64,000 nucleotides of DNA from Seriola aureovittata (Eukaryota > Chordata > Actinopteri > Carangiformes > Carangidae): assembly GCF_021018895.1 (NCBI RefSeq), contig NC_079368.1, positions 9,236,001-9,300,000 on the forward strand, in the 5' to 3' direction. A program made the translations under genes and the position numbers. Below are positions 1 to 64,000 of this stretch, one piece after another (the first letter of the stretch is position 1; every line of letters starts with the position of its first letter). The notes below the pieces were generated by a model. It did no database searches. It had not been told where the DNA came from and saw only the letters and a list, made by a program, of their open reading frames with translations.

Positions 1-643
1 TCCACAGAGTTGTGCTCTTCAGGTACCACCTGCAGGCACTTCTCCCTGAATGAATCGAGCCACGGTCTGAGTTTCCAGAGTTTGTCTTTTTCACTGTCAG
101 GTTGTTCACAAAATGTAATGATGTCAACAGAGATTGGAATCTGTTGCGTGGCATCACATCGGAGACAGGGGTGTACCGTGTGTCAGTCTCCCAATACATA
201 CAGACTCCAGACATTTGCATTAGGCCCATCTTCAGGTACATGCCAAGCATTTTCTCAATTTCCTTTGCATTGGTGTTAATACACGTCCCGTTCTTTTGAA
301 AGCTGTACTCATTTGTGTTTTTTGCCAGAGCCTGAATCATGTCCTCTGACACAAACTTCTGGAAGTACTCCAGCGGTGTGTGGAGGGAGATGGCATCACT
401 GGTGATATCTGAACCAGAAAAATCAGAATGGGGACTAATAAAATCCTTTTTCAGCCAGCGATACCGTTCACGAGGCATTATGTGTTTTGCTGGTTGTGGC
501 TCGATGTCCACATAATCATCGGCTGGGCAGTCAGTGGGTTGGTGGTTTTCTTTGTCCGCTTCTCAAAATCACTTACTCCATCTTGGACCGCAGCGATCAC
601 ATCCTTCACCATGTATAGACGATCTCTCCGTGCTGGTGGCATT
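1..643 (-). pseudogene. Decayed piggyBac-family transposase, 5' part only
   Basis: The minus strand encodes the N-terminal part of a piggyBac (DDE_Tnp_1_7) transposase that continues past the left edge. The ATG is at 640-642, directly after a good splice acceptor at 644-645 (pyrimidine tract then CAG). The opening residues MPPARRDRLY, the segment RYRWLKKDFISP and the later MLGMYLKMGLMQM plus PRNRFQSLLTSLHF are typical of the family. The frame is broken twice: near 525-545, where the opening frame leads to a TAA at 478-480 while the homologous residues (PADDYVDIEPQP) continue one frame over, and near 105-115, where homology (KLWKLRPWLDSFREKC) again changes frame. I infer an inactive copy, although sequencing indels cannot be excluded. 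The catalytic aspartates lie outside the window. Confidence 0.8.
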
Positions 644-1500
644 CTGAAATGGAAAAAGTAAAAAATAATAAGATACATATACAATATACATATGAGTATT
701 ATTTGTAGTAAATAACTTGAAAGAATAGAGAGAGTAGTGGAAGTGTTCAGAGTGGAGATCCAAATCTTAATCCACATAATACTGTCTGTCTGCCCTATTC
801 TGTCCTCTATTATCACACTAAAAAGAATTCATCCACCCCCAGACCACTCACCCTGATGTGTTGTTCAGGGACAGGTGAGAATGGTCTTCAATGTGGGCGT
901 GAACAAAGCAAAAAGCATCCTCCAACCTAGCCCAGGTTATTCAGAACCTGTTTCCAGCCTCATAATACAACAAGCAGCTACTGGGCAAACACACAAAGCT
1001 AAAAAAAAAAGCCCAGGATCAATAAAAAGATTTTTGTTTTTTAAACTGATAAGATACGGATCAAGTTTTAAATACAGAAAACAATGAATTAATTTATTCA
1101 ATTCTGGTCTAAACTAGAAAAATAAACAGACAAACACATATAGCACTTAGTTACAGTGAATCAATGCATATATTATATTTCTAATGGTATTGTTTTTCCA
1201 TGTGAACATGTGAGAAGTACAATGTCCTCATGTAATGTCTCAGGTCAGAGGCCATTGTGACTACCACCCTGACCCAGTGTTGCAAAATTGCAACACAACA
1301 GGCTCAAAATCAGTTTTGATGAATGATTTCCACAATAACTTAACATCTACATCTACATTATAATAAACACATAAAAAATATTTCAGGTAATTTACTTACT
1401 TGAATCTCGACAAATCCAGGCCAGTGAAACAAGGAGATGAGCTCCGAGGAAAGTTCACAAGTAGTGTGAGTTCATGGTCAGATGACCAGACCTATAAACA
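644..1500 (-). other. Putative spliced 5' leader of the piggyBac copy
   Basis: No coding sequence is seen here. On the minus strand there is a donor-like CAGGGTGAGT near 850 and another donor-like CAAGTAAGTA near 1400. Together with the acceptor at 644-645 they suggest non-coding leader exons upstream of the transposase ATG. This is inferred from splice-site quality only. Confidence 0.3.
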
Positions 1501-2368
1501 CCTATTCTATCCAATAGCATTGCGAGGATAAACAATAGGACCTGCTGACTATGTAAATGTGGTCTTTAGGGATCTTCTTTTAGGATGGCTAAAAGTGATG
1601 TTGCAGTTTTATAACATTACTTTTTGCACAATTTACACACTTTTTTGCACTATTTTTATTTTAATCCTCACAGGGCTAAAGGGATCTCGGCGTACATGAT
1701 GGAGGACAAAATGCTCAAAAGTTAGACATATGAAGTCTTTTTTAGTATCAAATTCATTCTTCCATGGACAGTGTTTTCTTGCTGAGCTCCTAAAAACAAT
1801 ATTACTTTGGAAAATATCTTCTTGATTTTGTCTAACTCAGACTGCTGAAGCCTCATATAGGCAGCCATAATCAAAGGTGTTTATAGTTGACTGTAAGAAA
1901 GCCCACAACACGACCAGTGGTGCTTCTCCTATGTCAAAATGTCTTCCATTAAAAAGTCTGTATAGTAGGCTATACCTGACCCTTGCTCTCTTGTTAAGAA
2001 TAATTCACATCTGCTGCTGCAAACAACAGCAACATACCACTGTAAAAGCCCAGTTACTATTACATGAGACTTTTCTGTTAAAGAGCCTTGATTTTATATC
2101 AAGCCACTGTCTTAATAATTTCACAAACGTGCATTGACTGCTTGGTGAAATCTCTTTTCAAACTCTCACAAGATGCTTTATTATTTTCACAATTCTAAAT
2201 ACAATTGTCAAACTTACTTAATAGGGTAACAGGTACAATAACAGTCAAAGGTAATAGCAATATCAAAGGTTTTCTTTATATATGTGACCATTCTGATGTG
2301 ATGGTTTTGGTTTGTTGGTCAGGTCAGTTGCATAAATGATCAAGATTTCCTCTATCTCCAGAGGTGAT
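1500..2368. other. AT-rich intergenic sequence, no gene seen
   Basis: AT-rich, with only short unsupported reading frames. Its right end probably holds the 3' UTR of the minus-strand coiled-coil gene. Confidence 0.5.
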
Positions 2369-3256
2369 TCAGTTTCCTGTTTTAGCTTTGGCACCGACCG
2401 ACTTTTTGCGCTGAGTCAGTGGGGGGCAAGCCGGGGGGAGTGGCTTGAGGCTATGGTACGGCTTATTTCCTGCTAAGGAGCGAGCTGGATCTCTGGGTAG
2501 AAATCGAGAGCTCACGCCCTTCGAGGAGGCCAGTGTCTCTGATTTGGCTCGTGGGCCGATGATGACGGGAGCACATGTTTTAGGGATGATGGTGGTCATG
2601 GTCCGAGTCAGGACTCTCCCTCTTCTGGACGCCAGTGAAAGAGCTACTGGAGGCTTCTGTTTCTTGTCTGCACCTTTGCTCTCCTGTTGCTCTTTGAGAT
2701 GTGTGTGTGTTTGACTGTGGGATTGCCAGCTCCTCATCTTACACTCCAAGTCTTTCAGAGCCTTCACAGTGTAGTCCTGCATTTCTTTACGCGCCTGTGA
2801 AATCTGCTCCTCAAACTCATCCCTCAAGGCTTTTTTACTAGCCTCAAGCTTTTCCTCAAAACGTGCACACAGCTCCTGCTCTTTCAGATCCGTCTCATCT
2901 TTGCTCTCATCTGTCGACATCTCTGCTTGCCTCTTCTCTTCACTGTTGACATCTTCGCCCTTAGGTTCACTGTTCACCTGTGCCATCTCCATTTCCCTGT
3001 CTTTGACTCTTTTCACTAGCTCCAGTATGCTGCTCTTCGGAGCCTTCGCACCCACTTGTGATCTGATGTGCTGACGTACCTGCTGGAGAACAGAGTGCAT
3101 CTTGGCTTGTGTCTCCTTTTCATGCGAGCATTGATTATCCAGAGTGACAGAAGAGATCTGCTCCTCCACTGTAGCAGCCTCAGCGCCCCGCTGTTGCTCC
3201 TGTTCTTCACCGTTCACCAGTATCTGTGGATTTGTTTCAGAAGATAATTCACTCAT
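2369..3256 (-). CDS. Intronless charged coiled-coil protein, family not recognised
   Basis: A single uninterrupted frame of 295 residues starts at the ATG at 3254-3256 (MSELSSETNP). The frame stays open upstream to 3373, but those extra residues are low-complexity and the internal Met is preferred. I do not recognise the family. The central part, about residues 60-210, is rich in Glu, Lys, Gln and Arg with heptad-like Leu/Ala spacing (for example KAPKSSILELVKRVKDRE and FEEKLEASKKALRDEFEE), predicting long coiled coil. The C-terminal ~85 residues are basic, Pro/Ser-rich and probably disordered. There is no signal peptide or membrane segment. Lack of introns is unusual here and could mean a retrogene. 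Two X-box-like sites about 420 bases upstream hint at RFX control and a ciliary role, which is inference only. Confidence 0.65.
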   Translation of the reverse strand: MSELSSETNPQILVNGEEQEQQRGAEAATVEEQISSVTLDNQCSHEKETQAKMHSVLQQVRQHIRSQVGAKAPKSSILELVKRVKDREMEMAQVNSEPKGEDVNSEEKRQAEMSTDESKDETDLKEQELCARFEEKLEASKKALRDEFEEQISQARKEMQDYTVKALKDLECKMRSWQSHSQTHTHLKEQQESKGADKKQKPPVALSLASRRGRVLTRTMTTIIPKTCAPVIIGPRAKSETLASSKGVSSRFLPRDPARSLAGNKPYHSLKPLPPACPPLTQRKKSVGAKAKTGN

Positions 3257-3672
3257 TTTTGCTCCTTGTCTCGACAGCTGTATCTTGAACTGAGATACTA
3301 CAATTATGTGAGAAGTGCTGACGTGGGAAGGACCTAATTGACTGAGGTGTGTGTCCTTAGGGAGACTGAACATCAGGGGATTTAGGCCTCCAGTCTCGTG
3401 TAATGCAGTGTAATGTATAAGGAAAACACTGGTGGTGCAACAGCAATGAATGCAAGTTAAACCAGTTAAATGACCAAATCTATCAACATTCAGAATTTAC
3501 AGGCAGATGAGATTAAACGGCTGGAATAAGTTCTCTCTGGTAAAGCAGCACTCAAGTGTAATGTCAATGTAACTCGAGTGGCACTTAAACCACAACAACA
3601 AACTACACCTCCCATATCACTCTATTAAATTATAACAGCTACAGTTAAGAAACAAATCTGTTGTGTGTAGTT

Positions 3673-3705
3673 GTTTCCCATGACAACAGCAGGCCTCCTG
3701 GTAAC
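3673..3705. promoter_or_regulatory. Tandem RFX X-box-like motifs
   Basis: Two matches to the X-box pattern (RYYNYY, 1-3 bases, RRNRAC) lie five bases apart: GTTTCCCATGACAAC at 3673-3687 and GCCTCCTGGTAAC at 3693-3705. RFX factors bind such imperfect palindromes upstream of ciliary genes. The nearest start codon is that of the minus-strand coiled-coil gene at 3256. Confidence 0.45.
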
Positions 3706-4143
3706 AGCAGCATGAAAAACAAAGATCCTCGGGGAGAGTCGCAGCAGCAGCACCGAGGGGTGGGCTCCGAATTCTCATTAGCAGTTAGTGAGCTGTTACT
3801 GGAATGTAGAAAACTGTAACACTGACGTAAGGCTGTTCATCAATATGTGCAACTTAACATGTTATCAAAAATAGATTTCATAAGGATGCTGATATAATCA
3901 CAGATTCCTGCTGATTGGGACAAAAAACAAAATAATAAATAAATAACTAAATGAGCAAAAACTAAAGAGGCATCATTAAAATGATGTGTTATTATAATGT
4001 ACTATTAATATATTATACACATTCATTTTTATCTAAAACTGCAATTTAACAACAAGATACTGTCTTTGAGTCTGTAAGTCAGGGGGGTGGGTCTTGGTTC
4101 TGTGCCTGTTACTGCAGAAGGTCACAGTGGGGATGTGTGTATC

Positions 4144-4371
<228 letters not shown>

Positions 4372-4991
4372 TAGTGCAGTCTTGTCTCAGACGGCTTGAA
4401 GGTTGTTCTGATTGTTTCCTTGCACCATAAAGTAAAGTTTTAGGGCAGAGATAATTGATGAATGCTCTGTCCTTGTAGAAATCTCAACTCTTTTGTGTTG
4501 TGGGGTCACAGCTGGCAGGTTCTGCCGTATCTGTGATTGCATCTGTGTGTTGCAGGATTCTTTTAGGGAAAGAGAGTGTGGTTGTTTGGTGTTGAGACTG
4601 AAGATAAAAGTCTTTTCCTGTTTGGACTGTGGTTTAAGAGCAGTTTGATTTAATTAGTCTTCTCTTCACACCAACGACTATCCTTCACAGTTATAGAATT
4701 TGAAATGAGCATTCAGAGTATTTATTGATCAGTTTGATTTTGACAGTTTTTCTTGAGATGTTTGTATGGCTGAATACCATTTTCACAAACATTATTACAG
4801 GATAACCTTTTCTCAACAATAGTCTTTATAACTGGAGTAAATCACAATTAAGGAATACTCCAGAAACATTTTGAGGATGATTGATGAGGATGAGGGTATT
4901 TCAAGGGGTTCACTTAGCTCAACACCACTGAGCCAATGAGAGTCCTGCATGAGTGAGCCTCCTCTCGCCACTAAACGCTAACATATGGGCT

Positions 4992-5019
4992 TTCTTCTTC
5001 TTCTTCTTCTTCTTCTTCT
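4992..5019. repeat. (TTC)n microsatellite
   Basis: About nine uninterrupted TTC units. Confidence 0.95.
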
Positions 5020-5354
5020 GGAAGAATGCAGCTGTAAATCTAAACCTGTTTTTACAAACAGTTTTTGGTGTCACTTTGCAGATAAAAAGTCAGGATTTAT
5101 TCATATCTAAATCTTTATGATGCATTATGGAGCAGGGAAAAAAATATTTTTTTAATTTGCAAACTTAAATCTACCTCAAGTCTCTAGACAGACATATTTC
5201 TTAATATTGTAATTTATTGTAAGCATCACAGTCAGTGACATTAAACTGAATTCATTAATTGAATGAATTAAGTGATAATAGGACCTGTGGTATGTTGACA
5301 TGTTTTCCCCAAGTAATCATTGTATAACAGCAAAAGCGCACCAAGCATCAGTAC

Positions 5355-5384
5355 TCTCCCTCCTCCTCCTCCTCCTCCTCCTCG
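5355..5384. repeat. (CTC)n microsatellite upstream of hpd
   Basis: About eight to nine CCT units about 130 bases upstream of the hpd start codon. Pyrimidine-rich tracts are common in vertebrate promoters, but no function can be read here. Confidence 0.9.
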
Positions 5385-5506
5385 TCTTCCTCCACTACCC
5401 CCTCCTCACTGGTGGGCGTTGATTTAGAAACTTCCCTCTCAGCTTTTAAATTCAGAGGTTCATTGTGGATTTCACTCTGACAATCAGTCAAGTCACAGGG
5501 CGCAAG

Positions 5507-9700
<4,194 letters not shown>

Positions 9701-10537
9701 AGCCAACGTTATATTCACGTTTTACCTCTGAAAAATCTCAACATCTATTAATGAAAATACACTGTCCATCGAGGGTCCTGTTTACTTCCTAAGAGTATTA
9801 TACTGATAATGTGCCACATCAACGTTCTGATATTGCGATAGACAGTAAGAGTGCACACGCACACGTTTATTGATGCTTTTATGCTTTGATATTTTTGTTA
9901 CTTGCATGTTTTATTAGTATTAAGAGTTTATTACTTCATTACTAAGAAGAGTACATCACAGCTTAACATTCATAATGCCACGCTTTCTTATTAAAAAATA
10001 TTAAAAACACAACCAATATTATTGATACAAGCTTGACTCAAGCAAAACACCATTTAAGCTCTCATAAATGAAAACATTTAACTATACATTTATGTTATCA
10101 TTTGGACATTTCATTGTAGCAGAGGCCTTTAGCATGATGTTTGGTGTGCCCATTTTCCCCCTCAATGTTGGAAGACAAAAATTGCAATGTGTGAAAAATT
10201 GGTTGCAATAAACTGTAATGTACAACCGAATGTAGTGTTTTATGATGCAGCTTTTTCCACAACATTTTGTTTTAACTGCGATTATCATTCCATGTCAGAC
10301 CCCTGTTGATAAAAAAAAAAAAGCAAAGCTCCAAGTGCTTGGTCCCATTCCAGTCTTAAGTGCTGTTTAGGGCAGTTTATAAAACTCATGATTGCCTGAT
10401 AGCCCTTCTCCAGCATGCTGCAGTGCTTTTCTGATTTACTGTGTGAAAATGACTTTTTTGACACAGTCTGTGTTCATACTGTACAGTGCCTCAGGCAACT
10501 CTGTTCTCATGACATAATCAGGACACTTCCTTAGAGA
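9701..10537. other. Convergent 3' ends of hpd and setd1b
   Basis: AT-rich and non-coding. AATAAA on the plus strand at 10207-10212 could end hpd; TTTATT near 9864 and 9925 would read as AATAAA on the minus strand for setd1b. The two 3' UTRs may overlap. Confidence 0.5.
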
Positions 10538-11597
10538 TCAGTTCAAGGAGCCGCGGCAGCTATCTGCTCCGCACAAACAAGGAATCTTTGTTTCCTCGAT
10601 GGGAAACTTGTAGTCATATGTGATCTCCTCATTGATGCTTATTGGCTGCCGGGAGTATATCACTATCTTCTTCTGAGACTCCACAGTGATGATCTTAGCA
10701 TAGCAGTTAGGCTGCAAGAGAAAAAAAGTAAGTGCAAACATTTTCATAAGAATGTGAAGTTATTTAGCATTTAGGATCCTATTAAACAAATGTTGATCTT
10801 ATTCAGAATCACTTCAATCTCCAGCCACAGCCCTAGGAGCTCGTACTCACATTGCAGCTATGGTTGATAAACCTGGCTAAGTTCCCACATTTAGTGGCAT
10901 CAATGATGGTGTCCTGATCCACCCGGAATAAATAGCTGCTTCCAATGCCTTCCTCCTCATATCTCCGCTCCCTCATGTCAGCGATGACCTAAGGAAAAAA
11001 ACAACAGATACACCTATTCATGGGTTGTGTTTATCTTATAGGGTTGTTTATCACTAACACTCTTATTCACACACCTGGAAAGTACCCAGAACAACCAGAG
11101 GGTCCCAGTGGGCCACTGGGCCAATTCACAGAAACAGTCAAGGGGATAGTGGTTTGTTTACGTTCGTCTGCAGCATTTGATGGCGGAGATGCTTGCATCT
11201 ATGAATTTTTCGTCATTAGTTTATGTTCGTCTCACCTGTCTGATGATTTGGCCCACGTACTCAATCACCATCTCATCCGCAGCTATAGGCTCCATGGCAA
11301 ACAGCCCCCACTCATGGATGTGACTCCGGCTGAAGCAAATCCTCTTCTTTCGAAACTGATATAAGAAAAAGAAGTTAGACAAAGAGTTTCATGTCAAAAT
11401 GAGAAACAAGCTCCTTCTGCTGCAGACACTGACATGACAGTTCACTCATTTCAGGTAATCATTCAAATAACTGTGCTCTACCTTGGGTGGAAATTCTGAC
11501 CACAACACAGTCTGTGCATCTGGACAGACTTTTGACCCTTTTTTAAATCTATCAATCTAATATCAGAATGGCTAGATACCACCAGGGTTTAGAGAAA

Positions 11598-11628
<31 letters not shown>

Positions 11629-14600
11629 TTTTGGTGATATAGGTAAACTGAGCCTAGCTTTGGTATTAATATTTTTCATATATGCAAATGGGGACGTGCA
11701 CTTATAAAAAGCAAGTTACATACAAACATACATATCTAATGAGAGCGGTCCAGGACTTACATACTGATGAAAGACTTTATTGTTCCTAACAATATAATAA
11801 GTAGTTTGGGAATGCTAGCAGTTGTCAAGTAATTACTATCAAATTCTTTGGATTTAAAAGGTTTATATAAGCTTCTTTCAAGTGGAAAGCATGGGGGCTT
11901 TCAACTGAGTGTGCTTGTCTTTATACTAACACCTTACTTACCTTCAGCTGATTGAACCTGACCAGGTCACTATCACAGCTGAACGAGGACAGCAGGCGGC
12001 GCTGTTCAGACCTGAAGTCAGATCCAGCACGCAGCAGGGAGGTCGGTTGTTGGGCGGGGATGGACGTTCCCTGCAGGAATAAATGTTGACATTAAACACC
12101 GAATGGAATAAACCGGGCAGTGAGATCATCACAGTTTTCCCTCTTTAATACCTGAGTACTGAGCAGCCTTGTGTTGTTGAGGTATTTCATTTTGTCCTTC
12201 CTGCTGATTTTATAGAAGCCTTCGCTGCGAGCAGAGCCGGTCCTGTGATTTCGCTGCCAGGATTTGTGCTCCTCACTTTTTTCTACGAGGACTTTAGTCA
12301 GTGAGCAACAGTTAAGGATGTCAAGCACAGAACTAACAGTACAATGCAAATTTAGTATATGTGCATATATTGAATTTCCATATATGATATATTTTACACG
12401 TATGTTACGTAAATATATATCCATCCCAAAGCCTGTTAATATATTTCCAAACGCTGACACCACTTTCCTAGAATGGGGAGATAGACAAGTTTAAAATGAA
12501 TGAGAAATTAATAAGAAGAAACACACATGAGCATATAGAATTTTTTATATGTATGTTGTTTAAATAAACTTGCAGATATGAATTGAATTCATATTGTTAA
12601 CATATGTGGTAGTAACATATAATAACATAAAAATTCATCATAAAGATTTTTTTTAAATATGTACGTATATAAATTTTACCATAGGTTTTTCATATATGTT
12701 ATAAACTTCATAACTTCATAAATCCTGAGGATGTATGGATGTGATAATAACATATCCCCTTATAGATTACATGTTTATATGGCAACATGACTCTTGTTAC
12801 AGGGACATATGTGTCATATATTACTTTTCTGTATCAATCACTTACTGATTTATCAGAATTCATCATTTATTTGTAAATGAATGTTTTAATAACAGTACCT
12901 TAAGCATTTTAATGTTAGGGGTTTCAATATTTTTTCTAAAAAATCAGGATTTAAATATAACGTAATATTTTTTCCAGAGTAAATATAAAACATTATGGAA
13001 TTAATCGCAGTCATTTGTGCACGATACAGTGCAACCTATAAAATAAACAAAACTATGTATACATTATCAGTTAGTTCACTTACTGTAAACTCACTCTGAT
13101 CTAATTTCATTTTAAAATGAGACTCTGTTAAAAAGGATATGAGGGTGAGGTATCCAGAGAGTGTCACTGAGCCACCCAAAGCCATTATCCTGCTCGTGCA
13201 GCCTTTCATATGTACTCTGCAGCAGCCTTGCATCTTCTTCATCCAGACCCTCTTTCCAAACACTGTGAAGGATTCTCCCCTCTTCATACAGTGAACGCCA
13301 CCTGTGAGGACGACTGTGGTAGGAGAGTGAACCAGTGATTCTTTTACGTGATCTCTGCTGATGGTGGTTTCTCCATCTCCTCTTTAGCCTCCTCCACTGT
13401 TTTCGCCTAGATAAGGATTTCTCCTCATCCAAAAGGCCGGGCATATTCTCCAGTCCCTGCAAGGGCTTCGCTCTCACACATGAACTGATCCACACACCCC
13501 TCCCATCATCAATGTCAGATGCGGATTCAGTAAGGCTGCATGGAGAGGACACTGTGATGGGAGAGCCTCCGAGAGAGTCGTCAAACAACAAGGAGGAGGC
13601 CACCATTGGCGTTTTCCTCCTGTGGGCGTCTGCTATTCGGGTTAAGATAATGTCTCTTCCAGGAGTCTTTGGGGCTGTTATATAAGGATTACTGGACAGG
13701 GATGGAATAGGTGGAGGACTGCTAAGAGGTGGGCACATCACTGTGCTACCGTCTAACATTGTCATCGCTCTGCCAGGTGTTGCTGGAGCTCTCCCAGAGC
13801 CTTGCTGAGGCCATCCACTTCTCTCCTCTCTGCCAGGGGTTTTAGGTATATCCTGGTAGAATAGGTATGGGGCTGCTGGGAGATCAGAGGGAGCTAGAAC
13901 AAGCTCACTGCTCACTGGAGAGAGGGACAAGACTTCATCTGAGTCCTCACTTTCCAGTTCAGCCACTATGCCCTTCCCTGGTGTTTGTGGCCGTTCCACT
14001 TCCTCCACAGCAGGAGATGTTGGTTTGCTTTTTATCAGAAGGTCAGGGTCACTGTCCACCAGGCAGCCAGTCGGAGTGAGAGGCCTCAGATTTTCTATGG
14101 TTTCTAGAGACTCCACCGTCCACTCAGGGCTCTCCATCTCCACATCAAGGTCTGGCTCCACTGCTGCACAGATAAATAACAAAGAATTATTACAAAATCC
14201 TATTTACATCATTCATTCAATGGTTTTGTTAAATTATGTATAGAACATACAGCTTTTTAAAAATGTTTCAAGGGTAATCTGTGAACATTAAAATCCTGCA
14301 TGCTGAATGTTCAGTCATTAGATGTACATCTGTTAATACTTTGATAGTTATTTTTATCCTCATTAGTTGCCAGAATATTTGGGAAAATCACAGGGAATTT
14401 TTGCACAGCAATTTCATAAACTTTGACCGACATGAAACATTATTGGAAAATCATGCTGCAGTCAACTAATTCGATCTACAGCATGCTGGACATATAACCT
14501 GGAAGTCCTAGAGGTGACGGAGGCTGTAGGTCCTGGGGTTCTCTTGGTTGGAGCTCCATCAAGGCATCCATGTCACAGGTGTGTTGTTGACAGGATGTGT

Positions 14601-17600
14601 ACTGGCTCTCTTCTCTTTCCCCCCTTTGAAACGGGTCTGACCAGTCCTGCATGCACAGATCTAGCTGAGCACCAGGGGTTAGCGGGGCGGCAGAGTTAAG
14701 GGGAGGCCCAAGCTCCATTGACTCTTCATCTGACAATATCACGATACACTCGACACTCCTGTCGTCCTCGTCGTCCTTCTCCATGTCTTCATCTTCGGGA
14801 CTGAGGTTAGAGGAGGACGAGTCCTCAAAGCTCTCTGAGGATAACGAGTCCGAAGAGTCAAAGTCTGACGAGTACTCGCTTTCCCCTGAGGAGCAGCTCT
14901 CTGAAAAACTATCTGTAGTTGAAAACAGAAACAAAAATATTCACTAATAGGTACGTGATTCTTCATTAACTTTCAGCGTTTCAACTAAATTACATCATGA
15001 CCTACCGCCATCTGAGCACTGCGCTCCATCACTAATGTGGGAGATGACGGCTACTTGATCCTCCAAGTGTTTTTGTGCCACTGTGTTTTCTTCCTCGGGA
15101 TGATTACTGTCATCATCATCATCATCATCATGATCTCTGTCACACTAAATAAAAAGTTTTCTTTTAAAAAACTGATAGCAAAGTAGAGGCACCACAATGC
15201 AATTCAGAGTTTAAAAAAATTCCTATTCACCAGGTTTTGAGGAGCATCGTCATCTGGCACAATATCCTCAGCTTTATCTGATGTCATTTCTTCATCTTGA
15301 ATTGGGTTAGCCGCTTCTTTCCCTTCAACATCATCATCATCATCATCATCACTGTCAAGCTCGTGTGGTCTTGCGTGTCTGCGTTTCTGTTTCACTGTGT
15401 CATCCCCCTGTTTCACATCTAAAGCTCCATGGAAGAGAGAAACATAGCTGATCAAGCTTTAGTTGAGAATAGACAGGTGAAGAAGTTAATATATAGTATA
15501 TGAGGGTCAGGAGCATTAAAAACACTGACCAGAATTTTCATGCGTAGAGGACGACACATTTTCTGTCTCTTTTATAGTAGCACTATCATCGGCTCTTTTC
15601 CTTTTTACCTGCATAACAATAAGTTATTTTACATTACATTAAATTATGTGTCTCTCAGAAGTTAAATGCTGGTGTGTTTCATAGTACACTGAGCAGAGTA
15701 GTTTACCTTGAAGGACGGTAGTGGAGGCTTTTGGCCCTGGCCACTGATGTGACTGAGGGGATTTGTTTGTTTCTTCGTCTCTTCCACACTTCCTGATCCA
15801 CTTTTCAAAGGAGAAACTTGTATCTTATGAATAGAACAACAAAAATAATAAAGTTACTGAGTCCAAAAGTGTACTGCCATTAAAATGTGGCAACGGACAC
15901 AGAAAATACATGTGGTTTCATTGACCAATGTGAAGAACTTACCTTTGTCTTCTTCTCCTGACAGTCCCACCAGTCCTCAAATGCCTTGAAAGCCACTCCT
16001 TCAATCATTCTACGTGTAATGTCCTTCTTAATGATTGACTTCAGCTCATCCATGAGGACTTCTAAAACTTTTTCTGCTGTGACCTTGTGAGGGTCTTCCC
16101 GCACAACCGTGTAGTCTGGTGGTGGCACAAAGGGGTTAAACCTGGGAAAAGGTGGAGCGGGCCAGGGTGGTCGAGGGAATGGTAAAGGTGCACTGCCATG
16201 CTTCGGAGGATTCCCCTTATCCAAACGGCCTTCGGGCTGCATGGGTAAAGGGTACGAGTGCATGGGAGGTGGAACAGAGGGCGGCACCATCAAAGGTGGA
16301 GGGGGTCCCAGAAAAAGGGGTGGGGGAGGAATAGAAGGAGGAGGTGGAATAGGAGGAGGAGGAATGGGTATGCGGATGTGATGGCCAGGAGGGGGGATCC
16401 AGCTTGGAGGTGGGATGGGGATGGTGCCATTTGGAAGGCGAGGGGGGACTGGTGGAATAGATGGAGGAAAGGGTGGGATGGGGAAAGGGAAAGGGGTGAC
16501 TGGTGGAATGGCAGGAGGAGCTTTGGGTCTAAGGTGTTGAGAAGAAAATGACAAGGAATGAGGAAGAGAGATGTCTGTTGTTGGTGTCAGAGCTCCAGAT
16601 TGTCTGTTGGTTGTTTGCTCCTCATCCTCATCTGCTGCATGATGCTCCTGAGTATGATGCAGAGAAATCTCAGTGGGTGAATTATAGCACAACAGAAACA
16701 CTTTTAAATAGACAATAACTACTACTTTTCTTATTGTGATGTATGTAGAGATCTAGAGGAATTACCTTTGGAACAGATAATGACTGGAACCTTTCTGCAT
16801 CTTTTTCGTTGCTTATGTGCGCCCTCCTTTCGAAATGCGTGGGATAAGATGGAGTGGGAGATAGGGAGTTTCTTTTAAGAAAAAAAACAGCTTGAGTAGT
16901 TTCATCATCTTCATTTTCGTTGAGAGATGTTAGACTGACATTCACCAGATCATTGTTGGATTGCTGGTTGCTGCCTGCAAGTGGTCCAGGAGAAATCAAA
17001 GTGCAAACAAGTGAGTCATCTGAGAGAGGGGAGTTATTAGCTGAGCAAGGTGAAGTTGGGCTGTCCTGAAAGTGCACATCAGCCTGCAAAGTCTGTCTAT
17101 CAAAGTATGAGGGGTCAGTGCTCTGGCTGTTTATCAGCAAATTTTCAATGCGGGAATCCAAACTTTCTACCTCTGCTTGGGGGCTGCTGGAGAAACAGTT
17201 TACAGCAGATGGAGATAAGTCTGTTATGCATGCGTGGTCGTCAGGGGGGAAGGACGCTGCTGTCTGCTGGTCAGATGTGAAATTAATGCTCAGGATGCTG
17301 ACAGAGTTACAGTTCAGAGGTAAAGTCTTAGAGGCATCAATGACGACGTCTCTGGACTCTTTACCGGGGGAAGCAAGGTTAAAGGAAGGTTCTGTATCAT
17401 TGTGAGTGGAGGATTGTGCACTGTGACCCCACAGTGCAAGCTGCTGGCTGCTAGTTTGTATTTGGGTAGAGAGGGTGTGCGGTGGCTGTGGTTGGCAATG
17501 CTTCAAAATTAAGCTGACATCTGAGACTTCACCAGATCTCCTATGATACCTCGCGGGTGTGCGATGGCAGAGCTCTCGTCTTAGAGGTTTGTGAACACTA

Positions 17601-18981
17601 TAGGTTGAAGGCTCCAACTGGAGCACCGGAGTCGCCTGAAGACTGGAGTAGCAAGAGTCCTGGGAGAGAGGAGTCGCAGACAAGCAGGGAGTGTGGGGGG
17701 TTCCCTGAGAATGTGGTGTAAGCCCAAAGCTGCAAGGCGTATCCTGCCAAATACTGGAGTAAGCTGTGTCCAGAGAGAGAGGTGTAGCAATGCTGGTGGG
17801 GCTGGAGACACTTCCCTGTCGCTGTGTGGCTGCACTGCCCTGTAGGACAAACATAATACAGAGAAAACATGAAAACAACTGGGAAATATTATCCTTAAAA
17901 AACCCATTCATTTCACAGCTGGTTTATAAATACTGAATAGACAACCACCTTGATGTTCAAACCACTACAAGCAGCTTTAAAATGTTTACCAGCAAACTGT
18001 TGATCAAGCTTTGAAGAGCTTGTTCACTGCTGCCCACTGGCAACGTCCAAGGAGTATAAAGGCCACATAAGAGGAGCTGGAGATATCGCGCCCTGTTTTC
18101 CCCTGAGGAAGGTTACATATTACAGTTAGTCAACACATTCAACTATTGCACTTTCACCATATATAAATGCAAGGTATTCCTTATATCAGCTTTACCTTTA
18201 GGATCAATTTCGACATGAATAACATTTCCCATCACTGACGTCTGATGGAGATGCTGGACAGCGCCTTTTGCAGCCCGCACTGTGTCGAAGATAACCTTTG
18301 CAATCCCTAAATGCTTCCTGTTTTTAGGATTGTAGAATATTTCCACTTCTTCAATATTCCCATATTTTTTGCACATATTAGTCAAGAAGGCCTCCCTGAC
18401 ATTGTCATTCAACCTGGAAAATGTCACTTCTTTGGGAGGAACAGGGCCGACATACCATTCATCAACCTGAAAAGACATAGGTGGACAACAAAAACAACTA
18501 TTACTATTTTTTTTTATTATTATTTATTTATATCATTATTAGTACTAGTAGTAGTAGTATTTTATTAATTATTCATTATTACCATTATGTTGAAAAATTA
18601 CCTTAAATTTAGGCACTGAAAGGTCACTCTTATGGCTTTTGCTCCACAGGCGGCAGATGCGAGGATCTCTGACAGTATCAACAGGAAACAGACCTAAGTC
18701 CTCAACCTGTTGAGGTAAACAACACCCATCCTTATAATGGGAAAGATATACGCCTGTTTGGCACAACGTTATAGCTGGAAAATATACTTAAACGCTATTA
18801 TTTATAAGAGACAGACAATAAAGAGATATTTAAAAATGCTCACGGGTATGTTAAAGTATTGTCCATCATAACGGTACACTTTGTACAGTCCTTTTGTCAA
18901 TGCAGGGTCAATAATCAACTTGCAACTTCTCCAGGGCTGAGGCGGCGTCTCTCTCTCAGTAGTTTGTTTTTCGCTTTCCAT
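10538..18981 (-). CDS. setd1b: Histone H3K4 methyltransferase SETD1B (COMPASS)
   Basis: Catalytic subunit of a COMPASS complex that methylates H3 lysine 4. Seventeen phase-consistent coding exons, 5' to 3': 18981-18844, 18706-18602, 18466-18196, 18102-17990, 17839-16766, 16647-15943, 15823-15707, 15608-15530, 15418-15231, 15144-15006, 14912-14499, 14163-13141, 12300-12152, 12070-11942, 11355-11236, 10988-10851, 10711-10538; about 1691 residues, shorter than the human protein (about 1966 from memory). Order: N-terminal [11 protein letters not shown] block; RRM (residues about 82-171, [15 protein letters not shown]); proline-rich region (about 600-760); acidic and Ser-rich stretches; n-SET with WDR5-binding WIN motif GSARSE (about 1477-1482); SET with FINHSCNPNC and YDYKF; post-[11 protein letters not shown], ending RGSLN. 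The intron 12301-13140 is AT-AC. The acceptor at 14160/14163 is NAGNAG, so one Ala may be optional. Confidence 0.95.
11588..11632. repeat. Poly(A)/(TA)n microsatellite in a setd1b intron
   Basis: A run of A followed by about eleven TA units. Confidence 0.9.
12301..13140 (-). other. U12-type AT-AC intron of setd1b
   Basis: On the minus strand the exon ends in a C (13141) and the intron begins ATATCCTTTT (13140 downward), the canonical minor-spliceosome AT-AC donor. Near its 3' end is TCCTTAAC, the U12 branch-point consensus, about ten bases before the terminal AC (12302-12301). No GT-AG pair keeps the reading frame here. This pair joins ...[11 protein letters not shown] to [12 protein letters not shown]..., matching the known layout of SETD1 just before the WIN motif. 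Length 840 bases. Confidence 0.88.
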
Positions 18982-19330
18982 TACATTCGTCAAAACCTGT
19001 AAATAAAACAGATAAACACCCCTACGCTGTCATTTAGTAGCAAGGTGAAGCTGTTAGCTAGCTTACATTAGTCCTCCACCGCAGGTTAACACGCCCCGAC
19101 AGGTGATGGAGAGGATCACCTGTAACGTTATCCCTCTCTAAAATATAATAGGTTGTAAAATGAAACATTATCCAATTAATCCAAGTTAAGTCTATAAAAA
19201 TATTCTGTATTTCGCTCACCTGTACCAAAGTTTTATCCTTTGATGGAGCAACATTGTGGAAAAGCTGTTATGATTTTCGTTGACGTCGCCCAGGTTGGAT
19301 GACAGATCCATCCGCCAGCAGACAGGGATG
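18982..19330 (-). promoter_or_regulatory. setd1b 5' UTR exons and probable promoter
   Basis: An acceptor (ATTTACAG) lies at 18997 just before the coding exon, and a donor-like CAGGTGAG near 19216 marks a probable non-coding first exon on the minus strand. A CRE-like TTGACGTCGCC sits near 19278. Start site and promoter extent are inferred. Confidence 0.4.
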
Positions 19331-20628
19331 AAATATAGATCCTTTGGCGAGGCGGAAGAGCACACAAATTGTAAAGTTTGTACTGAAAAGAGGCGGCGTT
19401 GTAACCTAAAACAAAAGAGTTTTTCCTATGTCTGATGAGAATAACAGTGTTCAGAGATTTAAAGATTAGACAAGATAGATTTAAAATCGGAAAAAAAAAC
19501 ATTTATCATTAAATTAATTGTTTCTCTCCCCCTTTGAAGAGGGTTGTAAAAACTGGCCAATAGTTGACCCTAGTTACTGACCCATGGGATGAGAAGTAAG
19601 AAGCAAGAATTGTCAAAAATAAGTCTACGATCATTTGGAATGAATGTTTCAATTCGTTCATGAAAATGCACTGAAATGTAAAATGGCCCACACAGTACAT
19701 ATCTTGGTCACTATTCTTTGACAAAAACAAGCTTTACAGACAGTGTTATAAAGTGCAACAAAGCTCAACTACATTTAATTTAAGCTGAACTTGTCTACAA
19801 GGAGTAAGTTCATTTTCAGAGACAATATTTCTCCATTGAATTGATGCATTTCTGCAAATGCAGTTATGCAATGATCACAGCTTCAAATACACTCATATTC
19901 TCTTTGCACAGTTCCCTTTACTTTTCCTACAAGTATCACGTAGGAAACACAGTTTGTAAAACATCTAACAAAGTACAGACTTCACAGAGGTTTGATAACT
20001 GCTGACTCCATACTCAGTATAGTCACATATGAAGGACCACACCAGGTTGTTTACCTGGCATTTGCCAAAAGACAGGGGTAAAGAGAGTATATATGAAATG
20101 CAGATATGCTGTAGGTAATGTAAAGGTAAAAGTATTCACATAAGGCTGTGCATAATGTGAGTTGGGAAAATCTGCAGAGAGATTATAGTTGTCCATCTAT
20201 GATGTGCTCATATGGAGAAAACAAACTGCAGAAAATATTTCATTTTCAGTGGTGTTTTTCCCTCAAATTTGGGCCTGTTGTTCATAAAAACGCATCAAAA
20301 CAAGAGAAGAACTGTAAAACAGCTGGCCCAGATGTCATACAGCTGTATAGGACCAGGTCAGTGCCCACATCCTGACACCAATTAACATAACTCAATTCAT
20401 ACATTATTTTCATATTGTTTATATTATCTAACATATTATTTGCAATTATCTTTCCAACAAATGATCCGCAATGAGCGGATCATTTGTTTGTTGTTGATCC
20501 CTATGCAAGGTCATGTGTCTCAAATAAATTCAGTATATGGGACTTTGCACATATGTACATAATTTTTAGGCCTAATTTTGTGCACATGCTAGACCAGGTT
20601 TCTACATTAAATGCTTTATGATGTTTCT
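19331..20628. other. Intergenic, no gene seen
   Basis: AT-rich sequence without a supported gene. The only structured element noticed is a hairpin at 20455-20493. Confidence 0.5.
20455..20493. repeat. Short perfect hairpin
   Basis: An inverted repeat with arms CAAATGATCCGC and GCGGATCATTTG and a five-base loop. It is extended by CAA/TTG with a small bulge. Confidence 0.8.
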
Positions 20629-20741
20629 AATAAAGATGTGTTTAATCAAATTATCACACACTAACATAAATGGTGTTAGCCTATTTCAGTTTAGAAGGAC
20701 TGGATGGGCTAATGGGAAACTGGCAAGAGAACATACAAGAT
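20629..20741. repeat. Upstream copy of a diverged direct repeat
   Basis: Matches 23835-23957 in the same orientation: AATAAA, then TCAAATT, CACTAACA/CACAAACTAACA, ATGGT, GGACTGGAT, GCTAATGGGA and ACATACAAGAT in the same order and spacing, with many substitutions. The pair brackets the unrecognised spliced locus. Confidence 0.75.
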
Positions 20742-20949
20742 CATCTTTTCTACTGGTGGGAGGAGTGGTCAACGTTGTAAACTTAAATATGGGTTTGAAC
20801 TCTGTTCCTTTTTGTCCGGACGTCGCCATGTTGATGGAGGAAACCTGTCCAGGTAACATGAACGTGAACGTTCCATGGTCGCCCTGTTTGGTTTCCAGGT
20901 GCATCATTTGGACCACATCATCAATTTGAAAGTAAACAACCGTCCAACA

Positions 20950-23857
20950 ATCAGAAAAAACAGGCATTTCGACTTTCACTCGAAAGTTTCGTTGAAAAGG
21001 AGAAATCCACCTGCGACTTTTTGCACCTAACGACCTACTGTCACTGACAAGAGGACTTTTTTCAAGAAAGACGTGAGATAACGTTATGTATAGTTGTTTA
21101 CGGCTAACTTATGCCGTATTTATGTGTTTAGTTACAAATGAGGCGCAAATATGAACTAAAACATTCGTTATTATTATTAATTATTATTAATGATAAATAA
21201 TTAATCTGTTTAATCAGTTTTCACAAGTAGATCCTGATTGAATTTTGCCATTAACATGTATTCAGTCATGTTACAATAAACTGTGTTGTGTACACTTTAT
21301 TGGTGCTCCTACTTTAAGGCCTCTTTCACTAGTAACACTCACCTATTTGTGTTTACTTTAAGTACTCATGCACTTTGTCCTGGGTATAATTTGATGCATA
21401 AGTTATTTTTAGAGTTTTATTGTGAGTGTTAATGCATTGTGCTACTTCAATGATGTGATGACATTTCCATTAAGTAATTATGGTTAAACAGTTCATGGTT
21501 TGTTTATGTGATATGGAGCGTCTGAAGGTTGTATTTGTTTCCACCTTCAGATGGAGCACCGATACACCTCGACAACGGACCTCGTTCAAAGCCCCACCCA
21601 GCCAAACATCCCACGGATCATCCGCCGTAGGGTCCCAGCACCAGCCTCCAACAGTGGATCCCCACATGGCTCCCCATCTGGTTCCTCCCCTGGATCCCCA
21701 CTTGGCCCCGCACCCTCACACTCTGGCTCATCCTCCCAGGCTGCTGTGACACCCACTGAGCCTCTGGCGGCGTGCCCTCCTGCAGGACCTCAGTCACCCC
21801 AGTCATCCAGTGAGCCTGGGCTGTTTGGGAGCCACCCTGAGCCGGACTGGGCGAGGAACGTCAGGCTTCTTATGGAAAGGAGGGAGCCTTATGACAGCAT
21901 GGGGCGCAAGAGACCTTTTAAAAAGTTTTATTTACAGTCTGAGGCTAATCCTCAAGGTAAGTCTCAAGGTAAGCGCCATAGTTATTTCATTTGAACTGAA
22001 TTTCTTTGAATAGAATGCATTTGAATCAAATGTGTCATAATTTCTTTGAATTTCTTTGAATCAATTTGATTTTAATTACTTTGAATGCATCTGAATTGAA
22101 TGCATTTGAATCAGTTATCAATTTGAATTGAATTGCTTTGAATTTCTTTGAATTGAATGTCTTTGAATTAATTTGAATTTCATTGACTTCAATTGCTTTA
22201 AATTTAATTACTTTGTATCAGTTTAATCTGAATTTAATTGAGTTGCTTTGAATCTATTTCATTGATTTAATTGATTTGAATGAAATTGAATGATATTATA
22301 TTGCTTTAGATTAAGGGTCAGTGCTCTGGTAAGTATGATGTTCTTGTTGCTGCACCATGACTCAGGCAGGGAATCTGCATGGAGCGAGTGTTTTCTGGGA
22401 GGGATAGCGTGAAGCTCCTCTGTGTCGGAAAAAGAAAAGGATGGCGACACCATGTCAAGGGGGTTCATATGTCTGTCGACGCCCACCCTCGACCAACAGG
22501 AGTCTCCAGTGACAGGGACTTCAGAGCAGGGGTGCTCAATAACAGTTAGGAGAGGAGAGGAGAAGAGCAGAGGATAAGAGAGGAGAGGAGCGGAGGAGTG
22601 GAGGAAGAGAGGAGAACAGAGGAGGAGAGGAGGAGAGAAGAGGAGTGAAGGAGAGGAGTGGAGGAGAGGAGAGAAGGAGGGAGGGCAACATGATGTGTTA
22701 ACCCTCTCATGTAAAGGTAAATATTTCATGTTATTATCAGATTTTATGCAGTGATGAATTAAACATCTTTTGACCTGATTTCTAAAGTTTTTAACTACAA
22801 TCTGCTTGTGTTTAATTTTCCTTTTAGAGGGATGATGGGAGAGGAGAGGAGGAGAGGAGAGGAGGTGGGAGGGAATATGACATGTGAACCCTCTTTCAGT
22901 TTATCTGATGTTTTTACCAGGTTTTATGAAGTTTAGTTTTCTGTTGTTCTGTTCTTAAGATATTTGAAGTTTTTAACTATTACTCCCTTTTATCTGCCTT
23001 TTATTTTTATAGAGACAAGAAACAACTAAAGAACTGAGGAAAAAAGACATTATAATGAGATGAGAAAAAGCGAGAGGAGAAGAGAGGAGAGGAGGAGGGA
23101 GGGCAACATGAAGAGTGAACCTTCTCATGTAAAGGTAAATATTTCATGTTATTATCAGATTTTATGCAGTGATCAATTAAACCCCCTTTTACCTGATCTC
23201 TACAGTTTTTAACTACAATCTGCTTGTGTTTAATTTTCCTTTTAGAGGGATGATGGGAGAGGAGAGGAGAGGAGGGGAGGAGAGGAGGAGAGGAGAGGAG
23301 AGGAGGTGGGAGGGAATATGACGTGTGAACCCTCTCAGTCAAAAAGGTAAATATCAGTTTATCTGATGTTTTTACCAGATTTTATAAAGTTCAGATTTCT
23401 CTTGATCTGTTCATAAGTTATTTGACGTTTTTAACTATTACTCCCTTTTATCTGCCTTTTATTTTTACAGAGGAGAAACAACTAAAGAAGAAAAGACGTG
23501 AAGAGAAGAAGAAAAAATACATTTTAATGAGATGAGAAAAAAAGGAGAGGAGAGGAGAGGAGGTAGGAGGGCAACATGACGTGAATTCTCTCAGTCAACG
23601 CGGTAAATATCAGTTGATTTCATATATACATTAAATGATACTTGTGAATAATCAATTTGATCACTGTTATTCTCTGAGGATTTAACTATTATTCTCCCTT
23701 GTCTGTATTTGTTTTTTTCAGTAAGAGGAGAGAAGAAGACACAATTAAAGAAGAAAGAGAGACTGAAGAGATGAGAAAAGAAAAGGACAAAAAGGAGAGC
23801 GGATGAATGAAATGAAATATCAAATATGACTGTCAATAAAAATGAATGAAAAGTTGC
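20950..23857 (+). CDS. Unrecognised spliced gene with one Ser/Pro-rich coding exon
   Basis: Family not recognised. A probable first exon ends at a GTGAGA donor at 21073. The main coding exon starts directly with ATG at 21551 after a strong acceptor (TTTCCACCTTCAG). It codes MEHRYTSTTDLVQS, a low-complexity Gly/Ser/Pro segment (about residues 27-70), then a denser basic-aromatic block (DWARNVRLLMERREPYDSMG, RKRPFKKFYLQSEA) that looks like the conserved part. Two donors occur 12 bases apart, at 21957 and 21969, each preceded by CTCAAG; reading through stops at 21994 (147 residues). Downstream there is a series of purine-rich exons and short introns and a poly(A) signal at 23835-23840. Joining the first donor to the acceptor at 23470 would add a Lys/Arg-rich tail (EEKQLKKKRREEKKK) before a stop. 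The true exon chain needs transcript data. Confidence 0.5.
21989..22310. repeat. TTTGAAT-type minisatellite
   Basis: Degenerate tandem copies of 10-12 bases around TTTGAATT and TTGAATGCA across about 320 bases, in an intron of the unrecognised locus. Confidence 0.85.
22540..23835 (+). repeat. Tandem exon/intron cassette array (GAGGA-rich exons)
   Basis: A purine-rich block (AGGAG/GAGGA units) followed by a short AT-rich intron-like segment is repeated about five times. Intact intron-like segments with conserved ends lie at 22717-22827 and 23135-23245 (type A, 111 bases each, opening GTAAATATTTCATG and closing CCTTTTAG) and at 23347-23470 and 23603-23721 (type B, 124 and 119 bases, opening GTAAATATCAGTT). 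A further type B copy ending at 23012 has lost its donor. The double unit recurs at offsets of 418 and 468 bases, measured on the GCAACATG landmark at 22686, 23104 and 23572. A and B types are themselves related (CAGATTTTAT, TTTTTAACTA). Confidence 0.85.
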
Positions 23858-23957
23858 ATTTCATCAAATTGCCACAAACTAACACGAATGGTATTATTCC
23901 ATCTCAGCAGGACTGGATATGCTAATGGGACCTTGGAGGCAAAACAACATACAAGAT
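23835..23957. repeat. Downstream copy of the direct repeat
   Basis: Partner of 20629-20741. It begins at the AATAAA that appears to end the unrecognised locus. Confidence 0.75.
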
Positions 23958-26900
23958 AAGTTTTTGAATTTTTTTACCAGATTTGACCAGTTTATATATC
24001 GTGGTTTTTGACCCCGGACCTGGTCCAACGTGGTCGTGACATGAAAAAAGCTGTGAAATCTAAATTTTTTGCATTTTCACAAATAAAATGTCTACCTAAA
24101 ATGTCTTGATTTCACAACATTAAGAGGCGCAAACAGCACCATAATGTGGTGACTGTGTGCATCTTAAGTCATTAGAGCTTCATACGAATTTATCATGAAT
24201 TATTTTGTGTGCACAAGATAAAAAATGTCACCTTACTGGAATTTAGCGTCTCCATAGGAAAGGGTTGCAGATGAGTTGCATAGTGTAGTGTCTGGTAATC
24301 CAGTTCAAAGAGTCACAGTAGATACAATACATTTGGAATATCTATTTACATATCAATTAGTATGTGTATATCTATATAATAATACAATGTATTTAAAACA
24401 ATATAATTCACAATATATATAGTAAATTATATGATATGATAGTGTTGTTAAATATAATAATAATAATCAGCTTTAGATAGCTATAGATAGCTAAGAGCTA
24501 TAGATGTAATGATTAGACATTCAGTGCAGTGTTGTAGCTAACACAAGTTCATATGACGCTGTTCAAACACTTGAGATATTCAGACAGGAGTTGGAGCAGT
24601 CCATTAGGAGAAGGTGGGACTATTTGTTTGTGTGTGTTTCAAAGTGTGATGTCCCAGAAAGCATTTCCAAAACTTTTCATCTGTTGATAACCCTAACCCT
24701 CCCCCATGGTGGTGTTAAACTGACTTGTAAGTAATGCAGCCTTTCTTCGGGGCTTCTACAGCAGTTTATTGCTGGGTTATCTCTACAGCACACAATATAC
24801 ACTGCCAGGACCAAAAGTTCCCTGGAAGCATCCATCACCATCTGTCTCTCCAAAAAACATGACCAGGAAAGGATAAGGAGCAAGCAGAGGAAACACCAGC
24901 CAGCAAGAAGAATTCAAGGTTGTTATTGTTGGAGAAAGGAAAACCTTGCTACTCACAGTTTACACTAAAGGAGTCTTTCCAGAGGTGAGAGACTCACAGT
25001 GGAGTGCAACTGTACAGTTGTCACTGACCATTTGCTGTTACCTATGTGTAGTTAGGATTACTTTTGTGAAGCAATATTAGTGTGTAATCACAGGATGAAA
25101 TCATTGGAAAGTAACATATCTGTGGGAATAAAACTCTGTTCTGACAGGGTGAAGAAGCGAGAAGGAAAATCTGTGCTGTGCTGAACCTGGAGGCTCTGCC
25201 AAATACCGGGGAAATGTGGACGACTGATTTAGAGAAGGAACAAAACAAGCACTAATGGCCACAAGAGCACAGGAAAAAGTCAGACAGCGGGGAGTTTGTG
25301 TCCCTTGTCCCTTGTGATGCACACTCATGGCTCTGACTGGCTGACAAGCGTAGGCTACACTGAAAGTGCATGATCGGACACTTTTCCTGTGTGGGTTCAC
25401 TCTTGACTTCCTGGTTTAAAATACATTTGTCTGCGAAAATACAGTAGGTTTGTTTATTTTTACTTTTTTTGTTTTCTATTAATGCAAATATACAAATAAA
25501 AATGAAACACTGACATATCATCTTAAATGTGTTTTATTCAAACTGGCAACAAATTTCCTGGAGAGACTTACCAGGTGAAAAAAGCTGCAGCTTCTTGAGC
25601 TGCTAACACCACACATAAGTAAAACTTCAAAATACAGTATTTGCTGATAATTCACTTTGAAGCTGTGTATTCACACAAGCAGTGGAACCTGTCTATATAC
25701 AATTCCACACACTGGGTTAAATAAATAAACCACAATAATGAACCAAAGAAACTTGCCTTTGCTTGCATTGATCTGTGTTTAAAGAAGGCACATAGAGAAT
25801 ATTCCTATCACAAGTGTACCAGAGTGTGTGCAGTCGATCTGCATTAACCTGTCTATTTAGTTCCTGTAACAAAGTCATAAAGACAAACAACAGTGTGGAG
25901 AAGGGTAATGATCATTTTACTAAACAGTCTGAGAGTTACCAACCCCTCGTGGCTCCTTGTTCTCTGCTACGTGTCCCAGAGATGTTACTATCTGCACAGG
26001 AGAATTTGAATCCAAATTTAGGGAGCTTGTGGTCTACAGATGGTATTACATTACCATGACTCATCATGAAACACGTATAGGGGGTGGCTAATACAGACAA
26101 AACTGACATGGCACTAATGACTGCTGCATTACCTTGGTATTATGTTACAATATAAATCACATGAGACATATTCAAACTCATGTTCATGGCATAGATTAGA
26201 AATGGTTGTACTGTGTTTGCTGACCAAAAGACAAAACATATTCTCATGTTGTGTTTTGCTAATTCAACATATTTAGGGATTCATATTTTGGGATATGAAA
26301 ATGTTCATATATCATGGCAGTATCACACATGCCGTGTGCACACATTTCTTCTTTTGAGTTTATGTACTAATTTTAAACTAACTACAAGAGAAAAGTTAAG
26401 AAAACTGTCAAACACGTGTAGAACAATTCAACAATGTGCCACAGGACAAAAACAACACACTCTATGTTCCGCACCTTAAAAAATCCACAACCTAAAAGTG
26501 ATCATGCTCAAACTTGTAAACTATGAAAGGTACAAAACATACAAATTTAGACACAGTTCCAATACACACATGCTTTGTAATAACACATTTAAAAATACTT
26601 CTTCAAAACCAGTAACTATTCTTTGGATTACAATATGTTATAATTGCAAAAGCAACATGAGATCGAGCAAATTTCTCAATTTTTTTATCCGAGATTGTGT
26701 TTCCTAGAGAATGACTCCTCTGAAAAAAGAACAATGAGTCTTAAACACAGACGTAACCATCTGGCTCAAAATGCTGCCCTTAAATATTCACTTTGATTCC
26801 CATCAAAACCTTGCTATAAAAATATGTGCACTGTAATACCACAATTTGGTTAAAAGCATTCCCTGACCAGTATTTATTTTTAAGAGAAGTTCCTTTTGCC

Positions 26901-28032
26901 TCAGATAACACATGAATACTGATGTATGTTAACATTAATATGTCATATTTCTTTTGTTAAAGATCTAAACAATGTTTTGCTCAAAGCTTAATTTTCCTAT
27001 GCTGACTGAAAAATCTTGGTTCAGGACAGGGAAAGTTGCAAATCTTTGACACAACCTAAAACTGTAAACTAGGGCAAAATACAAATATATCCCATAAGCA
27101 ACCATTAAGTCCATTGAGGATAGACACGTGTATCAGCCAAATCAAAGCACTAAGGACTAATAAATATTTTAAAATGATGCAACTTGTGCCATAATTTTGG
27201 TTTTAAAGGAAGCAGTGATTCTAATATAACTGATATTTCATTCAGACAATTCACATCTTGAATATGAACATCTGTGTTGACAATATAGGCTTGGTAATGC
27301 TCCCTACAAAGCCTCAGGTGGATGCTGCTATGGCGACAAGTTTTACAGTAAACCTCCATCAGCAGCACAGAATAAACTTAAGTTTGATGGCTTCAATAGA
27401 CTAGTTAATTAATAAAAACCACAGAAAGAACAGCACCACTGAAGCATCTACCTGGACTTAGACCAGACGTCTTTTACATGAATATTGTGAAGAAGTTCTG
27501 GCCGTGTTAACTCACATTCAAACAAGGAAGTGCACCTTTAATTTAGGGCCATTGTTTGGATCAAGACCTGGATCTTAATAAGATTTTAAGTCCTAAGAAA
27601 TTAAGTGCTGTTTTGTACTGTTGTTTACAACTAAACAACAACTTATTATTCATTATTATGTAGTACATTTTTCACATTACAAAGTTCTTTAGAGACTTCA
27701 GCCTTAAAATGTGTAATTTTATAATATGATATGATGTGTCATTTTGCAGGCCACTTATATGTTAGCGCCTGAGAGCAAATGATTTACTTTCAAGTGAAAG
27801 TAAAACTATTTTACTAATATCTAATGTGTAGCAGTTGGTGAACATGCATTATCCAAAAGTGGACTGAGTCGAAAGCTGCAACACTCGATAGATGAAGATT
27901 GCAATTTTGAAGAAAAAAAAAAAAAGGCATCTGAGCACAGTTTATAAACATTAAAAATAAAGCTTTAAGAGGAGATTTCACAATAAAAGCACTGCTGAAT
28001 GTCCACTGTAGTTGTATGCTGATTGGCTATAA
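23958..28032. other. Long non-coding stretch, part probably orai1 3' UTR
   Basis: AT-rich; no reading frame here has recognisable domains or convincing splice junctions. The right end should contain the 3' UTR of minus-strand orai1. A TTTATT near 26875 would be AATAAA on that strand, but the true end cannot be placed. Confidence 0.45.
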
Positions 28033-29964
28033 TCAAGGGAAATGAACAGCCGCCTTCAGGTCGTCATTCTCAGCCCTGTGATCCAGCTGGTTCTGGAGCC
28101 GAATGACCTGCTCCAGCTCTCGGATCTGTCGGTCCGTTTTGTGACTAACAAGTGTGCGGTAAAAGTGGACAGCAAACACGATAAAAACAATTCCAAACGG
28201 CACCATGATGCAAGTGGAAGCGATGGCTGCGGCCTCACCAGAACTTATGGTGCCGTTGTTTTCTTCTTTGTTGCTTTTGAGGGGCAAGAACTTCACCCAG
28301 CACAAGAGCATCACCTCTGTGAGGAAGAGGAGGGTACCGATGACTGTGGAGAAAGCCCAGGCCAGTTCTATGTGGCGGTGCATGCGCTCATGGGGAGACT
28401 CGTTGACAGAGTTGAGGTTGTGAACGTTGCTGACGGCCTCAAGGTTAGGGAGGATGCAGGTGCTGATCATGAGGGCAAAGAGGTGCACTGCAACCAGAAC
28501 CGTGGTGCAGGCACTGAAGGCTATAAGCAGCCCTGGAGGATACTTGTAATCCCGCTCCAGCTGCACCTCCACCATGGCAACCTGGGGAAATCAAACAGGA
28601 AAGGGTTTGCAACACAGCAACTGTCAAGGGCTAATACACCACTGGAAATCTATTCTGCTCCACCTAATAGCTTAATATAAACCATCAACTGTGCAAATAA
28701 TCCTGTACTGTAGTACTGTTCTGGATCAGTAATACAGTAAATAAGACTGTTATGTTTACAGTACATGCACTGTGAATGTGCATTGCTTTCCACAATGAGA
28801 TCCAAGGCCAACCAAGGATCTCTCAGTGGGGACAGTTTGATTTCACTAAATGCTGTAAAATGTAAAATACCTTACACAAACAATAGTCATTTTGATCCCT
28901 CCCTCCCTCTCACTCCCTATCTGTCCCTATCTCCACCATACAGCAAAGGCAGCTATGTGCAGTTTATTAACCAAATGAAAAGTAATAATAAAAATGTTCT
29001 CAGCTGTGGTGTTTTACTGAATATTAAACAACATCTGATGATCCAAACATGACAAAGAGTACAGACTTTTTCACAAATAGACCTAGTTGTCATTCTAATG
29101 AGCTGAGTTGTGTCTGTTATATTATATAATGTCTGGTATATACAGTGGTAGGTGTAAATGAAAGAATGTGCATGTAGACCTTTTTGTAAGAGGTTTTTAA
29201 AGGCTGAGAAAATTATTACTATAACATTATATTGTATGATAATGCATGACATGTTGTGTAAATGCATACACAATAAATCTTTAATGTGTACTGTTGATTA
29301 TTGTAATGGCATTGGAATCATTGTTTTTTTTAAATTCAATTTCAAATAAAAATATTTGCACAAGCTATTAAAGTAGTGTTGATGTGTATGTTGAAAAATG
29401 TGTGTGGATGCCTCAGCAGTGCTGCTGTGTGGTCTAATTGTTATCGCGGAAGATAAAACCGGATTTGAAGTCGTGTGGCAAGCGCTATGAAGTTTACACA
29501 AACTGCTTATTTCACTCGGTCCGTTAGTGCTGCACCGTTGCATCGTGAGAGATACTTCACGCAAAGGCACACCTGACTAAACCCACTGACCACCCTTTGT
29601 TTCTGATGTTGTGACCTTTTTGTTTTCACGTTCGCTGCTCAGTGTCCTCACGGAAACAAACGCGTCGTTGATAGTTCATATCAGCGCACAGCAGCCGTCA
29701 TTAGGCCTGTTTTAGTGTGCAGGAGCGACGCAGCGCTTGAAAACAATAATCTGCGTCACGTATCTGCGGTACATGCCGATGGCCTAAACTGAGCGTGTAT
29801 TCATGCAGTTAACACTGTAACAAGAACCAGCGGAGTCGAGGCGAACTCACCATTGCGAAGCCCGACAACAGAGCTGAAGTGCGGCTGGTGGCTTTTAATT
29901 TGGCTCGACTCAAGTAGAGTTTTCTCCATGACAGAGCCTGCAAAGAGTGCTCGTTCAAACTCAT
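28033..29964 (-). CDS. orai1: ORAI1 store-operated calcium channel pore subunit
   Basis: Plasma-membrane CRAC channel subunit opened by STIM1 after store depletion. Two exons: 29964-29851 (38 residues, [20 protein letters not shown]...) and 28581-28033, joined ...SGFAM|VAMVEVQ; total 220 residues. Four membrane segments are visible: [15 protein letters not shown] (TM1), the [17 protein letters not shown] region (TM2), the [20 protein letters not shown] region (TM3) and [17 protein letters not shown] (TM4). The selectivity Glu is residue 43, equal to human Glu106. The start equals human Met64, the short ORAI1-beta start. Upstream in-frame codons ([11 protein letters not shown]) show no homology to the longer N-terminus. 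An N-glycosylation sequon (NNGT) is in the second extracellular loop. The STIM-binding C-terminal helix ([15 protein letters not shown]) looks about three residues shorter than in human ORAI1 as I recall it. Paralogue a or b not determined. Confidence 0.95.
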
Positions 29965-32900
29965 TCCGAAAGTTCTTCCAAGTGACCGGTCTTTTTCTTT
30001 TTTTTCTTTTTTTTCTTTTTTAAATAAACATAAAGCTATAAACCGGATTGATTTACAGTATGATAATCGATGTCCGATGATAAGCGCACAGAGGGAATGA
30101 GGTTCCAACACGATAACATATAATTATCTGTAGATACAGAGAGCTATCAAACTATGTCAAAACTTTCCCGCAGCAGCTGACTGTCTGTCAGAGTCTATCA
30201 GGAAACACAAGATACCCACAATCCAATGCTCTGCTCAAGAGCCGCAGGAGCTCGCCTCCTTGCGCCAGTAACAGACAATGTTCGTGATGAAGCTGAAAAG
30301 TATTTCCCTATACGAATAATATGTCAACCCAATCCATAGACCCAAAGTGCGTAATCCACTTTAGTGTAACATCTCGTGTCATATTGCTACTGACGCCCAA
30401 AGTTGTATATGTTTGAGTGACAGTGTTTCCTGGATTTACTGTCAGCAGTTTTTAATGAAACTGCGGAAAATGATCTCAGACCAGAGGTTGAAATTAAGCA
30501 AATAAACAAAACAAAAACAAAACACAAATCTATGTGAAGTCTGGCGCTGTACATTTTCTTAGTTGTTATCGCCATCGAGAAAGAAAAAGTTACAAAATAG
30601 TGTGTTTATGTACACCACAATAGTGACATCATCAATTATTTATTAGTGCCTATTTTCTATTATATTGTGATATTACTTAATAGATCATTAATATCAATTG
30701 TCTCCTCATTAAAATACGCCAATATATCTATTTGACAATAATTAAGGTAAATACAAGACTGCAGGCACCAACTCCCAGATATACCATTCAATTAAAGTTA
30801 AAAATACAATAAAGCTAAAAGACAGTTTGAACTGTCTAAACACAGAACTAGCAGGTCCTTTTGTTACTTTTAGGTTGTTTTACTGATGAGGTTTTGCAGG
30901 CCTTCCTGTGTAAGTTGACACTTCTGAACACTAGACGCAACAGAACGAACAAAGTAACCACTTCTTAATCCCACAAGTCAACAGCAGAGAATACATGCAG
31001 ACTTTAATGTTAATAAGCATCTCTCTATAATCTGGTTCAGTTCTGTTTGGACAGTGGCTGAATAATAAAGAAGCTTCTGGTGCCCCTATGGAGACAGTAA
31101 ATGACAAAAGCTGGAGTAGAAAATCATAGCAGTCCTTCACCACATGAGGATTGACAAGCACAAAATAGAAGAAGAAGCAGAGATGAAAATTTATGATTAC
31201 AGTATAATATCAAAAAGCATAGAAAACACGTTGTGTTTTATGTTTGCTTTTCTGTGTTTGCAAACACAGATGCATGCACATGTTTCCCATTACCCTAGGA
31301 AAAACCCCACTCACTACAGAGATAGGCCTATAGAAGAAGTGCATTTTATGTATTATTCACAGATTAACCATAACAGGCATATAACTGTCCCTCATGAAAC
31401 CAGACGTGTACAATTTCCAATTCTAATTTAAAGCACATTGAAATCTGATCTCACTGCCACACACAACTTTGTCAAGAGATATGCTACTCTCTCATATAAT
31501 GTATTGCAATTCCTCTTGTGAGTTCAAACCATCTATCACAGTTTAGATTTAGTCAAGATTCACCAGAATCTGAAGGGGTCAGAGGCAGAAATATTAATGG
31601 GCCCTTCCGACAAGCACAGTGCAGCAGTAAGAGAGCGTGTGTAACATCAACATACCCTCTATTAGATAAAATAATAGCAGCAAATTTAGAGGGAAAAAAA
31701 AAAAAACTTTTAATATCACTTCACATCACTTTTCATGAAATAAACATTAAATTCTCCTTTACATGGACATTTCTTTGACATGGTTGCAATGTAGTTGCTC
31801 CACTGCACAAGCTGCTTGTCTCATTCTTGATACTCTACCACCAGATGCCGCCAAAGTTTGACATCTTCTGACATCTGGCTTTTACATGATTCACTATTAA
31901 ATCACTATCATTATATCATACAGTCCAGCCCTGAGTGAGTCAGTGACACATCTCTTGGTATGTTGGCTCTGTACTCAAGTGCATTAGATCTAAAATGAAA
32001 CAAGGTTAAAGTGCTGACTGTAGCCTTTAATTTGAGAGTATTTATACACATCAGATGAACAGGGTGAGTGCGCTGATTGTAAATGTTTTCATTTTCACAG
32101 AAATAAAATATATTTGACTATAAACCAATATCAACATGTTTAATATCTGGTGGCAAATCTCATGCAATCAATGCTGAGATCTGTAACTCATAGACATCAG
32201 CAGACACTTGTAATAGCCTACTTATGATAAATGTGCTGCAGCCATCTTCAGCTCTTGGCCTTGACCTCACCTATAACACCTGCTCAGGTGAAATGAGATC
32301 AGGTGACTGACTTTGTCCTTTGCCCGTCAAAGGTCACTTCACTGATTGGCCATCAAGCTGTAACATGTAGAAAGCATGAATAATCATTACTGACACCAAA
32401 CCTAACCCCAGAGGTTTTAAAGGGGGGGCCCTTGAGTATAAAACAACTAGTAACCTACTGAGCCTTTGGGGATTAAGATTTTAAATAAATACAATTAACA
32501 TTTGAAAAAAGTAACCGGTACTGTCACTCACAAGTCCCACAAAAAAACAGCAGAAACAAATACAGACATGCGAAGGAGTGAACGCTCTTGTCTTGCCTGC
32601 TTCTCTTCATTTCCTGTTGCGTTGATGCTGCATTTAAAACCCAAGTCAATAACCGTTGCAACGTACGGCAAGTTCTCTGCGACGCTATACAGTGACAAAA
32701 CTTTATATATACCGCACCTTTTGTCTTATGTTGTTAATTTAAAATACTATTTTTAATTTCAAGGATGAGTTTAATGACTCGTATTGCTTTCACGCTCGAC
32801 TGATGTTCGGTAGACTGAATGCTGTCGGTGGATTAAGTAAGCGGGAAGATGGTGTTTCCCATAGTTCATGAAGGCGGCACAGTGAGCATAGCTAGCAGCT

Positions 32901-33007
32901 GCTTGTGTCGTTGTGGAGGAGGGACGGTTGGGGGGGGTGAGCTGGAGGAGCCTTGTTCAGCCATGTTAGTTTTCTGTGCTGTTCACAAACGATGAGAGAG
33001 AGGAACC
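29965..33007. other. Divergent intergenic region between orai1 and kdm2b
   Basis: It contains the orai1 5' UTR, with a pyrimidine-rich tract on the plus strand at about 29992-30020, and the kdm2b promoter just before 33008. I see no JmjC-encoding exon or other gene here. Confidence 0.55.
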
Positions 33008-42786
<9,779 letters not shown>

Positions 42787-45700
42787 TTTCTAACAGGAAA
42801 AATATGATTGAAAAACTGTCTTTGCACTTAATGGAACAATTATTTTCTTTTTAAACTGGTCCCTATGATAAGTCTCTGAGTCAGTGTCACGGTAGACAAA
42901 GTGAAATGAGAGGCGGATTTCTGGATGGAGAACTTAGATGGATGATAAACATTCACTGGACGGACAAAGAGCGAACGTCATGCATGTACTTGTGTTGAGA
43001 GTTTACTTTTATAAAGACGTGCTTGTAATTGATGGTTGGGTTGTTTATTTTTAATCTTTAAATATTTGAAAACACAGTATTTTTATACAAGCACCATTTC
43101 ATGAGTTTACAGTGTCTCAGGAGCTAAATATGACAGAGAGACTGTACGGCATGGGAACCTCCCTCAGTTTGCCTTCATACAAGTGTCTCCTATGTGCCAA
43201 AATCTGTATTGGACATCAATGTAACCTCAGTATCAGAGGAAAAAAAAAAGAACATGTACAGTAATAAATATCTGACTAAATTATCATAAATACTTCCCAA
43301 ATATTTAGAATGTATTTCAACAATGATAAAACAGAGTAAACAAATTTCATATTCCTGTTACACCCCCATGTCTTCAGTTATCTTAATACCTTTATGAACT
43401 GTTGTGTTGGTAATTGATGGGGTTTTCATCAGCATTTCAACATTAATTTATTGTTGTTGTTTTTTGTTTTTTTTATTCCAGTTTGTATTTATTCATTTAT
43501 TCAGTAATTTGACGTGGATGTCTCAGAGATGGTTCAAAATGCTTGCCAATAATTTATCGGGGTGGTTTGAGCCTGTTGCAGCACCCAGTCGGTGGCTTTA
43601 ACACCCAAAAGCCAGAAGCAGGAATTTGACAGTCACAGCAAACGTGACCGACAACTTACCTGACAGACTTTGTATAATGCAGTCAACCCAGCATATCTGG
43701 TCCTCTATACAGGTTTATATAAGCAACTAATTAAGACCTTTGCAAATAACTCATTTGCATACATTTAAAAATAAACTCCATACACTTGGTGTTGTGTGTA
43801 TTTTGGGTGTTGTGCTGTAATCTGCTATCACCTCAAGTGAATGTGATAATGTTTATATTTGTAAATCCAAAAACTAAGTGCTAATATGCATTAAAAGAAT
43901 TTCATTTGTACTATCACTGAGTCTTCACTTTTCTTAGTCATATTCTTATGGAAGTGAAAGATGCCAGGAGTCATGTTTTCTTGTCCTGTAACTGCTTAAA
44001 ATGAGCCGTGTGACACCTCGTCATAGGTTATGGCTTCAGTGTGAATAAGAGCTTGATGGACCAAATAAATTATGTGTCTGTATGTATACCAATTAGCAGG
44101 TTTCTTCCCTATTTTTTGTATTTTGCCTTTAAGAAATCCCCACACAATTTCCCAATGTAAAGTTTTTAAATTGTAAAAAAAAAAAAAAAAGCAAAACTGA
44201 TAATTTTGTGTTGATAAATTAATCAAATGATCTCTTCTGCACTAACTATGAATTATTTATCCAAGATAATACAGGGACACTGTTTGGGATGCATGAGTAT
44301 ACAAAAACAGACTTTAATTAAAATCTTTAATTACCAAAATAAAAAGTTCAACATTCCCAAATACAAAGACAAAACCTTGCACACAATTACACCCTCTCTA
44401 AAGGAAAAGTGCAACTTGCTCCGTTACTATTCGTGATTGTAGAGGACGTCTTTACTGTGATAGCAGCAATGTTGACTTTGTGTGGGTACAGTAGAGAGCT
44501 GGATACTTCTAAATGAGCAGGATTAGGTGAAATAAAAACCAGCAAATTGAGTTTTAGAGATGGGGAAGATGGAGGATATAACATAACCAGTGTCATACAG
44601 GTTCTTGTCATGCTCTGGTTCAAGAGGGACAGATAGTTCAAGCAAAACTATGCAGATTAAACATATTTGAAACCACTTGACAGGAAAACGTAACTCTGTA
44701 ATAATAAACTAACCCAAATCCCAGGGACATTTCAATAATCTGATATTACGCAATTTAAATCAAATGGAAAAAAATATAGATATATACATCTCATATGGAT
44801 CAATATATGCAAATGTACATTAGCAAGTCATTATTTCTATATACTTTCTATACCACAGGTGTCAGTAAACTCATCGCTATGTCTTTGAATAGTTAGTTCA
44901 ATATATTACTCCTACATGTGAGAAAATCAACTAAAACGCATTAAGACACTTCATTCCACTCCCAACAATATACGACAACAACAAAAACAAAAACATTCAG
45001 AGTTTCACATCCACAGTTCAGCTTGGAAACAGGGAAGATGGTTGGATGAGTTAGCACCGGTTTTTGTCTTGCATCTCCACGAAAGACAGAGGTGACAGCA
45101 GAGGTCAGCTATTGCTGTAATGACAGAGTTTGTATGGTCGTTTCAACGTGTAATGCATTGCAATAAGCTCTTTTTTTTTTATAACAAAATATGTGAATAT
45201 GGTGAAATAAATCACACATCGACTTTCATCATAAATCACCATTATCAGTCATCGGTGTCCTTGAATCACAGCGGCAGAGCACTTACTCATCTGTGGGCTG
45301 AGTAACACTGAGTTAAACTTCAAAAGAAAACAAGTTCAGTGATTTCTATTTAGCTTTTCTCACTAACCTTAAAGTTATTGGCATTCAAAACCCCATCAGT
45401 CAAGCTGAGGTTTGGACAAGTTTTCAATCAGTAGCAGACCTTAGTCACTATTACTGGTTTGAATTTGGTTGTGAGCAGTGGTGCCTTAACACACACAGTG
45501 AACAAAGTGCTTTCTATTAAAATGTGCTAACAATTACCAGCCACACACTGGCCAACACAGTCGAGGGAAAAAGAAGATGGGTGAGAAGCATGAGTGCGTG
45601 ACCCATTATTTGGCACCTAACTCTCCTGTGCTCAGGTTCAGTATGTGTCCGTCCTCTGTGTTACTAAGATATGTATTCACTTGCAGCAGTTGTAAAGAGA

Positions 45701-46134
45701 GGTGCTCTAAATAATACTCAGCAGTCGAGTGCCAGCTACAGTTTATAGGCAGATCTGAGGGTGATGTGTTGTGTTTAATAAGACTGCACGTGACTGAATG
45801 CCACACATTCTTTGTGTTGAAAAACTGTAAGAAAAGCAAAATAGACACTAAGGAATGAAGACAGATTAGAGATATGTTTACTTGAGGAATGACTCACAGG
45901 AGGGTACGATCCTATGCTCTGCCCACTGGTTAAACCAAAGAGTCAAAGTCTTAAGAAAAACACATTTCTCATAATATTTCAATGTGCAAATAATGTGAAT
46001 ACAAACATGAAACATCCACAAAATAAGTCTTTTGGGGATTCCAAAGTTATGAGCTGCATGGTTGAATTAAGGTACAGTCTCAATCTGAGCTGCTGCTGCT
46101 CTGAAGCAGGTGCTGTGGCGTTGCAGTTGGTGCA
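42787..46134. other. kdm2b and rnf34 3' UTRs and intergenic sequence
   Basis: Non-coding, AT-rich. kdm2b is on the plus strand and rnf34 on the minus strand, so their 3' ends converge here. AATAAA on the plus strand occurs at 43263-43268 and near 43769. No other gene is seen. Confidence 0.5.
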
Positions 46135-49100
46135 TTAGGACTTGAAGACGTGCACGGCCCTCACGACATACTGCCTGCAGATCGGGCACTCGTTCATCCT
46201 CTTGCCACACTTCGTGCAGGTGACCATGTGACCGCACTCCAGGAGAACGCAGTCGATCATGGCGTCCATGCAGATCCTGCAGAGGTTGTCGTCATGGATC
46301 GTCAGCGGACCCTTCTCACCGTCTGTAAGAGACAGAGAGAGACACGGAGAAGTGACTGGAAATGTTAAAGAACTGCTTTAAACACAATGGAGAAAAAAAA
46401 AACATGCACTGGGGAGAGACAAGGGGGCAGCAAAATACCCAACAGCTTAATAAAACACCTCATCTTATCCAGTGTGCCTTATCTTGGTCAGGTCATGCAC
46501 ACAATCTCCTGAAAAATGTCAATGCCTGTTGTGGCTATGTGTCAAGATGTTTCTATGGCAACCACAAAGTCTTTATCACTGAGGGCATGCTGGTAAGGGA
46601 GTGAATGTGTGAATGTACACAGCTAACATACTGCAGTTCTCAGTATAATTAGCTTCACATGTTGAACACATGAACAGAGGACCTTGGGAGATTGATCTCA
46701 CGGTGGATCAATATTCCTGGAGCATGACAAATGAAACTGAAATATTTGAGTTCTTAAGTGGAGTACATTCATTTTCAGTGAAACAGCACATGTAGGGATT
46801 TTCACAAAGAAAGGATTGGATAACGAATGAGAACAGGTTCATGATGAAGACAGATGTGATGTAGATGTGATACTGTTCATACGATGGAGAGGCGTGTCAC
46901 AGATGGTTATGTGTGACCACGGCAACGGTGGCGAGGAATCCATAAGCCTTACCTCCGATGGCACCGTTGCAGATTGGAGGGGGGAAGGTCACCACTTAAG
47001 TGTGGGAGGAGTAAAGCAAGCGAGAAAAAATTGGATCATCACACTGAATGAATAAACTCATTTGAATGAGTCTGCTTGTGTCTACATGTGATCAGTGTAG
47101 GCACTATCATCAGAAGAAGAAAGATATTAGGTTTATATGGGTAAAAACAGGATGTGGCATACAGTACCAACATCTAGGGCAGTTCAAACAGATGGGTGAC
47201 ATCTTACCTGTGGTTACAGTACTGCTCACATTTTCCACTGCAAGAGAGAAATCAGACTATCACTGAGTGCACAGTAAATACAGGCAAGTACTGAATACTT
47301 CAATGGCAACTTATATCTATATACACTCTCTACTTGACTTCACATATTCTATCATAAAATTTAGATTTTTCATACCTATCAACTAATAAATAATAAGAAA
47401 ACTGCCAACAGTCATCTCTATGCACAGTATTCAATACACACATGATTTCCTGTTTTCCTCTGTCTCTCTGTACAGTCTGCTGACACGCTCCACAAGTTCC
47501 CACTTCTCACAGCACCCTGAATAGTTGACAAAGTTCCTGGCCAGGATCTCCTTCAGCTGCCTGACAGACAGGCCCTCAATGTCCCTCAAGCTGGAGATGT
47601 CTGAGAGAGACGCTCTGGCCCGACGTCGCGTCTGAGGACTCACCTAAAGGATCAGAAGAACCACTAAATTATACTTTTTGTACAGAAAACTCTTTTTTTC
47701 TGGATTTCAGCCTCCCTATCATAGATGGTTTTATTTATTACTGCTTCTTTTGTACAATAAGCACTGTGACTGTAATTGGAAAATCTGAAGTACATTGAAT
47801 CCTGCAATCTGCAAGAAACTGCAGTTTTTGCAGGAGGAGAGAAAGCAGTTTCAGATCCAGCCAAGAAGTTCTAAGCATTAGCATCTCATTTTCAACCCTT
47901 GCATTGGATTCCTTGCACTGCATCAACATTCAGCAACAGAAATGAAATGTATATAATATAATATATAAATGATTTCAAAATGATTGCAGGAAATCTGATC
48001 ACCTCAGGAGTGTGTTCACTGGGATCCAAGTTGAGGAGAGACACCGATGTGGCGTCGCCCATATCCTGCAACACAACAACAGCAACAACAAACATTAGTT
48101 TGCACTATATGCAAAGAACAAGCCAGCTAATTGAGGATTAGGATTAGGCACTTCAGACAGCTCATTGATACCTTAGGAACAACAATGTCTCGTCCCTTCC
48201 ATTCATAGAAAAGCTTACTGCTCCCTAAGCAGGCCAAGTACAAGTATTTATAGTGGATCCTGGCTGTTTGGAACTGAGCTCCCATTTCATCGCCAGTTGC
48301 GGCACTTATTCTTTCTTTTACTTATTGCCTCTATGCTTTCTAGAATCCCAATCAGTTTCCTTTTGGCTGGCTAACAAACTGTAGTAAAGCCAGTCTGAAA
48401 AGGTGAAAAATAAACCTCACTTCAACACTTTGTTTCTATATTTGTGTGTGGTGACATGTCAAGTGGTTCCCTTAGACTCATTTATAGTAGCTCAGCAAAT
48501 AGTCTCCCTCAATTGATGACATAATGCACTAAAATCTCCCCAAACAACCAAAAGAGCTGTGGAAAAACACAGTAGACTCCTCGGAAATCCAAGCTTTGTG
48601 CCTACAGCTCTGACAGTAAATGATCTACAGTAAATCTGTAAAATCCAAACTTTCACCAACCATGTTAATTATTTTACCCACAAATTGAGTTTTACAAGCA
48701 AACAAGAGGGGCCATGTAATGATTAGCCACAAAACTGAGAGGCTAGCAGCTATACGTCTGTATCTCAGCATATGTTACAGGGATACGGTTTGATTGTGAT
48801 GTTATTAAAAATACTACATATTTCAAAGTCAGCCCTGACCTGGTTGGTATCAGAACTATCACTCCTGCTGAGCGGCTCCTCCTGAGAAGCGACGAAAGCA
48901 GACAGCTCAGAGGCAGATCGTGTGGTAGAAGGGGTTGGCGTATACAGGGAACGCGAGTGGAGGCTGCCCGTGTCAGGGTCCTCCTCTTCCTCAATGCCTT
49001 GGTGACAGAGCACCAAGTCCACCAGGTCTTCCTTTTCCCTGCAGGTATCGGTGGGGATGTTACGGAGTAGCAAGTACTGACGCAGGTCCTTCACTCGTAA

Positions 49101-51061
49101 ACGCATGAGCCGAGGCCGCTGAAAGGCTGTCGCTTTCAGCAAGTGACATGTGGCACAAACGCGCAGATTCTCCTGAAGCACGGAGCACAGCGAGCAGAAG
49201 CTCTTCTTGCAGTCGCAGCAAATATACTAGTGAAGAAATAGAGTGAAAAGAAAACAAGATGATGGAAATTAGGCAATTAGTGATTTATGCATACCTTGTA
49301 CCATGTGTTACTGCCAAAAATCCCTCGTATCAGAATGATGCATAAGACTGAAAAATGTGACCAAATATCTATCTGCCCTTTATTTATAGTTTTTTGACAA
49401 TAACCTGTGATATTTCAGAAAAAAAAAACAGGAAGACAGTTAAGTGGACAGACAACATTTAATATATCACTGGAAAACATATCCATGCCAATAGACCTTC
49501 CCTGCATTTTTCAATCACTCACATCTGCTCTACCTCTCCAGGCACAGACACAGGAGACAGCTCATTTCTTTTAAGTGACAAACATCAAACAGTAATAAAT
49601 GCAAGACGTGGGATTAAACTGGCACGATGAGTGAGTGAAGCACAGGGTTCAGACAGAATGAGACCCTGTGAGCCATACATGAACATCAGTGAGGATGATA
49701 TCACAGAACCAGTATGTTGTCCATCTGTCTCTGAAATCAGCTAGAACGGCACAGCATTTTCAATAAAAATGACTTGCCTCTGGGTGTAAATTAAATTCTC
49801 CACACAGCTAAATATTGTTCCAGCAATTTAGAAACTGTGGCTAATTACACTTTGCAAGAAAACAACCTCTTTACAATTTACAAGACTCAAGGATACTCTA
49901 AAAAAAGAAAAAAAATGGTTTAAGACATGGGCTTTGATTCATTTCACTCTTTATTTTAAGTCCATTGGCCAAACAGCATTAAAAAATATGAAGACTGATT
50001 ACAAATGTAGATGTGCATTATGATATTCCGTCAATCTACATGCCAAAAACTAGATTACTCCACAGCCAGGTACAGTCAGTAATTAATACTTCTGACTAAA
50101 ATATTCATTTAACATCCCCCTCTGCTTCAACACATGCCCTTTTTCCTCCTCATTAAGTGAGCAGACCTATTGACATGTACTGGCATCACACAGAGCACCC
50201 AGGCACCTACCTTCCTCCTGAAGACTGAGAAGGCCTGGCCACAGGCCTTGCATACAAGACCGGGACTCCCTGAGCTGGTGGGCGGGTATGTGGAATATCC
50301 CGCACTGGGGGCAAATCTGAAGGGTCCAGCACCGGCCCCAAACCCTGGCTGCTGGCCTCTGACGGCCCCAGTACCCATGACTTCATTCAGCAGACCACAG
50401 CATGAAGCCCACATGGACGAGGCCCCTGCCTGACAGTCACAAAACACCTTCACTTCAGTATTTCCCCTCTTCACATTAATGTTGTTGATGCAGCAGTTAC
50501 TGACACGACATTTAACATGAATGGGTGCAACAGCAACATTTGTACTGATGGTTACCACAGAAACATACCCTGCGTTCTCTATAGAAACTAAATATGGGTG
50601 TTAATTATAGATGAAATTATTAAAAGCCTTCACCCCACAGTGCTAGTTTAAGACAATAAAGCACAAAGCAAGATGTGCAGACAGGAGGAGCAAGCAGCTA
50701 CAACTGCCACAACACAAACACATAATTAAGCTAGCTACATAGTTAAAATATTTAGATGAGCAGCTAACGTTAACGTTGCAAGAGCGGATAAAACAAATAA
50801 ACAAAATCTTCAATAAGAAAATTTATTTACCTAAATAAGTTCATGTAGAACATTAATATCAAGTTGATGTTTGGTGACAGACCGCTGTCAGAGTTGCCGT
50901 TTTGATAATTAGCTAACACAGGCTGGGAAACATAACGGTAGCTCCGGAGACACAGCAACAAGAAGCTTGCGTTATATTAGCTAACGTTAGCTGGCAGCTA
51001 TAGCACTAAGCAGGACAAAAATTGGAAGAGAGATTATGTAAAGAAAAAAATGCACCTTCAT
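46135..51061 (-). CDS. rnf34: RING E3 ubiquitin ligase RNF34
   Basis: Ubiquitin ligase with a FYVE-like zinc finger; known mammalian targets include caspase-8/-10, p53 and PGC-1alpha. Coding exons 5' to 3': 51061-51056 (Met-Lys only), 50429-50211, 49226-48840, 48065-48003, 47643-47442, 46322-46135; 354 residues. The N-terminus [20 protein letters not shown] matches human RNF34 closely. The FYVE-like finger spans about residues 62-105 ([20 protein letters not shown]). SAP-like helices follow ([14 protein letters not shown] and [20 protein letters not shown]). The RING at about 307-341 ([18 protein letters not shown] to CPIC) precedes the terminal RAVHVFKS. A 30-base in-phase exon at 47237-47208 may be included alternatively, giving 364 residues. 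Placement between kdm2b and the window's 5p-like block agrees with human 12q24.31. Confidence 0.95.
47208..47237 (-). other. Candidate 30-base cassette exon of rnf34
   Basis: Acceptor TCTCTCTTGCAG and donor CACAGGTAAGA flank 30 bases in phase 1 at both ends. Inclusion replaces Tyr at the junction with [11 protein letters not shown] and keeps the RING frame. Confidence 0.5.
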
Positions 51062-52590
51062 TGCAGCTCCGGCGTGTCTACTGTGAAAGAACAGACTGAC
51101 GGTGTAACCATTGCAATACGGACCGTCTCCTATTTTCGCTGAACTGCCTGAATGCGTCTCGGTGTGACGAGAGCTACGAAAGTGCCCCGAGCACAGCCAC
51201 TGCTACTGCTTCTTCTTGTCTCTGATGCTGCGGTGGTCTCGACTCAGCGGCACTGAGTTGCTGCCCCCACAGGCCACATACAGAACTGAGTGCAGTCCAC
51301 TTCCCAGTCCCCAGTACCAGGGGACCATATTGAGGTCATGTGCTATTGGATAGTTACATTATATAAGGTGCCTTAAAGAGTGTTTTAAATAAAGTAAAAA
51401 CTACTGATTTAGAATATTTTTGCCTTCAGTATTTGTAGATTCAATATACTAAGATTAAAGTATTTTTTAATCAAACAAAATAAAAAGGTTTCACTATTTT
51501 CCACCAATCCCTGGCACTGGAAGGTTTTGAAACATTAACATTTAGTCCTTCAGGTTGGGAAATAAAAGTGCAACATAAAAAATCCAAATAAAACTTCCTA
51601 TTTGGGGTTTCATGTTTCTAACATCATTGCTATTGCCTGTTCAACAACTGTGTATAGATTTAAAAGAATAATTTCAGGGTGCCTTGAACTGCAATGATCC
51701 CAGTTAAAGTGTAGTTGGGGACATTTGATGCATGTCATTCCCCATCCCTCACCAAAATATCTTATAAGCATAATTATAAAAAATAATATCAATGTGATTT
51801 CTTCCATCTGACAAAAAGATTGTGGCTGGTTATTAGCTTCATGCAATATATAGTCTAAACGAAGCATGCTGGGTCATGCCATGGATCCTATCGGCATATA
51901 CAGCATTATGACTCATGTTTCTCTTTCACTTCCCCAGTCACATCAAAACCAGACATCAAAAAACAATTATAACTTTCTCACATTTTGCAGCTATCCCCTT
52001 TCTCACAAACCTTCAACTCCCCATGCCATTATCTTGTTAAACCCAAGCCCCAGGAACCACCAGGCCATGTTCTATAGCAAGAGCTCAATCTGTAATGCTT
52101 TAAAACTAAATATATATTTTTTGTCATACAAAATATAAAACCTAATAATTCTGCCCATGTCACTACAATATCTAATGTTTGTGCTGTGCTTTGTTTGACA
52201 CTCATATTGGGTGAAAGCGTATATTTTATGATCATATTTTTCTAAAGGTCAGATTCTATATACATAGGCTAAATACAAGATGATTTTAAAAAAATGTTAG
52301 GATATGAAAACTGCGTTTATTTACTTTACTTTTAATTTTTGTTGTTACCCTGTGTTAATTTATTGTATTCCTTACAATTGAATGTTTTCATTGTACGTGT
52401 ACATGGTTTGTACACTGGCAACAAAGAATATGATTATTAAAAAAAAATGATAATGGCACTTCCGGTCCGGCTCTCTCCCTCTCCCTCTCGGTGAGCGCGC
52501 CAACAACAAACGTCTCCACGTGATGACGTTGACCGACGCAGGTTTTGAGTTTTTCAGCGCGACCCAGGAAAAGTAGATTGTTCCCATTTG
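51062..52590. promoter_or_regulatory. Divergent promoter region, rnf34 and c5orf34
   Basis: The rnf34 first exon (minus) and the c5orf34 first exon (plus) point away from each other across this interval. The stretch at 51062-51260 is richer in CG and the stretch at 52460-52590 includes CTCTCCCTCTCCCTCTCGG near the c5orf34 start. The middle is AT-rich with no gene seen. This is also where human 12q24 and 5p12 synteny meet. Confidence 0.45.
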
Positions 52591-55553
52591 ATGATGGAAA
52601 CCGACGCCGGTGTCAGTTTGATGATCATGTATGAGGACGAGTCGGTGGATGTTCGCTACGTAAACGGATCCCAGTTGCAACTGTCGCCGTGCGGCTGTGA
52701 ATTCCTGCTGGTGAAAGCCACGGACCCCTCCGGCCATCCTCTGCAGCCAAGGGAGAGGGTCCGACAGAGGACGAGGTTCACCATCAGCACATACAAGGTA
52801 TGGTGTCTTGTCACGGTTGGCTTCTGAGTTACAGCAACTGCATTAGCGCAACCCCATTGTATTCAGCGCGCTGATGTCATTTTGCAGGAGTTGATGGTAG
52901 CTGCATTGGCTTTTAGGAACAAACATGCAAGTCAACCATATCTGCCAGAGGAACTCATCCCTGCTGAACACAGGAAGGTACTAAGAGCTACTTCCTAGTC
53001 CACCGTCAGTCCCTCAAATTGTGCAAAGATGTCTGCATCTAAATAGTTTTTTCCATCTCCTCCTGCAGCCTTTTTTCAGCATTGACTCAGACGTGCAGTG
53101 GCCTGAGCGGTCTTCCTGTGAAGCAGAGCTCAGGCCTGGTGGCGAGACCATCATCAGATCTGAGGAGGGCCGAGCTGCGCTGATGCTCTCGCCATCAGGT
53201 GAAGAATTCTCCGTTGAGTTCACGTGCAGCCTCAGTCAGACTCAGAATCAGCAAAGCAGCGTGCAGTGTTCCGGCAGAGATCCTGATGGTGGGCCGGGCA
53301 GTCAGCAGCAGGTAAACAATCTGATCCGTCAGACCACCAATAACGAGACCAAAGAGGTTCATCGGGGAAGAGAAAGATGGAATGAGTCGACTAGATCAAG
53401 GTCTTGTTCTCCTCGGATTACCAGCACTTCTCAGCCAAAGGTAATCCTTCTTAGAAATATTCCTGTGCTAACATTTCATCTTTGATGAACTATTTCATTT
53501 CTCATCTCTTCCTTTCCCAGCCAGGGGAGATGTACCAATCCACCACAGTGGTCCAGCATCATTCCTGCTTTGCTTACGCCCCCATGTGGTCTTACCCTCT
53601 CTCCTTGGCTCGTCATCACTGGACGGCATGTTTCTCTAAACTTACAGCTGTCGCACCCGAGGGAACTGGTGATTCTGCCCAGGTGGGTGGGAGAATAAAT
53701 ATGTCTGACATATTTAGTGAAGAGAGAAGGTCTCACCTACCTCAGGCGCTGCCTCTCACATGTCCATCACCTCACAGGCACAGGTTTGTTGATTAATAAG
53801 AAGCACATAGGGCACTATTTAACAATGCTCAGTGACTGATTTAAGCTTCCTTACTTAAATGACTTAAACCCCAAACTTCCTTACTTTAAGGTGGAAGAGT
53901 AAAGACCCCCTGACCAAAAAAGAACAGTCAGATCAAGACCTTGCAACAGAGCTGGTGAAAGTGATGTGGTGTCAAGGAATCACTTACAGGTAGGATTGCA
54001 AGTTTTCAAGCACCTTAAAGATCTTGACTCTAAAAGAACACCTCTGTTCTATATGTTATTTTCAAAACATGCCAGTAGAACTCATCGCTTTCTACAAATG
54101 AAGCATTGAAAGTTGTGTATATTTGATACACAGAATAAGCTTGCAAACTTATCATACAAAGTCATTTTTTATTTAGCTATATTTTATTTTGTGAAGGCAA
54201 AAACAGGAGGAAAAGTCCTTTTTTAGGTGCATATTTTCAAACTTGTCATGTATAGAATGTGATTTTTGTTTTATGTTAACCTACTTATTTGAGTGATGAA
54301 TAATATATACAGCTACACTGTGTTTACCTATAACCTGTACCAGTATCCTCTCTCGTGTAGGATACTGAACGGAGCAGTCTCAGTCATAGAGGTTTCCCCA
54401 GGAGACGGTTCAGTGATCCGGTCTAACGGAGTCCTTAGCACTTATTTTACCCATCACCAACGTGAGCTCCAGTCAGGGCGGGTCAGTTTAAGTCTTTCAT
54501 CTTGTAGCTGTCACATAAAATAATCTCCTACATCAAAAGAAAAGCAGGTCATCGTCTTTTGGAAACTACAATAAAAAGCCAATCTTGTCTCTTCCATGCA
54601 CAAGTGCACAATGCCGAAGTATTTGATTGTGTCCATCTCACAGGTGAAAGAGCTATCGTACCATCTGAACAGCCTTCCACCGGATGTATGCGGACAGGTT
54701 TACTCTATATGCTCTGTTGTGAGTCGTGCAAGCAGGTAAGCTACCACCGTCATCGCGATGTCTGATGAATGTCATGGTTTTAGTTAATTTGAGTCTCCAG
54801 TCATCACATCACTGTTTTACAGGATCCTCACTTGCTACGACCAGACGAAGCAATCGCTGAAGCTCCCTGCCACACCCAGCTGCTTGCAAGAAGCCAAAGA
54901 AGTAGTCCCTGCTGATATTGCTATAGCTGTTTATATCTATAGTATTTGTACAGGATTCATGCTTCTAAGATGATAATAATAATGATGTATTATTTTGTTT
55001 GCAGGGCAGATGTTTTTCTAAACCACCGATGCTTGAGGAATATTTGTCCAATCCTGCACCTGTCGTGCATCACATGACAGTAGAAAGTCGGTCAGTAAAG
55101 TTTTTCACTCCTTTAGTATTACACTATTGAAAGTTGGATGCTGTATTAACAGTTTGTATGCAATGTCCATGTGATCATCCATTCACTTCAGGTCAGATCT
55201 TGTAGCTGCGGAACTGGAGAAGATAAAACGGTTCAACTGTATCCTTTAACATGTAGATGACGGCACGAAAACGTTGTGGCTATGAATAGTGATTTTTGTT
55301 GTGAGATTTTGCAAATTAGCCACGTTTATGTTGAGGATGATTTTGCATGCTCTTTAACATCCTGTGCCCAGTTCTTCTGGAGAACAGCCAACTCCAAAGA
55401 GGTGAGAAACGGTGGGCAGAGCTGCAACATAGTTCTGCAGAAGAGGAGACTCATGAACCAGTGAATGAGAGCTCCATTGATGAGGCTCTTCAGAGGACAT
55501 CCAGAGCCATACAGGACATTGATGCTCTCATTTCTGCAACCACACTCACTTGA
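52591..55553 (+). CDS. c5orf34: Homologue of human C5orf34 (uncharacterised)
   Basis: Function unknown; the human protein carries two domains of unknown function (DUF4524 and DUF4520, from memory). Eleven phase-consistent exons: 52591-52797, 52888-52977, 53069-53440, 53521-53783, 53891-53989, 54361-54481, 54644-54735, 54823-54901, 55005-55090, 55192-55238, 55372-55553; 545 residues against about 638 in human. Recognition rests on the N-terminus ([41 protein letters not shown]), the central [11 protein letters not shown] and [15 protein letters not shown], the [10 protein letters not shown] segment and the tail [17 protein letters not shown]...[11 protein letters not shown]. Three in-frame Mets (52591, 52594 and the later MYEDES) are possible starts. 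The last intron (55239-55371) has U12-type signals. Poly(A) signal at 55624-55629. Confidence 0.88.
55239..55371 (+). other. U12-type GT-AG intron of c5orf34
   Basis: The donor reads GTATCCTTTAA, the minor-spliceosome GT-AG consensus. CTCTTTAAC, close to the U12 branch consensus, lies about 15 bases before the acceptor CAG at 55369-55371. Length 133 bases. The join is codon-phase correct (AAC T|TT). Confidence 0.8.
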
Positions 55554-56539
55554 AAGAGTGATACGAGATATGAGCTTGACTGTAAAAATATAAATCGGGT
55601 TTACCGTTATGTACAGATACTCAAATAAAAATGTATCTTTATGTAATGGTGTTACAAAGTTCTTTGTCATTTAATTGAATTCAGTTGGTCGTATTTACCT
55701 GCCAAATGAACAAACACAGAAGCCATTACAACGTTTTTATCACCACACAGTCCCTTCCTGTCAAGGTCTGAGATAAGAATTTGCAGCGGCACAAAATAAC
55801 TTTAACATTTTGACATTTCCTTCCTAAACCTATGACGAATACGGTGCATGGTTACTGTGTACAGGGTGTGACTGATAAGAAAAATTCTTGCTGTGACAAA
55901 GTTTTCGATCTTACTGAATTAAAAATTGGGTTTACGTTTAGGTGCGTGGGTGGAATGTAGGTCACTATTCATACAAGCTGTGGTCTTGTGTTTAACCATA
56001 TGCCACAGGTATGTATATTAGGGCAGTGTTGACAGCTCAGAGAGAGCTAGAAATGTTTTATTTCATGCTCCTAAAAGTTACTAAATAACAGTGGACAGTA
56101 GTTTTGATGAACCTTCCTGTGTTTTCAGAAATCACATTGAAAGATGAAGGAGGGAAGAACATTTATGTAAATACACTCTACTTGGCCAATGGCAAATTTC
56201 TCAATAAGTTACAGCAAAAGAAAGAGCAGCTGGAGAGAACTGTACCTACATCCATGTTCAAATTCCTCCTCAGGAAAAAGACACAAAGTCTCACCAATAC
56301 CAAAACCTGTGGAGTCAGTAATGACACAGGGTTTAAGAAATCTGATCTATCAATTTAAATCATATAACTTTAATAAACAGTATAACTTTACTTCTTTGGT
56401 GGGTCTTACAGTCTTTTAATCATACCGTGCAGACAGGTGTTGCCTTTTTTCACTCAGTTAAGTGTCAAATACTTCCTTTTATAGGTGGAGCATTCCTGTG
56501 GCACACAAACTAGAAGGACACACACACAGAGACACGCTT
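55554..56539. other. c5orf34 3' UTR and intergenic sequence
   Basis: The c5orf34 poly(A) signal is at 55624-55629. An open frame of 84 codons at 56104-56358 follows an acceptor-like TGTTTTCAG, but it has no recognisable homology and no clear donor. Confidence 0.5.
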
Positions 56540-59500
56540 ATGTTTGCGCACAAAGATCAGGTGAGTGATTTCTGACAAATTTTTCAAGCCATGTTATGAA
56601 AAATTCTTACATTTTTGTTGTGAGGTTATTTTTGCATCCAGAAGTATGCATTCAATTTTATTATTTATGTTAATATATGTTACAAACATTTGTTGTAACT
56701 TGTCTTTTAATAATCTTTTTAACAATGTGATGTAAATCTGCAATGACAGATTTCCTCTTTTTTCCCTTTCCAAATAAGTGGTAACAGAAAAGAGTGAAAG
56801 TAAGAACAAGCTCTGAACAGGAATTCTTTCATCATCCTCTGTACAGGAAAGACAGTCACACACGTGTGGTCTCATGGCTCTACGTCGCAGCGCTATGCCA
56901 GATGCTACCAGCAGACTGGCACTCAAAGAAAAGGTCTGCGCTGAATCCTCTGTTAAATCCAGAATAGCTGTTCTGATGGGAGATCTATCAGGTGCTGCAA
57001 TCATAACCCATAGCTCCCACACTCATAAGCCTGACTTCGAGGGAAGTCTCCTTAAAACACAGAAACCAAAACCCGTAAGAACCCAAATTAAACTTGAAAG
57101 ACAGAGCAGTGACCCCTGTGTTCCTAAGATGATGCTTCCTCCTGTGCTCGTTCTGGGAAGCCCTCCTCAGAAACCTGAGAGACCTCCAAATGTTGACATT
57201 CATCGGTTTAGAAGGAACAGAAAAGCTTTGAATGACGGTGAGACACAGTTTTAAATGCAATGTGACTTAAGAAAATCATCATTCCCACATGGTTATTGCT
57301 TCTTCAAATATTAAAATGTTAAAAATTTGGAAACAGTGGCAGAATGCTCCGTAATAGAGAGTTAAATTAAGATGACATCTTTGTGTGGCAGGACCAAGGA
57401 TGAAGATACCACATCATGTTGCTCCTTCACCTACCCCTCGACCTCTACATTTGAAGCCACCACCCAACCTTGCAGCTATTTTGTAAGTGTCCATATTAGA
57501 GCTACTGTTTTATAATGCTGATTGTGTTGTTGATTTAATTTTGAATTGATAAAACTGCCATTTTGCCCTCACACTCAACAACTCATCATGACAAACTGAA
57601 AACATTGTTTTAGAAATCTGCCAATTTATGAAAAATCTAAATCTGAAATATTTTAATTACAAAAGTATTTTGACTCTTAATTGAGTTGGCTACTTTTTCA
57701 GAAACCCATTTAACAGCAATTACAGCTCTTAGTCTTCTTGGGTAAGTCCTTGCATGTCTGGATTAGGTTTATCCCATTCTTGCTGGCAGATCATCTCATG
57801 CTCCGTCAGTTTGTTCAGGAAGCATCTGCGAACTGCCATCTTCAGGTCTTTGTGCAGATGTTCCACAGGGTTTAAGCGTGGGCTTTGGCTGGGCCACTTT
57901 CGGCTGTATGCCTCGGGTCACTGTCGTGCTGGAAGGTGAACCATCACCCCAGTCTCAGGTCGTGTGCACTCTGGGGAAGGTTTTCCTCAAGGATTTCTCT
58001 GTATTTGGCTGCATTCATCCTTACCTTAATTCTGACCAGTCTCCCTGTTCAGGCTGTCTGAAAAAAACTCCAAGCCTGCTGTCAGAGTTGAAGTACTCAA
58101 AATTTCAGGCTTAATTTAGCTTAATTTGTTAAGTTTAGGCCTTGTATTTATCCTTGTATTTATTTTTACTTCTGTTAATTTATTCCAGTTTAGAGTAACA
58201 TATTACTTTATACGATCACAACTCAGAAATGTCACTTCTGTTAAGTAACTGAAACATGTATAGTGTATCTAGTTGAAAGTTAGTTTACAAGTCGGCTTGG
58301 GTTGTCTTGGCTCAGACTCATCTAAGACACATGTATACAAAGATACATAACAGCCTGCATAATGTAATTATTTTATATGAGAAAAGGAAGGATTTCTGAT
58401 TAATTTTATCCTTGATGCAGTTCGTGTGTAGTATGTGAATAACCTAACAATGTTTGTAATTGACAAAATTCATATATATCATTTTTTTCTTTCCAAAGGA
58501 TGCAACAATCAGAGAGATTTAAAAAACATCAAAAAAGAAATAGAGAAGGGGACACAAACCATGGTGAAGTCACAGAGGAGAAACAAGCAGTAAGTGGTGT
58601 CAGTAAATGTGTGTATTGTATAAAGTTTATACTTTCTGTCAAAATGGTGTATTTGATATAGGTTTTGATCCAGTGATAATTATGTTAATCAGGAGCCAAA
58701 AGGAACCATAAACTCAGAGGAAATGAAAAGACGAGCCAAGAAAGAGGAGAAAAAACAACTGAAACAACAGGAAGCGAAAGAGCAGAGGCACAAACACACA
58801 ATGATGGTGGTCAAGGTAAAAGCAAAAAAAAAAAAACCTGCACACTGGATTTAGTTTTTTAAAATGAATATGCCAACACGTGTAGATACATAGCCATTGT
58901 GACACCAGTAATATAATGCATTGTGCAGAGCAAACCGCAAACACTTTAGTAACAGAGATCACGTAAAAAACAACAGACTCATAACTTAGATCTCCTTATC
59001 TTCAACTAGATGAAAGGACCTGCTCCTGTAGTCAAGAGGGGAAAGGCACATCTTGATTTTAAAAGAGCAAAATCTGACTTCCCTCTGGATAAAGGACGGA
59101 TCATTCAGAATACAGGTGGGAAATAAGTCGCTAACAGATGTCCTGCGCTCACTAACAGTTATAATATGTAGAGGAGTGATGGTGCACTAACAAGTCCAAG
59201 CAGTGAGCTCTGCTGATATGTGCTCATATTTTCTTTCAGAAGACTATGTGAGGACTGAGTCTATTGATAAAGTCTATCCTCACAAAGAGGAGGAGGGGCC
59301 TGGGTCTATGTCTTACCAGTATGAGTCAGAGGTTTATGATGACATTGGGGCACCAGCTTATAGGTATGACATTACGTCTCTCAAACACTTCATGTACATC
59401 TTGAAAGATAGAATCAGTCACACATATTATCTTTTGTTGATTTTACACACTGTCTTATTTTTTAGTGAGCTAAACAAGCAATATGGCAAGTTTCTTATAT

Positions 59501-61196
59501 TGCTTTTCAGTCATTTAATTCATCGATTGATATATATGAATATGATAATAAGCCCTCCATGTAGTCTTGACTGTTGATTTCCCATTTTTGAAATAGTTGA
59601 GGACGATAACCTTTATGATGAGCTGGATAATCCAAAATCAAGGTTGTACTATTTCTCTATGTTTTGGATTTGTGCAGCCATTACAGTGGAGATCACAGTG
59701 GGATGTATTGAAAGTAAAAAGAAGTCATCGTTTGGGTGACACCTAGTTGTTAATGTGATTATTGTAACTATAATAACTTATGCTGGTTTTACAGTTGAAG
59801 CCTTGAAAATCTGTGTAAACTAATTTGATCAAACATAATACATTTCTACTAATTCCACCTAATGTCTTATAATACACACTTTTTTGTTGAGGCTGGGAGT
59901 CAGACAAACTATTTTTGCAATTATTTATGATAATCTGTCCATAAACTACATTCTTCAGGCCTGTTTAAACCACACCAAACTGCATCTTCGTAAAGCTTTT
60001 TTTTTCTCTTCTCTCATCAGAGTTTCTCTTCTGCCACAACTAACCACAGATAGAGGTAAATATGTCCGTTATCTGAACCTTTTTACCAAATATATTTTTG
60101 CTCGTACATGCTGTACAAACCACTGTGGGTGTCACAGTGACACTAAACACTAATTGTCTCTGTGCCTTTAGATGACCTGTATGTTGATGTTGATTCCCAG
60201 AGTCCTCCACTGTCTTTTAATGGGTAATAATGTGGATGAAATAAATACATGTTGCGACTCAGAAGTATAGATTTAGAAATCTTTCCAGTGATTTTTTTAC
60301 TTTAGTTTTTCACTTTGGCTTGCTACAAATACATTATTTTAGCCAACTGCTGCACCATATAATGTCTGTGTCTGTGTGACAGTATTTAACATTTTTATTA
60401 TTATTTACAGGCTTGATATTTATGACAACTTTAATGAAGGTATGTTCTGATGACTCAAAATGCCACCACCAGCTGTGGTGTAAATGTACTTAAGTATTGT
60501 ACTTATTTGCAATGTTGAGGGAGGGAAATGTTTTACAAAAGCACAATGCATTCACATGAGAAAAAAATGTTTGCCCCATTTTTCTCTGAAAATTCTGAAA
60601 AAAACACAGAAAACACAGATAAAACATTTTTTCAGTACTGAGATAATAATCTCACTAATTCAGAAAAACAGGGCAAACATTTTCTCTCATGTGAATGCAT
60701 TTTGCTTCTGTATTTAGTTTTTATTCAAATACATTTTTATTTTACATCTGTATTATTTACTAGTCACTATGCAGACTATGATTTTACATTAAAAAATTAC
60801 ATATGATGATTTTATAAAACATGAGTCATTGTTAATTTTAAGCCATACAAGTGGGAAGTTTTTTTAATCACTTACTTTAATTATTAAAGTTATTTTCAAT
60901 TTACCATGATGAACTGTAACATTAAAATATTGCATACACATTTAGGCATCAGGAAAAATAAAACAATAATGTAATATTCATAGTAATATAACATTATAAA
61001 AGAGGACATTCTGTATAATAAGGACTTTTACTTTTGATATTGTTCTTACATTGAATTGGTAGTAACTCTGTAGGCCATACTTTTACTTTTGAATGCAGTA
61101 TTTTATAATGGGGTATATTTTGCACTGAAGTAATTCTACCTTTACTTATGTTAATAATATTATTTTTCTACAGACAGTATCTATGAGATCAACTAA
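56540..61196 (+). CDS. Compact FYB/ADAP-family adaptor
   Basis: FYB family proteins are T-cell/myeloid scaffold adaptors linking SLP-76, FYN and SKAP. Thirteen exons join in phase: 56540-56560, 56847-57237, 57392-57482, 58499-58589, 58693-58815, 59010-59115, 59240-59363, 59466-59485, 59597-59642, 60021-60055, 60172-60223, 60411-60439, 61174-61196; 383 residues. Diagnostic segment: GSPPQKPERPPNVDIHRFRR, matching the FYB PPPKPNRPPNVDLTKF block. Next comes a Pro-rich stretch, a Lys/Glu helix (KRRAKKEEKKQLKQQEAKEQ) and KMKGPAPVVKRGK, which aligns only with the start of a helical SH3. The SH3 core seems missing. The tail carries YDDI, YSEL, YDEL, YVDV, YDNF and YEIN. The neighbouring rictor fits human FYB1-RICTOR proximity. 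Exon 8 ends in a GC donor and its inclusion is required. The start is the least certain part; MALRRS at 56874 is an alternative. Poly(A) at 61573-61578. Confidence 0.7.
57640..58090 (-). mobile_element. Tc1/mariner transposon remnant in the fyb-like intron 3
   Basis: The minus strand carries the C-terminal part of a Tc1-like transposase: FTFQHDSDPRHTAE corresponds to the family's QQDNDPKHTA catalytic block. It is followed, after deletions and frameshifts, by sequence equivalent to the SLNPIEHL and QEEW segments. It is a truncated dead copy lying inside the intron 57483-58498. Confidence 0.82.
60537..60709. repeat. Fold-back (palindromic) element in the fyb-like intron 12
   Basis: Arms of about 50 bases are near-perfect inverted copies: AATGCATTCACATGAGA and ATGTTTGCCC on the left recur reverse-complemented as GGGCAAACAT and TCTCATGTGAATGCATT on the right, around an AT-rich centre of about 70 bases. 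It resembles a MITE or a long hairpin. Confidence 0.8.
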
Positions 61197-61981
61197 TCTA
61201 CAATGATGCGGTGATCATCATTATTCATACCTTTTATTGACCATTCACTATTTGAATTATTGTGCATTTTCTTGATCAGAAAGCATGGTCAGTGAAGATT
61301 CATTATGATGATACATGGTTTTGTTAGATCTAATGTTTCAACCTGTTGTAGCTGCAGCTTTAGAGGAGTTACAAGTGCAATGGTGACTTGCTTCGTAAAA
61401 TATGGACAAATGCTATTTCTCTTCAGTGGGTGTGTTGGCTGGTAGATTAATTGGTTGAACAAAAATGTTATCAGCATTTATTTAAGCAACTTGACTCTAT
61501 ATGTAACTGGTTGTTTGTTCATTGTTCATGCATACATTTTCTGTCAATGAATGTTACTTTTTATTCTTCAACAATAAATTAAATAATAAATTAGTGATTG
61601 GGTGTGGTGAAGATTATTTTGACCTTTATTTTAAATGCTGTTATATATGCAATGAAAACCAAACTATCCAATGACGAGCTGCTTATAAATAATGTGTTGT
61701 ATATATACAATAATTATATTATACATAATATTTATATTATGTATAATATTAAAAAATAGCTCTCTCCTCTTTGACCATGATGCAGTTGCCAGGGCAGATG
61801 TATGTTTTTTTATTTTTTATGTCTGATAAGATAAGGCGGGGATTAAAGAGGATGCAGCTGATCTCAGGTCTGCGGGAGGTCTGCTGCGCCTGTGCCGCCA
61901 AACACCCAACCTTCCCCCTTCGTTGTCTGTTGTCTCGCGAGAAGCCGCGAAGTTTCCGGTGTTGTGTATGTTCCTGGAAAC
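61197..61981. other. fyb-like 3' UTR and rictor promoter region
   Basis: Poly(A) signal AATAAA at 61573-61578. An AT-rich palindromic stretch (TATTATACATAATATTTATATTATG) lies near 61715-61750. The last 150 bases before 61982 are GC-richer and contain CTCGCGAGAAG (TCTCGCGA, a known initiator-like promoter motif), consistent with a rictor promoter. Confidence 0.5.
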
Positions 61982-63854
61982 ATGGCGGCCAGCTTCCGCG
62001 GCCGTCCTATCCGGAGTCTTCGGATGCGAGGTAAGCGTGAAAAACTCGATTCAGCAGTATCTGTAATAGCGGGATATTGCAAAAATAGATTTTCTCAGGC
62101 ATGTGATGACCTTGGCGTGATCCCTCACCATGTGCGCGGTGTGTGTTTCTGACAGGTCGGAATGACAGCGGGGAGGAGAACGTACCGCTGGATCTGACCA
62201 GAGGTAAGCAGAGGCTTCATCACATCACCCTGAAAGCGATTATTGTTCAAAATGGATGAGGGGCATTTCTGCAGACACTAGCCCCGTGAAGTGAAAATCC
62301 AGTTCGTCTGTGCACTTGTCCTGTCAGTAGTGTTGCTATGTTGTACCTTCCCTATTCTGTTTCGTGTAATAGCATCGCCAGCGATATCATAATAAGAGGC
62401 GGCAGCGAGCTAACTAACTAGCAGAGTTAGCGTTAGCTAGCTGCCACAGCTAACCAGCCATGACGACGCTCTGTTGTTTTGGTTAGTGTGAGTGGGCAAG
62501 ATAGCCTGTTATTTAGCCAACCAGCCATAAGTGCTATAGTCATGCGCTGGTCATCGCTGGCTGTAGGAGAAATTGGGTTTCAGGGCTGTTAGCTAAGTAG
62601 CAATTAGACAACACAGGGTGCGCAGGGTGGTTTTTCTAGTGGCACTGATACTCAGCTGCTCAGGCTGGTCAGAGCTTCTCCTCCAACAGCAACACTAAGT
62701 ACCAGCTCTCTGTCCCGAATGGTTTAAGTACAATTGTACCAGGGTTATTTTGCACCTAGAATGTAAGCTGAATTAAACATTAAAAGGCAACAGTATGATA
62801 GTCCCATTGACATGAGGGATGGGGTGGGGGTGGATGGGGGTGCACCTAATCTGTCAGCTGCTTTATCACGGATTTGCAAAATATAGTATATGTAGGATAT
62901 TGGTCAAACGCAAAGTTTAATTTCAGGTGAGGGAAAGTGGGTCATAACATTATTGTGGTTTGTCACATGAATTCTTGGCAATCTTAACACTGAGGACTAA
63001 ACCATGTCTGTGCCTAAGACTTCCAACATCATCATGCTCAAAATCACCATGAAGGGTTCATGTCAGATGTTTCTCTCGTATGCACATTCTTAAATGTTAC
63101 ACAGGCTCAAACTTGTCCAAAGTTTGAGACTAATGCATATGTATATGTCAATTAATTGACCTCAGGCTATAGCTGATACATTTATGCAACAGTATATCTT
63201 ACTCTAATATTGGCTGAAATTGCTTGTCAGTGCTTGTTTAATTTGATCAAATTTAATATCACAGAGTAAATAATACTGGTTTACTAGTTTTCTGTCATGG
63301 ATAAAAGAACATTTGTACATTTTGTTCTCTCTACTCCAATATTCTGACTGTTGACTAATACTGTTAGCTACTTTTATTTGACAGATTGAAAATTAATCTA
63401 GTTATTCCTCTTGTCAAATTTAGAAAAGGAGGAGATAATATTATATGAGATTTATTAAGCTGGTGTATTCATTGTTTTTTCAGCATTTATCTTTTTGTTG
63501 AAATGAAGTATCTGGAGCTTGTTTACTCTGTTTTTACATAATAGCTGGAAGGAACTGAAAACGAAAAACACTTCCCTGCTCAAGTCTTGCTTTTACTGGC
63601 TAGACCTTGTTTTGACTGTACACACTAATTTAGTTTGACCAGCTAAACCAACTTCCTTCCTGCAACATATCAAATACGGTTCATCGACTGTTATTGTGGC
63701 AATATGGCTTAATGCTTGTCTTAGTTACATTGTATTTCCTCTTTGTTCTCCTGCAGAACCATCAGAAAACTTCCGTGAAATCCTTCAAAATGTGGCCAAA
63801 CCGCACGGAGTCAGTAACATGCGAAAACTGGGCCACCTGAATAACTTCATAAAG
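61982..63854 (+). CDS. rictor: RICTOR, mTORC2 subunit, N-terminal exons only
   Basis: Defining scaffold subunit of mTORC2, which phosphorylates AKT, SGK and PKC. Only the first three coding exons are in the window: 61982-62030, 62156-62203 and 63757-63854, giving 65 residues before the next intron runs off the right edge. The sequence MAASFRGRPIRSLRMRGRND and the following SGEENVPLDLTREPSENFRE, then GVSNMRKLGHLNNFIK, is nearly identical to human RICTOR. The exon 3 donor is AAGGTAATG at 63855. Intron 2 (62204-63756) holds nothing recognisable. Teleosts can have two copies (a and b); which one this is cannot be told. Confidence 0.95.
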
Positions 63855-64000
63855 GTAATGCTGTCAAGTTGTGATGCTTTTGCCTCAAGGTTTTATTTGT
63901 TACTTGGAGGCAGTCTTGACAAGACTGAGAATTAATGAAAGTAATAAAGTTGCAAGGTTATTATCTCCCAAAAACCAACATGAAAAACCAGTTAAAGGTG

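What the first reader, a model, noticed from the sequence alone, without database searches (positions are those of the whole stretch)
22540..23835. Tandem array of exon-plus-intron cassettes with GAGGA-rich exons
Purine-rich blocks alternate with 111-124-base segments that keep intron ends (GTAAATAT at the 5' end, pyrimidine tract plus AG at the 3' end) in four of about five copies; one copy has lost its donor. GAGGA units resemble purine-rich exonic splicing enhancers. Whole splice-competent cassettes, rather than exons alone, seem to have been amplified, which could generate many alternative 3' ends or a repeat-derived non-coding RNA. I know of no described system like it.
Basis: partly seen in the sequence, partly recalled or inferred. 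Interest (0 to 1): 0.75.

Follow-up and report, generated by a model that had tools for sequence, protein, structure and literature searches.

The report
Duplicated purine-rich exon-intron units in fish
In a bony-fish genome, a short stretch made of a purine-rich block plus a small intron-like segment has been copied several times in a row, probably by exchange or slippage in the purine tracts; it is a real and neat example of a known kind of duplication, with no evidence yet that it is transcribed or does anything.

Summary
At 22540-23835 (+) six purine-rich blocks alternate with five related AT-rich segments of 111-124 bases. Four of the five begin with GTAAATAT; all five end in a pyrimidine-rich stretch plus AG and share TTTAACTA, a branch-point-like motif. 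The segments are one family. The newest visible step copied a two-unit block (A1-E2-B1-E3 to A2-E4-B2-E5). Block E3 is a hybrid, left half E5-like and right half E1-like, joined in the purine run, which points to unequal exchange there. Segment B1 lost its donor in a 17-base gap.

The array lies 3' of a tandem donor (21957/21969) ending a possibly coding exon with no relative found, in a teleost, between SETD1B and ORAI1. In all 96 modelled splice paths the stop falls in the first array block used, so the array would be 3'-UTR or non-coding. AATAAA occurs once, at its end, so "many alternative 3' ends" is not supported; alternative acceptors are more likely. Conservation of intron ends is suggestive only. 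Transcription and splicing are untested. Tandem exon-intron units (LPA KIV-2), locus-restricted exonic repeats (FIRRE) and a minisatellite supplying splice donors (G1P3) are precedents.

The parts
21551..21956 (+). Possibly coding exon upstream of the array (135 open codons; two donors 12 bases apart, GT at 21957 and 21969)
   Evidence: ATG right after the acceptor; in-frame codon score 0.494 against 0.294 (sd 0.054) for 500 shuffles, 0 of 500 reach it; a frame of 138 codons (21551-21964) stays open in 12 of 500 shuffles. Against: array block E4 scores 0.480 in one frame, so the score is not specific. Donors 12.44 and 11.17 bits. No relative found in Pfam, PDB or the protein database at E of 1 or better.
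22540..22716 (+). Purine block E1 (10 GGAGA); no strong acceptor upstream of it
   Evidence: no acceptor of 9 bits or more between 21969 and 22827
22717..22827 (+). Intron-like segment A1, GTAAATAT...TTTTAG
22828..22895 (+). Purine block E2
   Evidence: copy of E4
22896..23012 (+). Intron-like segment B1; donor lost in a 17-base gap relative to B2; acceptor and TTTAACTA kept
   Evidence: alignments
23013..23134 (+). Purine block E3, hybrid: left half like E5, right half like E1
   Evidence: split by hand at 23069/23070: left 57 bases score 56 to E5 (44/53), then E1 18, E2 15, E4 13; right 65 bases score 87 to E1 (57/63), then E4 71, E5 62, E2 60
23135..23245 (+). Intron-like segment A2
   Evidence: 104/111 identical to A1
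23246..23346 (+). Purine block E4; one frame open throughout, but not the frame reached from the upstream exon
23347..23470 (+). Intron-like segment B2 (strongest acceptor of the five, 12.96 bits)
   Evidence: 107/117 identical to B1
23471..23602 (+). Purine block E5
23603..23721 (+). Intron-like segment C, weak donor
   Evidence: 77-79% identical to the other four over aligned bases; donor 5.55 bits
23722..23840 (+). Block E6, proposed terminal block, with AATAAA at 23835-23840
   Evidence: E6 head against E5 head: score 47, fraction 0.001 of 1000 base shuffles; AATAAA

Best explanation
A purine-rich exon with its neighbouring short intron, in the 3' part of a transcript that runs away from SETD1B, was multiplied in stages by unequal exchange or slippage between GGAGA tracts. 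Because breakpoints fell inside purine tracts, each copy carried a complete intron with donor, branch-point-like site, pyrimidine tract and acceptor. If transcribed, the strong donor at 21957/21969 would be joined to one or more of the five acceptors, giving alternative non-coding 3' exons before a single AATAAA at 23835. Shown: the copies, the most recent duplication, the hybrid E3, the lost donor, the stop codons in the modelled paths. Inferred: the exchange mechanism, transcription, splicing, and any role of the GGAGA blocks as splicing enhancers.
For: Family relationship of the five segments; dimer duplication, 31 substitutions in 414 aligned bases plus gaps; hybrid E3 with its switch in the purine run; array donors and acceptors in the top 0.1-1.7% of the GT or AG sites of the + strand, except donor C at 4.7%; GTAAAT and AG kept in A2, B2 and C, TTTAACTA kept in all five; upstream exon with a coding-like score and a 12.4-bit donor.
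Against: No transcript data. No relative of the upstream exon in a protein set that returned many fish proteins for ORAI1 (control), so the host gene may not be real; its codon score is nearly matched by block E4 (0.480). Acceptor-like sites of at least 9 bits are almost as frequent on the minus strand of the array (4) as on the plus strand (5). Conservation of ends depends on the boundary chosen, and the tract from TTTAACTA to AG is not better conserved than the interior across A2, B2 and C (12/28 against 20/55, P = 0.37). No strong acceptor for E1.
Confidence: 0.5

Rival explanations
1. Untranscribed or unspliced complex tandem repeat: a GGAGA-rich minisatellite whose longer unit happens to include AT-rich spacers that look like introns. 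The shared ends are inherited from one ancestral spacer and nothing uses them.
For: Segments are copies, so four donors count little more than one; AT-rich spacers have pyrimidine runs anyway, and the minus strand of the array has 4 acceptor-like sites; other tandem repeats lie nearby, such as 21997-22281; B1 lost its donor; the B pair alone shows no significant protection of its 3' end.
Against: GTAAAT and AG unchanged in A2, B2 and C while 20 of 55 interior columns are (GT and AG are partly true by definition); substitutions avoid the ends in the A pair (P 0.02 to 0.15); an upstream donor of 12.4 bits and a downstream AATAAA in the right order.
Confidence: 0.35
2. Coding gene in which the purine blocks encode a repeated E/R-rich protein segment, as in known genes with repeated coding exons.
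For: Blocks read as E/R/G-rich in some frames; E4 is open throughout in one frame with a codon score of 0.480; the upstream exon looks coding.
Against: In 96 of 96 modelled paths the stop lies in the first array block used; block lengths mod 3 are mixed: 122 and 101 give 2, 132 gives 0; codon scores of E3, E5 and E6 are low in all three frames, at most 0.077.
Confidence: 0.05
3. Regulatory DNA: the purine/pyrimidine tracts matter as DNA structure or factor-binding sites near the SETD1B promoter, irrespective of splicing.
For: CpG observed/expected of 0.91 and 1.25 at 20750-21249, between the SETD1B N-terminal exons and the array, suggests a promoter region; long purine tracts.
Against: Does not explain the kept intron ends; the array begins 1.3 kb beyond that stretch. 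No chromatin data on hand.
Confidence: 0.1

Closest known systems
LPA kringle IV type 2 repeat (human)
   Same: Whole exon-plus-intron units multiplied in tandem (passages of PMC11462820: two short exons and two introns per unit, 5.6 kb, 1 to about 40 units).
   Different: Coding, large units; here the units are about 0.2-0.46 kb, contain stops and include purine repeat blocks.
FIRRE lncRNA local repeats (RRD)
   Same: A repeat largely restricted to one locus makes up many exons of a non-coding RNA (passages of PMC4820808: 7 of 13 human and 11 of 23 mouse exons).
   Different: FIRRE local repeats are defined as discontinuous and its RNA is established; here a compact head-to-tail array, transcription unknown.
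G1P3/IFI6 minisatellite with multiple splice donor sites
   Same: A tandem repeat that multiplies splice donors in a transcript (only the title was seen, in the reference list of PMC2572611; the paper itself is not held).
   Different: There donors only, as I recall; here donor, branch-point-like site and acceptor together.
[quoted passage not shown]
   Same: Tandem duplication across an intron-exon boundary makes a new splice-competent intron (abstract of PMC4974935).
   Different: There the new intron joins a formerly exonic piece of one copy to the intronic piece of the other; here an intron-like segment appears to be copied whole with a purine block.

Membership tests
Tandem exon-intron duplication | Adjacent homologous copies that include both exon-like and intron-like parts | tested here: met
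Tandem exon-intron duplication | Splice signals kept in most copies | tested here: met
   donor in 4 of 5 segments (one of the four weak), AG with pyrimidine-rich stretch in 5 of 5
Tandem exon-intron duplication | Copies are transcribed and spliced | not testable with these tools
   no RNA data on hand
Coding exon repeat (LPA-like) | Open frame through successive copies | tested here: not met
   0 of 96 modelled paths cross two array blocks without a stop
Repeat-rich lncRNA (FIRRE-like) | Repeat restricted to one locus | tested here: inconclusive
Repeat-rich lncRNA (FIRRE-like) | Non-coding RNA with the repeat in its exons | not testable with these tools
   no RNA data
Intron gain by tandem duplication | New intron formed at least partly from formerly exonic DNA | tested here: inconclusive
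   Segments match one another and differ in composition from the purine blocks, and self-BLAST lists no block-to-segment match; the origin of the first segment is unknown.

The most novel reading that the evidence does not exclude
A GGAGA microsatellite that brings its own splicing enhancers and carries introns along acts as a copy-number-variable switch: individuals with more units offer more acceptors and 3' non-coding exons to one strong donor, so that repeat length sets the share of transcripts with exon junctions after the stop codon and hence, by nonsense-mediated decay, the output of the gene.
Probability: 0.08. Interest if true: 0.65.

Novelty: new member of a known kind. Interest (0 to 1): 0.3.

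Why it matters
If spliced, the array would be a small, clean case in which a recent duplication, a broken donor and kept acceptors can be read from one sequence, useful for asking how fast introns keep or lose function after copying, and whether purine repeats in exons help new introns to stay spliced.

Tried and rejected
Protein homology for the upstream exon: 53 and 141 word-sharing candidates, none at E of 1 or better (candidates limited by length to 0.55-1.75 times the query). PDB and Pfam: none at E of 1 or better. Rfam: none at gathering score in the window; no tRNA. Exact 29-base probe from segment B: 0 matches in viral contigs and genome contigs, collections where a fish locus is hardly to be expected. 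The idea that E6's AATAAA sits at the place of a donor: E6 tail against E4 and E5 tails is not better than base shuffles (fractions 0.123 and 0.102 of 1000), so dropped. Coding repeat: disfavoured. Dispersed introner-type elements (recalled): disfavoured, since self-comparison of the window finds no copy outside the array; the rest of the genome was not searched. Older tandem copy of the gene upstream of 20.6 kb: nothing but the 118-base flanking repeat and short weak matches, best E 0.022.

Literature: nine searches. I saw only the rows listed (5 to 15 per search, out of 788, 29, 100, 67, 0, 5, 42, 7 and 22 papers); none of the listed titles or abstract openings describes an array of this sort, which does not show that none is in print. 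Passages seen: PMC4820808 (12 of 13 places), PMC11462820 (12 of 13), PMC2572611, PMC7554774 (12 of 13). Abstract and outline only: PMC4974935, PMC3151243 (the latter on intron insertions in fish genes; not used). No paper was read whole.

Errors corrected: one search used exon ends one base short (21955/21967) and E1 starts one or two bases late; with those wrong ends 4 of 96 paths ran into E6, two of them through E4; with the right ends 2 of 96 do, those that use E6 alone. My note gives 36-43 bases for TTTAACTA to AG; one search gives 38 or 41 from its first base and 33 or 36 from the presumed branch A. The codon-score training set (1635 codons) includes two stretches (14476-14900 and 16682-17850) without domain support: the longer frame holding the first (14476-14940) had no Pfam match, and the second was not searched.

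Full report
Setting. The window looks teleost: ORAI1 lies on the minus strand at 28.0-28.6 kb (Pfam Orai-1, E = 6e-53), and the named entries at the top of its list of 120 (of 1557 matches) are fish. SETD1B N-terminal exons lie on the minus strand at 18.0-18.9 kb. CXXC and F-box exons on the plus strand at 36.7-39.9 kb and an RNF34/RFFL SAP exon on the minus strand at 48.8-49.2 kb I read as KDM2B and RNF34; those names are my reading. The finding sits between SETD1B and ORAI1, on the strand opposite to both. CpG observed/expected is 0.91 and 1.25 in the two 250-base bins at 20750-21249; among the other bins from 19500 to 24499 the highest is 0.83 at 24000 and the rest are 0.61 or less. A promoter there is a guess.

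What is there. Six purine-rich blocks (R = 0.77-0.85) alternate with five AT-rich segments (R = 0.33-0.41) from 22540 to 23835. The segments are 111, 117, 111, 124 and 119 bases long. Four begin with GTAAATAT; all five end with a pyrimidine-rich stretch and AG. All five carry TTTAACTA, whose presumed branch A is 33 or 36 bases from the 3' end (the branch-point reading is recalled, not tested). TTTAACTA occurs 7 times on the + strand and twice on the - strand of the window, so five of the seven + copies are here.

One family, copied in stages. In each of the 10 pairs of segments 0 of 300 dinucleotide shuffles reach the observed alignment score. A1/A2 are 104/111 and B1/B2 107/117 identical; the other pairs are 77-88% identical over the aligned bases, with many gaps. 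The last visible event copied a two-unit block: 22651-23142 matches 23072-23610 (80% over 551 columns), or 31 substitutions in 414 aligned bases plus gaps. Block E3 is the seam: its left 57 bases match E5 best and its right 65 bases match E1 best; I set the split by hand at the edge of the BLAST match, and the switch lies in the purine run. This is what an exchange between two GGAGA tracts would leave. It makes selection for splice-competent cassettes unnecessary as an explanation of why introns came along.

Do the intron ends look maintained? Between the dimer copies there are 7 substitutions in A and 10 in B. With the ends drawn in five ways, pooled permutation P was 0.023, 0.009, 0.116, 0.017 and 0.004; for A alone 0.06, 0.02, 0.15, 0.04, 0.02; for B alone (3' end only) 0.18, 0.18, 0.46, 0.22, 0.08. 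I chose these boundaries after seeing the alignments. Across A2, B2 and C, signal columns are invariant in 16 of 16 and interior columns in 20 of 55 (P = 2e-6), but TTTAACTA was picked because it is invariant, and GT and AG are partly true by definition. The tract between TTTAACTA and AG is not better conserved than the interior (12/28, P = 0.37). So this is suggestive, not proof.

Splice-site strength (recalled human weights). Donors A1, A2 and B2 score 8.64 bits (top 1% of 3888 GT sites on the + strand), donor C 5.55 (top 4.7%); acceptors score 9.46-12.96 (top 0.1-1.7% of 4292 AG sites). Upstream, 21957 (12.44 bits) and 21969 (11.17) form a tandem donor. No acceptor of 9 bits or more lies between 21969 and 22827, so E1 may not be an internal exon at all. 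The minus strand of the array has 0 donors of at least 8 bits and 4 acceptors of at least 9, against 3 and 5 on the plus strand.

Coding. The exon 21551-21956 is open with ATG first and has an in-frame codon score (0.494) above all 500 shuffles, trained on 1635 codons of frames in this window, some of them only presumed exons. The score is not specific: block E4 reaches 0.480 in one frame, which is also open throughout. Two protein searches found no relative of the exon, though the same database returned 1557 ORAI1 relatives. It may be a young or fast-evolving gene, or not a gene. In 96 of 96 modelled paths (two donors, eight candidate blocks or variants) the first stop falls in the first array block used. 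Under this model the array is 3'-UTR or non-coding. Paths with two or more blocks have a junction after the stop; decay of such transcripts is an inference from general knowledge.

3' ends. AATAAA occurs once in 22500-23900, at 23835; ATTAAA occurs at 22758, 23176, 23630 and 23744. Alternative acceptors with one common end are simpler.

Comparison. Tandem exon-intron units are known from LPA KIV-2 (passages). Local repeats forming exons of a non-coding RNA are known from FIRRE (passages). A minisatellite that supplies splice donors is known from G1P3 (title only). A new intron by tandem duplication: abstract of PMC4974935. GGAGAA as a splicing enhancer that SRSF1 can bind: passages of PMC7554774. 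What is particular here is the small size, the linkage to a GGAGA repeat and the lack of coding capacity in the modelled paths.

Verdict. Observation confirmed; interpretation partly supported; a new member of a known kind with untested expression.

Noticed in passing
20632-20749 and 23850-23965: A direct repeat of about 118 bases (73%) flanks the CpG-rich stretch, upstream exon and array; an AATAAA lies at or just before its start on both sides, perhaps a trace of an old duplication.
   Followed up: partly
21997-22281: AT-rich tandem repeat around TTTGAATTGAATT between the upstream exon and the array.
   Followed up: no
21655-21705: 12-base repeat (TGGATCCCCACC-like) inside the upstream exon, giving a G/S/P-rich stretch in its open frame.
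   Followed up: no
21957 and 21969: Two strong splice donors 12 bases apart in near-identical contexts (CAAGGTAAGT, CAAGGTAAGC).
   Followed up: partly
22758, 23176, 23630: ATTAAA inside segments A1, A2 and C, possible intronic polyadenylation signals.
   Followed up: no
2369-3496: Open frame of 375 codons on the minus strand with no Pfam family above its cut-off.
   Followed up: no
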